Assembly (NCBI RefSeq): GCF_000168295.1
Contig: NZ_AAQJ02000001.1
Span: forward strand, 893,001 to 957,000
Length of the DNA stretch: 64,000 bases
Direction of reading: 5' to 3'
Source of the DNA: Rickettsiella grylli
GTDB lineage: Bacteria > Pseudomonadota > Gammaproteobacteria > Diplorickettsiales > Diplorickettsiaceae
The position numbers and the translations under genes are program-made. Shown one piece after another: positions 1-64,000 of this stretch. The number at the start of each line of letters is the position of its first letter. Within the stretch, counting starts at the first letter, position 1. The notes beneath the pieces were generated by a model. That model searched no databases. It was given only the letters and a program-made list of their open reading frames with translations, and was not told the origin of the DNA.

Positions 1-1779
1 TACAGTTCATTGGGTCTTTATATTTCTATTGCAACGATTCTCACCGTTTTTGTTATCGCGCTCGCTTACAATCAAGTTATTACGTTGTTTCCCAGTGGTG
101 GGGGGGGTTATAAAGTTTCTACTCAACTCCTGGGTCCGTATGCTGGACTGATTTCAGGTGCTGCACTTATTGTCGATTATGTCTTAACGATTACAATCTC
201 TGTAGCCAGCGGTATTGATGCCTTATTGAGCTTACTTCCTTCTTCTTTTTTAAATTATAAATTATTCGCTTGCGCGTTTGTTATTATCGTACTGATTACA
301 TTAAATTTACGAGGGATGAAAGAATCGATAAAAGTGTTAATGCCTATTTTTTTAGGTTTTGTGGTCACGCACTTTTTTTTAATCATTTATGGTGTTATGG
401 TCCATAAAAGTACATTACCTCGCGTGTTTTCAGATACGTTCACCACCACTTTTGCAATTTCACAACAAACGGGCTGGTTATTTATTACGGCCTTATTGTT
501 ACGGGCTTATTCGTTAGGCAGTGGAACTTACACTGGAATTGAAGCCGTTTCTAACAATGTGAATCGACTCATGGAGCCCCGGGTACGCACCGGAAAATGG
601 ACCATGTTTTATATGGCACTTTCCTTAAGTTTTACCGCCGGCGGGATCATTTTACTTTATTTATTATGGCATGCACATCCTGTCTACGGTCAAACCTTAA
701 ATGCCGTTGTGTTTCATCACATTTTAGGGGATTCTGCATGGGCGAAAGCCCTCTTAACCCTCACTTTATTGCTTGAAGCCGGCTTACTACTTGTCGGCGC
801 TAATACCGGTTTTTTAGCCGGCCCCAGTGTATTAGCCAATATGGCCATCGACAGTTGGGTACCCAATCGTTTTCGTCATCTATCCAGTCGTTTAGTGACA
901 CAAAATGGAATCATTGTATTTGGCATTGCCGCACTCTTGATCCTTTGGTTGAGTGAAGGGCGTGTTTCCTGGCTCGTTATTCTCTATAGCATGAATGTAT
1001 TTTTAACCTTTTCGCTTTCTATTCTGGGTCTGTGCGTTTATTGGGTCACGCATCGAAAGGATGCTTCTTCCCATTGGTTAGGTCGATTCATTTTTTCATC
1101 CTTTGCCTTTTTAGTCACCTTTTGTATCTTGATAACGACACTGATATCAAAATTCACGTTTGGCGGCTGGGTCACCGTCTTCATTACCAGTTTAGTCATT
1201 TTCATTTGCCTATTGGTCAAAAAACATTACACGCTGGTTTTCAAAAAATTACATACGATTGATCTCCTGATGACAAGCACACCGTTAAACGCTTCTAAGC
1301 CTCCCAAACCACTGCAACCGAAAGAAGCGACCGCTGTCATTATGGTCGGGAAACATCGAGGCATTGGTCTGTACAATCTATTATGGGTACTCCGTATGTT
1401 TCCGAATCATTTTAAAAATTTTATATTTGTTACCGTTGGTATCGTTGATGTGGAAAGTTTTAGTGCTCGAAAAGAATTGACAACGATGCAAAAAAATACA
1501 CAGACAATGCTCGATTATTTTATCACCTACTGTCATGAACAAGGCTTAGCGGCAAAAAGTTATGTGGCTTATGGCACTGATCCGACCGAAAAATTAACCC
1601 TGCTTTCTAAAAAAATCATAAAAGAATTTCCAAATTCGATTTTTTTCGCGAGTAAGCTTATTTTCACGAAAGATAATTGGATAACCCGTTTACTGCATAA
1701 CGAAACAGCCATCATGTTACAACGGCGCTTACATTTACTCGGTGCGCAACTTGTTATTTTACCGATGAAAATAGACTGA
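1..1779 (+). CDS. APC-family permease, 5' end outside window
   Basis: A polytopic inner-membrane transporter of the amino acid-polyamine-organocation (APC) type. About ten hydrophobic segments can be seen over the first ~410 residues, followed by a soluble C-terminal region of about 170 residues that has the look of a USP-like or regulatory cytoplasmic domain. The frame is already open at base 1 (Tyr-Ser-Ser precede the TTG at 10), so the gene begins upstream of the window and the TTG is not the start. The substrate cannot be told from the sequence. The TGA stop overlaps the ATG of the next gene by one base, suggesting translational coupling. Confidence 0.8.
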   Translation, partial: YSSLGLYISIATILTVFVIALAYNQVITLFPSGGGGYKVSTQLLGPYAGLISGAALIVDYVLTITISVASGIDALLSLLPSSFLNYKLFACAFVIIVLITLNLRGMKESIKVLMPIFLGFVVTHFFLIIYGVMVHKSTLPRVFSDTFTTTFAISQQTGWLFITALLLRAYSLGSGTYTGIEAVSNNVNRLMEPRVRTGKWTMFYMALSLSFTAGGIILLYLLWHAHPVYGQTLNAVVFHHILGDSAWAKALLTLTLLLEAGLLLVGANTGFLAGPSVLANMAIDSWVPNRFRHLSSRLVTQNGIIVFGIAALLILWLSEGRVSWLVILYSMNVFLTFSLSILGLCVYWVTHRKDASSHWLGRFIFSSFAFLVTFCILITTLISKFTFGGWVTVFITSLVIFICLLVKKHYTLVFKKLHTIDLLMTSTPLNASKPPKPLQPKEATAVIMVGKHRGIGLYNLLWVLRMFPNHFKNFIFVTVGIVDVESFSARKELTTMQKNTQTMLDYFITYCHEQGLAAKSYVAYGTDPTEKLTLLSKKIIKEFPNSIFFASKLIFTKDNWITRLLHNETAIMLQRRLHLLGAQLVILPMKID

Positions 1780-2246
1780 TGACTAAAAAACTATCGCGAG
1801 AAAAAAGGCTGGTCACTATCTTGCAGGATGATTCGGAAAGCTTATTGGCGTTTATTCAAGCCAAAGTTGTTCAATTAAACCGACTCAATCAAATTTGGCA
1901 CACTGAAATGGGTTCTCTTGGTGAGCATACTCGGATCGCTAATTTTCGCGAAGGTCATTTAATTATTGAATGCGCGAGTGCGGCCTGGGCGACACAATTG
2001 CGCTATCGGCTCCCGACTATCACTGAACAATTAATTCATTACGACGCGTTGCGTGATTTGAAACAGATTGAATGGAACATCCAACCTCACTTTCATCCTA
2101 TCCATTCAATTTCACGCTCAGCGCCACCTCCCTTATCATCCAGTAGTGCTCAACTCATTAAAAATGCTGCGCAACATATAAAAATTAAATCATTGCAACA
2201 CGCCTTATTACGCATTGCACGACATGAAACCTCTACCAAAAAGTGA
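1779..2246 (+). CDS. dciA: DUF721/DciA-like protein, likely replicative helicase loader
   Basis: A 155-residue protein with the compact N-terminal DUF721 (DciA) domain in residues ~15-105, including the 'REGHLIIECASAAWATQLRYR' type core seen in this family (hydrophobic strand, then Ala-Trp-Ala-x-Gln-Leu-Arg). DciA proteins load or recruit the replicative helicase DnaB in bacteria that lack DnaC. The C-terminal ~50 residues are Ser/Ala rich and probably flexible. The start ATG overlaps the permease stop. The gene ends 3 bp short of the convergent isochorismatase-family gene. The family call is fairly secure; the helicase-loader role is inferred from family knowledge. Confidence 0.75.
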   Translation: MTKKLSREKRLVTILQDDSESLLAFIQAKVVQLNRLNQIWHTEMGSLGEHTRIANFREGHLIIECASAAWATQLRYRLPTITEQLIHYDALRDLKQIEWNIQPHFHPIHSISRSAPPPLSSSSAQLIKNAAQHIKIKSLQHALLRIARHETSTKK

Positions 2247-2249
2247 GGT

Positions 2250-2912
2250 TCACGTTTCTTGCTCAGCATCATGAGAGACCTCATGACTACAAATAAGATT
2301 TGCATAAGGCACTAAATGATCCTTCAGTAATTGCGTCAATCCTTCGCCTTTATCGCGCCAATCGCGTTGTAACTCAGAACCAATTGAAAACCAATTCGTT
2401 AAAACCGCTCCGCATTGCGCCATACGACTCAGCGCTGCATGGCGCGTCGCAAGATTGAATGTCCCTGAGGCATCTACAACGACGTAGACATCATAACCCT
2501 CACTTAAAGCCGATATCGCCGGAAATACAACGCAAACATCAGTGACGATTCCCGCAATAATTAATTTTTTGCGTCCCGTTGCTTTGACAGCCTTCACAAA
2601 ATCCTCATTATCCCACGCGTTAATTTGACCGGGTCGTGGAATAAACGGCGCTTTAGGAAACGTATGCTTTAATTCAGGAATAAGTGGACCATTTGGACCT
2701 GATTCAAAACTTGTTGTTAAAATAGTCGGTAAATGAAAAAGCGTGCCGATAGCGGCCAATGCCAAAACATTATTCTTAAATTCATCGTAGTGATAATCCC
2801 TCACCAACTGAAATAAACCCGTTTGATGATCGATAAATAATAATGCCGCATTGTCCTTCGATAAACGATTATCACCCGCTTGTTTTTGGGCAAAAAGCAT
2901 TGATTCGTGCAT
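2250..2912 (-). CDS. Isochorismatase-family cysteine hydrolase (YcaC-like)
   Basis: A 220-residue single-domain hydrolase of the isochorismatase superfamily. The expected triad is visible: Asp28 in 'LLFIDHQTG', a Lys at 115/116 in 'GRKKLIIAG', and the nucleophile Cys127 in 'TDVCVVFPA'. The overall wording resembles YcaC, a hydrolase of unknown substrate, rather than entB-type isochorismatases. It lies 35 bp downstream of era on the same strand and may be cotranscribed with it, though nothing links the functions. The exact substrate is unknown. Confidence 0.82.
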   Translation of the reverse strand: MHESMLFAQKQAGDNRLSKDNAALLFIDHQTGLFQLVRDYHYDEFKNNVLALAAIGTLFHLPTILTTSFESGPNGPLIPELKHTFPKAPFIPRPGQINAWDNEDFVKAVKATGRKKLIIAGIVTDVCVVFPAISALSEGYDVYVVVDASGTFNLATRHAALSRMAQCGAVLTNWFSIGSELQRDWRDKGEGLTQLLKDHLVPYANLICSHEVSHDAEQET

Positions 2913-2947
2913 GTTACTATTCCTCCATGATACCTGTGTTTGTAACT

Positions 2948-3832
2948 TTAAACGCGTTTTAAATTTCCTTCTTCATTCGGCTTTCTTGTTTTAATCTTGA
3001 TCCATACGTCCAAATAAATTTTTTTATGCAAAAACGCTTCGATATCTTTTCTTGCTTCAGACGCTATTTTTTTGAGCAATTCGCCTTTTTTACCGATAAT
3101 AATCGCTTTTTGGCGTGAATGTTCTGCCCAAATAAGCGCAGAAATTTTAATGATTTTTTTCTCCTCGATGAATTGTTCAATACTCACGGTTAATCCATAA
3201 GGGATTTCTTGATGTAAATAACGCATCAATTTTTCTCGAATAAATTCTCCGACTAAAAAGCGTTGACTCCGATCCGTCAATTGATCGGGGGGGTAAATAA
3301 ACGCTGCGTGGGGTAATGCTTTTGCAATAACTTTTTCTAATTCATCGATATTTTGTCCTTTTAGTGCTGAAATAGGCACAATGGCTAAAAAAGACATTTT
3401 TTGATAACAGCATTTTAAAAAAGGAAGTAAACGGTGCTTATCATTTATTTTATCGACTTTATTAATAATCAATATCACAGGACGTTTTAATGGTTTTATT
3501 CGTTCTAAAATCGCCGCTTCTTCGTTTGTCCAACGATCCGCTTCGATAACAAAACCAATGAGATCGACGTCAATTAACGCCTGAATGGCTGACCGCGTGA
3601 ATGTACGGCTCAACCGGCGCCCTGCGTTTTGAAGAATACCAGGCGTATCTTTATAAATAAACTGCGTGTGTAAATCGGTTTTAATCCCTAAAATTTGATC
3701 GCGTGTTGTTTGAGGTTTAGACGATGTAATGGTTAATTTTTCACCTAAAATTTTATTCAGTAATGTCGATTTACCGACATTCGGTCGACCAATAATTGCA
3801 ATTTTACCGCAATGCGTTTTTAAATTTTTCAT
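2948..3832 (-). CDS. era: GTPase Era
   Basis: Essential GTPase that binds the 3' end of 16S rRNA and assists 30S subunit maturation. The N-terminal GTPase domain shows the P-loop 'GRPNVGKST' near residue 15, the switch Thr-Thr in 'KPQTTRDQ', 'DTPG', and 'NKVD'; the C-terminal half carries the KH domain with 'IIIGKKGELLKKI'. The length of 294 residues is typical. It follows rnc with a 23-bp gap in a lepA-lepB-rnc-era order known from many proteobacteria; recO, often next, is replaced here by an isochorismatase-family gene. Confidence 0.96.
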   Translation of the reverse strand: MKNLKTHCGKIAIIGRPNVGKSTLLNKILGEKLTITSSKPQTTRDQILGIKTDLHTQFIYKDTPGILQNAGRRLSRTFTRSAIQALIDVDLIGFVIEADRWTNEEAAILERIKPLKRPVILIINKVDKINDKHRLLPFLKCCYQKMSFLAIVPISALKGQNIDELEKVIAKALPHAAFIYPPDQLTDRSQRFLVGEFIREKLMRYLHQEIPYGLTVSIEQFIEEKKIIKISALIWAEHSRQKAIIIGKKGELLKKIASEARKDIEAFLHKKIYLDVWIKIKTRKPNEEGNLKRV

Positions 3833-3855
3833 ATTGCTAGGGTTATACGCTTTGT

Positions 3856-4548
3856 TTAGTTCTCTTTAACGGTTATCGCTAATTCTTCTAAAATTTTTTC
3901 TGCGGCTTTTTGTTCAGCACGACGTCGACTACTTCCTAATCCTATTGCTTTATGGGGTAAACCCTGAATTTGACACTCCACTTTAAACGATTGCTGATGA
4001 GCGGGTCCTTCTAAAGCAAGAATTGTGTAGACGGGTAATGCTAATTTTTTGGCTTGTAAATATTCTTGCAATTGCGTTTTAGGATCTTTCAGATCAGGAA
4101 TCATTTCGATATTTTCTAAACGATTCGCATACCAGCGTAAAATGCAGGTTTCACAGGCTTGAAAACCCCCATCAAGGTAAATAGCCCCCACAACCGCTTC
4201 CATGCCATCAGCTAAAATAGATTTCCGTTGGGCACCTCCCGTTTTTAACTCTCCCGCACCGAGACGTAAATATTTCCCTAACTCAAATCCTTGAGCAAGA
4301 TCGGTCAACGTTTCGCCACGGACTAAATTAGCACGGAGACGACTTAATTCACCTTCACGTGCTTTAATATTTTGGCGAAATAATGCGGCCGCAATCACAA
4401 AGTTTAATACCGCATCGCCCAAATATTCTAATCGTTCATTATTTTTATTGCCACGAAAGCTACGATGGCTCAGCGCATCTTCCAATAATTCAGGATTTTT
4501 AAATTGATAATTTAACTTTTCACATAAACTTTCTATTTCGGATTTCAC
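3856..4548 (-). CDS. rnc: Ribonuclease III
   Basis: Double-strand-specific endoribonuclease that processes the rRNA precursor and many mRNAs. The 230-residue protein carries the family signature 'NERLEYLGDAVL' (residues ~37-48), whose acidic residues bind the catalytic magnesium ions, then a second acidic cluster in 'DGMEAVVGAIYLDGG', and a C-terminal double-stranded RNA-binding domain from residue ~155 ending with 'SSRRRAEQKAAEKIL'. Length and domain order are normal. It lies upstream of era as usual and 110 bp downstream of lepB. Confidence 0.96.
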   Translation of the reverse strand: MKSEIESLCEKLNYQFKNPELLEDALSHRSFRGNKNNERLEYLGDAVLNFVIAAALFRQNIKAREGELSRLRANLVRGETLTDLAQGFELGKYLRLGAGELKTGGAQRKSILADGMEAVVGAIYLDGGFQACETCILRWYANRLENIEMIPDLKDPKTQLQEYLQAKKLALPVYTILALEGPAHQQSFKVECQIQGLPHKAIGLGSSRRRAEQKAAEKILEELAITVKEN

Positions 4549-4658
4549 TAAAAGTGCCTCTTAAAATAAGAAACGTGTCGATTGAGAATATCGCGATCGT
4601 TTTTATCCCCATGATCATTGTTAACCGGCAACGGCACACAGTCCCTGTCTATAATTCG

Positions 4659-5435
4659 CTAATGGATTCGTAAACCCAATCGATCCCAACGAACACGATG
4701 ATGCTCGTTATCCCAACTAAAAAATACCCACATGGCCTTCCCAATGAGATCTTTTTCAGGAACAAAACCCCAATAACGACTATCTAAGCTATTATCTCGA
4801 TTATCGCCCATGACGAAATAATTTCCTTGGGGTACAACGACTGAAAAATCTGTTGCGAATTGATCCGGGCGTAAATAAATATCGTGTTGAATGCCGAGTA
4901 AATTTTCACGTTTTAATAAAACGGGCCATTTTTCATGCCTGCCATCGCTATCCATTGTTTCCCCTAATAACTGTTGTGACGCCTGCTGGCCATTGATCGT
5001 TAATACCTTATTTTTATAGGTAATCACATCACCGGGTACGCCTATCACGCGTTTAATGAAATACGTGGAGGTATCTTTCGGCCATAAAAATACAATAATA
5101 TCACCCCGTTTGGGTTCACTGACCGAAATCATTTTTTTATGCGTTACGGGTAAACGGATACCATAAATAAACTTATTGGCCACTATAAAATCCCCAATTA
5201 ACAAATCGGGTTTTTCTGACCCTGAAGGGATTCGAAAAGGCTCCGCTAAAAAAGAACGTATAAGTAATACGAAGAATAAAACAGGGAAAAAAGAGCGGGC
5301 ATACTCGATGACTATCGACGGATGCGTTATTTTTTTTCGCTTCCGACGTGGCGCAAAAATCAATAGGTCTGCGAGAGTAATCACACCGGTAATAATAACC
5401 ACCAGCGTTAAAAAAAATTCAAAATTTAAATTCAT
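4659..5435 (-). CDS. lepB: Signal peptidase I (LepB) with unusual Ser-box
   Basis: Membrane-bound leader peptidase that removes signal peptides at the outer face of the inner membrane. Two N-terminal membrane segments (residues ~7-27 and ~48-65) precede the S26 catalytic domain. The catalytic Ser lies in 'RIPSGSEKPDLLIGDF', the catalytic Lys in 'FIKRVIGVPGD', and the C-terminal box 'GDNRDNSLDSRYWG' is intact. The Ser box normally reads SGSMxPTL, so Glu in place of Met and Asp in place of Thr are unusual. The 258-residue length is normal, and lepA lies immediately upstream. Confidence 0.94.
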   Translation of the reverse strand: MNLNFEFFLTLVVIITGVITLADLLIFAPRRKRKKITHPSIVIEYARSFFPVLFFVLLIRSFLAEPFRIPSGSEKPDLLIGDFIVANKFIYGIRLPVTHKKMISVSEPKRGDIIVFLWPKDTSTYFIKRVIGVPGDVITYKNKVLTINGQQASQQLLGETMDSDGRHEKWPVLLKRENLLGIQHDIYLRPDQFATDFSVVVPQGNYFVMGDNRDNSLDSRYWGFVPEKDLIGKAMWVFFSWDNEHHRVRWDRLGLRIH

Positions 5436-5458
5436 TATCGTTACTCAAGATTAAAAGA

Positions 5459-7252
5459 TTATTTTTTATCCAGTTGTAATACGGCTAAAAAGGCTTGCTG
5501 AGGGATCTCGATACGACCCACTTGTTTCATGCGTTTTTTACCGGCTTTTTGTTTTTCCAATAATTTTTTCTTACGTGAAACATCACCACCATAACATTTA
5601 GCAATCACATTTTTACGCAAGGCCTTCACGGTTTCCCTTGCGATAATATGGTTGCCTATTGCGGCTTGCAAAGCAACTTCAAACATTTGTCGTGGAATAA
5701 GATCTTTCAGTCTTGCCACTAATTGTCGGCCTCGGTATTGTGATTGACTACGGTGGACGACCAAAGCCAGCGCATCGACTTTATCACCATTAATGAGAAT
5801 ATCCAACTTGACTAAGTCCGCTTCTTGAAAACGAATAAAATGATAGTCAAGTGAAGCATAGCCTCGACTTAACGATTTTAAACGATCAAAAAAGTCTAAA
5901 ACTACCTCGCTCATCGGTAATTCATACGCGATAGAAACCTGTTTACCCGTATAAAGTAATTTCGTTTGTACCCCTCGTCGTTCATTACACAATGTAATTA
6001 CAGCCCCTAAATAAGTTTGCGGCACCAGTATATTGGCTAAAACAATGGGCTCTCGCATCACCTGAATAAAATGGGCTGGCGGCAGCTCGGCTGGATTATC
6101 AATATGAGCGATTTCTCCTTTCGACGTTACGATTTCATAAACAACCGTTGGTGCGGTTGTGATGAGATCTAAATCGTATTCTCGTTCTAAACGTTCTTGT
6201 ACGATCTCCATATGCAACAAGCCTAAAAAACCGCAACGAAAACCAAATCCTAATGCTTCGGAGGTTTCTGGTTCGTAAAAAAGTGACGAATCATTGAGAC
6301 TCAGCTTTTCTAACGCATCGCGAAAATCACTAAATTCTTCGGTGTTAACGGGAAATAAGCCCGCAAATACTTGGGGATGAACACGCTTAAAACCCGGTAA
6401 AGGGACAACGGCAGACGTTGAGAGGTGAGTTAAGGTATCTCCAACGGGTGCGCCATGGATATCTTTAACACCTGCGATGACAAAACCAACCTCACCGGCA
6501 CACAATGTGTCCATCGCGTGTCGTTTCGGTGTGAAAATGCCGCATTGATCCACGTTATAATGCTTCCCGGTGGACATCACTTGAATTTTATCACCCACTT
6601 TTAAACAGCCATTTTTTATGCGTACTAAAGAAACAATACCCAAATAGGAATCAAACCAAGAATCAATAATTAACGCTTGTAAAGGTTGCTGTCTATCCCC
6701 TTGGGGTGGAGGAATAACACGAATCAATTTTTCAAGTAATTCTACGATTCCAGTGCCTTTTTTTGCACTGACTCTCACGGCATCTTGAGCCGGTATACCA
6801 ATGATCTCTTCAATTTCTTGGATAACATTTTCCGGTGTGGCTTGTGGTAAATCGATTTTATTGATGACCGGTAATACTTCTAACCCCTGTTCAATCGCTG
6901 TATAACACACCGCAACGGTTTGCGCTTCAACGCCTTGAGCAGCATCAACGACTAATAATGCCCCCTCACACGCCGCTAACGATCGCGATACTTCATACGA
7001 AAAATCCACATGGCCCGGCGTATCAATAAAATTTAACTGATACCGTTGCCCATCTTGTGCGGTGTAATACAACGTAACGCTTTGTGCTTTGATCGTAATA
7101 CCACGTTCGCGTTCAAGTTCCATCGAGTCTAATACTTGCGCGGACATTTCTCGCGCTGTTAAGCCTCCGCAAACTTGGATTAATCGATCTGCCACTGTTG
7201 ATTTTCCATGATCAATATGCGCGATAATGGAAAAATTCCGAATGTTTTTCAT
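5459..7252 (-). CDS. lepA: Elongation factor 4 (LepA)
   Basis: Ribosome-associated translational GTPase related to EF-G. Visible are the P-loop 'AHIDHGKST' at residue ~10, '[10 protein letters not shown]', 'DTPGHVDF', 'NKIDLP', the EF-G-like domains in the middle, and the LepA-specific C-terminal region with '[13 protein letters not shown]' and '[10 protein letters not shown]'. At 597 residues it is full length. It heads the lepA-lepB-rnc-era run, separated from lepB by 23 bp. Confidence 0.97.
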
Positions 7253-7308
7253 GATGAGTGTTTAATGGATATCGTTGTTGGTTGTATGATTCGACAGGGA
7301 GTATAACC

Positions 7309-7992
7309 TTATTTCTGTAACCGTTGTTGTAACCATTGCGTAATATCCATAATTTCTTGTGGACAAACGCTGTGGCCGATAGGGTAGCGATTAAACTGGA
7401 CCGGATACGCTAATTTTTTTAAACAGTTATAAGAAAACTCACCTAATGCGGGCGCAACAATATTATCTTCGTCGCCATGTGCCATAAAAATAGGGGTTGA
7501 ACGATTCGCTTCACTGGCTTCTTTTTCTAAAAAATGATGTAGGGGCAAATACGTTGATAACGCCAAAATTCCTGCCAATGCGCGTGGGAAACGTAATGCG
7601 GTATACAACGCCATCGCGCCTCCCTGTGAAAACCCCGCTAAAACAATCCGATGCGCCGGTATTCCTCTTCCCACTTCTTTTTCTATTAACTCAAATAAAC
7701 TATGTGCCGCTTCCCGAATACCCATTTCATCTTCAGGCGAACCAAATGTCAATCCATGGATATCATACCAGGCAGGCATTTTCACACCCCCATTTAAACT
7801 AATCGGCCTTACGGGTGCATGTGGAAAAACAAAGCGGAAACCTGTACTTAATGCAACCGCTCGTGCCATGTTGGCGGAATCATGACCACTTGCACCTAAT
7901 CCATGCAAACAGATAATACTGGCTGATGGAGATTGGATCGGGTTGAATTCTAAGTAATCTAACGACTTTGGGTTTTCCATTGCGAACCTCAT
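7309..7992 (-). CDS. Alpha/beta-hydrolase, carboxylesterase (COG0400-like)
   Basis: A 227-residue serine hydrolase of the phospholipase/carboxylesterase family. The oxyanion-hole region 'CLHGLGASGHD', the nucleophile elbow 'GFSQGG' (Ser near residue 122), an Asp in 'GDEDNIVAP' and the His in 'YPIGHSVCP' form the expected triad. Proteins of this family hydrolyse short-chain esters or act as acyl-protein thioesterases; the physiological substrate here is unknown. The first ATG is used, but Met5 ('MENPKS') is an alternative start. It has no signal peptide, so it is probably cytoplasmic. Confidence 0.85.
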   Translation of the reverse strand: MRFAMENPKSLDYLEFNPIQSPSASIICLHGLGASGHDSANMARAVALSTGFRFVFPHAPVRPISLNGGVKMPAWYDIHGLTFGSPEDEMGIREAAHSLFELIEKEVGRGIPAHRIVLAGFSQGGAMALYTALRFPRALAGILALSTYLPLHHFLEKEASEANRSTPIFMAHGDEDNIVAPALGEFSYNCLKKLAYPVQFNRYPIGHSVCPQEIMDITQWLQQRLQK

Positions 7993-8323
7993 AAAAATTA
8001 AGCTAGTTTTTGCGCGATTGCTTCAAAAAAATCATTCTATTTTTAGTATATACCGCCCCCTATTATTTTTAAATTTTCCCCGTCGTCTGTTTAAGAATTA
8101 ACCTTCAGTGAATGCGATAAAAGGAAACCCAACACCCGTATAAAATGTTAGCATCCTAAAATGAATGCGTTTTTTTGAATCATTCGACCCCTTTTTATTG
8201 CGGTTACTATATACTAGGGGTTCGAACACTTTACAATAGAATTTTACAATTTTTTTGTAACAGCGATTGACCATTCAATCGTTTTTATTTTTTAGGTGAG
8301 AACATTTAACATCTAGTATTTAT
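7993..8323. other. Divergent intergenic region between esterase and lptM
   Basis: A 331-bp AT-rich spacer between divergent genes, presumably holding both promoters. Several -10-like stretches occur (TATACT around 8210 on the plus strand, TAGAAT near 8050 on the minus strand) but none has a convincing -35 partner at the right distance. A GGTTCGAAC-like motif at 8218-8226 resembles a tRNA T-loop, but no acceptor or anticodon arms can be folded around it. No coding potential is seen. Confidence 0.5.
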
Positions 8324-8458
8324 ATGCAAACAAAAATTGGCTGTTCTCTTCTTTATTTAAGCGTTTTATTTTTTTTAACGGGATGTGGACAAATGGGCCC
8401 TTTATATCTCCCGCATCAAAAATCTTCCGTTCCTCCTTTTATGCAATCTGTCATCTAA
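8324..8458 (+). CDS. lptM: LptM-like small lipoprotein (YifL/LppL)
   Basis: A 44-residue lipoprotein. It begins with a short hydrophobic signal sequence ending in the lipobox 'LTGC' (Cys21), followed by the family hallmark 'GQMGPLYLP'. LptM/YifL proteins are outer-membrane lipoproteins that help assemble the LptDE lipopolysaccharide translocon. The position directly before lysA and dapF matches the lppL-lysA-dapF arrangement of pseudomonads and yifL-dapF of enterobacteria. The TAA stop overlaps the lysA ATG (TAATG), so the two are translationally coupled. Confidence 0.9.
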   Translation: MQTKIGCSLLYLSVLFFLTGCGQMGPLYLPHQKSSVPPFMQSVI

Positions 8459-9711
8459 TGTCTTTTATTTATTTCGATCACATTTTACAGGCAGAAGCGA
8501 TCCCCATTACTCAATTAATAACGCATTATGGCTCACCTTGTTATATTTATTCTAAATCCCGTTTATATGAACAATGGTGTGCCTTTAAATCTTTCATCCA
8601 GAACGGACATCAGATTTGTTATGCGGTCAAAGCGAATTCAAATCTCGCTATTTTAGCGCTTTTAGCCCACTGGGGCGCCGGATTTGACATTGTATCCGGC
8701 GGTGAATTCGATCGCGTACTTCGCGCCGGTGGGCATGCAGAAAACACGGTATTTTCTGGTGTCGGTAAAACCTGCGAGGAAATCAAATCCGCCTTATTCG
8801 CCCACATCGGTTGTTTTAATGTCGAGTCCAGTGGTGAATTATTCCGAATCGAAGCACTTGCCAAAAACATAGGTGCGGTGGCACCGATTGCTTTACGTGT
8901 CAATCCGAATATCGATCCCAAAACCCACCCCTATATAACCACGGGTTTAAACGACACTAAATTTGGTTTAAACGAAAAGGATGCCTTAACACTTTATCGT
9001 TATGCGGCGCAATCAAACCATTTAACGATTCGTGGAATCAGTTGTCATTTAGGTTCACAAATCACAACCATCGATCCTTTTCTACAGGCGTTAGAACATC
9101 TTTTGAAACTCACTGAAGCATTAAAAAAAGAACATATTTTATTAAAAACAATTAATTTAGGCGGTGGCTTAGGCGTGACTTATCAAACTGAAAACGTTCC
9201 ATCGGTTCAAGAATATAGTCAAAAAATTTTAGCATTGCTCAAAAAAAGAAACTCAACACTCACTTTAATCCTCGAACCAGGTCGTGCACTGATAGCCCAA
9301 GCGGGTATATTGGTCACTAAAGTGGAGTACCTTAAATCAAACCATCGTAAACATTTTGCGATTGTCGATGCGGGTATGAATGACCTCATTCGCCCCGCCT
9401 TATATCAGGCTGAGCACGCTATTTTACCTATCGTTCAACGTTCTCTTCCCCGTAAAAAAAAATATGATATTGTTGGTCCCATTTGCGAAAGTAGTGATTT
9501 TTTTGGTAAAAATCGCGAACTCGTCTTACGCGCGGGTGATTACTTAGCCATTATGGACAGTGGTGCTTATGGTTTTTCAATGAGTTCCAACTATAATTCT
9601 AGACCAAGAGCCGCCGAGCTTATGGTTGACACGGATCGCGTGTTTTTAATTCGCTCACGTGAAACGTTAGCACAATTATTGGCCAATGAAACGATACCTC
9701 CTATCTCCTAA
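8458..9711 (+). CDS. lysA: Diaminopimelate decarboxylase
   Basis: PLP-dependent enzyme for the last step of lysine synthesis (meso-diaminopimelate to lysine). The alanine-racemase-like barrel carries the PLP lysine in 'CYAVKANSN' (near residue 58), the glycine-rich phosphate loop 'NLGGGLG', and 'EPGRALIA'; the C-terminal domain has the substrate-binding 'CESSDFFG'. The start was set at 8458 (Met-Ser-Phe-Ile-Tyr), giving 417 residues. A longer open frame from 8383 would add 25 residues read through the lptM gene in another frame and is rejected. Confidence 0.96.
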   Translation: MSFIYFDHILQAEAIPITQLITHYGSPCYIYSKSRLYEQWCAFKSFIQNGHQICYAVKANSNLAILALLAHWGAGFDIVSGGEFDRVLRAGGHAENTVFSGVGKTCEEIKSALFAHIGCFNVESSGELFRIEALAKNIGAVAPIALRVNPNIDPKTHPYITTGLNDTKFGLNEKDALTLYRYAAQSNHLTIRGISCHLGSQITTIDPFLQALEHLLKLTEALKKEHILLKTINLGGGLGVTYQTENVPSVQEYSQKILALLKKRNSTLTLILEPGRALIAQAGILVTKVEYLKSNHRKHFAIVDAGMNDLIRPALYQAEHAILPIVQRSLPRKKKYDIVGPICESSDFFGKNRELVLRAGDYLAIMDSGAYGFSMSSNYNSRPRAAELMVDTDRVFLIRSRETLAQLLANETIPPIS

Positions 9712-9724
9712 AATCGATAATTCC

Positions 9725-10555
9725 ATGAAAACTGAATTTATTAAAATGCATTTATTGGGTAACGACTTTGTTATTGTAGATACCTTACAACAACCGTTTA
9801 AACCGAGTGCTAAATTAATACGAAAATGGGCACATCGGCAACGCGGCATTGGCTTTGACCAACTGTTATTAATTGAAAAACCGCGTTCTCAATCGAAACA
9901 TTTTTATTATCGTATTTTTAATGCAAACGGGAATGAGGTCGCGCAATGTGGTAATGGTGCTTTATGTGTGACTCGATACTTAATCGAAAAAAAACGGTAT
10001 AAAAATCCCATCCATCTGATGACCATGAATAATCGTTTAGAACTCACCATGGAAGAAAGCGGCAAAGTCACGGCTAATTTAGGTCTACCGATTTTTGATC
10101 CGGAAAAAATTCCTTTTATCAACCCCTCAAAAGCCCCCATTCATCCTCTCGAAACGCCTTTTGGACGCTTTGATTGTTGTGTCCTTTCTTTAGGTAATCC
10201 GCATTGCGTGATACAAGTCAATTGTTTAGAAAAAGCACCCCTTGAAGACTTAGGACTTTATCTGAATCAACATCCGTATCCTTATTTTCCACAAGGGTGT
10301 AACCTGGAATTGATGAAAATTCGTGATCCCAAGCAAATCGATCTCCGTATTTATGAACGCGGCGTTGGGGAAACGCAAGCCTGTGGTAGCGGTGCCTGTG
10401 CAGCGGTGATTGCTGGACGGTTACTCAACCGACTCACTAAAAAAGTAAAGGTCAATTTACCAGGGGGGTTGCTGACCGTCCGATGGGAATCTGAACATTC
10501 ACCGGTTTTTCTACGCGGAACCCCCACTTATGTCTTTCGTGGTTCTATTGATTAA
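9725..10555 (+). CDS. dapF: Diaminopimelate epimerase
   Basis: Converts LL- to meso-diaminopimelate for lysine and peptidoglycan synthesis. The cofactor-independent racemase uses two cysteines, visible in 'AQCGNGALC' (near residue 73) and '[11 protein letters not shown]' (near residue 218). The start was placed at 9725 ('MKTEFIKMH', 276 residues), which matches the usual family length; the open frame extends 13 codons upstream into lysA. The gene follows lysA by 13 bp. Its stop overlaps the convergent fumC stop by 4 bp. Confidence 0.96.
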
Positions 10556-11961
10556 TCCACTCGCGGTCCCAGCATTTTTTTAGGATCAACGACTTTATCA
10601 AAGGTTTCCGCATCAAGATAACCCAATGCGACACAGGCCTCCCGTAAACTCATTTCTTCCTGTAACGCTTTATGCGCAATTTTAGCGGCTTTATCATAGC
10701 CAATGATAGGATTCAATGCCGTCACTAACATTAATGAGTTTTCAAGAAATTGTTTAATTTTAGTCTGATTCGCTTTTAAATCCTTCACGCAATAACGCGT
10801 AAATGAAATACACGCAGAACTTAACAGATCGACCGATTGTAAAAAGTTATAAATCATCAACGGTTTATACACATTCAGTTCAAAATTACCTTGGCTTCCT
10901 GCAAAGGTGATGGCGGCATCATTTCCCATCACTTGAATACACACCATTGTCATCGCTTCACATTGTGTCGGATTCACTTTACCCGGCATGATGGAAGAAC
11001 CAGGCTCATTTTCGGGTAAAATAAGTTCACCTAAACCTGAACGCGGGCCTGACCCTAACCAACGAATGTCGTTTGCAAGTTTCATTAGCGCACAGGCTAA
11101 GGTTTTAAGCGCCCCACTTGCAAACACTAAAGCCTCATGCGCGGCTAACGCAGAAAATTTATTTTTGGCTGAAACGAAAGGTAATTTCGTTTCTTGAGCA
11201 ATAAACTTTGCGGTTAATTCAGCAAATTTTGGATGCGTATTCAATCCTGTCCCCACCGCCGTGCCGCCTATCGCCAATTGATAAAGCCCTGGCAAGGTTT
11301 GTTCGATATGTGCTAATGCCGATTCTAATTGATCCACATACGCTGAAAATTCTTGACCCAATGTTAAAGGAACCGCATCTTGCAAATGCGTACGGCCTAT
11401 TTTAATAATCGCTTTAAATTCATGCACTTTTTCAATCAGTGCACCATATAAGGTTTGTACCGCAGGGATGAGTTTTTTGACCATCGCCACCGCAGCTGCA
11501 ATATACATTGCGGTGGGAAAGGTATCATTCGAGGATTGTGATTTATTCACGTGATCGTTGGGATGAATTGGTTTTTTAGTACCCCGTTCCCCGCCGGCTA
11601 GTTCGATAGCGCGATTGGCAATGACTTCATTCACATTCATATTGGTTTGCGTGCCGCTACCCGTTTGCCAAACGCGCAAAGGGAATTCAGCATCCAGTTG
11701 TCCCGATTTTACTTCATCGGCCACTTGAATGATTAAATCTGCATTCTCTTTTGTTAATAATCCTAATTCGAGATTCGCTTTTGCGGCCGCCTTTTTTAAA
11801 ATACCAAATGCATGGATAACCGCCAAAGGCATTTGTTCACCACCGATGTCAAAGTGACGCACACTTCGTTGCGTTTGCGAGCCCCAATAATGTTGCGCGG
11901 GAACGTTAATAGAACCCATACTATCGGTTTCAACACGGCTATTTTTTGAATTTTCAGACAT
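10552..11961 (-). CDS. fumC: Class II fumarate hydratase
   Basis: Iron-independent TCA-cycle enzyme interconverting fumarate and malate. The 469-residue protein shows the class II features: '[14 protein letters not shown]' (substrate site, residues ~98-111), 'SSNDTFPT', '[10 protein letters not shown]' with the His of the active site, and the mobile serine loop '[11 protein letters not shown]'. Length is typical of the fumarase/aspartase superfamily. Fumarase is preferred over aspartase on overall wording and '[10 protein letters not shown]'. It stands alone, convergent with dapF. Confidence 0.95.
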
Positions 11962-12077
11962 CGTACACCTATCAACTTTTATCGTACGCTTTGTACCCGT
12001 TTAAATTTTTCAAACCCGTTTGCACGGAGTATAAAGTCTCTGTTTTCAATTCGCTAGCTTTAATGTGCATACTTCAC

Positions 12078-13064
12078 TTAATCCTCCATAAAGGGCATTT
12101 TAGATAATGCACCGGCTTGTTCATAAACACATTTCGGGACTAAATAACCGGGCAATCGTTCTCGCAACGCCTTTAAAAGCGGCTTCATCTTTTCTTCATT
12201 CACTGTAAAATGCGTCGCGCCTTGTACTTTGTCCAACCGATGTAAATAATAGGGTAAAATTCCACATTCAAATAAACGTTCACTCAAATGAACCAGTGCT
12301 TCAACCGAATCATTAACGCCTTTTAACAACACCGCTTGATTCAGAACGTGTATTTTTCGTTGACGACACTTTTCGATGGCTTGTTGAACAGAATCATTTA
12401 ATTCGTTCGCGTGGTTACAGTGTGTCACCAAAACAGGTTGCAATCGTGTTCCTGTCAATGCATTTAAAAGTGGAGTAGTCATTCGTTCGGGAATCACAAT
12501 AGGTAAACGGGAATGGATACGGACAATCTTTACGTGTGGAATAGCGGCGAGATCGTTGATACGGTGTTTCAAATAATCATCTTGCGCTAATAAGGGATCC
12601 CCTCCACTTAAAATAACTTCGCGAATAGACGTATCGGCTTGAATATATGCCACTATAGCGTGCCATGCCTTACCTCCCACTTTATTTTTTCCATACGGAA
12701 AATGACGACGAAAACAATAGCGACAATTGATTGCACAAGCGCCGGTCATCGTCAGCAATATGCGGCCATAATATTTATGCAATAAGCCCGGAAGCGGATT
12801 CGCGGCGTTTTCCTGTAACGGATCGTCACTAAAATCAGCCTGTATTCGCGCTTCGGCTGCGATTGGAAGCACTTGTTGTAAGAGGGGATCCGCAGGATTC
12901 CCTTTTTGCATTCTGTCAATAAAACCGCTTGGTACGCGCAAGGGAAATAATCTCGAGGCGTGCTGCGCAGCAGATAATAACTGGGGATTCAGTGCTAATC
13001 GATCCAGTAATTCGGCCGGATCAGCCACCGCTTCTTTGAGAAAGGTCTGCCAATTTTTTTTCAT
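12078..13064 (-). CDS. epmB: EF-P beta-lysylation radical SAM enzyme EpmB
   Basis: Radical-SAM 2,3-aminomutase that converts alpha-lysine to beta-lysine for modification of elongation factor P. The 328-residue protein has the Cys cluster 'CAINCRYCFRRHFPY' (CxxxCxxC, near residue 110) and the aminomutase-type 'ILSGGDPLL'. At this length it matches EpmB/YjeK, and it lacks the longer extensions of catabolic lysine 2,3-aminomutases. Its usual partners efp and epmA are not in this window. It follows the last barrel/beta-helix gene by 35 bp on the same strand. Confidence 0.92.
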   Translation of the reverse strand: MKKNWQTFLKEAVADPAELLDRLALNPQLLSAAQHASRLFPLRVPSGFIDRMQKGNPADPLLQQVLPIAAEARIQADFSDDPLQENAANPLPGLLHKYYGRILLTMTGACAINCRYCFRRHFPYGKNKVGGKAWHAIVAYIQADTSIREVILSGGDPLLAQDDYLKHRINDLAAIPHVKIVRIHSRLPIVIPERMTTPLLNALTGTRLQPVLVTHCNHANELNDSVQQAIEKCRQRKIHVLNQAVLLKGVNDSVEALVHLSERLFECGILPYYLHRLDKVQGATHFTVNEEKMKPLLKALRERLPGYLVPKCVYEQAGALSKMPFMED

Positions 13065-13099
13065 AACATTTCAATTGAATTTATTTTTTAATCGATTCT

Positions 13100-14896
13100 T
13101 TAAGCACAAGCCGTTATAGCGCCATTGACCCTACACGTCGTTCCATCATTAACCGTCACCGCTCCTCTTGCTATCGCAACGTGGGCGCCTTCAACACTTA
13201 AACTACTATCGAGAACGGTCATGCTGCTGCCACGCCCATTATGTAACGCAACCGCATTACCATTAACATTTTCATGAATAATATCAATTGACGAATTTAT
13301 AATACTAGTACTAGCATTCGTGTTTGATGAGGTTTCTATCCCTGTAAAGGGGAAAGCCCCCGTTCCCGTAAGCCGAATCGCTGAATCAATCACAAACGCA
13401 TTGTTATTCATAATTTCAATCCCAGTACCACCACCTACTAATTCAACATCCACTGTACTTTTTAGAACGATTAGATTTGAACCATAGGTTATAATTCCCA
13501 TTTGGGCAGCAAAAAAAAAGGTATTATCAATATATGTACCTATACCAACATTCTGTACAGAAAACGCATAACGATTGCTCACGGTCCCAATACTACTCCC
13601 TGTAATCACATTATTAGAGCCTTCTATTCGCACTCCCGTATCTGGAACAACTCCCAAGAAAGGGATCAGAATAATATTTTCTAAATGATTATTGCCGGTT
13701 AAAGTAAACGCACCACCAAACGTTGAACGTTCTGTGCCTGTGGCTGGCGCTGAATAATCCGCGGTCCGAGAATGGACGCTTTGGCCATTATTTAAGGTCA
13801 ACGGATTAATTCCAGGATTAATTGCAGCATAATTTCCCCCATTAAAATACATCCGCGTATTCGGTAATAACGTATTTAACGTATTAACACCCGCTTGGCT
13901 AAAGTCGGTGGGTCCACACGGGTTTTCAAACGTGCAATCGGCCAACGTTAAGTTGGTTCCGCCATTATCCGGCCCTCCCGTTTGACTAAAAAACGCAATA
14001 TTATCCTGGAGCACCTCGATTCGGCTGCCGCTTCCCCTTCCATATCGGATCGTTTGACTCGGTATCCCCGAACCATGACCCAAATTGGCGATATAACGTT
14101 CCACCGGATCCGTTAACCGTTCCGATAAACTCGGATCGGCCCAATGACCGTTCCGAACCCCTCCAAAACTAATCCCTAAACCACCCACGACCTGACTGTG
14201 TTGCCTATTATCGTAATTATAACGGGCAAAAACACGAACGTAATCGTCAAACCAATAATCCACTCCTGCACCGCCCCCGCGCACGTTTTCAGCATGCGGA
14301 ATCTCAAAAAAATAAGCGCCCACAACCGCTTTTAAAGGCACACCTGAAAATAACTGGTAACCCACGCGCGCATCGGCTCCATTACCCACCTGTTGCACTT
14401 CATTGAACGCCGTAAAAGATACCGTTCGTAGCTCACTGTGACCCGTAAAAAAAGAGGGGCCTGCCGTCGTGGATTCAATCCCTCCTAAATCATCACTGCG
14501 TCCTGCCACCGGAATATACGCATTCACCCGCGCATCCCAGCGACTTCCCATGACCTCTACACCCGGATTCGTTATCCAAAATCCACTGCTGTTTTCAACG
14601 CGTGAATGGCCTGCAAACACGTACCATCCGACTATCGCGGCATCATTGCTAATCCATCGATAACCTAAACCGACATCGCCGTACCACGCTTGATCCGTTC
14701 CGTAACCGCCTTGGGGATCTACATACAGATTATGCTGACCATCACCGTCTAAGGACACCATTAAATCCGCTCGACCCACCGTATACACGCCCGTATACGC
14801 TTCCGCTGAAAAACGCAGTAACGGTTCTCGCGCCTGAAGCGGGGCGATACACAATAAAAGAGGAAACGAAAGAAAAATACATTTAATCCATTGCAC
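13100..14896 (-). CDS. Barrel/beta-helix surface protein, copy A (inverse-autotransporter-like)
   Basis: A 598-residue secreted protein: signal peptide (residues 1-22, 'FLSFPLLLCIAPLQA'), then ~250 residues of alternating aromatic strands resembling the inverse-autotransporter beta domain ('VGLGYRWISNDAAIVG', 'GSRWDARVNAYIP'), a linker with two Cys, and a C-terminal repeat-rich region consistent with a right-handed beta-helix. The start is GTG at 14896 with an AAGGA six bases upstream. Its signal peptide differs from copies B-D, and its passenger from about residue 425 is unlike theirs. Only 47 bp separate it from copy B, so it is probably cotranscribed. A surface exposure or adhesin role is inferred. 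Confidence 0.75.
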   Translation of the reverse strand: MQWIKCIFLSFPLLLCIAPLQAREPLLRFSAEAYTGVYTVGRADLMVSLDGDGQHNLYVDPQGGYGTDQAWYGDVGLGYRWISNDAAIVGWYVFAGHSRVENSSGFWITNPGVEVMGSRWDARVNAYIPVAGRSDDLGGIESTTAGPSFFTGHSELRTVSFTAFNEVQQVGNGADARVGYQLFSGVPLKAVVGAYFFEIPHAENVRGGGAGVDYWFDDYVRVFARYNYDNRQHSQVVGGLGISFGGVRNGHWADPSLSERLTDPVERYIANLGHGSGIPSQTIRYGRGSGSRIEVLQDNIAFFSQTGGPDNGGTNLTLADCTFENPCGPTDFSQAGVNTLNTLLPNTRMYFNGGNYAAINPGINPLTLNNGQSVHSRTADYSAPATGTERSTFGGAFTLTGNNHLENIILIPFLGVVPDTGVRIEGSNNVITGSSIGTVSNRYAFSVQNVGIGTYIDNTFFFAAQMGIITYGSNLIVLKSTVDVELVGGGTGIEIMNNNAFVIDSAIRLTGTGAFPFTGIETSSNTNASTSIINSSIDIIHENVNGNAVALHNGRGSSMTVLDSSLSVEGAHVAIARGAVTVNDGTTCRVNGAITACA

Positions 14897-14943
14897 AAAT
14901 CATCCTTAAACGATTTTACATGCAAACATTTAGAAAAAATTTT

Positions 14944-16761
14944 TTAGGGACAAGCGACCACCGCTCCATTCACAACACACACCGTTCCTGCGCCAATATT
15001 TACAGGAAGGCCCGTCGCGATGAACGGATTCGTACCATCGACGTTCAAATCACTCTCTAGAACATTAATAGTACCACTATTGTTTTCGAGTACCACTGCA
15101 GCACCCGTATCATCATTACTAACGGCTATTTCCGAATGGGTCACCGCAACATCGCTATTGCTGAAGGTTCGTATGCCTACGGCAGCAGCGTTCGCCGATG
15201 ACCCTGCCACGCGAATCCTTGAATCAATAATCGAAATACTTCCACCCACTGCTAAAATCCCATTAACACCCACATTCTCTACATTAAGTAAATCCAATGT
15301 CAATGTACTATTTTGCATCGTAAAATTAGAATCGGTCGTAACCACACCTAGAATATTTGAAAAAATAGTTGATGCATCAACCCGTGTATTGTCGCCAAAA
15401 TTCTCAATAGCAAACAAATAACGATAGTTTGCAGTTCCAATACTACTCCCTGTAATCTGATTATTAGAGCCTTCTATTCGCACTCCCGTATCTGGAACAA
15501 CTCCCAAGAAAGGGATCAAAATAATGTTTTCTAAATGATTATTGCCGGTTAAAGTAAACGCGCCACCAAACGTTGAGCGATCAGACTCTGTTGCAGGCGC
15601 TGAATAATCTGCAGTCCGAGAATGGATGCTTTGGCCATTATTTAAGGTCAATGGATTAATTCCAGGATTAATTGCGAAATAGCTCCCCCCATTAAAATAC
15701 ATCCGCGTATTGGGTAATAACGTATTTAACGTATTAACACCCGCTTGGCTAAAGTCGGTGGGTCCACACGGGTTTTCAAACGTGCAATCGGCCAACGTTA
15801 AGTTGGTTCCGCCATTATCCGGCCCTCCCGTTTGACTAAAAAACGCAATATTATCCTGGAGCACCTCGATTCGGCTGCCGCTTCCCCTTCCATATCGGAT
15901 CGTTTGACTCGGTATCCCCGAACCATGACCCAAATTGGCGATATAACGTTCCACCGGATCCGTTAACCGTTCCGATAAACTCGGATCGGCCCAATGACCG
16001 TTCCGAACCCCTCCAAAACTAATCCCTAAACCACCCACGACCTGACTGTGTTGCCTATTATCGTAATTATAACGGGCAAAAACACGAACGTAATCGTCAA
16101 ACCAATAATCCACTCCTGCACCGCCCCCGCGCACGTTTTCAGCATGCGGAATCTCAAAAAAATAAGCGCCCACAACCGCTTTTAAAGGCACACCTGAAAA
16201 TAACTGGTAACCCACGCGCGCATCGGCTCCATTACCCACCTGTTGCACTTCATTGAACGCCGTAAAAGATACCGTTCGTAGCTCACTGTGACCCGTAAAA
16301 AAAGAGGGGCCTGCCGTCGTGGATTCAATCCCTCCTAAATCATCACTGCGTCCTGCCACCGGAATATACGCATTCACCCGCGCATCCCAGCGACTTCCCA
16401 TGACCTCTACACCCGGATTCGTTATCCAAAATCCACTGCTGTTTTCAACGCGTGAATGGCCTGCAAACACGTACCATCCGACTATCGCGGCATCATTGCT
16501 AATCCATCGATAACCTAAACCGACATCGCCGTACCACGCTTGATCCGTTCCGTAACCGCCTTGGGGATCTACATACAGATTATGCTGACCATCACCGTCT
16601 AAGGACACCATTAAATCCGCTCGACCCACCGTATACACGCCCGTATACGCTTCCGCTGAAAAACGCAGTAACGGTTCTCGCGCCTGAAGCGGGGCGATAA
16701 AAAAACACAAAAAAAAGAATGAAAATGAAAAAGTAAAAGTAAAAGTAATATTTTTAAACAT
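14944..16761 (-). CDS. Barrel/beta-helix surface protein, copy B
   Basis: A 605-residue paralogue of copy A with the same architecture. The signal peptide is low-complexity (alternating Thr-Phe and Ser-Phe pairs, then 'LCFFIAPLQA'). The barrel region is essentially identical to copies A and C. The passenger is a mosaic: its first part ('INPGINPLTLNNGQS', 'FLGVVPDTGVRIEGSNN') matches copy A, while the rest ('FAIENFGDNTRVDAST' onward) matches copies C and D, with small insertions (extra 'TL', 'NV', 'D'). It ends in a Cys pair near the C terminus ('VCVVNGAVVACP'), as the others do. Confidence 0.75.
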   Translation of the reverse strand: MFKNITFTFTFSFSFFFLCFFIAPLQAREPLLRFSAEAYTGVYTVGRADLMVSLDGDGQHNLYVDPQGGYGTDQAWYGDVGLGYRWISNDAAIVGWYVFAGHSRVENSSGFWITNPGVEVMGSRWDARVNAYIPVAGRSDDLGGIESTTAGPSFFTGHSELRTVSFTAFNEVQQVGNGADARVGYQLFSGVPLKAVVGAYFFEIPHAENVRGGGAGVDYWFDDYVRVFARYNYDNRQHSQVVGGLGISFGGVRNGHWADPSLSERLTDPVERYIANLGHGSGIPSQTIRYGRGSGSRIEVLQDNIAFFSQTGGPDNGGTNLTLADCTFENPCGPTDFSQAGVNTLNTLLPNTRMYFNGGSYFAINPGINPLTLNNGQSIHSRTADYSAPATESDRSTFGGAFTLTGNNHLENIILIPFLGVVPDTGVRIEGSNNQITGSSIGTANYRYLFAIENFGDNTRVDASTIFSNILGVVTTDSNFTMQNSTLTLDLLNVENVGVNGILAVGGSISIIDSRIRVAGSSANAAAVGIRTFSNSDVAVTHSEIAVSNDDTGAAVVLENNSGTINVLESDLNVDGTNPFIATGLPVNIGAGTVCVVNGAVVACP

Positions 16762-16954
16762 CTATTCGCTTCCATGCATTGAATCGTTTTTGAACGTGGA
16801 ATCTGTGAAATAGCTTTACGTTTAGAAGCTTTTTAATGGATGCTTTCCAACAATTGACGAGTATATACGTTTAATTTTATTCTGCCTACTGAATGGCTGC
16901 ATCTTCCATCATTCATAAAGACTTTTACGATTTTTGGGAATCGTTTAATGACGT

Positions 16955-17065
16955 TTACCCATTATCGGGTGGAATATTGAGCACGTGTAGTGCATGACTC
17001 ATGAGAACCGGGACGATACACAATAAAAGAGGAAACGAAAGAAAAATACATTTAATCCATTGCAC
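16955..17065 (-). other. Duplication-junction micro-ORF: copy-A signal peptide joined to FtsI tail
   Basis: In the 351-bp gap between copies B and C lies a 36-codon frame starting with GTG at 17065. It codes for the first 19 residues of copy A's signal peptide (with Ala to Val at residue 18) joined, through Val-Leu, to the last 15 residues of FtsI (ending 'VLNIPPDNG'). The ftsI-derived part is 16955-17004. The AAGGA upstream of copy A is preserved. Whether it is translated is unknown; it is most simply a scar of the duplication. The rest of the gap (16762-16954) is the duplicated upstream region. Confidence 0.7.
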
Positions 17066-17112
17066 AAATCATCCTTAAACGATTTTACATGCAAACATTT
17101 AGAAAAAATTTT

Positions 17113-18930
17113 TTAGGGACAAGCGACCACCGCTCCATTCACAACACACACCGTTCCTGCGCCAATATTTACAGGAAGGCCCGTCGCGATGAACGGATTC
17201 GTACCATCGACGTTCAAATCACTCTCTAGAACATTAATAGTACCACTATTGTTTTCGAGTACCACTGCAGCACCCGTATCATTACTAACGGCTATTTCCG
17301 AATGGGTCACCGCAACATCGCTATTGCTGGAGGTTCGTATGCCTACGGCAGCAGCGTTCGCCGATGACCCTGCCACGCGAATCCTTGAATCAATAATCGA
17401 AATACTTCCACCCACTGCTAAAATCCCATCAACACCCACATTCTCTACATTAAGTAAATCCAATGTACTATTTTGCATCGTAAAATTAGAATCGGTCGTA
17501 ACCACACCTAGAATATTTGAAAAAATAGTTGATGCATCAACCCGTGTATTGTCGCCAAAATTCTCAATAGCAAACAAATAACGATTGTTTGCAGTTCCAA
17601 TACTACTCCCTGTAATCTGATTATTTCCACTTTCCAGAGTCACCCCGGTATCTGGGAATCTTCCTACAATAGGGATCAAAATAATGTTTTCTAAATGATT
17701 ATTGCCGGTTAAAGTAAACGCGCCAGCAAACGTTGAACGTTCTGTGCCTGTGGCTGGCGCTGAATAATCCGCAGTCCGAGAATGCACACTTTGACCATTA
17801 TTTAACCTTAATGGGGTAGAGCCACCTCCCTCTTCACCCGCAGTATAACCTCCCCCATTAAAATACATCCGCGTATTCGGTAATAACGTATTTAACGTAT
17901 TAACAGCCGCTTGACTAAAGTCGGTGGGTCCACACGGGTTTTCAAACGTGCAATCGGCCAACGTTAAGTTGGTTCCGCCATTATCCGGCCCTCCCGTTTG
18001 ACTAAAAAACGCAATATTATCCTGGAGCACCTCGATTCGGCTGCCGCTTCCCCTTCCATATCGGATCGTTTGACTCGGTATCCCCGAACCATGACCCAAA
18101 TTGGCGATATAACGTTCCACCGGATCCGTTAACCGTTCCGATAAACTCGGATCGGCCCAATGACCGTTCCGAACCCCTCCAAAACTAATCCCTAAACCAC
18201 CCACGACCTGACTGTGTTGCCTATTATCGTAATTATAACGGGCAAAAACACGAACGTAATCGTCAAACCAATAATCCACTCCTGCACCGCCCCCGCGCAC
18301 GTTTTCAGCATGCGGAATCTCAAAAAAATAAGCGCCCACAACCGCTTTTAAAGGCACACCTGAAAATAACTGGTAACCCACGCGCGCATCGGCTCCATTA
18401 CCCACCTGTTGCACTTCATTGAACGCCGTAAAAGATACCGTTCGTAGCTCACTGTGACCCGTAAAAAAAGAGGGGCCTGCCGTCGTGGATTCAATCCCTC
18501 CTAAATCATCACTGCGTCCTGCCACCGGAATATACGCATTCACCCGCGCATCCCAGCGACTTCCCATGACCTCTACACCCGGATTCGTTATCCAAAATCC
18601 ACTGCTGTTTTCAACGCGTGAATGGCCTGCAAACACGTACCATCCGACTATCGCGGCATCATTGCTAATCCATCGATAACCTAAACCGACATCGCCGTAC
18701 CACGCTTGATCCGTTCCGTAACCGCCTTGGGGATCTACATACAGATTATGCTGACCATCACCGTCTAAGGACACCATTAAATCCGCTCGACCCACCGTAT
18801 ACACGCCCGTATACGCTTCCGCTGAAAAACGCACCGGTAACGGTTCTCGCCCGTAAAGCGGGGCGATAAAAAAACACAAAAAAAAGAATGAAAATGAAAA
18901 AGTAAAAGTAAAAGTAATATTTTTAAACAT
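17113..18930 (-). CDS. Barrel/beta-helix surface protein, copy C
   Basis: A 605-residue paralogue. The signal region repeats Thr-Phe/Ser-Phe pairs and ends 'APLYGREPLPVR' instead of 'APLQAREPLLR'. The barrel half is the same as in copies A and B. The passenger carries 'GGYTAGEEGGGSTPLRLN' and 'IPIVGRFPDTGVTLESGNN', shared only with copy D, and is practically identical to D throughout. It has its own ~190-bp upstream region that duplicates the one before copy D, so it may be transcribed independently. Confidence 0.75.
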   Translation of the reverse strand: MFKNITFTFTFSFSFFFLCFFIAPLYGREPLPVRFSAEAYTGVYTVGRADLMVSLDGDGQHNLYVDPQGGYGTDQAWYGDVGLGYRWISNDAAIVGWYVFAGHSRVENSSGFWITNPGVEVMGSRWDARVNAYIPVAGRSDDLGGIESTTAGPSFFTGHSELRTVSFTAFNEVQQVGNGADARVGYQLFSGVPLKAVVGAYFFEIPHAENVRGGGAGVDYWFDDYVRVFARYNYDNRQHSQVVGGLGISFGGVRNGHWADPSLSERLTDPVERYIANLGHGSGIPSQTIRYGRGSGSRIEVLQDNIAFFSQTGGPDNGGTNLTLADCTFENPCGPTDFSQAAVNTLNTLLPNTRMYFNGGGYTAGEEGGGSTPLRLNNGQSVHSRTADYSAPATGTERSTFAGAFTLTGNNHLENIILIPIVGRFPDTGVTLESGNNQITGSSIGTANNRYLFAIENFGDNTRVDASTIFSNILGVVTTDSNFTMQNSTLDLLNVENVGVDGILAVGGSISIIDSRIRVAGSSANAAAVGIRTSSNSDVAVTHSEIAVSNDTGAAVVLENNSGTINVLESDLNVDGTNPFIATGLPVNIGAGTVCVVNGAVVACP

Positions 18931-19123
18931 CTATTCGCTTCCATGCATTGAATCGTTTTTGAACGTGGAATCTGTGAAATAGCTTTACGTTTAGAAGTTT
19001 TTTAATGGATGCTTTCCAACAATTGACGAGTATATACGTTTAATTTTATTCTGACTACTGAATGGCTGCATCTTCCATCATTCCTAAAGACTTTTACGAT
19101 TTTTGGGAATCGTTTAATGACGT

Positions 19124-19234
19124 TTACCCATTATCGGGTGGAATATTGAGCACGTGTAGTGCATGACTCATGAGAACCGGGGCGATACACAATAAAAGAG
19201 GAAACGAAAGAAAAATACATTTAATCCATTGCAC
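19124..19234 (-). other. Second copy of the signal-peptide/FtsI-tail junction micro-ORF
   Basis: The same chimeric 36-codon frame in the 351-bp gap between copies C and D, exactly 2169 bp from the first. Here residue 18 is Ala as in copy A, so this version is the less changed. The ftsI-derived part is 19124-19173; the copy-A-derived part starts about 19179 and keeps its ribosome-binding site. The remaining gap (18931-19123) repeats the region upstream of copy D. No other coding potential is seen there. Confidence 0.7.
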
Positions 19235-19281
19235 AAATCATCCTTAAACGATTTTACATGCAAACATTTAGAAAAAATTTT

Positions 19282-21105
19282 TTAGGGACAAGCGACCACC
19301 GCTCCATTCACAACACACACCGTTCCTGCGCCAATATTTACAGGAAGGCCCGTCGCGATGAACGGATTCGTACCATCGACGTTCAAATCACTCTCTAGAA
19401 CATTAATAGTACCACTATTGTTTTCGAGTACCACTGCAGCACCCGTATCATTACTAACGGCTATTTCCGAATGGGTCACCGCAACATCGCTATTGCTGGA
19501 GGTTCGTATGCCTACGGCAGCAGCGTTCGCCGATGACCCTGCCACGCGAATCCTTGAATCAATAATCGAAATACTTCCACCCACTGCTAAAATCCCATCA
19601 ACACCCACATTCTCTACATTAAGTAAATCCAATGTACTATTTTGCATCGTAAAATTAGAATCGGTCGTAACCACACCTAGAATATTTGAAAAAATAGTTG
19701 ATGCATCAACCCGTGTATTGTCGCCAAAATTCTCAATAGCAAACAAATAACGATTGTTTGCAGTTCCAATACTACTCCCTGTAATCTGATTATTTCCACT
19801 TTCCAGAGTCACCCCGGTATCTGGGAATCTTCCTACAATAGGGATCAAAATAATGTTTTCTAAATGATTATTGCCGGTTAAAGTAAACGCGCCAGCAAAC
19901 GTTGAACGTTCTGTGCCTGTGGCTGGCGCTGAATAATCCGCAGTCCGAGAATGCACACTTTGACCATTATTTAACCTTAATGGGGTAGAGCCACCTCCCT
20001 CTTCACCCGCAGTATAACCTCCCCCATTAAAATACATCCGCGTATTCGGTAATAACGTATTTAACGTATTAACAGCCGCTTGACTAAAGTCGGTGGGTCC
20101 ACACGGGTTTTCAAACGTGCAATCGGCCAACGTTAAGTTGGTTCCGCCATTATCCGGCCCTCCCGTTTGACTAAAAAACGCAATATTATCCTGGAGCACC
20201 TCGATTCGGCTGCCGCTTCCCCTTCCATATCGGATCGTTTGACTCGGTATCCCCGAACCATGACCCAAATTGGCGATATAACGTTCCACCGGATCCGTTA
20301 ACCGTTCCGATAAACTCGGATCGGCCCAATGACCGTTCCGAACCCCTCCAAAACTAATCCCTAAACCACCCACGACCTGACTGTGTTGCCTATTATCGTA
20401 ATTATAACGGGCAAAAACCCGAACGTAATCGTCAAACCAATAATCCACTCCTGCACCGCCCCCGCGCACGTTTTCAGCATGCGGAATCTCAAAAAAATAA
20501 GCGCCCACAACTGCTTTTAAAGGCACACCTGAAAATAACTGGTAACCCACGCGCGCATCGGCTCCATTACCCACCTGTTGCACTTCATTGAACGCCGTAA
20601 AAGACACCGTTCGTAGCTCACTGTGACCCGTAAAAAAAGAGGGGCCTGCCGTCGTGGATTCAATCCCTCCTAAATCATCACTGCGTCCTGCCACCGGAAT
20701 ATACGCATTAATCCGAGCATCCCAGCGACTTCCCATGATCTCTACACCCGGATTCGTTATCCAAAATCCACTGCTGTTTTCAACGCATGAATGACCGGCA
20801 AACACGTACCATCCCACTATCGCGGCATCATTGCTAATCCATCGATAACCTAAACCAACATCGCCATACCATTCTTGATCCGTTCCGTAACCGCCTTGGG
20901 GATCTACATACAGATTATGCTGACCATCACCGTCTAAGGACACCATTAAATCCGCTCGACCCACCGTATACACGCCCGTATACGCTTCCGCTGAAAAACG
21001 CGGTGGTAACGGTTCTCGCGCCTGAAGCGGGGCGATAAAAAAACACAAAAAAAAGAATGAAAATGAAAAAGTAAAAGTAAAAGTAAAAGTAATATTTTTA
21101 AACAT
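19282..21105 (-). CDS. Barrel/beta-helix surface protein, copy D (first in array)
   Basis: A 607-residue paralogue, the first of the array in the direction of transcription and 193 bp downstream of ftsI. Its signal peptide has one more Thr-Phe pair than copies B and C because of one extra 6-bp unit. The barrel has a handful of private substitutions ('TDQEWYGD', 'GHSCVENSSG', 'GVEIMGSRWDARINAY'), making it the most diverged barrel, while its passenger equals that of copy C. Signal peptide, barrel and beta-helix order as in the other copies; function inferred as surface display. Confidence 0.75.
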   Translation of the reverse strand: MFKNITFTFTFTFSFSFFFLCFFIAPLQAREPLPPRFSAEAYTGVYTVGRADLMVSLDGDGQHNLYVDPQGGYGTDQEWYGDVGLGYRWISNDAAIVGWYVFAGHSCVENSSGFWITNPGVEIMGSRWDARINAYIPVAGRSDDLGGIESTTAGPSFFTGHSELRTVSFTAFNEVQQVGNGADARVGYQLFSGVPLKAVVGAYFFEIPHAENVRGGGAGVDYWFDDYVRVFARYNYDNRQHSQVVGGLGISFGGVRNGHWADPSLSERLTDPVERYIANLGHGSGIPSQTIRYGRGSGSRIEVLQDNIAFFSQTGGPDNGGTNLTLADCTFENPCGPTDFSQAAVNTLNTLLPNTRMYFNGGGYTAGEEGGGSTPLRLNNGQSVHSRTADYSAPATGTERSTFAGAFTLTGNNHLENIILIPIVGRFPDTGVTLESGNNQITGSSIGTANNRYLFAIENFGDNTRVDASTIFSNILGVVTTDSNFTMQNSTLDLLNVENVGVDGILAVGGSISIIDSRIRVAGSSANAAAVGIRTSSNSDVAVTHSEIAVSNDTGAAVVLENNSGTINVLESDLNVDGTNPFIATGLPVNIGAGTVCVVNGAVVACP

Positions 21106-21298
21106 CTATTCGCTTCCATGCATTGAATCGTTTTTGAACGTGGAATGTGTGAAATAGCTTTACGTTTAGAAGTTTTTTAATGGATGCTTTCCAACAATTG
21201 ACGAGTATATACGTTTAATTTTATTCTGCCTACTGAATGGCTGCATCTTCCATCATTCATAAAGACTTTTACGATTTTTGGGAATCGTTTAATGACGT

Positions 21299-23008
21299 TT
21301 ACCCATTATCAGGTGGAATATTGAGCACGTGTAGTGCATGACTCATGACATGCGAAAAAATGGGTCCTGCTGTATAGCCTCCATAATAGCGTTTACCTTT
21401 TGGATCATGCACCATCACAGCAACCACCAGACGCGGCCGACTGGCCGGTGCAATACCGATAAAGAGACTATTATAATGGTGTTTTTCATAACCTTGCGCG
21501 CCAACGATGCGCACGGTACCGGTTTTTCCGGTAACGCGGTAGCCAGGAACACGCGCTAAAGGCGCCGTTCCCTCTTTTGTCAACACCGACTCTAACATGT
21601 CTAATATTTCTCGACTAATTTTTTTATCGAGCACCCGTTGCCCAACAGGAACTTCTGTTTCAGGTACTTTGAGAAAAGTAACCGGTAACTTAATGCCTTC
21701 GTGCGCCAACACAGCGTACGCTTGTGCAAGTTGTAACGCCGTTACTGAAATACCGTAGCCAAACGATAAGGTTGCTAATACAAATGGATTCCATACTTTA
21801 AAATGGGGGAGACTACCAGTTCGTTCGCCAGGGAAACCACTTTGTGTAATTTGACCAAAGCCGACTTGATGGAGCGTATTCCATAAATTTTCTGCAGGAA
21901 GCGAAAGAATAAGCTTTGACATCCCCATATTACTTGAAATTTGTAATATTTTCGTTAAATCCATGACGCCATTATTGTGTTCATCCCGAATGCGTTTGCC
22001 CGCGACGATCATCCAGCCCGGATTCGTATCGATCGGACTCTCTGGCGTAAATCGACCACTGGCTAATACGCTGGCCATACTCAAACTTTTAATCGTTGAT
22101 CCCGGTTCAAACAAATCCGTTAATGCCCGGTTCCGAGTCTGACCCTTGTGTGTTGTTAATCGATTATTGGGGTTATAAGATGGCCAATTAACCATGGCTA
22201 AAATTTCACCCGTTTTTACATCCAGTACAACAACCGATCCAGAATCTGCTTGATAGCGCTCGATTCCTGACTTCAGCTCTCTAAAAGCGATATATTGGAT
22301 TCGTTTGTCAATACTTAATGTTAAATTATGTCCTGATCGTGGCGGACGTATCGATCGGATATCGGCGACGATATGCCCTAGCCTATCTTTAATCACTTTT
22401 TTTAAACCGGATTGACCCGTTAACCACGAATTATAAGCAAGCTCCAAGCCTTCTTGACCTTTATCATCGACGTTCGTTAAACCCACGATATGTGCCATTA
22501 CGGGGCCTTCTGGGTAATAACGATGATATTCTTTTTGTGAAAAAACACCCGGTATTTTTAGATTCTTGATGTGTTGGGCATACTGTGGATTTAAACCCCG
22601 TTTTAAATAAACAAATTCTTTATATCGACCATGTAAAACCATTTCATGAATGTTTTGTGGACTGATCTGTAGCCAATGACTTAAATTCAAACGTTGTTGT
22701 TTTGTGGGCTTAAAATAAGTGGGATCGACCCAAATAGCCACGACGGGCGTACTGACTGCTAAGGGTTCGCCGTGTCGATCGAAGATGATACCGCGATGTG
22801 CGGGAATAGTGACTGTCCGTATGGTTCTTGCATTCCCTTGATGTTGTAAAAATTGTCGATTAATAATGGTTAAATTGACAAGTCTTGCGATCAACCCCAA
22901 CGCAATCAACAATAAAATGAACACGATGATCATTAAACGCCATTGATAAGTCGAGAAGGTTAACCTACGATTGTTTTTTTTGAGATCCGGCATGAAACGC
23001 TTACTCAA
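21299..23008 (-). CDS. ftsI: Septal peptidoglycan transpeptidase PBP3
   Basis: Class B penicillin-binding protein that cross-links septal peptidoglycan during division. A single N-terminal membrane anchor (residues ~24-47) is followed by the pedestal domain and the transpeptidase domain. The three penicillin-binding motifs are visible: SxxK at Ser304 in 'EPGSTIKS', 'SSN' in 'ISSNMGMS', and 'KTGT' in 'VTGKTGTVR'. At 569 residues the length is typical. It lies 129 bp downstream of ftsL. The usual next gene, murE, is absent; the barrel/beta-helix array follows instead. Confidence 0.96.
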   Translation of the reverse strand: MSKRFMPDLKKNNRRLTFSTYQWRLMIIVFILLLIALGLIARLVNLTIINRQFLQHQGNARTIRTVTIPAHRGIIFDRHGEPLAVSTPVVAIWVDPTYFKPTKQQRLNLSHWLQISPQNIHEMVLHGRYKEFVYLKRGLNPQYAQHIKNLKIPGVFSQKEYHRYYPEGPVMAHIVGLTNVDDKGQEGLELAYNSWLTGQSGLKKVIKDRLGHIVADIRSIRPPRSGHNLTLSIDKRIQYIAFRELKSGIERYQADSGSVVVLDVKTGEILAMVNWPSYNPNNRLTTHKGQTRNRALTDLFEPGSTIKSLSMASVLASGRFTPESPIDTNPGWMIVAGKRIRDEHNNGVMDLTKILQISSNMGMSKLILSLPAENLWNTLHQVGFGQITQSGFPGERTGSLPHFKVWNPFVLATLSFGYGISVTALQLAQAYAVLAHEGIKLPVTFLKVPETEVPVGQRVLDKKISREILDMLESVLTKEGTAPLARVPGYRVTGKTGTVRIVGAQGYEKHHYNSLFIGIAPASRPRLVVAVMVHDPKGKRYYGGYTAGPIFSHVMSHALHVLNIPPDNG

Positions 23009-23082
23009 TCAAATGAAGAAGAGCATTGTCCGAAAACAACGCGTAAAACCCCGAAAATAGCGTGAGAAAAAAATAGCCTACC

Positions 23083-23131
23083 TTTTTTTTATCCCCTAAA
23101 AATAAATGAACCCCATGAGGGATAAAAAAAA
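23083..23131. repeat. Perfect 13-bp inverted repeat between ftsL and ftsI
   Basis: Arms 23083-23095 (eight T, then ATCCC) and 23119-23131 (GGGAT, then eight A) are perfectly complementary around a 23-base loop. It lies in the ftsL-ftsI intergenic region just past the ftsL stop. Read on the transcribed minus strand the A-rich arm comes last, so it lacks the U-tract of an intrinsic terminator. It could form a stable mRNA hairpin within the division operon. Confidence 0.55.
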
Positions 23132-23137
23132 TGACAC

Positions 23138-23482
23138 TCATTTTAAGAGTGATTTTGTTAATAAAATGGTATTTTTCATTTCAGGGATTCGCATACCTAA
23201 TTTTTGTTGGGCTAAATTTTGTATTCTGACGGGCGCAACCCAGGTATTTTCTTCAAGTAATAATTGGCTCCATTCCGTTTTTAACTGATCATAGGTTTGT
23301 TGAGCGGTTTGTAATTGACTATACAAATTACGTTGCATCGCTTTAATATAGATCACAGAAAGTGCTGAAGATAATACGGCCAGTATTAATAAAAAAAGCC
23401 CCAACATTTTCAATGAAACAACCCATTGTCCTCGCTCCCACGTTAAAGCACTTTGTGTTAAAGCACGCGCTGCACTATTCAT
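23138..23482 (-). CDS. ftsL: Cell division protein FtsL
   Basis: Small bitopic division protein of the FtsQLB complex. The 114-residue protein has a cytoplasmic N-terminus of ~25 residues, one membrane segment (residues ~26-48), and a periplasmic leucine-zipper-like coiled coil from ~50 to 95 ending 'LAQQKLGMRIPEMKNTI', the typical FtsL tail. The ATG overlaps the rsmH stop by 4 bp (ATGA), so translation is coupled. Position between rsmH and ftsI supports the call as much as the sequence does. Confidence 0.9.
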   Translation of the reverse strand: MNSAARALTQSALTWERGQWVVSLKMLGLFLLILAVLSSALSVIYIKAMQRNLYSQLQTAQQTYDQLKTEWSQLLLEENTWVAPVRIQNLAQQKLGMRIPEMKNTILLTKSLLK

Positions 23483-24417
23483 GCTATTTTCTCCGCTATT
23501 CGTAATAGAGCGCTACGCGATCGTGGATTCGTTTTGATCGCATAGGCATCTGGTTTAACTCCTCGACCTATCTTTTTTAATCTCGGTCGCTTCCATTCAG
23601 CTGGCATAAACGGTAGTTTTTTTAGTTCCACTGCTTCATGAGCATGCTGATGAATAAAACGTTTTACGATTCGATCTTCTAATGAATGAAAGCTAATCAC
23701 CAGTAAGCGTCCACCTTGCTTCAACACATCAATACTTTGTCCTAAAGAAACGTTTAAATCTTCCAATTCATTATTAATCTGAATACGTATGGCTTGAAAC
23801 GTTCGTGTCGCAGGATGTTTAAATCGGTCCCAATGAGGATGTGCTAATTTCACCACATTGGCTAACTGCACGGTCGTTACAATGGGTCTTAATTTTTGTT
23901 CTTCGACGATTGCTCTGGCAATCCGTTTTGCGTAACGTTCTTCGCCATAATTCTTTAATACCTTAACGATTTCTTTTTCTTTCGCATGAGCGAGCCATTC
24001 TGCGGCACTGATTCCTGTTAGAGGATCCATACGCATGTCTAATGGCCCCTCTCGTAAAAAACTAAATCCTCTCTCGGCTTTTTCAAGTTGCGGTGAAGAA
24101 ACGCCTAAATCAAATAAAATTCCAGAGACTTTATTGATCACACCTTCACGCTCAGCCATTGTTTTAAGCTGGCTAAATGAACCTTGATATATTTTAAACC
24201 GTTTATCATGGCCCCATTGCTGGATGCCAAACGCCATCGCCGCAGGATCCTTATCAATAGCAATGCATCTCCCTTTATCACTTAAACGCTGTAAAATCTG
24301 GCCTGCATGGCCACCCCGTCCAAATGTTGCATCAACATAAATCCCGTCCTTATCAAGGACGAGGTTTTCAATCACCTCGGTCAGTAAAACGGGTTGATGT
24401 TGTTCTTGTTTTTGCAT
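23479..24417 (-). CDS. rsmH: 16S rRNA m4C1402 methyltransferase
   Basis: SAM-dependent N4-methyltransferase acting on C1402 of 16S rRNA. The 312-residue protein starts with 'HQPVLLTEVI', followed by the SAM-binding 'YVDATFGRGGHAG', 'GILFDLGVSSPQLE', and 'RGFSFLREGPLDMRMD', all diagnostic for RsmH (MraW). The C-terminal 'VISFHSLEDRIVKRF' is also present. It is the second gene of the division cluster, 8 bp after mraZ and overlapping ftsL. Confidence 0.97.
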   Translation of the reverse strand: MQKQEQHQPVLLTEVIENLVLDKDGIYVDATFGRGGHAGQILQRLSDKGRCIAIDKDPAAMAFGIQQWGHDKRFKIYQGSFSQLKTMAEREGVINKVSGILFDLGVSSPQLEKAERGFSFLREGPLDMRMDPLTGISAAEWLAHAKEKEIVKVLKNYGEERYAKRIARAIVEEQKLRPIVTTVQLANVVKLAHPHWDRFKHPATRTFQAIRIQINNELEDLNVSLGQSIDVLKQGGRLLVISFHSLEDRIVKRFIHQHAHEAVELKKLPFMPAEWKRPRLKKIGRGVKPDAYAIKTNPRSRSALLRIAEKIA

Positions 24418-24425
24418 AGAACCGC

Positions 24426-24881
24426 CTACAAGGTTAAGTTCTTTAATTCATCGGGTATCGCGTCTTTTGTAACCGTCTCTTCGACCCATTGTGTGCGATA
24501 GTCCTCCCAGGTGCTGGCGGCCCATAATTCAATTTTTCTCCCTTGACCCACAACCATGATTTCTTTTTCTAATTGAGCATAATCTCTCAACAAAACGGGC
24601 AGTAAGATTCGACCCTTATTATCACTTTCCAAATCGGTTGCATGACCGATAAGTAATCGTTGAATACGTCGCGCAGCGGGATTAAAGCTCGGTAGGGTTT
24701 GCAATTTTTCTTCAATGTTTTCCCATTCCGGCAAAAGATAAAGCAATAAACAAGGCGATTCGGTGTCAATGGTTAATACAAATTGAGGTTCTTTATCCAG
24801 TGGTAATCGCTGTCGATAGCGTGCCGGTAATTTTATCCGACCTTTCGAATCAAGCACGACCAAATTTATACCCCGAAACAT
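24426..24881 (-). CDS. mraZ: Transcriptional regulator MraZ
   Basis: First gene of the dcw (division and cell wall) operon and its own repressor. The 151-residue protein contains two AbrB-like SpoVT domains: 'LDSKGRIKLPARYR' near residue 10 and 'LESDNKGRILLPVLLR' near residue 85. Length is typical. Just upstream is a sigma70-type promoter and four TGGN boxes at exact 10-bp spacing, the known MraZ operator layout. Confidence 0.96.
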   Translation of the reverse strand: MFRGINLVVLDSKGRIKLPARYRQRLPLDKEPQFVLTIDTESPCLLLYLLPEWENIEEKLQTLPSFNPAARRIQRLLIGHATDLESDNKGRILLPVLLRDYAQLEKEIMVVGQGRKIELWAASTWEDYRTQWVEETVTKDAIPDELKNLTL

Positions 24882-24888
24882 AATTTAT

Positions 24889-24922
24889 CCCATTTTTTTC
24901 CACACTTTCCCACTTTTTGCCA
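24889..24922 (-). promoter_or_regulatory. MraZ operator: four TGGN boxes at 10-bp spacing
   Basis: On the minus strand the boxes TGGC, TGGG, TGGA and TGGG occur at 24919-24922, 24909-24912, 24899-24902 and 24889-24892, each exactly 10 bp from the next. MraZ is known to bind TGGG-type direct repeats upstream of its own gene. They lie between the predicted transcription start and the mraZ ATG, a position that would repress the whole division operon. Confidence 0.78.
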
Positions 24923-24931
24923 CTTAATTAC

Positions 24932-24961
24932 ACTATAGGAATTAGAATTACTACTTGTCAA
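24932..24961 (-). promoter_or_regulatory. Sigma70-type promoter of mraZ/dcw operon
   Basis: Minus-strand -35 TTGACA (24956-24961, perfect consensus) and -10 TATAGT (24932-24937) separated by 18 bp. The predicted start of transcription is near 24925, immediately upstream of the MraZ boxes and ~45 bp before the mraZ ATG. Confidence 0.75.
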
Positions 24962-25087
24962 GCCTTCACTGGACTTCGATAAAAACAACCCAAAAGTTGG
25001 TCTTCATCCGCACAAAATACTAAAAATGAAAAGAAGCGATCCCAAAAAAGTGTCATTAATGAGGGAAATTTATCATTGAGAAAAAAG

Positions 25088-25443
25088 AAGAGTTAGCCGA
25101 TAAGCCGGGTTCTGTCGTGGACAGTCATTCATCTAGGACATACGTCACCGTATATCTCAAGCGACCTACCCGAACCTAACGTGGACCGCGTCTAAAAGGT
25201 TCCTATTTGGTCTTGCTCCAAGTGGGGTTTACCTTGCCACCACTGTTACCAGTGATGCGGTGTGCTTTTACCACACCTTTTCACCCTTACCTGAGACCCA
25301 TCATTATAAATCTTAGGCGGTCTATTTTCTGTGGCACTTTCCGTAAGCTCGCGCTTCCCAGGCATTACCTGGCACTTTGCCCAATGGAGCCCGGACTTTC
25401 CTCTGTAATGATAATTATTACAGCGACTGTCTAGCTAACTCTA
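25088..25443 (-). ncRNA. rnpB: RNase P RNA, class A
   Basis: Catalytic RNA that matures tRNA 5' ends. Read on the minus strand it has the conserved 5' core 'GAGGAAAGTCCGGGCTCC', the 'GGTAAGGGTGAAA' core, 'GGCCAAATAGG'-like L15 region and the 3' core 'GACAGAACCCGGCTTATCGG'. The ends were placed from the P1 helix, GAGTTAGC at the 5' end pairing with GCTAACTC at the 3' end. Its location just upstream of mraZ matches pseudomonads. The exact ends are uncertain by a few bases. Confidence 0.95.
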
Positions 25444-25520
25444 TCGCGTGGATAGCGTACTATTTTTTCCTCGTTTATTGCAATAGAATTAACTGCTTAT
25501 TTCAATAACGGTTGGGTTTC

Positions 25521-26639
25521 ATGAAAAAATTATATATTGGTTTAATGTCAGGCACGAGTATGGACGCTGTGGACGCCGTATTAGTTGATTTTTCAAGTAA
25601 CCATCCCATGCTACTTTCGACCTCGCAATCTCCTTTACCTCCGGCATTACGGAAAGCACTTGTCAAATTTTATACCACTCGTTCCATTAACATCATAAAA
25701 TTTGCAGAGCTTGATCAAAAAATCGCATTGATTTCAGTCGATGTCGTTAAAAAATTATTAGAAAAAAGTCACCATACGGCGCACGCTATTTTAGCGATAG
25801 GCAGTCATGGACAAACTGTTTTTCATTATCCTCGTGGTTCAAATTACCCGTTTACACTGCAGATTGGTGATCCAAATATTATTGCGGAAAAAACAGGCAT
25901 CACCACCATTGCTGACTTTCGCCGACGAGATATTGCCGCTGGAGGTCAAGGTGCACCCTTAACACCGGCTTTCCATAATTTACTTTTTCGCACTAAAAAA
26001 GAAGACACACTCGTGTTAAATCTCGGCGGAATTGCTAATATCACCTATTTGCCGGCGGATCAAAAAAAAGAAATTTTAGGTTTTGATACGGGTCCTGCGA
26101 ATTGTTTGCTGGATCAATGGATACAGTTTCATCTCAAGCGATGGTTTGATGAAGAAGGCGCTTGGGCAGCGAGTGCTGCGTTTGATCCAACCTTGTTAAA
26201 CCAATTTTTATCGGATCCCTATTTTCAATTAAAACCACCTAAAAGTACAGGACCTGAATATTTTAATTTAAACTGGATACGATCCCATTTCACGTCACTC
26301 GCTCAACCATTAACGCCCGCTATCGTACAAGCAACCCTTTGTGAGCTCGTTGCTCGCCATGTCGCTCACGCGATACAACGTCTAAAAAGCAAAGCGGGTG
26401 TCATTTTGCTTTGTGGGGGAGGCAGTAAAAATACTTTTTTAAAAAAACGCTTACAACATCATTGTTATCCACATCGTTTGTACTTAACCGATGAGAAAGG
26501 AATATCAAGCGATTGGCTTGAAGCCATGGCATTTGCATGGATTGCAAAACAGACATTAGAAGGTAAAATAAGCAACCTTCCGGAAGTCACTGGCGCTCAA
26601 AAAGGAGTCATACTCGGTGGGATTTATTTAAAAAATTAA
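25521..26639 (+). CDS. anmK: Anhydro-N-acetylmuramic acid kinase
   Basis: Phosphorylates and opens 1,6-anhydro-MurNAc released during peptidoglycan recycling, giving MurNAc-6-phosphate. The 372-residue protein begins '[15 protein letters not shown]', the family's phosphate-binding start, and later shows '[12 protein letters not shown]', '[17 protein letters not shown]', 'NLGGIANIT' and 'LCGGGSKN'. The ATG at 25521 is chosen over a TTG three codons earlier. No MurNAc etherase (murQ) is nearby. The stop overlaps the convergent erpA stop by 4 bp. Confidence 0.95.
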
Positions 26640-27037
26640 ATTCCAAAGGAAGAACCACAGCCGCACGTCGTTTTAGCATTCGGATTACGTATGATAAATT
26701 GTTCGCCTGTTAAGTCTGATTTATAATCGATTTCTGCGCCGGTTAAATAGCCCAAACTAATGGGGTCAATCAATAATTGAACCTCCCTTTTTTGATCCTT
26801 GCCATTTTTTTGGATGATCAGCGTATCATCTTCATTCATCGCTTCCTCAAAACTAAATCCATATTGAAAACCAGAACAACCACCCCCGGTAATAAATACG
26901 CGCAATTTTAATTGTGAATTTCCTTCTTCCGTGATGAGCGCTTCTATTTTATGCGCTGCGCTTTCAGTAATTCTCACGGGCTGCGTTTCAGTGAAAAATG
27001 GTTCTTGGGGATGACAATGCGGTGATGCTTTTGACAT
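26636..27037 (-). CDS. erpA: Iron-sulfur cluster insertion protein ErpA
   Basis: A-type carrier that delivers Fe-S clusters to apoproteins, including those of isoprenoid synthesis. The 133-residue protein has the HesB/IscA fold with the three cluster-ligating cysteines Cys54 ('[10 protein letters not shown]') and Cys125/Cys127 ('TTCGCGSSF'). The phrase '[15 protein letters not shown]' with Asp-Tyr favours ErpA over IscA. The N-terminal 20 residues are an extra, poorly conserved extension. It is monocistronic by appearance; no isc or suf genes are nearby. Confidence 0.9.
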
Positions 27038-27140
27038 AAAATTTAAAGTTTGTATCCAGATGGGAAAAATTATATCTTATTTTTGGCCGAAGGCCTACGA
27101 ACGTTTATCTTTTTAAAAAGCGCTCAAATGGGTTAAACAA

Positions 27141-27566
27141 TTAATTCACACGATGTAATTGACGACGCAATTGTCTGAAATCCTTGAAATCTAAGCTATC
27201 TGGAAATAAAATTAAAGAAATTCGGGTTTTCTTCTTTGTGAGCGCAACAAAATTGAGTAACACGAAATAGCGCGTACAGAGACTATTACCGGCCAGTTGC
27301 TGTGTGCTTATTTCACCGATATTATTCCTTAATTGCCAACAATCCGCACGCTTTTGCCAAAACTCAATCACGGAATGCGGATTATTTAATAAAACGTGCT
27401 GACAAAAAAGCGTAATAAAACTCATCAAACACGCCAAACTTAATAGAAATTTGGTCCACCATGGCCAGGGTAAAAAACACAAGCATGCAATGGCCCCACC
27501 ATGAACCACAAGGAGTAAAATAGCTAAATAATAAGAGGGTTTTAACCGGTAACTACTCGCCAACAC
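27141..27566 (-). CDS. ygfX: YgfX-like small membrane protein
   Basis: A 141-residue protein with two adjacent membrane helices (residues ~12-32 and ~37-57) followed by a soluble domain with 'W..R.DG/NIG'-type beta strands and 'SLILFPDSLDFKDFRQLRRQL', the characteristic ending of YgfX/CptA proteins. YgfX was named as the toxin partner of YgfY/SdhE in Escherichia coli, though a true toxin role is disputed. Its start overlaps the sdhE stop by 14 bp, reproducing the conserved sdhE-ygfX pair. The call rests on both sequence and context. Confidence 0.75.
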   Translation of the reverse strand: MLASSYRLKPSYYLAILLLVVHGGAIACLCFLPWPWWTKFLLSLACLMSFITLFCQHVLLNNPHSVIEFWQKRADCWQLRNNIGEISTQQLAGNSLCTRYFVLLNFVALTKKKTRISLILFPDSLDFKDFRQLRRQLHRVN

Positions 27567-27837
27567 AACGCACTCTGACCTGTTCGATTAAGGCTTGCAT
27601 GAGGCTATCCGACACAGGTTTGCGCTGAATTAAATAAGCATAAAGCGCCGAATCAGAATAAGTCAGTAACTGTTCAAATAAGACTTGATTTGAAGGGGTT
27701 AAACTTAAATAACGATTATCTAAAAAGGCCTTTAAAAGAAGATCGAGCTCCAGCATGCCACGTCGACATTGCCAACGTAACCGTTGTCGTTTTTTTTCCA
27801 ACTGCTTCATCATAAAATCATTAATAACTGAGTTCAA
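27553..27837 (-). CDS. sdhE: FAD assembly factor SdhE
   Basis: Small helical protein that assists covalent flavinylation of succinate dehydrogenase. The 94-residue frame carries the signature RGxxE as 'RRGMLELDLLL' near residue 25, with the expected downstream Asp and helices. The family usually has ~80-90 residues, so translation more likely starts at Met9 or Met10 ('MMKQLEKKRQ'), i.e. at 27813 or 27810, than at 27837. It precedes ygfX with overlap. Confidence 0.85.
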   Translation of the reverse strand: MNSVINDFMMKQLEKKRQRLRWQCRRGMLELDLLLKAFLDNRYLSLTPSNQVLFEQLLTYSDSALYAYLIQRKPVSDSLMQALIEQVRVRCVGE

Positions 27838-27840
27838 AAA

Positions 27841-28389
27841 TCAAAATGCGTTGATTAAAATATCGCGGATCTGTCGCTGACTGCCATCGCCCATAATAGC
27901 ATACCCTGCCGCATGAGGAAGCTTATCCTGATAAATTTGCGAAAACGTATTCAGATAGTCGGGATTAAAAAATAAGCTTTTCACACCCAAACTGGCTAAA
28001 GTCATATAATTTGCGCGTATTCCTAAAGGTTTTTTCTTTAAAAAAAGTAATTCAAGCTCTGCGTAAAGCGGGTCAGTTTCGTGTATCGTATTTTTATTTG
28101 TTTTTTCAATCAACGCAAAAATATCACGCGTTTCAAGGATGTCAGCGCGATGATCTTCAGCCGATTGTGCGGGGTGAACCACTAAAAAAGCAGAATTTTC
28201 TGTCAAAAAACTGGGATAATCTTTCTTTTTAATCGCAAGATCCAAAATCAACCCGCGTGTTAACGCGCGCGATCCCATAAAAAAAACTTCTTCACTCGGA
28301 AAAAATCGAGTTAATAGCAGATAAGCCAAACTGGCGATAACAATCAACGCGACTGCAATGAGTATTTTTAAAGACGTTATTTTGTTCAT
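27841..28389 (-). CDS. Unknown membrane-anchored protein
   Basis: A 182-residue protein I do not recognise. It has one N-terminal membrane segment (residues ~7-27) and a predicted extracytoplasmic domain rich in aromatic and charged residues. Features include 'GSRALTRGLILDLAIKKKDYPSFL', an Asn-Pro-Asp-Tyr motif, and a C-terminal 'MGDGSQRQIRDILINAF'; no cysteine is present. It lies between ccmE and sdhE on the same strand, 61 bp after ccmE and 3 bp before the sdhE open frame, so it is likely cotranscribed. No function can be given. Confidence 0.6.
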   Translation of the reverse strand: MNKITSLKILIAVALIVIASLAYLLLTRFFPSEEVFFMGSRALTRGLILDLAIKKKDYPSFLTENSAFLVVHPAQSAEDHRADILETRDIFALIEKTNKNTIHETDPLYAELELLFLKKKPLGIRANYMTLASLGVKSLFFNPDYLNTFSQIYQDKLPHAAGYAIMGDGSQRQIRDILINAF

Positions 28390-28450
28390 TGTATTTCCCT
28401 ATTTCGATCAACAAAAAAACTAAAAAATATATAAAAAGTAATGACTGAAG

Positions 28451-28849
28451 TTATGGCATGGATTGATAGCGTTCATCATGTTTTGCAAGCACTTGTTTCG
28501 CTTGCAAAATCCCATTTTTGTCCAAACTTCCTTTTATCACGACGGATTGACCTTCGCGAAATAAATCCGGTAAGACGCCTTGGTATTCAACCAAAACCTG
28601 ATGGGATGCATCACTCACTACAAACGATATCAACCCCGGTTCACCGTGTTGCTTCACTGTCCCTTTCTTCACTTGCCCTCCTAAGTGGAACAGTTGGCCT
28701 TGCGCTAAATGTTCTCGAACCAATTGGGAAGGGGTATAGAATAAATTAATATTTTGTTTCAAGGCATACACGGATAAACCGATAACAACCAGACTGATGA
28801 CGATTAAAAACACGACAAAATTCAAACGTTTTTTTTGGAGTCCATTCAT
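28451..28849 (-). CDS. ccmE: Cytochrome c maturation heme chaperone CcmE
   Basis: Periplasmic, membrane-anchored heme chaperone of the System I cytochrome c pathway. The 132-residue protein has an N-terminal membrane helix (residues ~9-29), the OB-fold core 'GQLFHLGGQVKKGTV', and the C-terminal heme-binding motif 'AKHDERY' in which His124 forms the covalent heme bond and Tyr128 helps. The other ccm genes, usually next to it, are not in this window. guaC lies 32 bp upstream. Confidence 0.93.
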   Translation of the reverse strand: MNGLQKKRLNFVVFLIVISLVVIGLSVYALKQNINLFYTPSQLVREHLAQGQLFHLGGQVKKGTVKQHGEPGLISFVVSDASHQVLVEYQGVLPDLFREGQSVVIKGSLDKNGILQAKQVLAKHDERYQSMP

Positions 28850-28881
28850 TCTATTTTTATATCCGCTCTTACAAAAAATAA

Positions 28882-29943
28882 TTAATCGGTCATAGATTCA
28901 TTGACTTGTAATGCCGCAAATACTTCGTTTAATTGTTGAGTCACGCGTAAAAAAGTCGTCCGTTTAGAAAGCTCTTTTAACCGTTGCGCACCCACATAAG
29001 TGCAGGTAGAACGTAACCCCCCTAAAATATCCAGTACCGTATTTTCAACCGTTCCTCGGTAAGGAATATTGACTGAACGACCTTCGCTTGCACGATAACG
29101 ATTCATTTTCCCATGATATTTATGCATGGCTTCACGGGAGCTCATTCCATAAAATCGCATAAACCAATGACCATTTTCCTCCACTTTTTCGCCTGCACAT
29201 TCTTCATGGCCTGCGAACATTCCTCCTAACATAACAAAATCAGCGCCTCCAGCAAATGCCTTCGCCACATCCCCGGGCGAAACACAACCACCATCTGCAC
29301 ATAAGTGCCCTCCTAAACCATGCACGGCATCCGCACATTCGATGATTGCCGAAAGCTGCGGATAACCCACACCGGTTTTTAGACGCGTGGTACACACAGA
29401 ACCCGAGCCAATACCGACTTTAACAATATCTGCACCGGCTAAAATAAGCTCCTCAGCCATTTCAGCGGTGACTACATTTCCAGCCATTAACGTTTTTTTA
29501 GGATATTTTTTTCGCAATAGCTGGATACGATCGACAAAACGTTGGGTATATCCATTGGCCACATCAATACAAATAAAAGGACACGCGGCTATTTTAATAA
29601 TGTTTGCGAGTATTTGGATATCTTCTTCTTTAATCCCGATGGTTGGGAAACAATAAGGGATCGACTTTGCATGTTGGCTCGAAAAATTTTCCCAATCCTG
29701 TAAACATGCGAACTTGCCAATAGCCGTCAATAATTGATGTTTTGCCAGGCTTTCAGTCATCTCAAAAGTACCGGTATGATCCATATTCGATGCAATAATC
29801 GGGACGCCTTTCCATGAACACTGCGAATGTTTGAAGGTATAATCGCGTGTTAAATCAACCTCCGCGCGCGTTTGTAATGTGCTCCGTTTGGGCCGAATTA
29901 AAACATCCTTAAAATCTAGTTTTATTTCTTGATCGATGCGCAT
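28882..29943 (-). CDS. guaC: GMP reductase
   Basis: NADPH-dependent enzyme converting GMP to IMP in purine salvage. The 353-residue TIM barrel starts '[15 protein letters not shown]' and carries the catalytic Cys184 in '[11 protein letters not shown]', the phosphate-binding '[14 protein letters not shown]' and '[10 protein letters not shown]'. It lacks the CBS domains of IMP dehydrogenase, and the wording '[10 protein letters not shown]' and 'PYRGTVENT' is GuaC-specific. It heads a minus-strand run (guaC-ccmE-unknown-sdhE-ygfX) and is divergent from polA. Confidence 0.96.
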
Positions 29944-30050
29944 AATAACCTCAATGACATGACCCGATACCGCATCGGCAAAAAAGCAAATGATCGTTGC
30001 GTTGCCTCTGGGAATATCCCACTATAAGCGGCTTTAAGCTTTAATAAGCT

Positions 30051-30065
30051 ATGCTATTATAGCAT
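30051..30065. promoter_or_regulatory. Perfect palindrome in guaC-polA divergent region
   Basis: ATGCTAT-T-ATAGCAT is a perfect 7+1+7 inverted repeat in the 261-bp spacer between divergent guaC and polA. Its position and symmetry would suit a dimeric regulator, but no known regulator can be assigned and AT-rich palindromes also arise by chance. Confidence 0.35.
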
Positions 30066-30204
30066 TCGGCATCATAACGAAAATACTATTAATTTCAACA
30101 CTGAACGGCACATATACTCTTTTCATGATAAAAAATGCTTTTCTCTCCACGAGGTTCTTCACAATGAAACGCAGCCACGAACTCTTCACTTAAAAAAAAA
30201 CCTT

Positions 30205-32901
30205 ATGAAAAAACCATTTATCCTCGTCGACGGCACTTCTTATCTTTATCGGGCCTTTCATGCACTTCCCCCATTAATGAATTCGAAAGGTGAACCCACC
30301 GGTGCGATCTATGGTGTTATCAGTATGCTCCGTAAATTAATGAAGGAGAACGACCCGGAATATATCGTCGTCGTCTTTGATGCCAAAGGAAAAACATTTC
30401 GTGAAGCCTTATATTCAGAATATAAAGCGCATCGCCCGTTGATGCCTGATGATTTACAAGTGCAAATAGAACCGCTTTACGCGCTCATTCGAGGTTTAGG
30501 CTTGCCACTTGTGATACATTCCGGCGTTGAAGCCGATGATGTCATTGGCACGTTAGCCACGAAAGCCCTACAACATCTGCGACCGGTTTTAATTTCGACC
30601 GGCGATAAAGATTTTGCCCAATTGGTTTGTGAAGAGATTACTTTAGTGAATACGATGACCAATACACGACTCGATCGTCAGGGGGTCATTGATAAATTTG
30701 GTGTAGCACCCGAACAAATAACGGATTACTTGAGTTTAATCGGTGATCCCGTCGATAATGTTCCTGGCGTTCCTAACGTAGGGCCTAAAACCGCAGCAAA
30801 ATGGCTCAATCATTATGGTAATCTCGAATCACTGATAAAAAACGCCTCGGCTATTAAAGGAAAAGTCGGTGATAATCTAAGAGCATCGCGCGATAAACTG
30901 CTTTTATCGCGCCAATTAGTCACCATTAAAACGGACGTTGATCTGTCATTTGATTTAGAAAAATTCCGTCCTCAGGCACCCCATCATTCTGTTTTAAGCG
31001 CATACTATAAAAAATTAGAATTTAAAGGCTGGTTGCGCGATTTGGAAAAAAATTTAGCTTCCCCGGATTCAACCATCCATACCCCGCCGCCTGTAAACGC
31101 TTATTCATTAATCCTTGACGAGCAATCTTTTCACGTTTTTCTTAAACAATTAACGCAAGCGAACGGTTGGTCATTTGATACTGAAACGACTAGTTTAAAT
31201 GTCATGCAAGCCGAACTGGTTGGCTTGTCTTTTGCAATAGGAGGTGAAAAGCCTGTTTATATTCCTCTCGCGCATGACTATCCAGACGCTCCTCAACAAT
31301 TAAATCGACAGTGGGTATTGCAGCAGTTAAAACCTCTTTTTGAAGATCCCAAACAAATCAAAATTGGTCATCATTTAAAATATGATATGAACATTCTCGC
31401 CCATTATGGCATTCAATTACGAGGAATAGACTTCGATACCATGCTCGAATCCTACTTACTCGATAGCGCCAGTAATCAACATAGTCTGGATAGCGCGGCC
31501 CTCAAACATCTCGATCATAAAACGATACGCTTTGAAGAAATTGCAGGCAAAGGCGCCAAACAAAAAACATTTAATCAAATCAATCTCCAAGACGCAGGAC
31601 CGTATGCCGCCGAAGATGCAGCGATTGCTTTACGTTTACATGAAACACTCAAACCCCAACTCGACAATGTAGTCGGTTTATCGACGGTTTACACGGAGAT
31701 TGAAATGCCATTAGTCACTGTATTAGCACGCATGGAACGACATGGTGTATTGATTGATGCCCCCTTATTAAAAAAACAAAGTCGTTCGATTGCAAAACGT
31801 TTATTAACGTTGGAACAACAGGCCTTTCAATTGGCTGGAAAACCCTTTAATTTAGGATCGCCAAAACAATTACAAACCATTTTGTTTGATGATCACGGCT
31901 TACCTATTTTAGAAAAAACACCGAAAGGTCAAGCCTCCACTTCTGAAAATGTTTTGCAAGCACTCGCCTTAACATTTCCATTACCGAAGATTATTTTAAA
32001 ACATCGCCGCTTAAGTAAATTAAAATCAACGTATACAGACAAGCTTCCAGAGCAAATTAATCCAAAAACAGGTCGCGTCCATACCTCTTACCATCAAGCG
32101 GCCGTTGTCACGGGACGACTTTCTTCTTCGGATCCGAATTTACAAAATATTCCCGCACGAACGCACGAAGGTCGAAAAATTCGACAGGCCTTTATTGCAC
32201 CCCCAGGCTATTTTATTCTTGCGGCAGACTATTCTCAGATTGAATTACGTATTATTGCTCATTTTTCGCAAGATAAAGGCTTGCTCAAAGCCTTCGCACA
32301 AGGCCTTGATATCCATCAAGCCACTGCAGCAGAAGTGCTCAATATTCCTTTAGAACGTGTCACGCATGAACAGCGTCGCAGCGCGAAAGCAATCAATTTT
32401 GGTCTTATGTACGGAATGTCTGCTTTCGGCTTGGCCCGGCAACTCGGCATCTCCCGTGAAGACGCAAAAAATTATATTGAACGTTATTTTGATCGTTATC
32501 CCGGTGTCAAACGTTATATGGAACGCATACGCCAACGCGCGCATGAACAACGTTACGTCACCACCTTATTTGGACGTCGTTTAAATTTAGCCTTCATTAA
32601 TTCAAACGATTCGCTACAACGTCGAGCCAGCGAACGTGCGGCTATCAACGCGCCTTTACAAGGCAGTGCCGCAGATATTATAAAAAAAGCGATGATTAGG
32701 ATAGATGCTGAACTTATCAAAAAAAAGCTGGATGCGCACATGATTATGCAAGTGCATGATGAATTAGTCTTTGAAATTGCCGAGCATGATCTTCAACGGG
32801 CCAAACGGCTGATTGAAAACTTAATGGTCCATACAACGACATTGTCTGTGCCGCTGGTTGTGGATATTCAAATCGGTTCAAATTGGAATAAAACGATTTA
32901 A
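30205..32901 (+). CDS. polA: DNA polymerase I
   Basis: Repair and Okazaki-fragment polymerase. The 898-residue protein has all three domains: 5'-3' exonuclease (residues ~1-290, with 'VFDAKGKTFR', 'STGDKDFAQLV', 'GDPVDNVPGVP'), 3'-5' exonuclease with intact 'SFDTETTSLN' and 'GHHLKYDMN', and the family A polymerase domain with 'AADYSQIELRIIAH', 'RRSAKAINFGLMYG' and 'MQVHDELVFE'. Proofreading residues appear present, unlike some family members that have lost them. It is full length and stands alone. Confidence 0.97.
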   Translation: MKKPFILVDGTSYLYRAFHALPPLMNSKGEPTGAIYGVISMLRKLMKENDPEYIVVVFDAKGKTFREALYSEYKAHRPLMPDDLQVQIEPLYALIRGLGLPLVIHSGVEADDVIGTLATKALQHLRPVLISTGDKDFAQLVCEEITLVNTMTNTRLDRQGVIDKFGVAPEQITDYLSLIGDPVDNVPGVPNVGPKTAAKWLNHYGNLESLIKNASAIKGKVGDNLRASRDKLLLSRQLVTIKTDVDLSFDLEKFRPQAPHHSVLSAYYKKLEFKGWLRDLEKNLASPDSTIHTPPPVNAYSLILDEQSFHVFLKQLTQANGWSFDTETTSLNVMQAELVGLSFAIGGEKPVYIPLAHDYPDAPQQLNRQWVLQQLKPLFEDPKQIKIGHHLKYDMNILAHYGIQLRGIDFDTMLESYLLDSASNQHSLDSAALKHLDHKTIRFEEIAGKGAKQKTFNQINLQDAGPYAAEDAAIALRLHETLKPQLDNVVGLSTVYTEIEMPLVTVLARMERHGVLIDAPLLKKQSRSIAKRLLTLEQQAFQLAGKPFNLGSPKQLQTILFDDHGLPILEKTPKGQASTSENVLQALALTFPLPKIILKHRRLSKLKSTYTDKLPEQINPKTGRVHTSYHQAAVVTGRLSSSDPNLQNIPARTHEGRKIRQAFIAPPGYFILAADYSQIELRIIAHFSQDKGLLKAFAQGLDIHQATAAEVLNIPLERVTHEQRRSAKAINFGLMYGMSAFGLARQLGISREDAKNYIERYFDRYPGVKRYMERIRQRAHEQRYVTTLFGRRLNLAFINSNDSLQRRASERAAINAPLQGSAADIIKKAMIRIDAELIKKKLDAHMIMQVHDELVFEIAEHDLQRAKRLIENLMVHTTTLSVPLVVDIQIGSNWNKTI

Positions 32902-33183
32902 CTCCATTATCCCGTTATATCCATTCGTCAATGATCCTTAAACGCATTTAAACGCAGTCGTTATTTTTCATGCCATTTTTCTATTCTCTTCATGAATAAC
33001 AACTTGACTTTTATTGAAATTGACTCTGATTTTTTTGATAAAAGAAAACTCTTCAGTGGAAGGGCTATGCCCTATGGCTTTACCATGCTAAACTTACTCC
33101 GCTTGGTTATAAGCTAAATAAATTTAAGACCAAGGCTTTTTGAGATTATAGTTATATTTAAAATTTGCATGGAGAAGCTAATT

Positions 33184-33465
33184 ATGTCTAAAGGGCAACT
33201 ACAAGATCCTTTTCTGAACGCCTTGCGTAGAGATAAAGTTCCTGTTTCGATCTATCTCGTTAACGGAATAAAACTTCAGGGTTTAGTAGAATCATTTGAT
33301 CAATTCGTAGTCTTATTAAAAAACTCAGTTAGCCAGATGGTCTACAAACACGCTATTTCAACAGTCGTTCCTGCAAAGAATGTTAAATTAGCCACGGTTG
33401 ATGAAAACAATGACCTACAAAATTGTAATGTGACTGACGAGGAACTTGAAATTAGTAATGTTTGA
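33184..33465 (+). CDS. hfq: RNA chaperone Hfq
   Basis: Hexameric Sm-like protein that pairs small RNAs with mRNAs. The N-terminal '[29 protein letters not shown]' stretch holds the Sm1 motif and '[10 protein letters not shown]' the Sm2 motif with the Lys-His that bind RNA. The start at 33184 is chosen because GGAGA lies nine bases upstream; an in-frame ATG at 33169 would sit on that site. The 93-residue protein has a short acidic tail. miaA, the usual upstream gene, is absent. The end overlaps hflX by 8 bp. Confidence 0.97.
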
Positions 33466-34558
33466 ACGTCCCCAACGCGGTGAGCTAGCACTTTTAGTCC
33501 ATATTTATTTTAAAAAATATGAAAATGAAGAAATAATAAAAGAATTTCGGGAGCTAGCTCTAGCAGCGGGTGCTCATCCGACGGCACTCATTACCGGGCG
33601 ACAATATCAACCTCAAGCAAAATACTTTATTGGTGTGGGTAAGCTTGAAGAAATACGGACCGCGGGCCTTGCGCATCAATCACAGTTAATCCTATTTAAT
33701 CATGATCTCAGTCCTGCTCAAGAACGTAATTTAGAGCAAAAATTACACTGTCGTGTACTCGGGCGCACGGGGTTAATTTTAGACATTTTCGCACAACGCG
33801 CGCGTACTTTTGAAGGTCAATTACAGGTTAAGCTTGCTCAGCTTGAACATCTTTCCACACGATTAATCCGTGGCTGGACCCATTTAGAACGACAGCGTGG
33901 TGGTATCGGCTTACGTGGTCCTGGTGAAACACAATTAGAAACGGATAAACGATTGATTCGACAACAAATCAAAACGATTAAAAAACGTTTAGAAAAAGTT
34001 CGACGCCAACGTGCGCAAAGTCAACGCGCCAGAAAAAAATCAAAGGCGCCTTATATTTCCTTAGTGGGTTACACCAATACTGGAAAATCCACATTATTTA
34101 ATCGGTTAACGCAATCAAACGTATTGATTGCGAATCAGCCTTTCGCCACACTCGATCCCAGCATACGTCGCATGTCTCTGAACGGAAAAATCGCTATTTT
34201 AGCCGATACGGTAGGTTTTATACGTCATCTCCCCCATCATCTTATCGCCGCTTTCCGTGCTACACTCGAAGAAACACAACACGCTGACTTATTATTACAT
34301 GTCGTCGATGCCGCCAATACAGAAAAAAAAGAATGCACTCACGCGGTGGATCACGTTTTAAAACGGATCCATACGGTTCCGATTACGCAATTAATTGTCG
34401 TTAATAAAATTGATAGGCTGAATGATTCTTCACCCCGTTTAGAACGTAGCGCAACGGGCTTACCCACAAAGGTTTGGATATCGGCCCAATTCGCCTTAGG
34501 AATCGATTTATTAAAATCTGCAGTGATTGAGTGTCTCGCTTATCAAACCAATCAATAA
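33458..34558 (+). CDS. hflX: Ribosome-associated GTPase HflX
   Basis: GTPase that splits stalled or heat-damaged ribosomes. The 366-residue protein has the N-terminal HflX domain ('[21 protein letters not shown]', then '[26 protein letters not shown]'), the '[12 protein letters not shown]'-type linker as '[12 protein letters not shown]', and the G domain with '[12 protein letters not shown]', 'DTVGF' and 'NKID'. The ATG at 33458 lies within the end of hfq and is favoured over an earlier frame extension. Cotranscription with hfq is the usual arrangement. Confidence 0.96.
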
Positions 34559-34795
34559 TCATCACTGCTTAAAATCGTCATTTCTTTACGGTTTCTGTTG
34601 TATTTCTGATTAATAGTTGCGATTATGTCCAAGGATGCCTAAAATGTTCTACTGGTCTAGGCGGTGCAGACGAGGTGGCTTTTATGAGTGCTCCATGGTC
34701 TGCTCAATCTTTGAAAGCTGATTTTTTAGTCCTAATAGGAAAACTCTGAAGACAGTGCGTTAAAAATCTTAAAAAACTAACAAGTGGAGCATACT

Positions 34796-35968
34796 ATGCC
34801 CTGGAACGAACCGGGTGATCCCAGCAAAAACAAAGATCCGTGGACAGGACGATCGAAACAGACCCCCCCTGACCTCGAAGCATTTTTACGTGATTTACTG
34901 AAAAAAATTAGTACTTTTTTCAAGTTAAAAGTTTTTAATACGAAATCAACGCGATCGCGTTCATGGATCCCGACACAAGTGAATAGGAAGTCAATCCGCA
35001 TGGCTTTGTTTTTCTGTTTACTTACTTGGTTTGCGCTTGGTTTTTTTAAGGTTAATCCTGGTGAATCCGCGGTCATCACAACGTTTGGCGCGTATCACTC
35101 CACGGAAGGCTTTGGTTATCATTGGGTTCTCAAACCTTTTCAACGCTATACACTGATCAATTTTGAGAATATTAATAAACTCTCTACGACGATGACACTC
35201 TTAACCAAAGACGGCAATGAAATTGCGGTTGATATCCTGGCAGATTATGCGATCGTTAATCCACACAATTATCTTTTTAGAAATGCGCATCCTTTACTGA
35301 CGCTACAAGCCACCTTGCACAACGCAGTCAATCGACTTCTTAGCCAGTATACTTTAAATCAACTGCTGAACACGCCCCCTGTTTCGATTGCCGATAACGT
35401 ACGACAACAACTCAATACACGCCTCAACCAACAAACCGGTTTAGCCATTAAAACGATTGAATTAGGTTCCATTCAAATCCCAAAATCATTGGAGGCACTT
35501 TTTTCTGACACACGCCATGCTCAACAGGACAAAGAGCAACTTGAAAAACAAGCGCATATTTATGCGCTTCAATTAGAGCCACGCGCTAAAGCAGCCGCAG
35601 AAAAACTGATTACAGACGCTAATATTTACCGAGAAGAAACTGTATTAAAGGCTAAAACAGATATTATTCGCTTTTTGGCCTTATTGCCGGCTTATGAGGC
35701 CTCGCCTTTATTAACCCGTCAACGACTTTATTTATCGAGTTTACAAACCATGATGGCGCAGAGCACTCAATTTGTTGTGACTAATCCTTCACCGACCCAT
35801 TTTTCTTTAACCGTGGAAAAATCGAATGCGATCCATGCGAATAAAACAAATCGAATAAATGGGTCAGCGGTTCATCCTCAACCTAAAAAAAAGGACACTC
35901 CTTCATTGATTCATCAACCCGATAATACTATCCCTAGTATTTACGCAAATTCCGGAGGATATGAATGA
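34796..35968 (+). CDS. hflK: FtsH protease modulator HflK
   Basis: Inner-membrane SPFH protein that with HflC forms a cage around the FtsH protease. The 390-residue protein begins with the family's cytoplasmic 'MPWNEPGDPSKNKDPW', has a membrane segment at residues ~66-84, the SPFH domain from 'VNPGESAVITTFG', and an Ala/Glu-rich coiled coil ('LEPRAKAAAEKLITDA'). The ATG at 34796 is used; a GTG four codons earlier falls in the GTGGAG ribosome-binding site. Its stop overlaps hflC by 4 bp. A 237-bp spacer without recognised content separates it from hflX. Confidence 0.95.
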   Translation: MPWNEPGDPSKNKDPWTGRSKQTPPDLEAFLRDLLKKISTFFKLKVFNTKSTRSRSWIPTQVNRKSIRMALFFCLLTWFALGFFKVNPGESAVITTFGAYHSTEGFGYHWVLKPFQRYTLINFENINKLSTTMTLLTKDGNEIAVDILADYAIVNPHNYLFRNAHPLLTLQATLHNAVNRLLSQYTLNQLLNTPPVSIADNVRQQLNTRLNQQTGLAIKTIELGSIQIPKSLEALFSDTRHAQQDKEQLEKQAHIYALQLEPRAKAAAEKLITDANIYREETVLKAKTDIIRFLALLPAYEASPLLTRQRLYLSSLQTMMAQSTQFVVTNPSPTHFSLTVEKSNAIHANKTNRINGSAVHPQPKKKDTPSLIHQPDNTIPSIYANSGGYE

Positions 35969-36876
35969 GTATTCTACGAAAAAAAATCCATTTTCTTTTC
36001 GGTGCGCTCATCGTTTTATTTTTTATTCTTTACCGATGCATTATTATCATCCCCGAAGGGTATACGGGTCTCGTTTTGTCTGAAGAAAAATCGGTGCATC
36101 CCGCTCACACTCTGAAACCAGGCATCCATTTTATCATACCCTTTTTTATGCGACCGATATTACTGGATAGTCGCTTGCAGACATTCACAGTGACGGAGGT
36201 CGGTGATGAACATTATTTACAAAAATATCCTATTACGATCGCTTATTACGTGAACTGGTTTATCAACCACCCCCGACGCTTTTACAAAAAAACCAAAAAC
36301 AATCTTCAATCGATTAAACAACAGGTCCATCAACAATTAACAGCTTTATTCCGTGATAAAAATACTCCTCTATCTTTTAACCAACTTATCTTGAAGGGGA
36401 CACCCTCGCAAATGAAGTTCGTCTTATCGATAGCCAATAAAAAGCTTGAACCAATCGGTATTAAACTCACACAAATTGGCTTTCAGCAGCTTGTATTATC
36501 TCCCGATGTCCGTGAACGATTAGTAGATGCCATGCGTACACAACAAGAAACGAACGCGATTGCACTTCGTGCTGAAGGAAAAGCGAATGCGGAATTAATC
36601 CGTGCGCATGCGGACCATTCAGCAACTTTAATTTTAGCGCAGGCAAGAGAGAAAGCAGCACACATTTGTGCACAAGGTGATGCTGAAGCTGCTAAACGTT
36701 ATAATCAGGCCTATACTAAAAACCCAACCTTTGCTCGCTTGTACCTTGATCTGCAAATCTATCAGCGCGGTTTTAAAAAAACCACAAAGCACGCTTTCAT
36801 GTCCAATATGAAAGACGTTGCTCGTCAAAATGACGTCCCTCAAATCAAATTAACTGAAACGAACACACTTGAATAA
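35965..36876 (+). CDS. hflC: FtsH protease modulator HflC
   Basis: Partner of HflK in the periplasmic SPFH cage. The 303-residue protein has an N-terminal membrane segment (residues ~8-29), the SPFH domain ('IIPEGYTGLVLSEEKSV', 'PGIHFIIPFF'), and the coiled-coil 'MRTQQETNAIALRAEGKANAE' followed by 'ARDKAA/HICAQGDAEAAKRYN'-type repeats. Start codon overlaps the hflK stop (ATGA). It is followed by purA after 64 bp, as in many gammaproteobacteria. Confidence 0.95.
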   Translation: MSILRKKIHFLFGALIVLFFILYRCIIIIPEGYTGLVLSEEKSVHPAHTLKPGIHFIIPFFMRPILLDSRLQTFTVTEVGDEHYLQKYPITIAYYVNWFINHPRRFYKKTKNNLQSIKQQVHQQLTALFRDKNTPLSFNQLILKGTPSQMKFVLSIANKKLEPIGIKLTQIGFQQLVLSPDVRERLVDAMRTQQETNAIALRAEGKANAELIRAHADHSATLILAQAREKAAHICAQGDAEAAKRYNQAYTKNPTFARLYLDLQIYQRGFKKTTKHAFMSNMKDVARQNDVPQIKLTETNTLE

Positions 36877-36937
36877 ACTGTAAAATAATGAAATTTTTTT
36901 TATGGGCGTATTAAATTTTTTATTGAGTGAATTTTAA

Positions 36938-38227
<1,290 letters not shown>

Positions 38228-38274
38228 ATAAAATTTTTACCTCTAATAAAAATGAAGCACGAAATAGACGTTTT

Positions 38275-39399
38275 CTAACGACAGTACACTGCTTTTATTT
38301 GAGCAACCGTATTTTGTAAAGTAAATTTCTTTTTTGCATAATGATAGGCGGAATTCCCTAAAGCGTTCCGCGCGAGAGGATCCTGATAAAGTGTGTAAAT
38401 TGCCTTGGCTAACGCGTTAGGACAACGAGGCGGAACAACGAAACCCGTTACTGCGTTTTGATTCAACTGGTTTCCACTGGATGTCAGATCACACGAAATA
38501 ACCGGTTTTTTACACGCCATCGCTTCCAATTGAACCATGCCGAATGCTTCACTTTGACAGATTGAAGGTAAACAAAACACATCACAGGCATGATAATAAG
38601 CCGGTAAATTTTCCTTACGGATTGCTCCTAAAAAATGGACCTGGTCTTCGAGCTGCAGATAGTTAACCTGTCGTTTCAACGTGCAGGTGAGCGCTCCTAC
38701 GCCTCCAAGTAATAGAATCACATCCTTCGGTAACTGTTTCATGGCTTCAATTAAATAACAAAACCCTTTGTAATAGACATGCCGACCTAAAGCAAATATG
38801 AGAAAACGGTGAGCGTACTGGTTCTTAATTTGATCAATTTCTTTTCGATATTTATTGATTAAAAAAAAATCGAAATCAACGCCATAAGGAATGATAGAAA
38901 TAATATTACGTTTTCTAGCCGTTTTAATTTGTATCGAATTTTGAGCTAAATAAGGGGTGGCAACAATTAAGGCATGGGTTTTTTTGAGTAAATGATTAAC
39001 GAAAGGCTGATAGATACGTATGAACTTCTTTTGCTGAACCACATCACTGTGCCAACTTACAATTCGTTTCACCGAAAGAGGTAATATTTCTGAAGCAAAA
39101 TGCGCCATAGGATTGGGTAAATGTAAATGGACAATCGAAAAACGATAACGTTGATAGAGTTTTTTTAATTGGTAAGGCATTGTTGGACAAAAAGGCGTCC
39201 GAGCAAATACGCCTGCTAAAGGGGAACAATATTCGATATAGCCTGTCCGCTTCGTGAGCTTATTTTTAAATTGCGTATTCGAAACCAAATTGAACAATTT
39301 GAAATCCATACTTAATCCAGAAAGTAATCCATCAACAACCGTCTCGATTCCTCCTGCATAATCCTTTGAAAATTTGCCTAAATGTAAGATAGTTTCCAT
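38275..39399 (-). CDS. Glycosyltransferase, GT4 type
   Basis: A 374-residue GT-B glycosyltransferase. The N-terminal lobe starts 'LGKFSKDYAGGIETVVDGL' and the C-terminal GT4 lobe carries 'ALGRHVYYKGFCYLIEAM' (nucleotide-sugar binding) and the catalytic E-x7-E region 'SEAFGMVQLEAMACKKPVI'. It probably transfers a hexose from a nucleotide donor during surface-polysaccharide synthesis. It opens the polysaccharide locus, on the opposite strand to manC with a 220-bp spacer between their starts. Donor and acceptor are unknown. Confidence 0.88.
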   Translation of the reverse strand: METILHLGKFSKDYAGGIETVVDGLLSGLSMDFKLFNLVSNTQFKNKLTKRTGYIEYCSPLAGVFARTPFCPTMPYQLKKLYQRYRFSIVHLHLPNPMAHFASEILPLSVKRIVSWHSDVVQQKKFIRIYQPFVNHLLKKTHALIVATPYLAQNSIQIKTARKRNIISIIPYGVDFDFFLINKYRKEIDQIKNQYAHRFLIFALGRHVYYKGFCYLIEAMKQLPKDVILLLGGVGALTCTLKRQVNYLQLEDQVHFLGAIRKENLPAYYHACDVFCLPSICQSEAFGMVQLEAMACKKPVISCDLTSSGNQLNQNAVTGFVVPPRCPNALAKAIYTLYQDPLARNALGNSAYHYAKKKFTLQNTVAQIKAVYCR

Positions 39400-39619
39400 C
39401 GATCTATTCTATCTTTTACCGTTCTCAATACAATCAGTATATTGCTATACTAAATAAGCTATGTTTGAATAGCCTTCTTTAAGTTATCGAGGTATCCTCT
39501 TTAAAATTAAATAATGATTTAATCGGATTATTCATTCATAACAATCGATATTTCTACGATCACAGAGCACTCACTTAAAGAAAAGGAAAATCCCCTCAAT
39601 AAACAAGGATGAATTAAAG

Positions 39620-41101
39620 ATGCTTATCCCTGTCATTTTATCCGGTGGAAATGGATCTCGTTTATGGCCTGTTTCTCGCGAAACCTACCCGAAACCTTTT
39701 ATTCGAATTAATGATGAACCCCATTCATTGATACAGAAAACATATCAACGTACACTGAACATCCCTCATATAGAAAAAATCATTACCGTCACGAATTTTG
39801 AATATTATTATCACACTAAAAAGGAGCTGACTGATTTAGGTTATGATCCAGCGTCTAATACATTCAATTTTATATTAGAACCTTTTTCACGGAATACTGC
39901 TGCAGCGATTATTTTTAGCGCATTTTTTACAAACGAAGTTATTCATCCTGACGCAACATTACTGGTCTTACCTGCCGATCATATTATTTTAAATCAAGAT
40001 AAATTTAACGCGTGTGTCGAAAAAGCAAAAAAATTAGCTGAAAAAGAGTTATTAACTTTATTTGGAATTATTCCCTATAAACCAGAAACAGCGTATGGGT
40101 ATATTCAATATTCTAAAACGGATGAAATCCTTTCGGCCTATAAGGTCATCCAATTTTATGAAAAACCAACCTATAAAAATGCTCAGTCTTTTATTGAAGA
40201 AGGTAATTATCTTTGGAATTCAGGAATTTTATGTTTTCGCGTTAAAACTTTTCTGGAAACCGTAAAAAAATACATTCCAGCGTTCTATCTCAAGAGCTTA
40301 GCCTGTTGGAATCACAGTGTAAAAAAAAATGTGACGCGCCACAATAAACTTAGCCTCGATGAGCCCAGTTTTACGGTGTTAGAAAACATTTCTATTGATT
40401 ATGCGTTATTGGAAAAGGCAGACAATATTACAGTCATTCCTTCTGATTTTGGTTGGTCCGACGTGGGTTCCTGGGACGTTCTCAATACGTTTGTAAAATT
40501 AGAAGAAAATAATAATCGCATCCTCGGCGATGTTTTTTTAAAGGAAACCTATAACACCAATATCTATAGTCAACATTCCAACCGGGTCATCGGTCTATTA
40601 GGAATAAAAAATTTAACCATTGTCGATACGCCGGATGCCTTGTTGATTTGCCAACAGAGTCATATTCAAAACGTTAAACAATTGGTTGAAGAACTGAAGC
40701 GCAATGACCATCCGGCTTATCGCTATCATCAAACGGTTTATCGTCCTTGGGGCCATTATACCGTTTTAGATGAAGGTCCTCATTACAAACTCAAACGCTT
40801 GCTGGTTTATCCCGGTGCCAGTTTATCGGTGCAGATGCATCGCTATCGCAGTGAATATTGGGTTGTTGTCTCAGGCGTTGCAACCATAAAAAACGATCAA
40901 AAACAACTTATACTGTATCCTAACGAATCGACATTTATTCCTTTAGGCTGCAAACATTGCTTAAGTAATTTGGAGAAACACGACTTAATTGTCATTGAGG
41001 TACAAACCGGAAGTTATTTAGGCGAAGATGATATTATCCGATTCAAAGATAATTACGAACGTAAAACAGTAACAGATGATGAAGCCAATATCGATTCATA
41101 A
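39620..41101 (+). CDS. manC: Mannose-1-phosphate guanylyltransferase / mannose-6-phosphate isomerase
   Basis: Bifunctional enzyme making GDP-mannose. The N-terminal nucleotidyltransferase (residues ~1-280) begins 'PVILSGGNGSRLWPVSR' with 'YPKPFI', and has 'GYIQY', 'EKP' and 'GWSDVGSW'. The C-terminal ~150 residues are the type II isomerase cupin ('YRPWGHYTVLDEGPHYKLKRL' split by metal-binding His, 'MHRYRSEYW'). At 493 residues it matches ManC/AlgA/WbpW. Its last 49 bp overlap the convergent glycosyltransferase gene. GDP-mannose is the precursor used by Gmd at 42.4 kb. No phosphomannomutase (manB) is in the window. Confidence 0.94.
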   Translation: MLIPVILSGGNGSRLWPVSRETYPKPFIRINDEPHSLIQKTYQRTLNIPHIEKIITVTNFEYYYHTKKELTDLGYDPASNTFNFILEPFSRNTAAAIIFSAFFTNEVIHPDATLLVLPADHIILNQDKFNACVEKAKKLAEKELLTLFGIIPYKPETAYGYIQYSKTDEILSAYKVIQFYEKPTYKNAQSFIEEGNYLWNSGILCFRVKTFLETVKKYIPAFYLKSLACWNHSVKKNVTRHNKLSLDEPSFTVLENISIDYALLEKADNITVIPSDFGWSDVGSWDVLNTFVKLEENNNRILGDVFLKETYNTNIYSQHSNRVIGLLGIKNLTIVDTPDALLICQQSHIQNVKQLVEELKRNDHPAYRYHQTVYRPWGHYTVLDEGPHYKLKRLLVYPGASLSVQMHRYRSEYWVVVSGVATIKNDQKQLILYPNESTFIPLGCKHCLSNLEKHDLIVIEVQTGSYLGEDDIIRFKDNYERKTVTDDEANIDS

Positions 41102-42216
41102 ACTCCAATGGTATTGGTAATGCATGTTTCCCAAGAAAACTGAGCCGCGTGTACAATCCCTTTCTGTTTCAGATGATCACGTAAAATTGGATCGTTTAAT
41201 ATCTCGTTTAATCGTTCGGTTATTGACATCACATCAAACGGATTGACTAAGCATCCTGCTGTTCCCATGACCTCCGGTATACTCGATACATTCGATGCAA
41301 TGACGGGGATTCCACTGGCTAAGGCTTCTAAAATAGGAAGACCAAAGCCTTCGTAAATAGAAAGATAAAGAAATGCAGCGGCCCCTGCATAGAGATAAGG
41401 CAAATCTAAATCTGGAACATAACCTAAGTCATAAATTTCTTTTTTTCTAACCTGCTTATCGATTAATTTTTCTAATTGAACACTATTCCAGCCTTTACTT
41501 CCTATTAAAACAAGCGGGTATTGTTTACGTAATGAAGCAGGTAATCGGGAATAAGCGTGTAGTAAGCGTTTTATATTTTTTCGTGGTTCTCGCGTCGCGA
41601 CACTCAATAAATATTTTTTTTTGGTTAATTGATAACGCGCAATAGGATTTAACTCGTTTTGAGTGTAAGGTTGAAAACGTTTACTGACGCCATGATAAAC
41701 GACACTGATCTTATCGGGAGACACGTTAAAAAAATTTATAATTTCGTTACGAATAAAATTCGAGCCAGTAATGATATGTTGTGCGCTGGCTATACTTTTG
41801 GCTAACTGCTTTGATAAAAATTTTACTCTTTCTCGTGGGTGATACTGTGGATAATGAATATGTGATAAATCATGCACCGTGCATACTTTTGGCCCCGCAT
41901 AGGGATGTAAAATGTAACTGGGTTCATGATAAATAAAGTTTTTTTGAGCCAGTAAACGGGTTTTTCGTCTAAAGTTGAGTGATCGCCATTGATTAAACGT
42001 GGTATAGGTTCCTGGCAATGACTTAATCATTTTCTTAATGGGAGAAAAAGAATTTTTTTTAATGTCTTTTCCAATCGTTCCTGTATTTTCTGGAATACAA
42101 ATAAGCTCAGTTATCCGTCCATTGTGTTTTAATCCTTGAAATAACTGTCGGGTATACAAACCAATCCCTGTTAAGGGGGCTTTTATGGAATGCCCATTAA
42201 TAATAATTTTCATCAT
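41053..42216 (-). CDS. Glycosyltransferase, GT4 type
   Basis: A ~388-residue GT-B enzyme typical of mannosyl- or rhamnosyltransferases of O-antigen loci. The N-terminal 'GIGLYTRQLFQGL' and the C-terminal 'LLSVATREPRKNIKRLLHAY' and 'YEGFGLPILEALASGIPVIAS' (catalytic Glu pair) are clear. The start is placed at Met-Met (42216) rather than 42234, because family members begin almost directly with the first beta strand ('MKIIINGHSI'). The 3' end overlaps manC by 49 bp on the opposite strand. Confidence 0.88.
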   Translation of the reverse strand: MMKIIINGHSIKAPLTGIGLYTRQLFQGLKHNGRITELICIPENTGTIGKDIKKNSFSPIKKMIKSLPGTYTTFNQWRSLNFRRKTRLLAQKNFIYHEPSYILHPYAGPKVCTVHDLSHIHYPQYHPRERVKFLSKQLAKSIASAQHIITGSNFIRNEIINFFNVSPDKISVVYHGVSKRFQPYTQNELNPIARYQLTKKKYLLSVATREPRKNIKRLLHAYSRLPASLRKQYPLVLIGSKGWNSVQLEKLIDKQVRKKEIYDLGYVPDLDLPYLYAGAAAFLYLSIYEGFGLPILEALASGIPVIASNVSSIPEVMGTAGCLVNPFDVMSITERLNEILNDPILRDHLKQKGIVHAAQFSWETCITNTIGVYESILASSSVTVLRS

Positions 42217-42308
42217 CGCTGTCCCTGTGTACACGTGAGTTTATCTTTTTTACTCTCGCAATAGGCCCTAGATATTTATTCAAAATTTTGTTACGATTTC
42301 AAGCCTAA

Positions 42309-44278
<1,970 letters not shown>

Positions 44279-44300
44279 AAAATTAATGGAGAAGGAGTTT

Positions 44301-46820
44301 ATGAAAAAAAAACGTATATTTTGGTTAGGCATGCATAAATTATTGGTGACTACTGAACTCCAAAGATTACGAATGCTGGGGTATGAAGTTTTTAATCCGC
44401 CTTATTTGAGTTCAATCATTGATCAATCGGCAGTCATTGATTGGTCCGGTTCAGTTCATTCAACCCTTCCTCATGAAGCCATTGCAATCCTATCCAAGAC
44501 CCAATTTTTTTATAATCCTATTTCATCTGAAGCTGCAGAAATTCTGAATCAATATTTTGAAATAGCTATTGTTACTATTGACCCCAATTGGTTAAAAGAG
44601 TTTTTAAAGGTCTACCATGGTAAAGTCATTTACAGAGTTTATGGTCAATCCTATCCTTTATCTCATTTCATGCTTAATTATCGCCTACTTGATCTGATCA
44701 CTGAGCGTGAAAATTTTTGGTTTTGCCCGCATCATGAAGAAGTTCTCTCTACTGAAGATTCTTGGATAAAACGTTTAGAAACCCGCGTCATCCCTTATTG
44801 TTTAGCGGATGAGGTTATGGCGTTACAAGATTCTTGGACATTTGAAAAGAACACTTGTTTACCCAAATATAGTTTAGGCTTAATGTGTCCTCGCATTTTA
44901 GATAATCCCTATTATCGCCATTATTATAATGTAATAAAAAAATATTTTCGGGGGAATGAATACAAAATATTTGGGATTCAAATTGTACCTGTTCCCAATC
45001 TCCAGGTTATTGGAACATTAGATCGTAAAGATTTTCTAACGGCTTTAAACAAATTAAGCGGCTTCATTTATCATTACACTGAGCCCACGACCTGTTATTT
45101 ACCTCCTATTGAATATATGACCTTAGGTGGTCCAGTTCTTTTTTTGAAAGGATGTTTATTATCTCGTTATTTTAAAAACGTATCACCGCCTGGAGAGGCT
45201 GAAAACTTAACAGCACTCGTTAATCTCGCACAACAATTAAAAAAAGGAGATTACACATTAAGTCATGAAATTATTACGAGCCAAGCAGAAGTCAGAAAAT
45301 TGTATGATCCGGACTATGTCTGGCCCATCTTTGATCGGACCATGACTGAGATTTTACGCTCCGATCAGGTCGCTTCACCTATAAATTTACTTTATAACAT
45401 TAATACGGTTAAAAAAAATAGCTCAAAAAAACAATCGATTGAAAAATCCATCGTGATACCCTTTCATCAATTTGGACCTCATATTGAAAGAGGCCCAGAC
45501 TCTAGTTATTATTGTGTAGAAGGTATAGCCCGTGTTGTCAATTTGATCGCTCGAATTTTAGCGCAGCACTCTACGGTTATCGTCACCAGTCGTCGTTCCG
45601 ATTTGGGTAAAATGTATGGCTTTTTTTCAGCATATATGAGTGATCCCCGCAAATTAAAAATACTCATTATCGAAAAAGAAAAGAATATTCTCATTCAAAA
45701 AATAGGTAATAAAAAAACATCTGTTCAACTAAAATCATTTTATTTAGTGAATTTATTAATTAGAATCATTAAAAAATCAATTAGAATGATTAATAAATTT
45801 ACTACTAAAGTAGGTTTTTTTCTTAAAAAACCGTCGTTTTTTAATATTTTTTTATATTCTAACTTTTTCATTCAAAAAATAAAAAAAAATCACTATATAA
45901 AAATTATCAATCAAGATCACTCTATTTCGCACGTCATCGTACCCCATTATTTTTTATTTCCTGAAGTCTATCGGGTGAAAAAATCTACATTTTTGTATCT
46001 ACCTGATTATCTTCCTCACTTTTATCAAGGCTCACGTGAAATGGGTGACCATTGGGTATGGCGTTCTATTGCGAGAACATTAACAAAAAAAGCCAAATTA
46101 ATTCTTACTAATTCTGAGTTCACGCGGAATTATTTACCGGATACTATCTTAAGAGTACCTAAAGAAAAAATAATTTCTTTTCCATTACCGTACCTCCCCT
46201 CCCCACAAAAAAAAGAAAATCCTTCGTTGATTAACACATTATGCGAAAAACTTCCCCGTTTATTTATTTTTTATCCGACGAGAGATAGAACGTCTAAACG
46301 ATTAGATGATTTTTCGAAAATTATTAATATTGTAAACGATCGATTAAAAGCAAAAGGCATGAAGAAAAGACTTTATGGTGTTCTTACGACGCAATTTATC
46401 TCTAAAAAACAAAAAAACAACTATTTAATTCATTTGCCACGTTTAACTGATACGGCATTAATACAAGTCTATCAATTAGCGAGCGCACTCGTTTTTACAT
46501 CTGAAAACGAAGGTAATTTTCCAACCCAAATTAACGAAGCACTTTACCTTAATACACCCGTTATTGCCACTAATATTCCTCAAATTACACTTGAACTCGG
46601 CGAAGTCTCAAATTTTTTACAACTCGTCGACGTCGGTGATTGTGAAAAATTTGCTGATGCTGTTTTATATACGATTGATAATAGAGAAAAGGTTTTAGCG
46701 ATTCAGAAAAAAGTACGCGACTATGCAAAGAAGCATTTTAGCTATGATCAATTTGCCACTCAATTTTTAGCAATCTTTGAGCAAAATTTTACACCATCAA
46801 CTCAGGAGATACTACATTGA
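44301..46820 (+). CDS. Large two-part glycosyltransferase
   Basis: An 839-residue protein. The C-terminal ~270 residues are a GT4 domain ('LILTNSEFTRNYLP', 'FYPTRDRTSKRLDDF', 'ENEGNFPTQINEALYLNTPVIA' with the catalytic Glu pair). The N-terminal ~370 residues look like a second GT-B-type domain ('WLGMHKLLVTTELQRLRMLG', 'PPIEYMTLGGPVLFLKGC') that I cannot place. A Lys/Ile/Phe-rich, very AT-rich linker (about 45700-45900) joins them. The start at 44301 is supported by an AAGGAG five bases upstream; an ATG at 44286 lies before that site. It follows the FkbM gene by 22 bp. Confidence 0.8.
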   Translation: MKKKRIFWLGMHKLLVTTELQRLRMLGYEVFNPPYLSSIIDQSAVIDWSGSVHSTLPHEAIAILSKTQFFYNPISSEAAEILNQYFEIAIVTIDPNWLKEFLKVYHGKVIYRVYGQSYPLSHFMLNYRLLDLITERENFWFCPHHEEVLSTEDSWIKRLETRVIPYCLADEVMALQDSWTFEKNTCLPKYSLGLMCPRILDNPYYRHYYNVIKKYFRGNEYKIFGIQIVPVPNLQVIGTLDRKDFLTALNKLSGFIYHYTEPTTCYLPPIEYMTLGGPVLFLKGCLLSRYFKNVSPPGEAENLTALVNLAQQLKKGDYTLSHEIITSQAEVRKLYDPDYVWPIFDRTMTEILRSDQVASPINLLYNINTVKKNSSKKQSIEKSIVIPFHQFGPHIERGPDSSYYCVEGIARVVNLIARILAQHSTVIVTSRRSDLGKMYGFFSAYMSDPRKLKILIIEKEKNILIQKIGNKKTSVQLKSFYLVNLLIRIIKKSIRMINKFTTKVGFFLKKPSFFNIFLYSNFFIQKIKKNHYIKIINQDHSISHVIVPHYFLFPEVYRVKKSTFLYLPDYLPHFYQGSREMGDHWVWRSIARTLTKKAKLILTNSEFTRNYLPDTILRVPKEKIISFPLPYLPSPQKKENPSLINTLCEKLPRLFIFYPTRDRTSKRLDDFSKIINIVNDRLKAKGMKKRLYGVLTTQFISKKQKNNYLIHLPRLTDTALIQVYQLASALVFTSENEGNFPTQINEALYLNTPVIATNIPQITLELGEVSNFLQLVDVGDCEKFADAVLYTIDNREKVLAIQKKVRDYAKKHFSYDQFATQFLAIFEQNFTPSTQEILH

Positions 46821-48051
46821 TCAAGTATAAAAAAATTGAACACTGTCGCGTTTTCAAAAGACAAAAATCTCATTAGCATACTGCATTAGGCGATCATGCT
46901 TTAACCGGTGTGTTTCCTCTTTCTAAAACAGATACTATCACAACGGCTCCTCTTGAATTAGTATGGTGTCCGAAAAGCGGGCTTTTACAACTACGGCATT
47001 CTTGTAATTTTGAAGAGATGTATGGTGTTCATTATGGTTATCGTTCTGGCCTCAACCAATCCATGATCGATCATCTCACGTTATACGGTACTTAGAGCGG
47101 TTAGCCGGGTTGCAAACGGGTCATACGATCCTTGATATCGGTAGTAACGATTGTACTCTCCTTAAGGCGTATTCAAATCCACATATTCAACGCATTGGCA
47201 TGGATCCCACGGGAATAAAATTTTCATCCTATTATCCGAAAGACATTAAGTTAGTTCCTGATTATTTCAGTGCCAATCATTATTTTTCAATGACAGACCA
47301 ACCTGCAAAAATCGTAACCTCAATTGCTATGTTCTATGATTTAGAAAATCCCATCTATTTTGCGCAAGAAATTCATTCTATTTTAGCCGACGATGGAATT
47401 TGGCATTTTGAACAAAGTTATATGCCCGCAATGATACGGTTAAATACGTACGATACGATTTGTCATTAACATTTAGAATATTATTCATTACATGTCATCA
47501 AAAAAATCTTAGAGGCTGCTGATTTAAAACTGCTGACTGTAAGCTTAAATAATATAAATGGTGGAAGTTTTGCGATTACAGCAACCAAAAATACTCATTG
47601 TTCTATAAAACCCGATATCGAACTTATCCATTGGTTTTTAGAGGAAGAAATTAACATGGGTTTTTTAACGCTTACACCTTATCAAAATTTTAAAGATCGT
47701 GTTTTTGAACATACAAATAAACTTAAAACCTTAATTCAAAGACTCGTATCCGAAGGAAAACGAATAGTAGGCTATGGCGCCTCTACAAAAGGAAATGTAT
47801 TATTACAAGTGTGTGGATTTACGTCAAAAGAAATTCTTGCTATTGCTGAGGTCAATGAAGAGAAATTTGGCCGGTTATCACCTGGGGCACATATCCCCAT
47901 TATCTCTGATCAAGAGGCCCGAAAAATAAAACCTGATTATTTTTTAGTGTTACCTTGGCACTTCAAAGAAAATATCTTGCGAAGAGAAAAAGAATACTTA
48001 ATTCAAGGTGGAAAATTTATTTTTCCATTTCCGACTATTGAAATCATATAA
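46817..48051 (+). pseudogene. C-methyltransferase pseudogene (NovU/TylC3-like)
   Basis: A decayed sugar C-methyltransferase with the three-part plan of that family: N-terminal zinc-type domain, SAM domain ('TILDIGSNDCTLL'), and C-terminal domain ('RIVGYGASTKGNVLL', 'DYFLVLPWHFKENI'). Lesions: an in-frame TAG at 46874-46876, loss of the second Cys of the first zinc motif ('CRVF' instead of CRxC), a frameshift near 47085-47092, and a TAA at 47467-47469 replacing the Glu of 'CHEHLEYYSLHV'. Beyond each lesion the protein still reads well, so the decay is recent. It starts by overlapping the stop of the preceding glycosyltransferase. Confidence 0.88.
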
Positions 48052-48118
48052 AAATATTAATTAAAGCAGATTAATATGCTGAAAAAAATTTCAATTAATT
48101 CAAAAAAATATAAAATAG

Positions 48119-48126
48119 TAGGTGAT
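48119..48126. repeat. 8-bp target site duplication, left copy
   Basis: TAGGTGAT, identical to 49439-49446, immediately outside the left inverted repeat of the IS256-type element. Confidence 0.92.
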
Positions 48127-49438
48127 GAGAGTGTTCACAAAACTGTGTCATTAATAATTTTATCGTAACTGTAAATTTAATCTGCCATCAAAAAATATCT
48201 GTAGTTGAGAGGCAATTAAGGCCCAATTATGCAGGGGCTGGTACCACTTTTCTAGTATTTTTTGACAGGCACAGTAAATTAATTTAAGTAAGGCATTTTC
48301 ACTAGTAAAAGCGCCTTTATTTTTGGTATATTTACGCACTTGCCGATGAAACCCCTCCACTATATTCGTTGTGTAAACAATACGTCGTAGCTCTTCTGGG
48401 TACTTAAAATACTGAGACAAACGCTCCCATTGAGTTTGCCAAGACTTAATCACAGCAGGGTATTTTTTACCCCATTTTTCATCAAGCTCCAATAGGCGAT
48501 GCTCGGCTAAATCCTTGGAGCTCGCACGATAAACCAATTTTAAATCAGCCATAAAGGATTTTTGATCTTTGCTGGTCACGTACTTTAATGAGTTACGGAT
48601 TTGATGAATCACACAAAGCTGAATTTCTGTCTGGGGGAAAACCTCAGCAATGGCTTCAGGAAAACCCTTTAATCCGTCAATGCTAGCAATGAGAATATCC
48701 TCAACTCCGCGAGCGCACAAATCATTTAAAACGTGTAGCCAGAAACGAGAACCTTCATTTTCAGAAAGATACAGCCCTAAAATTTCTTTACGACCCTGAT
48801 TGTTAACACCCAAAACCGAATAAAAAGCACGACTACTGACTTTTCCTTCAATACGCACCTTAAAATGCATGGCATCGAGAAATACGATGGGATACACAGA
48901 TTCTAACGGTCTATTTCGCCATTCCGTTATAACCGGCATTAATTTATCGCTTATCAAGCTAATTTTAGCGGCTGAAACCTCAAGACCATACATATCCGCC
49001 AGATGTTCTTGGATCGCCTCATAGCTCATCCCAAGTGCATACAATGACAGTATTTTGTTATCTAAGGACTCGTTTAAAACCGTTTGACGTTTCTTAACCA
49101 TTTGTGGTTCAAACGTTCCTAAACGGTCTCGGGGTGTTTCTAGCTCAAAACTTTCTGTCCCCGTTTTTAATAACTTACTGGTTTTTCCATTGCGTCGATT
49201 TGAGATATCCGTTGCTTTAGATTCTGATAAATGAGCGTCTATTTCCCCCTCTAACGATGCTTCGATAATTTGTTTTATTAACGGCGTTAATATTCCATCT
49301 TTTCCTGTTAACGATTCTCCTGATTTTAGCCGTGCTATCGCTTCAGCTTCAAATTCTTTACTGAGTATGGCTTGTTTCATGTCAACTCCTAAAATTGTTG
49401 ATTTAGTTTAGCGTTGACACAGTTAATTGAATACTCCC
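48127..49438 (-). mobile_element. IS256-family insertion sequence, complete
   Basis: A 1312-bp element with imperfect 24-bp terminal inverted repeats (48127-48150 and 49415-49438, 19 of 24 matching, starting GAGAGTGTTCA and GGGAGTATTCA). It is flanked by a perfect 8-bp target duplication, TAGGTGAT, at 48119-48126 and 49439-49446. It carries one intact transposase gene and interrupts an FkbM methyltransferase gene. Duplication length and ends fit the IS256 family. Confidence 0.95.
48160..49380 (-). CDS. IS256-family (mutator-type) transposase
   Basis: A 406-residue DDE transposase, apparently intact. The three acidic positions are recognisable: Asp in 'VFLDAMHFKVR', Asp in 'IASIDGLKGFPEAI', and Glu in 'YTTNIVEGFHRQVRKYTK', the last being the mutator-family signature. 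An N-terminal helix-turn-helix region ('LTPLIKQIIEASLEGEIDAHL') precedes. It fills almost the whole element and reads opposite to the gene it disrupts. Confidence 0.96.
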   Translation of the reverse strand: MKQAILSKEFEAEAIARLKSGESLTGKDGILTPLIKQIIEASLEGEIDAHLSESKATDISNRRNGKTSKLLKTGTESFELETPRDRLGTFEPQMVKKRQTVLNESLDNKILSLYALGMSYEAIQEHLADMYGLEVSAAKISLISDKLMPVITEWRNRPLESVYPIVFLDAMHFKVRIEGKVSSRAFYSVLGVNNQGRKEILGLYLSENEGSRFWLHVLNDLCARGVEDILIASIDGLKGFPEAIAEVFPQTEIQLCVIHQIRNSLKYVTSKDQKSFMADLKLVYRASSKDLAEHRLLELDEKWGKKYPAVIKSWQTQWERLSQYFKYPEELRRIVYTTNIVEGFHRQVRKYTKNKGAFTSENALLKLIYCACQKILEKWYQPLHNWALIASQLQIFFDGRLNLQLR

Positions 49439-49446
49439 TAGGTGAT
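49439..49446. repeat. 8-bp target site duplication, right copy
   Basis: TAGGTGAT, identical to 48119-48126. The two intact copies imply a single, relatively recent insertion with no later rearrangement. Confidence 0.92.
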
Positions 49447-50272
49447 ACTACTTATTTAACTAATATAATCAAAGACTATGAACCCTTTACAATTAATATT
49501 TTTAAAAATTTTTGTCAAGACTATTTTAATGTATTAGATATAGGCGCACACATTGGTCTAAGCGCAATTGCTCTTGCGAGTATTTGTAAAAAAGGGAAGG
49601 TTATAGCTTTTGAACCCGTTCCCGCTACCTTTAATTTTCTTGAAAAAAATATACATCGTTCTGGTATGACTAATATTCAGAAATATAATTTTGCACTAGG
49701 AAACAAAGAATCTACTTCGATCATGCAAGGAATAAATGCCTTTTTAGCGGATCTTTTATTGCTGATTCGTATTCGTCCTCTGGTCAAGCGTTTGAAATTC
49801 AAGTCACTGTTAAAATTTTAGATCATATATTTGATTCTTTCAAAATAAATAAAGTGGACTTTATAAAGATTGATGTTGAAGGTTACGAACTATTTGTGCT
49901 CGAAGGAGCCAAAAAAATTTTAAATCAATTCAAGCCCACTGTGTATTTAGAAATGAACCATTGGTGCCTCAATGTCATGCAACGAATCACTTTACCTGAA
50001 TTTAGAGAACGTCTATTGGATATTTTCCCTTATGTTTTTGCGATTGAGAAAGATACTTTTCTAGATTTTAATTGTTCAAAAAGCTTTCATGTTATTGCGC
50101 ATGAGCATCTTACTAAATTTAAATATTTAAATCTAATTGCAGGATTTAATCACACAGAATTACTGAACAATCTACAAAATCTATCACATTAAATAATTTT
50201 TTTCCTTGTTAGGTGATTACTTGTCTATTTCGTTATTTTCAATAATAATTATACGCCATGGCTCACTATTTT

Positions 50273-51883
50273 TTATGAAAATATTTTAAAATTAGGCGGA
50301 GGAGAAGTTCCTTTGATACTTTCTCTAGGATAGATCAAAACCTTCCTTGAATAACAGGTAACCTCTTTTTGAGGGACGCCGTATTTTGCATAAATCTCAT
50401 TCTTATGCAATGATCGAATATCTCTCTTATCCACAATGATAAAACTGATAGGTTTTTCAAATTTTTTTATATTAATTGACCAATAAAAAGGGGTTAAATT
50501 TGGATTAAAAGGAACAACTTGTAAGTGCGCTTTACTCAAGGAAGTAATGACGTTCGCATCCCAATACTGAGCAATCCCGTAATGACGATGTCCTTTTAAT
50601 AATTGATCAATGCAACGAATTTCTTTAGGATAATAACTCATGTGCACCTTAAACTCTGCTTTATGAAATAAAGAATACAAACTCATTAAAAAATAAAAAA
50701 ATACTAAAAAAGATAGGCTTATCATCGTTTTACTAAGAAAAAAATAATGTTTAACGCAAGACAACGGTAAAAAAAATAATAAAAAAGGAAAATAATAAAA
50801 AGTTATAAAACATCTCTTAACGACATGGGAAATACCGCCACCAAAAAAAATAAACTCATTATATTAATCAGAATACTCGTCAGTATAAAAATAGATAAAA
50901 AAACTATTTTTTTATCAAAAAAAATTTATTCTTTCTTTTAAAACCATTAAAAAAACTATTCATTAATATGGCAATAATAAAAAAATAAAATAAAACTAAA
51001 ACCATTCCAATTTTATAATTATTAAGACTTTTTATCTCTTGTATTATTGCAGACCATTGCATCGCTATATTCTGAATCGATATTTTTGAAACGGATGGAT
51101 ATTCCAAATAGTCTAATAAAACATTTTTCGGAACCACAAATTGAGTGAGAAATGATCCTAAACTAGCACAAACAAGAACTGGAATCGAAAAAATGAACCC
51201 TAAACGAGGTTTAATTTTTTTAAATACCATCAAAAAACTGTACGTTAAAAAAATGCGGGCTATAAATTAAATTATAAAAAGCAAATCAGATAACCCCGAG
51301 CCAAAGGCTATCACGGCCGAAACAACGCATAAAAAATAGCTTTTATAATCCAATGTATTATAATCTATCAAAAAAAATGTATTCCAAGTAAAAATAATCC
51401 TGCAACAAGCTCACTCGTATGAATCGCGGGTACAAGCGCAAGCATATAAGGCGATTTATTTTTAAACGCTAATAAAAAAAGACCGGAAGTTGCTGCCAAT
51501 GAAAAAAGAGTAGACTGTTTAGTAAAAAACTGACTGTAAATTATTTTAATGCTGGAATAGTATAATATTATCATTATCCAGCTTACAATCAAAAACTGAA
51601 AATAGATATTTCTCGTTAGAAAAAAAAATGGAAAAAAAACAAACATATCTGGAAAAAAATGTGGCGCGGGAAATAGTATCCAATCTTTATAATGACCCTG
51701 TTCAAAAACGAGATCATCAAAAAATTTGAAAAACGTTACCCAATCCGAATTAAAAAAAGAAACATGAAGGGACGTTAAATAAGCGATACTGGCATACGTT
51801 AATAGCAGCAATAACCAAAAAATTTCGAATAAGTAAATAGATTTAATTTTAGGTACGGTTCTAGGCATTGAATCAATCCTCAT
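50273..51883 (-). pseudogene. Degraded polytopic membrane protein
   Basis: Three open pieces (51883-51368, 51233-50904, 50764-50273) in different frames together describe one protein of about 530 residues with many membrane helices and a C-terminal soluble domain ('HRHYGIAQYWDANVITSL'). The first break is a frameshift in an A8 run at 51370-51377, after which the frame stays readable but meets a TAA near 51270; further stops and shifts lie near 50904 and 50765. The architecture resembles integral-membrane sugar transferases (GT-C type) of polysaccharide loci, but I do not recognise the family. It begins 19 bp after the ABC ATPase gene on the same strand. Confidence 0.7.
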
Positions 51884-51902
51884 TCAATAAAAACAGACTC
51901 CA

Positions 51903-52661
51903 TTAATCACTATTTAACTTTTCATAAACAACAAACCCTTCCTCTAAAGGTCCAAAATATTTCAGTTTTCCTTTCTCTAAAAGAGCAACTTTATTGCACA
52001 GTCGGCGGATGGTTTCATTAGAATGCGATGCCAAAACCAAAATACTGGTTTGTTCAATAAATCCAGTAAGACGTGCTTCTGCCTTCTTTTTAAAATTAGC
52101 ATCACCTGCTTCTATCATTTCATCCATTAATAAAATCTCTGGCTTAATACACGTCGCTACTGCAAACGCCAATCTTAACTGCATCCCGGTCGAATACGTG
52201 CGAATAGGCACTGATAAATAATCACCGAGTTCCGTAAAATCAGCGATTTCCTGTACCTTTTCTTGAATTTCTTTTTGACTAAGCCCCAACAAAACTCCTC
52301 GCATTAAAATATTTTCATAACCTGTTGATTCAGGATTAACACCTAACATAACATTGAGCAGTGGAGAAACTCTCCCTTCAATCGTGATACTTCCTTGACT
52401 CGGTTCATATATTTTAGCGAGTACGCGGAGTAATGTACTTTTTCCAGCGCCATTATGACCAATCAACCCGAGTCGGTCACCATGGTTTAAAGTAAAGCTA
52501 ATATTATCTAACGCTTTAACAATAACGATACGTGAGGTTTCTTTTTCTTTATGTATAATTCCTCCCCCTGTAAAACGCAAAAAGGATTTCCTAATTGAAC
52601 GAGCGTTGTGATGATAGATAGGAAAATCAACGTATAAGGAATTAAGTTCTATAAGTGCCAT
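51903..52661 (-). CDS. Polysaccharide ABC exporter, ATP-binding subunit (Wzt-like)
   Basis: ATPase of an O-antigen or capsule-type exporter. The 252-residue protein has Walker A 'GLIGHNGAGKST', the signature 'YSTGMQLRLAFAVAT' and Walker B 'ILLMDEMIEAGD', with the N-terminal 'SLYVDFPIYHHNARSIRK' typical of Wzt/TagH-type subunits. The start was set at Met of 'MALIELNSL' (52661), 10 bp after the permease stop; the open frame continues 24 codons upstream into the permease. It lacks the C-terminal carbohydrate-binding domain that some Wzt proteins have. Confidence 0.9.
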   Translation of the reverse strand: MALIELNSLYVDFPIYHHNARSIRKSFLRFTGGGIIHKEKETSRIVIVKALDNISFTLNHGDRLGLIGHNGAGKSTLLRVLAKIYEPSQGSITIEGRVSPLLNVMLGVNPESTGYENILMRGVLLGLSQKEIQEKVQEIADFTELGDYLSVPIRTYSTGMQLRLAFAVATCIKPEILLMDEMIEAGDANFKKKAEARLTGFIEQTSILVLASHSNETIRRLCNKVALLEKGKLKYFGPLEEGFVVYEKLNSD

Positions 52662-52671
52662 TGAAAATTCA

Positions 52672-53478
52672 TTATAACCAATATGAAATTCTAGCGCGAT
52701 AGCGCGTAAATATGATAAATGCAGAAAGAACACCCGCTATCGTTAATCCGAAGCAGGTCAATAATGCATAATAGGAAGGTAGTTTCCCTAACAAAGGATT
52801 TCTAAATAATTCCATAAATTGTGCAAAAGGATTTAAATCAATAATATAATGATACCCTACGGGTAAACTACTTGGCGACCATATAATGGGTGTTAAGAAA
52901 AAAACGATCTGAATAAAACTCGCAACGAGTATCGGTATATCACGAAATCGTGTTCCCAAAAAAGCAAGTAACGTGCTATAAGAAACCGCATTAATCCAAA
53001 GTACAATTAAGCTAATGACTATAAATAATGTATTACTATTCAATTTAAAATAAGATAAAAAAATAAGCGGAATTAATACTAAAAGATGGTGAAAAAATAT
53101 AAGGAAATTCCGAGTAACGGATTGAAGTATAAAACCGAAATAAGGCTGTTTCATTTGTTTAATAAACGGCTCGACATTCACAAAGGCCATCGTTGCATCA
53201 TTGACAATGGATGAAATTAAATTCCAACCCAGAATGCCTGTCGCAAGAAACGGATAATAGCTTTTTAAATCCATTTTAAACAAGCGACCATATAACATTC
53301 CCATACTGTAAATAGTAAATGCCATGGTCAACGTAATCCAAAAAGGGCCCAATGTTGAACGACGATAGCGCAGTTTTATTTCATGCCAAGCCATTAACAA
53401 CGAAATTCGCCAAGATTTTAAACCGTCTGCAATATCATCCCACGCGAGCTGATATTTTTTATGCAATGAAGCGTCCAT
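52672..53478 (-). CDS. Polysaccharide ABC exporter, permease subunit (Wzm-like)
   Basis: A 268-residue ABC-2-type membrane protein. After a cytoplasmic N-terminus with 'AWHEIKLRYRRSTLGPFW', the hallmark of Wzm/TagG permeases, it has six hydrophobic segments between residues ~40 and 258. With the ATPase 10 bp downstream it should move an undecaprenyl-linked polysaccharide across the inner membrane. It is divergent from the methyltransferase gene at 53661. Confidence 0.9.
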   Translation of the reverse strand: MDASLHKKYQLAWDDIADGLKSWRISLLMAWHEIKLRYRRSTLGPFWITLTMAFTIYSMGMLYGRLFKMDLKSYYPFLATGILGWNLISSIVNDATMAFVNVEPFIKQMKQPYFGFILQSVTRNFLIFFHHLLVLIPLIFLSYFKLNSNTLFIVISLIVLWINAVSYSTLLAFLGTRFRDIPILVASFIQIVFFLTPIIWSPSSLPVGYHYIIDLNPFAQFMELFRNPLLGKLPSYYALLTCFGLTIAGVLSAFIIFTRYRARISYWL

Positions 53479-53660
53479 GATAATTCTGCTATGCTTATTT
53501 TACGCGTAAAAACGCCATGTTCTGAATATACGCAGCGCGGGCGCGCGCGTCAATATTTATTCTCTAACCTTTCAATTAATTTTTTCAATTATTTTAGTTT
53601 AGTAAAAATTTTTTTCGTGTAAACTATTAATGTGAATATTATCGATAAGGAAATGGAAAT

Positions 53661-54545
53661 ATGCATCTTCCCTTTCAATTACCTCCTCTGTTAAAAAATG
53701 GCCCTTGCCCTCTATGGACAGGTTATGACTTTCAAGTTGGTTGCGAGCGAACTAAGGTTCTGCATTATAGCACCAATAACGCAGGTTGGAATGATGATCT
53801 TACTACATATCACGAAAATGCTGCGGGAGAGGATCATGTTATTGATCAGGCCTCTCGAAATTACGCACTTTCTAAATTAGAAAAAATCTTGTCGACAGTA
53901 AAAAAACCCACTATTTTAGAAATAGGTTGTTCCTCTGGTTATATGCTAAAAAAAATAAATCAATTATTTCCAGAAGCTATTCTTATGGGTGCTGATGTCC
54001 TTTATAAGCCACTTCTAGAGTTATCAATGCAACTCTCTATTCCTTTGTTACGTTTTGATATTTCGCAATGTCCCTTACCTGATAGCTGTATAGATGCCAT
54101 TGTTTTATTAAATGTACTCGAACATATAGAAAACGATAGCATGACACTAAAACAAATTTATCGAATTTTGAAGCCTAATGGTGTTTTGATTTTAGAAGTA
54201 CCTTCCGGCCCACATTTATACGACGTACATGATAAAATTTGTAAACATTTTCGACGCTATAAACTTTCTCAACTTTGCCAATTAATTACACAACATGGAT
54301 TTATAGTAACCCGTTCTTCTCATCTTGGGGTTTTTATTTATCCTGTTTTTTTCTTAGCTAAAGTATGGAATAAACGCCTATTTAAAAAATCAGATGCTGA
54401 ACAACGTCAATTAGTCGAAAAGAAAATTCGTCAAACGGGAAAAAGTAAAGTCTTATCCGTTCTTATGCAAATGGAACTCGCGCTTGGAAAATGGATTTCC
54501 TACCCTTTTGGCATTCGATGTGTCGCCTCCTGCATTAAAAAATAA
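53661..54545 (+). CDS. Class I SAM-dependent methyltransferase
   Basis: A 294-residue methyltransferase of the Methyltransf_11 kind. The SAM-binding loop is 'ILEIGCSSGYML' (residues ~93-104), with 'MGADV' after strand 2 and 'PDSCIDAIVLLNVLEHIEND' as motif post-I. An amphipathic/hydrophobic patch near residue 235 may touch the membrane. It lies at the edge of the polysaccharide locus, so a sugar or lipid-carrier substrate is plausible but not shown. It is probably transcribed from the 182-bp divergent spacer. Confidence 0.82.
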   Translation: MHLPFQLPPLLKNGPCPLWTGYDFQVGCERTKVLHYSTNNAGWNDDLTTYHENAAGEDHVIDQASRNYALSKLEKILSTVKKPTILEIGCSSGYMLKKINQLFPEAILMGADVLYKPLLELSMQLSIPLLRFDISQCPLPDSCIDAIVLLNVLEHIENDSMTLKQIYRILKPNGVLILEVPSGPHLYDVHDKICKHFRRYKLSQLCQLITQHGFIVTRSSHLGVFIYPVFFLAKVWNKRLFKKSDAEQRQLVEKKIRQTGKSKVLSVLMQMELALGKWISYPFGIRCVASCIKK

Positions 54546-54587
54546 ATCTTTTAATTCATTATCTTTTTTATAAAAAAAACGAGTGAG

Positions 54588-57016
<2,429 letters not shown>

Positions 57017-57033
<17 letters not shown>

Positions 57034-57853
57034 GTTCTTTCCAGATCGTTTGTGCTCGTTTTTTGGCCTGTTGCAATTCAGTCAATAATACCGGAAACTC
57101 GGGTATATTATCATCCCGTTCTATCATCGTAGCCACTTTGCCAAATCGCTTTACCGCTTGCGTATAAAGGGACCATACCTTTTCAATAATAGGCGCATCA
57201 TGCGTATCAATAATATAATCGCCACAATTTTTATGACCAGCTAAATGAAACTGACGCACCCGAGGAATAGGAATCGCATTGATATACACTAGTGGATCAA
57301 AGTGATGATTAACAGCACTGACATAAATATTATTAATATCAAGCAGGATGAAACAGTCGGCTTGTTCAGCGACTGCCGTTAAGAACTCCCATTCGGTGAC
57401 AGACGAATCGCGGTATTCAATATAACTTGAAACATTTTCTAGCAAAATGCGTCGGCCTAAAAAATCTTGGACCTGTTTAACACGGGAAACGACGTGCTTC
57501 AATGCTTCTTCAGTATAAGGTAACGGTAATAAATCATGCATATTAAAACCATCAATACCCGTCCAACACAAGTGATCCGAAATCCAAACGGGTTGTAGTT
57601 TATCTGCGAGTGCTTTTACTTTTTTTAAATAGTCTTTATTCAACGGATCATAACTTCCTATCGACAAAGAAACGCCATGCAGCGCTAACGGATAATGTTC
57701 GCGGATGCGATGAAGATAATAAAGTGGCTTTCCTCCCGCGACTAAATAATCCTCAGTCATTGCTTCAAACCAATCGACTTTAGGTTGATGTTCTAAAATA
57801 TAGGGAAAATGTTGCGACCGTAAACCCAGACCAAAACCGAGAAAAGCATCCAT
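57017..57853 (-). CDS. DUF692 / MNIO-family oxidase (BufB/HvfB-like)
   Basis: A 278-residue TIM-barrel enzyme of the MNIO (multinuclear non-heme iron oxidase, DUF692) family, which modifies cysteines of ribosomally made peptides. It starts with the family's 'GFGLGLRSQHF', and the likely iron ligands are present: His59 ('LALHGVSLS'), Asp93/His94 ('SDHLCW'), Glu139 ('LLENVSS'), Asp172 ('LLDINNI'), His203 and His207 ('HLAGH'), Asp216/His218 and Glu245 ('IERDDN'). The site therefore looks functional. It follows a small Cys-rich lipoprotein gene, its likely substrate, across a terminator-like hairpin. Confidence 0.9.
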
Positions 57854-57886
57854 TGTCAGGATTAACCCATAAAAATCTTTTAATAA

Positions 57887-57914
57887 AAAAGCCGCGTACT
57901 ACTACGCGGCTTTT
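57887..57914 (-). terminator. Intrinsic terminator between Cys-rich lipoprotein and MNIO gene
   Basis: A perfect 12-bp stem (57887-57898 with 57903-57914, core GCCGCGTA/TACGCGGC) with a 4-base loop. On the minus strand it is followed by a run of six T. It lies 47 bp past the lipoprotein stop and 33 bp before the MNIO start. Such a partial terminator would let the precursor be made in excess over its modifying enzymes. Confidence 0.8.
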
Positions 57915-57961
57915 ATTGTACACAGTCTTATCATTAATGAACAGTCATTCCATTTAAGACA

Positions 57962-58225
57962 TTATCCATTCATTTGATTGGTTGCATTTTCAGCAGTTCT
58001 GCAGCGACGATGGCGATGTTTTTTGTATTTTGGAGGACATACTTGCTTACATTGACTCATGCATTTACAGGTATTACATGGCGTCACGCAGGGTGGAGGA
58101 CAAGATGCTTCACAGAGAGGCGTATTTTCTGGAATGTTTCGCGCACCTGTTGCACAACCTGATAAAAATATGGCGGCTGCAGTAGCAGCGATAACTAAAC
58201 CTGATTTTTTCATGATCATGATCAT
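57962..58225 (-). CDS. Cys-rich small lipoprotein, candidate MNIO substrate
   Basis: An 87-residue lipoprotein: hydrophobic signal (residues ~8-22), lipobox 'FLSGC' with Cys24, then a region with nine more Cys at 38, 42, 46, 50, 53, 55, 59, 63 and 75. Most are spaced by exactly four residues and mixed with Pro ('CPPPCVTPC'), followed by a basic stretch 'KYKKHRHRRC'. An AGGGG lies four bases before the ATG at 58225; Met3 and Met5 are alternatives. The four-residue Cys pattern, small size, export signal and position next to DUF692/DUF2063 genes resemble bufferin and HvfA precursors, but those carry ordinary signal peptides. Metal binding, possibly copper, is inference. Confidence 0.8.
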   Translation of the reverse strand: MIMIMKKSGLVIAATAAAIFLSGCATGARNIPENTPLCEASCPPPCVTPCNTCKCMSQCKQVCPPKYKKHRHRRCRTAENATNQMNG

Positions 58226-58273
58226 TTATCCCCTATAATAAAAATAGATAAGAAAAATTTTTCTATCACGAAT

Positions 58274-58307
58274 TCGCTGCTTATAGCATTAAATTATAGA
58301 ACAGCGA
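58274..58307. promoter_or_regulatory. Inverted repeat upstream of Cys-rich lipoprotein gene
   Basis: TCGCTG (58274-58279) and CAGCGA (58302-58307) frame an AT-rich stretch that contains, on the minus strand, a TATAAT -10-like hexamer. No good -35 is seen. It may be an operator over the lipoprotein promoter or a weak terminator for the wecA-like gene just upstream. Confidence 0.35.
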
Positions 58308-58388
58308 GTGACACTTAGTTTTTATACATAATTGTAAAAGAATGCAAGTATTTTTTAATTTTAAATCCATAAGCGCACAAAAAATAAA

Positions 58389-59438
58389 CTAATTTGTTTT
58401 TTTTATTAACGAATTGCGATAATAATTAACAATAAAAAAATAAATAATAAAAAGTATCAAAAAACTGAGAAACATCACACTTTCATTAAATTGATAATAA
58501 AAAGCACACAACCCGATTAAACCGAATACAACATTTAAACACCCGAAAAGAATATTAATTTGTAATGGAGAAAAATTTAAGGCCATTAATACATGATGAC
58601 CGTGTTGTCTATCTGAAAAAATAGGGGGTTGGCCCTTTAGAAGACGATAAAGCATAACCGCCGTCGCATCAAAGAGTGGGACCGATACAATCCACAACAT
58701 TGTTACGGGCATGATCGGCTGAGAATGACATTGAGAAAGCTCGATTAAAAACCACACTAAACTAAATCCTAATAACATACTTCCTGCGTCCCCCATAAAT
58801 ACCTGCGCTTGTGTACGACAAGGAAAAGGAAAATTAAATCCTAAAAAAGCGAGTACACATGCCATCAGTAATAGTAAAAGCATTTCTTGTGAAAAAAAAT
58901 GGTGTGTCGCTGTTGCACAATAAAAAAGTAAACTGAGTTCTATGAAAACCAACGTTCCTGCTAAACCATCCACACCATCTACCATATTAATGGCGTTAAT
59001 CACACCCAAGCCAGCAATCAGCGTTACCAATAAACTACTTAAGTGGTTTAAATGAATTGCTTTAAAAAAAATGAGATTGCCAAGATGTGTAATCACTATT
59101 TTCCCCCAAAAAATCATGAGTAATAGGGCCATTATTTGTGCAAGAAAACGACTTTTTGGCGACAATTCGTGAAAATCATCGAATAAACCAATAAAAACGA
59201 GTAAACCACAACCTGCGATATAACCCCGGTAATTTTGCAAGGAAATAGGCAAGGTTAATAACCCAGCTAATAAACCCATGAGCATCGCGATTCCCCCTAT
59301 TAAAGGGATATGGCCTTGATGTTGTTTTCGGATATCCGGCATATCCACTAAGCCAAGACGTAACGCCAATGGGCGCAATAAAAAAATACAACACACAGTC
59401 ATACTGAAACTAATTTCAGCAGAGAGAAAATGAATCAT
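58389..59438 (-). CDS. WecA-like undecaprenyl-phosphate sugar-1-phosphate transferase
   Basis: A 349-residue polytopic enzyme of the WecA/MraY family that starts a lipid-linked polysaccharide by moving a HexNAc-1-phosphate to undecaprenyl phosphate. About eleven membrane segments can be counted. The catalytic elements 'GLFDDFHELSPKSR', 'NAINMVDGVDGLAG' and 'VFMGDAGSMLLGF' are intact, as is the C-terminal HxHH-type 'RQHGHHVLM'. The wording fits WecA (UDP-GlcNAc) better than MraY. It likely initiates the polysaccharide exported by the Wzm/Wzt pair at 52-53 kb. Confidence 0.88.
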   Translation of the reverse strand: MIHFLSAEISFSMTVCCIFLLRPLALRLGLVDMPDIRKQHQGHIPLIGGIAMLMGLLAGLLTLPISLQNYRGYIAGCGLLVFIGLFDDFHELSPKSRFLAQIMALLLMIFWGKIVITHLGNLIFFKAIHLNHLSSLLVTLIAGLGVINAINMVDGVDGLAGTLVFIELSLLFYCATATHHFFSQEMLLLLLMACVLAFLGFNFPFPCRTQAQVFMGDAGSMLLGFSLVWFLIELSQCHSQPIMPVTMLWIVSVPLFDATAVMLYRLLKGQPPIFSDRQHGHHVLMALNFSPLQINILFGCLNVVFGLIGLCAFYYQFNESVMFLSFLILFIIYFFIVNYYRNSLIKKTN

Positions 59439-59451
59439 TTTTAGCGTTTAT

Positions 59452-60165
59452 CTATAATACAAATTCCGCTTCGATCGCATCATTTCTAAACATTTTTACC
59501 GTTTCCAACGATACTTCATTTAAATCTCTACCGAGCCCACTTAGTTTTTTTAAAAGACTCGGGGTCACTGTAATAATCGGGCAGTGTATATTTTCAGCTT
59601 GAATAATATTCAGCACTTCTCGAGAACTGGCCCAAATTAATTCTTGGTTGGGTTTTTCTTTTAGAATCTGGAGCGCTTTAGCCATTAAAGGGACCGGATC
59701 AATACCCGTGTCCGCAATCCGGCCTGCAAATACGGAAAGGTAAGCAGGTGTATGCGTTCCGAGTAACTGACTAACTTGAACAACATGTTCTACGGTGGTC
59801 AATGCGGTTATATTTTGTTTAATGCCTTGCTGCGCCAGTTTTTCAATCAATTTGAACGTAAATTGACCCTGACTATCGGTAATCGGAATTTTAACGTAAA
59901 CGTTCTCTGCTAAAGCACTAATCGCCAAGGCTTGGCGTTCCATTTCGACGATATCATCCGAAAAAACTTCAAATGAAATGGGTCGATCAGGGATGGCTTG
60001 TAAAAGTTCTTTCGCAAATTTTCGACAGTCCGTAATCCCTGATTTTTTCATTAACGTTGGGTTGGTAGTAAACCCTTTAATCAACGGATTTTTATACCAC
60101 GCTAATAGGTCTGCCATTTCTGCTCCATCGGCAAATAAGTTAATGGTTAACGCGTTGAGCTTCAT
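59452..60165 (-). CDS. Transaldolase-family protein
   Basis: A 237-residue TIM-barrel of the transaldolase / fructose-6-phosphate aldolase family. It shows 'KGFTTNPTLMKKSGI' (start of the barrel), the Schiff-base Lys in 'NVYVKIPITD', 'NITALTTVEHV' and 'SVFAGRIADTGIDP'. The start at 60165 has an AAGGAG eight bases upstream; the open frame runs 20 codons further. Such short transaldolases are found in heptose and polysaccharide clusters. Together with the GmhA-like isomerase 100 bp upstream it may supply sedoheptulose-7-phosphate for a heptose; this is inference. Confidence 0.8.
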   Translation of the reverse strand: MKLNALTINLFADGAEMADLLAWYKNPLIKGFTTNPTLMKKSGITDCRKFAKELLQAIPDRPISFEVFSDDIVEMERQALAISALAENVYVKIPITDSQGQFTFKLIEKLAQQGIKQNITALTTVEHVVQVSQLLGTHTPAYLSVFAGRIADTGIDPVPLMAKALQILKEKPNQELIWASSREVLNIIQAENIHCPIITVTPSLLKKLSGLGRDLNEVSLETVKMFRNDAIEAEFVL

Positions 60166-60267
60166 CCTATCTACTCCTTCATCAAGAAATAAAACAATAA
60201 AAAACGTTGCAGCCAATACCATCATCCCGTTAAGGCGATTGAGATAATCCGAGAAACAGAGAAAAAT

Positions 60268-60873
60268 TTATACCTTGGCCGATTCTTCCCATTCCCATTT
60301 TGGAGTCATCCTTTTTAACTGAGGATGCATAATCATTAAATGCCATATCACTGCCTGAAACGCTTCAGCATGAGGTGTGATATGGTCAACATTGACGGTA
60401 GGAATCAATACGTAAGCATCCGCATGTTTTGCGGGATAACCTCCGTTTCTTCCCCAAATACCCACTATTTTAGAATTTTGTTTCCTGGCATAATCGACTG
60501 CAGCAATAAGATTAAGACTAATATTTCGCTCCAAATCACCTCCACCCACGGATAAAACAAATAACATGTCTTTTGCAGTCAAGCAACTCACCGTTAACCA
60601 GCTTGAAAATACCGTTCGCCAGCCTTCATCATTCGTTCGTGCCGTTAGTTCGGCGATGTTATCCGTCGGCGAATAGGCTTCGATACCCGCAAGTTTTCTA
60701 AAATCATTAACCGCATGTGAAGCGTTTGCTGCACTTCCACCAACACCTAAGAAAAAGAGACGTCCTTTCTGCTGTTTTAATTCAACGATTAATTGAACGA
60801 TGTCCTCTATATCCTTTACATTCAGTTTATCTATAATCTGTTTCGTTTCGGTAAGAAATTTTTCTGCAAACAT
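60268..60873 (-). CDS. SIS-domain sugar-phosphate isomerase, GmhA-like
   Basis: A 201-residue SIS-domain protein similar to sedoheptulose-7-phosphate isomerases. It has 'FFLGVGGSAANASHAVNDF' (phosphate-binding loop), 'LFVLSVGGGDLERN' and a C-terminal 'DHITPHAEAFQAVIWHLMI' in place of the usual GmhA His-containing ending. The normal 'GNGGSA' is altered to 'GVGGSA'. It likely acts with the adjoining transaldolase-like enzyme on heptose precursors. Specific substrate not proven. Confidence 0.78.
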   Translation of the reverse strand: MFAEKFLTETKQIIDKLNVKDIEDIVQLIVELKQQKGRLFFLGVGGSAANASHAVNDFRKLAGIEAYSPTDNIAELTARTNDEGWRTVFSSWLTVSCLTAKDMLFVLSVGGGDLERNISLNLIAAVDYARKQNSKIVGIWGRNGGYPAKHADAYVLIPTVNVDHITPHAEAFQAVIWHLMIMHPQLKRMTPKWEWEESAKV

Positions 60874-61005
60874 TTTAAATCCGTTTTTAAAATTAACTGT
60901 TCAATTTTCATCACCCGTTTTCTACTTTAGGCCTAAACGTAAGTCTAATACACAGATTACACTCAATATAAGGTAAAAATTTAAATGGAAAAAATTCTTT
61001 CGATT

Positions 61006-61328
61006 TTAATGTGAAATAAGGGATAATTTCTTCGATAATTCTGTAGGAACATTAACCTGTTCACGTTCTATAAACCATCGATACGATTGTTTATATTTTT
61101 TTTCAAATATTCTTTGCCCAGAAATTTTTCGAGCCAATGTGTATGCCCATCCGTCTTCACACGGAATATTTTCACGTAATTCCAAAGCGACATTCTTTCT
61201 GCTGTTTTATAGACAACGTTTCATAAAAAAGATGTTCGCCCAACCTGCGCCAATTTCTAACGTTAAGGAAAAAAAATTGACTGTTTTTTTAACCGATTAA
61301 TAAAAAAATTCCATTTAACGTGTGACAT
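61006..61328 (-). pseudogene. Remnant of an unrecognised gene
   Basis: The 482-bp stretch between the SIS gene and msbA holds a broken frame. An ATG at 61328 ('MSHVKWNFFINRLKK') runs into a frameshift in the A/T-rich run near 61275-61290; the shifted frame then reads 'LTLEIGAGWANIFFMKRC', a stop TAA near 61207, and continues 'VALELRENIPCEDGWAYTLARK' up to a stop at 61006. 'LEIGAGW' recalls a SAM-binding loop but the family is not recognised. The region 60874-61005 shows nothing else. Confidence 0.4.
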
Positions 61329-61355
61329 GAATTATTTACTTCGTTTTCGAAACGA

Positions 61356-63107
61356 CTAACAATCCCTAAACTGCATACTATAAAGCTTGGCATAATAACC
61401 ATTCTTTTCAAGTAATTCTTGATGTGTTCCCCGCTCTATAATTTGGCCTGCATCTAAAACTAAAATTTGCTTTGCACGCTCTACGGTTGAAAGCCGATGT
61501 GCAATCACGAAGGTGGTTCGATTCTGCATCAACTTCTCCAAAGCCGCTTGTATATGGCGTTCTGCTTCCGTATCTAATGCAGAAGTTGCTTCATCTAGGA
61601 TTAAAAACGGCGCATTCTTAAGCAAAGCGCGTGCAATGGCAATTCTTTGCCGTTGACCACCGGATAGTAGCACACCATTCTCACCAATCAAAGTATTCAG
61701 GCCTTGTGGTAATTGTTCAATAAACTCCATGGCATGAGCAGCCTGCGCAGCACGGACTATCGTAGCTTCACTCACATGGCTTAATTGTCCATAGGCGATA
61801 TTGTGTGCAATCGTGTCGTTAAATAAGACGACATGCTGGGACACTAAAGCAAATTGATTCCGGAGATCTTTAAGCTTTATTTCACGGATATCCATACCGT
61901 CGATTAAAATATTCCCTAAATAATTATCATAAAATCGAGGTAATAAATTGACTAACGTAGACTTTCCACTCCCCGAACGACCTACTAAAGCAATCGTTTC
62001 ACCTGGTTTTATGGTGAAACGAATATCCTGCAAAATGAGTTGTTCAGAGAGGTAAGCAAAACTGACCTTTCGACATTCTAAATGACCTTTTAATACATTC
62101 AGCGTATGGGTGCCTTCATCAGGTTCATTTTTCTCGTCCAATAATAGGAAGATACTCCCCGCTGCAGCAATTCCACGTTGAATAATGTTATTGACTGCCG
62201 CTAAATTACGCATGGGTTTGAGTAGAAGTAACATAGCACTCACGAGGGAAGTAAAGCCCCCTGCCGTAATATGCGTTAAATGTGAAATGGCTAAATAAAT
62301 CGTTACAACAGCAATGGCACCTGCTATTAATTGCACGCCTGAACTGGCCAGAGAATTCGTCACCACTACTTTAAGCTCACGAAATCGATTTCGTGCTAAT
62401 AATTTTTTAAATTTTTTAATTTCATAATCTTCACCACCAAACATACGAATCACTTTATAGCCGTCGATTACTTCTTCAGCCACTTGTGTCATTTCACTCA
62501 TCGATTCCTGAACGGCACTATTTAAACTGCGCATACGTCGACTTGAATAACGAGCGATCCAAACCATACAAGGAACCGTAATAAAAAATAATACACTTAA
62601 TTGCCAACTGGCCATCAACATCACAATAATTAATCCCAAAACAAAAAAACTTTCTTGGACTAACGTGATTAATGCATCGGTACTTGCGTTCGCCACTTGG
62701 TCCACATTATAAATAATGGTCGAAAGAAGTTGGCCTGATGTCGTTTTATCATAAAACGTAGTAGGCAAGCGAAGTAATTTAATGAGAATATCCTGTCGGA
62801 TGTTCATCACCACACTTCGTGCGACGCGGGCTAAACAGTAACTGGATGAAAAATTAGCACTACTTCGCATTAAAAAAGCAATCATTAAAATAAAAGGAAG
62901 AAGATGAATAAAATGTTCATCTTTATTCACAAAGGCTTTATTAAGCAACGGTTTTAAAAACCAAATGAGCCCAGCATCCGTATTCGCTAATAAAATAGTG
63001 CCCAGGATGCCTAATAAAAACCAGCCCCAATAAGGATGGAGATAATGCAATAAACGCCGATAGCTATAAAACCCTTTGTGATAGTGCACTGTCGATGGTT
63101 CTGTCAT
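61356..63107 (-). CDS. msbA: Lipid A flippase MsbA
   Basis: Homodimeric ABC exporter that flips lipid A-core across the inner membrane. The 583-residue half-transporter has six membrane helices in residues ~30-330 and a nucleotide-binding domain with Walker A 'GRSGSGKSTLVN', signature 'LLSGGQRQRIAIARAL', Walker B 'FLILDEATSALD' and the H-loop 'IAHRLSTV'. Length and order match MsbA. Its usual partner lpxK is not next to it; the tldD gene lies 8 bp upstream on the same strand. Confidence 0.93.
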   Translation of the reverse strand: MTEPSTVHYHKGFYSYRRLLHYLHPYWGWFLLGILGTILLANTDAGLIWFLKPLLNKAFVNKDEHFIHLLPFILMIAFLMRSSANFSSSYCLARVARSVVMNIRQDILIKLLRLPTTFYDKTTSGQLLSTIIYNVDQVANASTDALITLVQESFFVLGLIIVMLMASWQLSVLFFITVPCMVWIARYSSRRMRSLNSAVQESMSEMTQVAEEVIDGYKVIRMFGGEDYEIKKFKKLLARNRFRELKVVVTNSLASSGVQLIAGAIAVVTIYLAISHLTHITAGGFTSLVSAMLLLLKPMRNLAAVNNIIQRGIAAAGSIFLLLDEKNEPDEGTHTLNVLKGHLECRKVSFAYLSEQLILQDIRFTIKPGETIALVGRSGSGKSTLVNLLPRFYDNYLGNILIDGMDIREIKLKDLRNQFALVSQHVVLFNDTIAHNIAYGQLSHVSEATIVRAAQAAHAMEFIEQLPQGLNTLIGENGVLLSGGQRQRIAIARALLKNAPFLILDEATSALDTEAERHIQAALEKLMQNRTTFVIAHRLSTVERAKQILVLDAGQIIERGTHQELLEKNGYYAKLYSMQFRDC

Positions 63108-63115
63108 ATTTTTTA

Positions 63116-64000
63116 TTAATTAAACGTAGTCCCACCCACGGTTAATGCATCAATTTTCAAGGTGGGTTGTCCAACACCTACGGGGACACTCTGACCTTCT
63201 TTACCACAACTACCAATACCACTGTCTAATTTAAGATCACGACCTATCATCGAAACGTGTGTTAATACATCTGGCCCATTGCCAATTAAAGTCGCCCCTT
63301 TAACAGGCTGTGTGACGCGGCCATTTTCAATTAAATACGCTTCACACGCTGAAAAAACAAATTTTCCTGATGTAATATCCACTTGCCCGCCGGAAAAATT
63401 CACGGCATAAATACCCTTTTTAACCGTTGCAATAATTTCTTCTGGAACATAAGGGCCAGGCAACAGATACGTATTGGTCATCCGTGGCAACGGTAAATGT
63501 GCAAACGATTCACGACGGCCATTTCCCGTTGAATGGGTCCCCATTAAACGGGCATTTAACTTATCCATCATATACGCTTTCAAAATACCCTTCTCAATTA
63601 AAACCGTCCGCTGCGAGCAGGTTCCTTCATCATCTATCGTCATTGAACCGCGCCGATTCGGCAATGTCCCGTCATCCACCACCGTACAACCGGGTGAAGC
63701 AATACGTTCCCCGATTCGATTCGAAAATGCAGAACTTCCTTTTCGATTAAAATCCCCTTCTAAACCATGGCCTACTGCTTCATGTAATAAAATACCTGGC
63801 CAACCGGGTCCTAATACCACCGGCATCGTTCCTGCAGGGGCTTTAACGGCATTTAAATTCAAAAGTGCTAAACGTACGGCTTCTTGAGTAAGATGGAGTG
63901 CCACCTGATCGTTAATAAAATAGCTATAGCCGGTCCTGCCACCGCCCCCTGCAAAACCTTGTTCACGTACGCCTTTATCTTCAGCAATGACACTCACATT
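63116..64000 (-). CDS. tldD: Metalloprotease TldD, 5' end outside window
   Basis: Catalytic subunit of the TldD/TldE peptidase that processes peptides such as microcins and CcdA. The visible ~294 residues are the C-terminal part; the frame is open at the window edge, so ~185 residues are missing. The zinc motif HExxxH is seen in '[13 protein letters not shown]', and '[17 protein letters not shown]' and '[20 protein letters not shown]' are family-typical; '[21 protein letters not shown]' type text marks the C-terminal domain. The GTG at 63997 is not the true start. Confidence 0.93.

Follow-up and report, generated by a model that had tools for sequence, protein, structure and literature searches.

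A tandem array of putative inverse autotransporters with near-identical barrels and differing beta-helix passengers in Rickettsiella grylli

The Pmp proteins of chlamydiae are classical autotransporters (type Va) that have a C-terminal barrel and carry FxxN and GGA(I,L,V) repeats. Gene conversion is a feature of other surface-protein families, such as Anaplasma Msp2/p44 and the Helicobacter Bab adhesins. In the inverse autotransporters (type Ve), among them intimin, invasin and the E. coli proteins YeeJ and FdeC, the barrel is N-terminal and the passenger C-terminal. Passages of two papers give Ig-like or lectin domains as the typical type Ve passengers (PMC6555100, PMC6714894), and Big motifs are described in the inverse-autotransporter family in a passage of a third (PMC3008723). 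For the R. isopodorum genome, a section of the published account lists one autotransporter with a pertactin-like passenger, A1D18_00810 (PMC5181103). A search of the open-access literature, with subscription papers mostly outside its range, found no report on the array described here or on inverse autotransporters in Rickettsiella, and nothing that links inverse autotransporters to gene conversion.

The array is located in a window of 64,000 nucleotides, positions 893001-957000 of contig C1 in the source genome (G000), and all coordinates below are window positions. The genome is 1,581,239 bases (1.58 Mb) in two contigs, in agreement with an earlier note, made from the sequence alone, that had presumed a reduced genome. 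Four intact open reading frames lie head to tail on the minus strand between two conserved minus-strand neighbours, an ftsI-like gene upstream (21299..23008; transpeptidase and PBP dimerisation domains in Pfam) and a radical-SAM gene downstream (12078..13064; identified by Pfam), which we take to be EpmB/KamA-like. From the ftsI side these are g4 (19282..21105, 607 aa), g3 (17113..18930, 605 aa), g2 (14944..16761, 605 aa) and g1 (13100..14896, 598 aa), the last with a GTG start and a putative signal peptide of its own; the ORF calls agree exactly with the span of 13100-21105 given in the earlier note. All four translations have a hydrophobic N-terminus. The copies are spaced 1,850, 2,166 and 2,169 bp apart, and a 0.35-kb upstream region is common to three of the repeat units. 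The final 49 bp of ftsI recur twice on the minus strand, at 19124..19172, where this tail opens the g3 repeat unit and is preceded at the junction by a piece of g1-type upstream and signal-peptide DNA, and at 16955..17003, where it opens the g2 unit and is likewise joined to such a piece. A promoter and terminator scan returned 15 promoter-like sites against 17.1 expected, which amounts to no evidence for promoters.

Barrels were compared over residues 33-280 of g2 (744 nt). Those of g1, g2 and g3 are identical at 744 of 744 nucleotides, and that of g4 differs at 15. The genes g3 and g4 in turn agree at every position of the linker (225/225 nt) and of the passenger up to the stop codon (747/747 nt). 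The g2 passenger, which matches that of g3 or g4 at 681 of 741 nt (91.9%), is a mosaic of g1-like first coils followed by g3/g4-like coils. The g1 passenger is divergent from the other three, with 455/729 to 484/732 nucleotides identical (62-66%) and an amino acid identity of 50-54% counting gaps, figures that for divergent passengers vary with the alignment. The passengers in the window amount to roughly two and a half types: the description of four tandem paralogues of about 600 residues (598-607 aa) with near-identical barrels was correct, but the four different passengers that had been attributed to them were not.

The longest exact runs in the array, 987 bp between g1 and g2 and 919 bp between g1 and g3 and between g2 and g3, far exceed chance. 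By run comparison, the 919-bp tract is located on the minus strand at 13899..14817 in g1, 15749..16667 in g2 and 17915..18833 in g3. In g1 it is flanked by divergence on both sides, the signal peptide before it and the passenger after it, and since the signal peptide is also divergent the identical block must lie within the gene. Array B, another tandem pair of the source genome, contains an exact run of 866 bp that includes the barrel and takes in the signal peptide too, with passengers of 51% nucleotide identity.

To place the array in context, we searched relatives with one genome per species. Family members were present in all ten genomes of the same genus, the source genome included; Candidatus Aquirickettsiella gammari is placed in this genus. 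The order of ftsI, array and radical-SAM gene could be read in eight genomes and with one to four copies: four in the source genome and in G004, three in G005 and G009, two in G001 and a single copy in G002, G007 and G008 (G001, G004, G005 and G009 are hereafter G1, G4, G5 and G9). The G006 assembly yielded no copy of the radical-SAM gene. At the G003 locus the gene is interrupted by contig ends on both sides, and these two breakpoints recur at a second locus, with exactly 55 nt in common at each edge of the barrel segment. Such breaks would fit a short-read assembly in which two loci share the barrel sequence but differ in signal peptide and passenger. We compared 22 within-array pairs, of which eight were from the source genome (six in array A and one each in B and C), six from G4, three each from G9 and G5 and two from G1. 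The barrels were 79.7-100% identical at the nucleotide level in all of these, and the passengers were at most 66.1% identical in 18 of the 22, the exceptions (91.9-100%) being g3-g4, g2-g4, g2-g3 and the C1-C2 pair of the source genome.

Beyond the genus, the barrel profile matched 14 of the 16 genomes in the taxonomic family, and a search at the order level gave the same 16 genomes. In a class-wide sample, 22 of 369 genomes matched, and the barrel type is therefore wider than the taxonomic family; the Pfam scan covered five of the nine class loci L092-L100. A plasmid collection yielded one match, on a Legionella plasmid (30% identical, covering 62% of the query), and a search of viral contigs yielded none.

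The fold was predicted for g2 with AlphaFold and a 15-sequence alignment, giving a mean pLDDT of 73.9 with values of 44-78 for blocks in the barrel (31-250) and 71-96 for blocks in the passenger (301-605). In this model, a predicted N-terminal barrel (aa 30-288; 15898..16674, minus strand) is followed by a predicted C-terminal beta-helix (aa 301-605; 14947..15861, minus strand). The best three Foldseek matches of the barrel in the PDB were the beta-domains of intimin and invasin, with VIA Z scores of 23.7, 23.6 and 23.2 for residues 28-288 (219-222 aligned, rmsd 2.5-2.8). Residues ~301-605 matched right-handed beta-helices with Z up to 22.5, among them alginate lyase, epimerases, tailspikes and the adhesin PfbA. 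In the g1-first AlphaFold model the passenger was again a beta-helix (best VIA Z 23.3); most of its barrel had a pLDDT below 50, and intimin and invasin were absent from the fold-match lists. Fold prediction of one copy had been proposed as a check on both an inverse-autotransporter-like N-terminal barrel and a C-terminal beta-helix, and g2 supplied the two together while the g1-first model supplied the helix only.

At the sequence level, the window genes scored 16.0-17.2 bits against the Pfam family IAT_beta (PF11924), below its cut-off of 22.3, whereas 21 of 30 among the family matches listed, orthologues at the ftsI locus included, were above it. The Pfam scan of the window genes found neither a LysM nor an Ig-like domain, the NCBIfam scan gave a chance match only, and a PDB sequence search gave no match. 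Instead of the Ig-like or lectin passenger typical of type Ve, both passenger types are predicted beta-helices. We accept g1-g4 as predicted members of the inverse autotransporters (type Ve), unusual in their passenger, and regard the barrel model as the weakest link; the passenger would presumably be exposed at the surface. The genome also encodes RecA and two Omp85-family proteins, which count in favour of reading the genes as inverse autotransporters that undergo conversion.

We examined the congruence of the two gene parts in trees built separately from the barrels and the passengers of 19 genes at the locus; several passenger branches were long and elicited a warning from the tree program. 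The two genealogies conflict. Passengers grouped by position across G4, G5 and G9, with support of 100/100 for type 2 and 97/98 for type 1. In tests against the barrel data, type 1 was rejected as a group (AU p 1.1e-7) and the rejection of type 2 was marginal (AU p 0.045). The passenger data rejected a G9 group (AU p 4.9e-42); the G9 barrels were not all together in the barrel tree, and the barrel data neither showed nor rejected such a group (AU p 0.22). Between G4 and G5, the flanking genes yielded dS values of 0.07-0.08, and values close to these were obtained for the type 1 barrel (0.06), the type 2 barrel (0.03) and the type 4 passenger (0.09), while the type 4 barrel was higher (0.18) and the type 1 passenger (G4_1-G5_1) far higher (0.77). 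Such unevenness is the pattern expected if pieces were exchanged. The passenger dN exceeded that of ftsI (0.232 for G5_2-G9_2 versus 0.043 for ftsI in G5-G9), and dN/dS was below 1 for the passengers in the pairs examined, so that pairwise positive selection is unsupported.

Simple duplication in tandem without any conversion, the barrel being held by purifying selection and the passenger being under relaxed constraint, would agree with the conservation of the barrels in every array (22/22 pairs) and with the low barrel dN between species. However, selection on the protein cannot hold synonymous sites, and the barrels show 0 synonymous differences at 184.5 sites for g1-g3 and 0 at 173 for array B, against passenger dS values of 0.95 and 1.36 for these pairs. 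The conflicting genealogies and the abrupt ends of the exact 919-987 bp runs also oppose this explanation, which is already contradicted for the source genome and which we consider very improbable overall; the same three lines of evidence bear out the earlier suggestion that recombination is behind the barrel identity. Recombination could also have acted from the other side, if one copy acquired a foreign passenger after a recent duplication of the whole gene. The mosaic passenger of g2, the identical run in array B, which covers the signal peptide and so confines the change to the passenger side, and the G4_1-G5_1 passenger, whose dS is so far above that of the flanking genes, all point this way. 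The signal peptide that precedes the tract in g1 is different, however, and requires that an internal barrel segment was exchanged, so that replacement of passengers in place of barrel conversion is possible but doubtful; probably both processes occur. That the array is an artefact of the assembly is the least credible of the alternatives. A 12-kb stretch of contig C1 does recur, almost exactly, near the other end of the contig, and repeats there were possibly mishandled, but the window copies bear distinct and ordered differences, and the same locus has one to four copies in related genomes, four of them single-contig, with three tandem copies each in the single-contig G5 and G9.

Two further alternatives concern function. 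The passenger could be a displayed polysaccharide-active enzyme of the lyase or epimerase kind, since its top fold matches are alginate lyases, epimerases, glycoside hydrolases and depolymerase tailspikes. The beta-helix is nevertheless a widespread fold that also includes the adhesin PfbA, and among 34 family members none of 18 helix columns that are conserved at >=90% is charged or histidine, which argues against one shared enzyme although single copies could still be active; we regard this function as unlikely. Antigenic variation by switching, with one expressed copy and the others as donors, would be in line with the near-identical tandem flanks, the mosaics and the broken copies that exist elsewhere in the family. 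Against it, all four window ORFs are intact and have putative signal peptides, and three units have the same 0.35-kb upstream region, which makes switching improbable. Invertebrates have no antibodies, and if the hosts of the genus are arthropods, as we assume, escape from antibodies is unlikely. Because all four ORFs are intact, the array has the look of a repertoire and not of one expressed gene with silent donors, most likely a repertoire of adhesins.

We therefore favour, as the best explanation and with reasonable confidence, a repertoire of type Ve autotransporters in which conversion keeps the barrels uniform and the helices serve as host-binding adhesins. Each protein would begin with a signal peptide, followed by an intimin/invasin-type barrel in the outer membrane and then a linker, and would end in a right-handed beta-helix displayed outside the cell. 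Gene conversion, or an equivalent unequal exchange, would homogenise the barrel half among neighbours while the passengers diverge or swap and each passenger type keeps its position from one species to the next. The copy number in the source genome would have risen through tandem amplification of a 2.17-kb unit starting in the ftsI tail. The simplest history may be one in which an older pair consisted of g1 and the gene beside ftsI, after which the unit from the ftsI tail to the g1 start underwent two tandem duplications, and g1, g2 and g3 exchanged sequence by conversion. The different beta-helices would most likely bind different surface molecules of an invertebrate host, from which a benefit of passenger variety may be presumed.

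A more tentative proposal is that the barrel half acts as a recombination handle, its identical DNA permitting the exchange of passenger cassettes among tandem copies, among loci and, over time, among species. The ftsI locus would then be a modular site for surface display in which passengers persist by position and barrels turn over, a counterpart of the chlamydial Pmp arrays that evolved separately in Rickettsiella-like bacteria. The locus offers a defined, syntenic marker of surface diversification in these arthropod bacteria, with copy number and passenger type readable between ftsI and the radical-SAM gene.

The window genes resemble intimin, invasin, YeeJ and FdeC in the order of barrel and passenger and, for intimin and invasin, in the fold match of the barrel; relatives of the window genes also score above the IAT_beta cut-off. 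Unlike the known type Ve systems, they have a single predicted beta-helix as passenger, no LysM match and an arrangement in tandem arrays with uniform barrels. If our reading is right, beta-helix display, familiar from classical autotransporters, also occurs on inverse ones, with the membrane half held constant by concerted evolution and the variation left to the exposed half. Anaplasma Msp2/p44 and the Helicobacter Bab adhesins likewise recombine between paralogues that have DNA in common, but here it is the membrane part that is made uniform, and a layout of expression site and silent copies was not seen at the ftsI locus, where the four window copies are intact. The likeness to the chlamydial Pmps is that an intracellular bacterium carries multiple genes for surface proteins with a beta-helix, often arranged in tandem. 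The order of the domains is inverted, however, with the barrel N-terminal in the window genes, and the Pmp motifs are rare (0-3 FxxN and 0-1 GGA[ILV] per passenger in 34 family members). The resemblance is convergent at most, and if the barrel does act as a recombination handle, the array would represent an inverse-autotransporter version of the chlamydial Pmp arrays.

The pattern described in the earlier note, near-identical barrels beside variable passengers in tandem paralogues, is seen most clearly in a second tandem pair of the R. grylli genome (G000:C1, about 1467.5-1472.6 kb; positions 5523-7339 and 8676-10600 of the fetched locus L015), the members of which are the same at 714 of 714 nt across signal peptide and barrel and share only 51% nucleotide identity in their passengers. 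In a third pair (L013:4545-8057 and 8267-11239) the passengers are long, at 1171 and about 991 aa, and one big internal repeat unit accounts for most of the difference between them.

Within the window array, the signal peptide of g4 (about 21060-21105) contains a short in-frame hexamer repeat with one unit more than in g2 and g3. Plus-strand antisense ORFs of 130-133 aa lie within the passengers of g2, g3 and g4 (15020-15421, 17189-17581 and 19358-19750), are absent from g1, and are probably mechanical.

Close to opposite ends of contig C1, we identified two copies of a 12-kb stretch (C1:1-12060 and C1:1543835-1555929; L012, L013) that align with 0 mismatches and 2 gaps and end in an ORF that we take to be transposase-like. 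The autotransporter gene inside the stretch is split in one of its copies, where a short run of A residues differs by a single base. The two copies may represent a true duplication or an assembly error.

Several barrel copies are broken by in-frame stops in G010, from another genus of the same family, and in the congeneric G007 (C1, about 721.2-721.6 kb), which may reflect decay or poor sequence. The type 2 genes of three same-genus genomes (G4_2, L052:8547-10352; G5_2, L054:9955-11775; G9_2, L053:9840-11651) encode passengers that lack the C-terminal cysteine pair and have 2 cysteines, whereas most members have 4.
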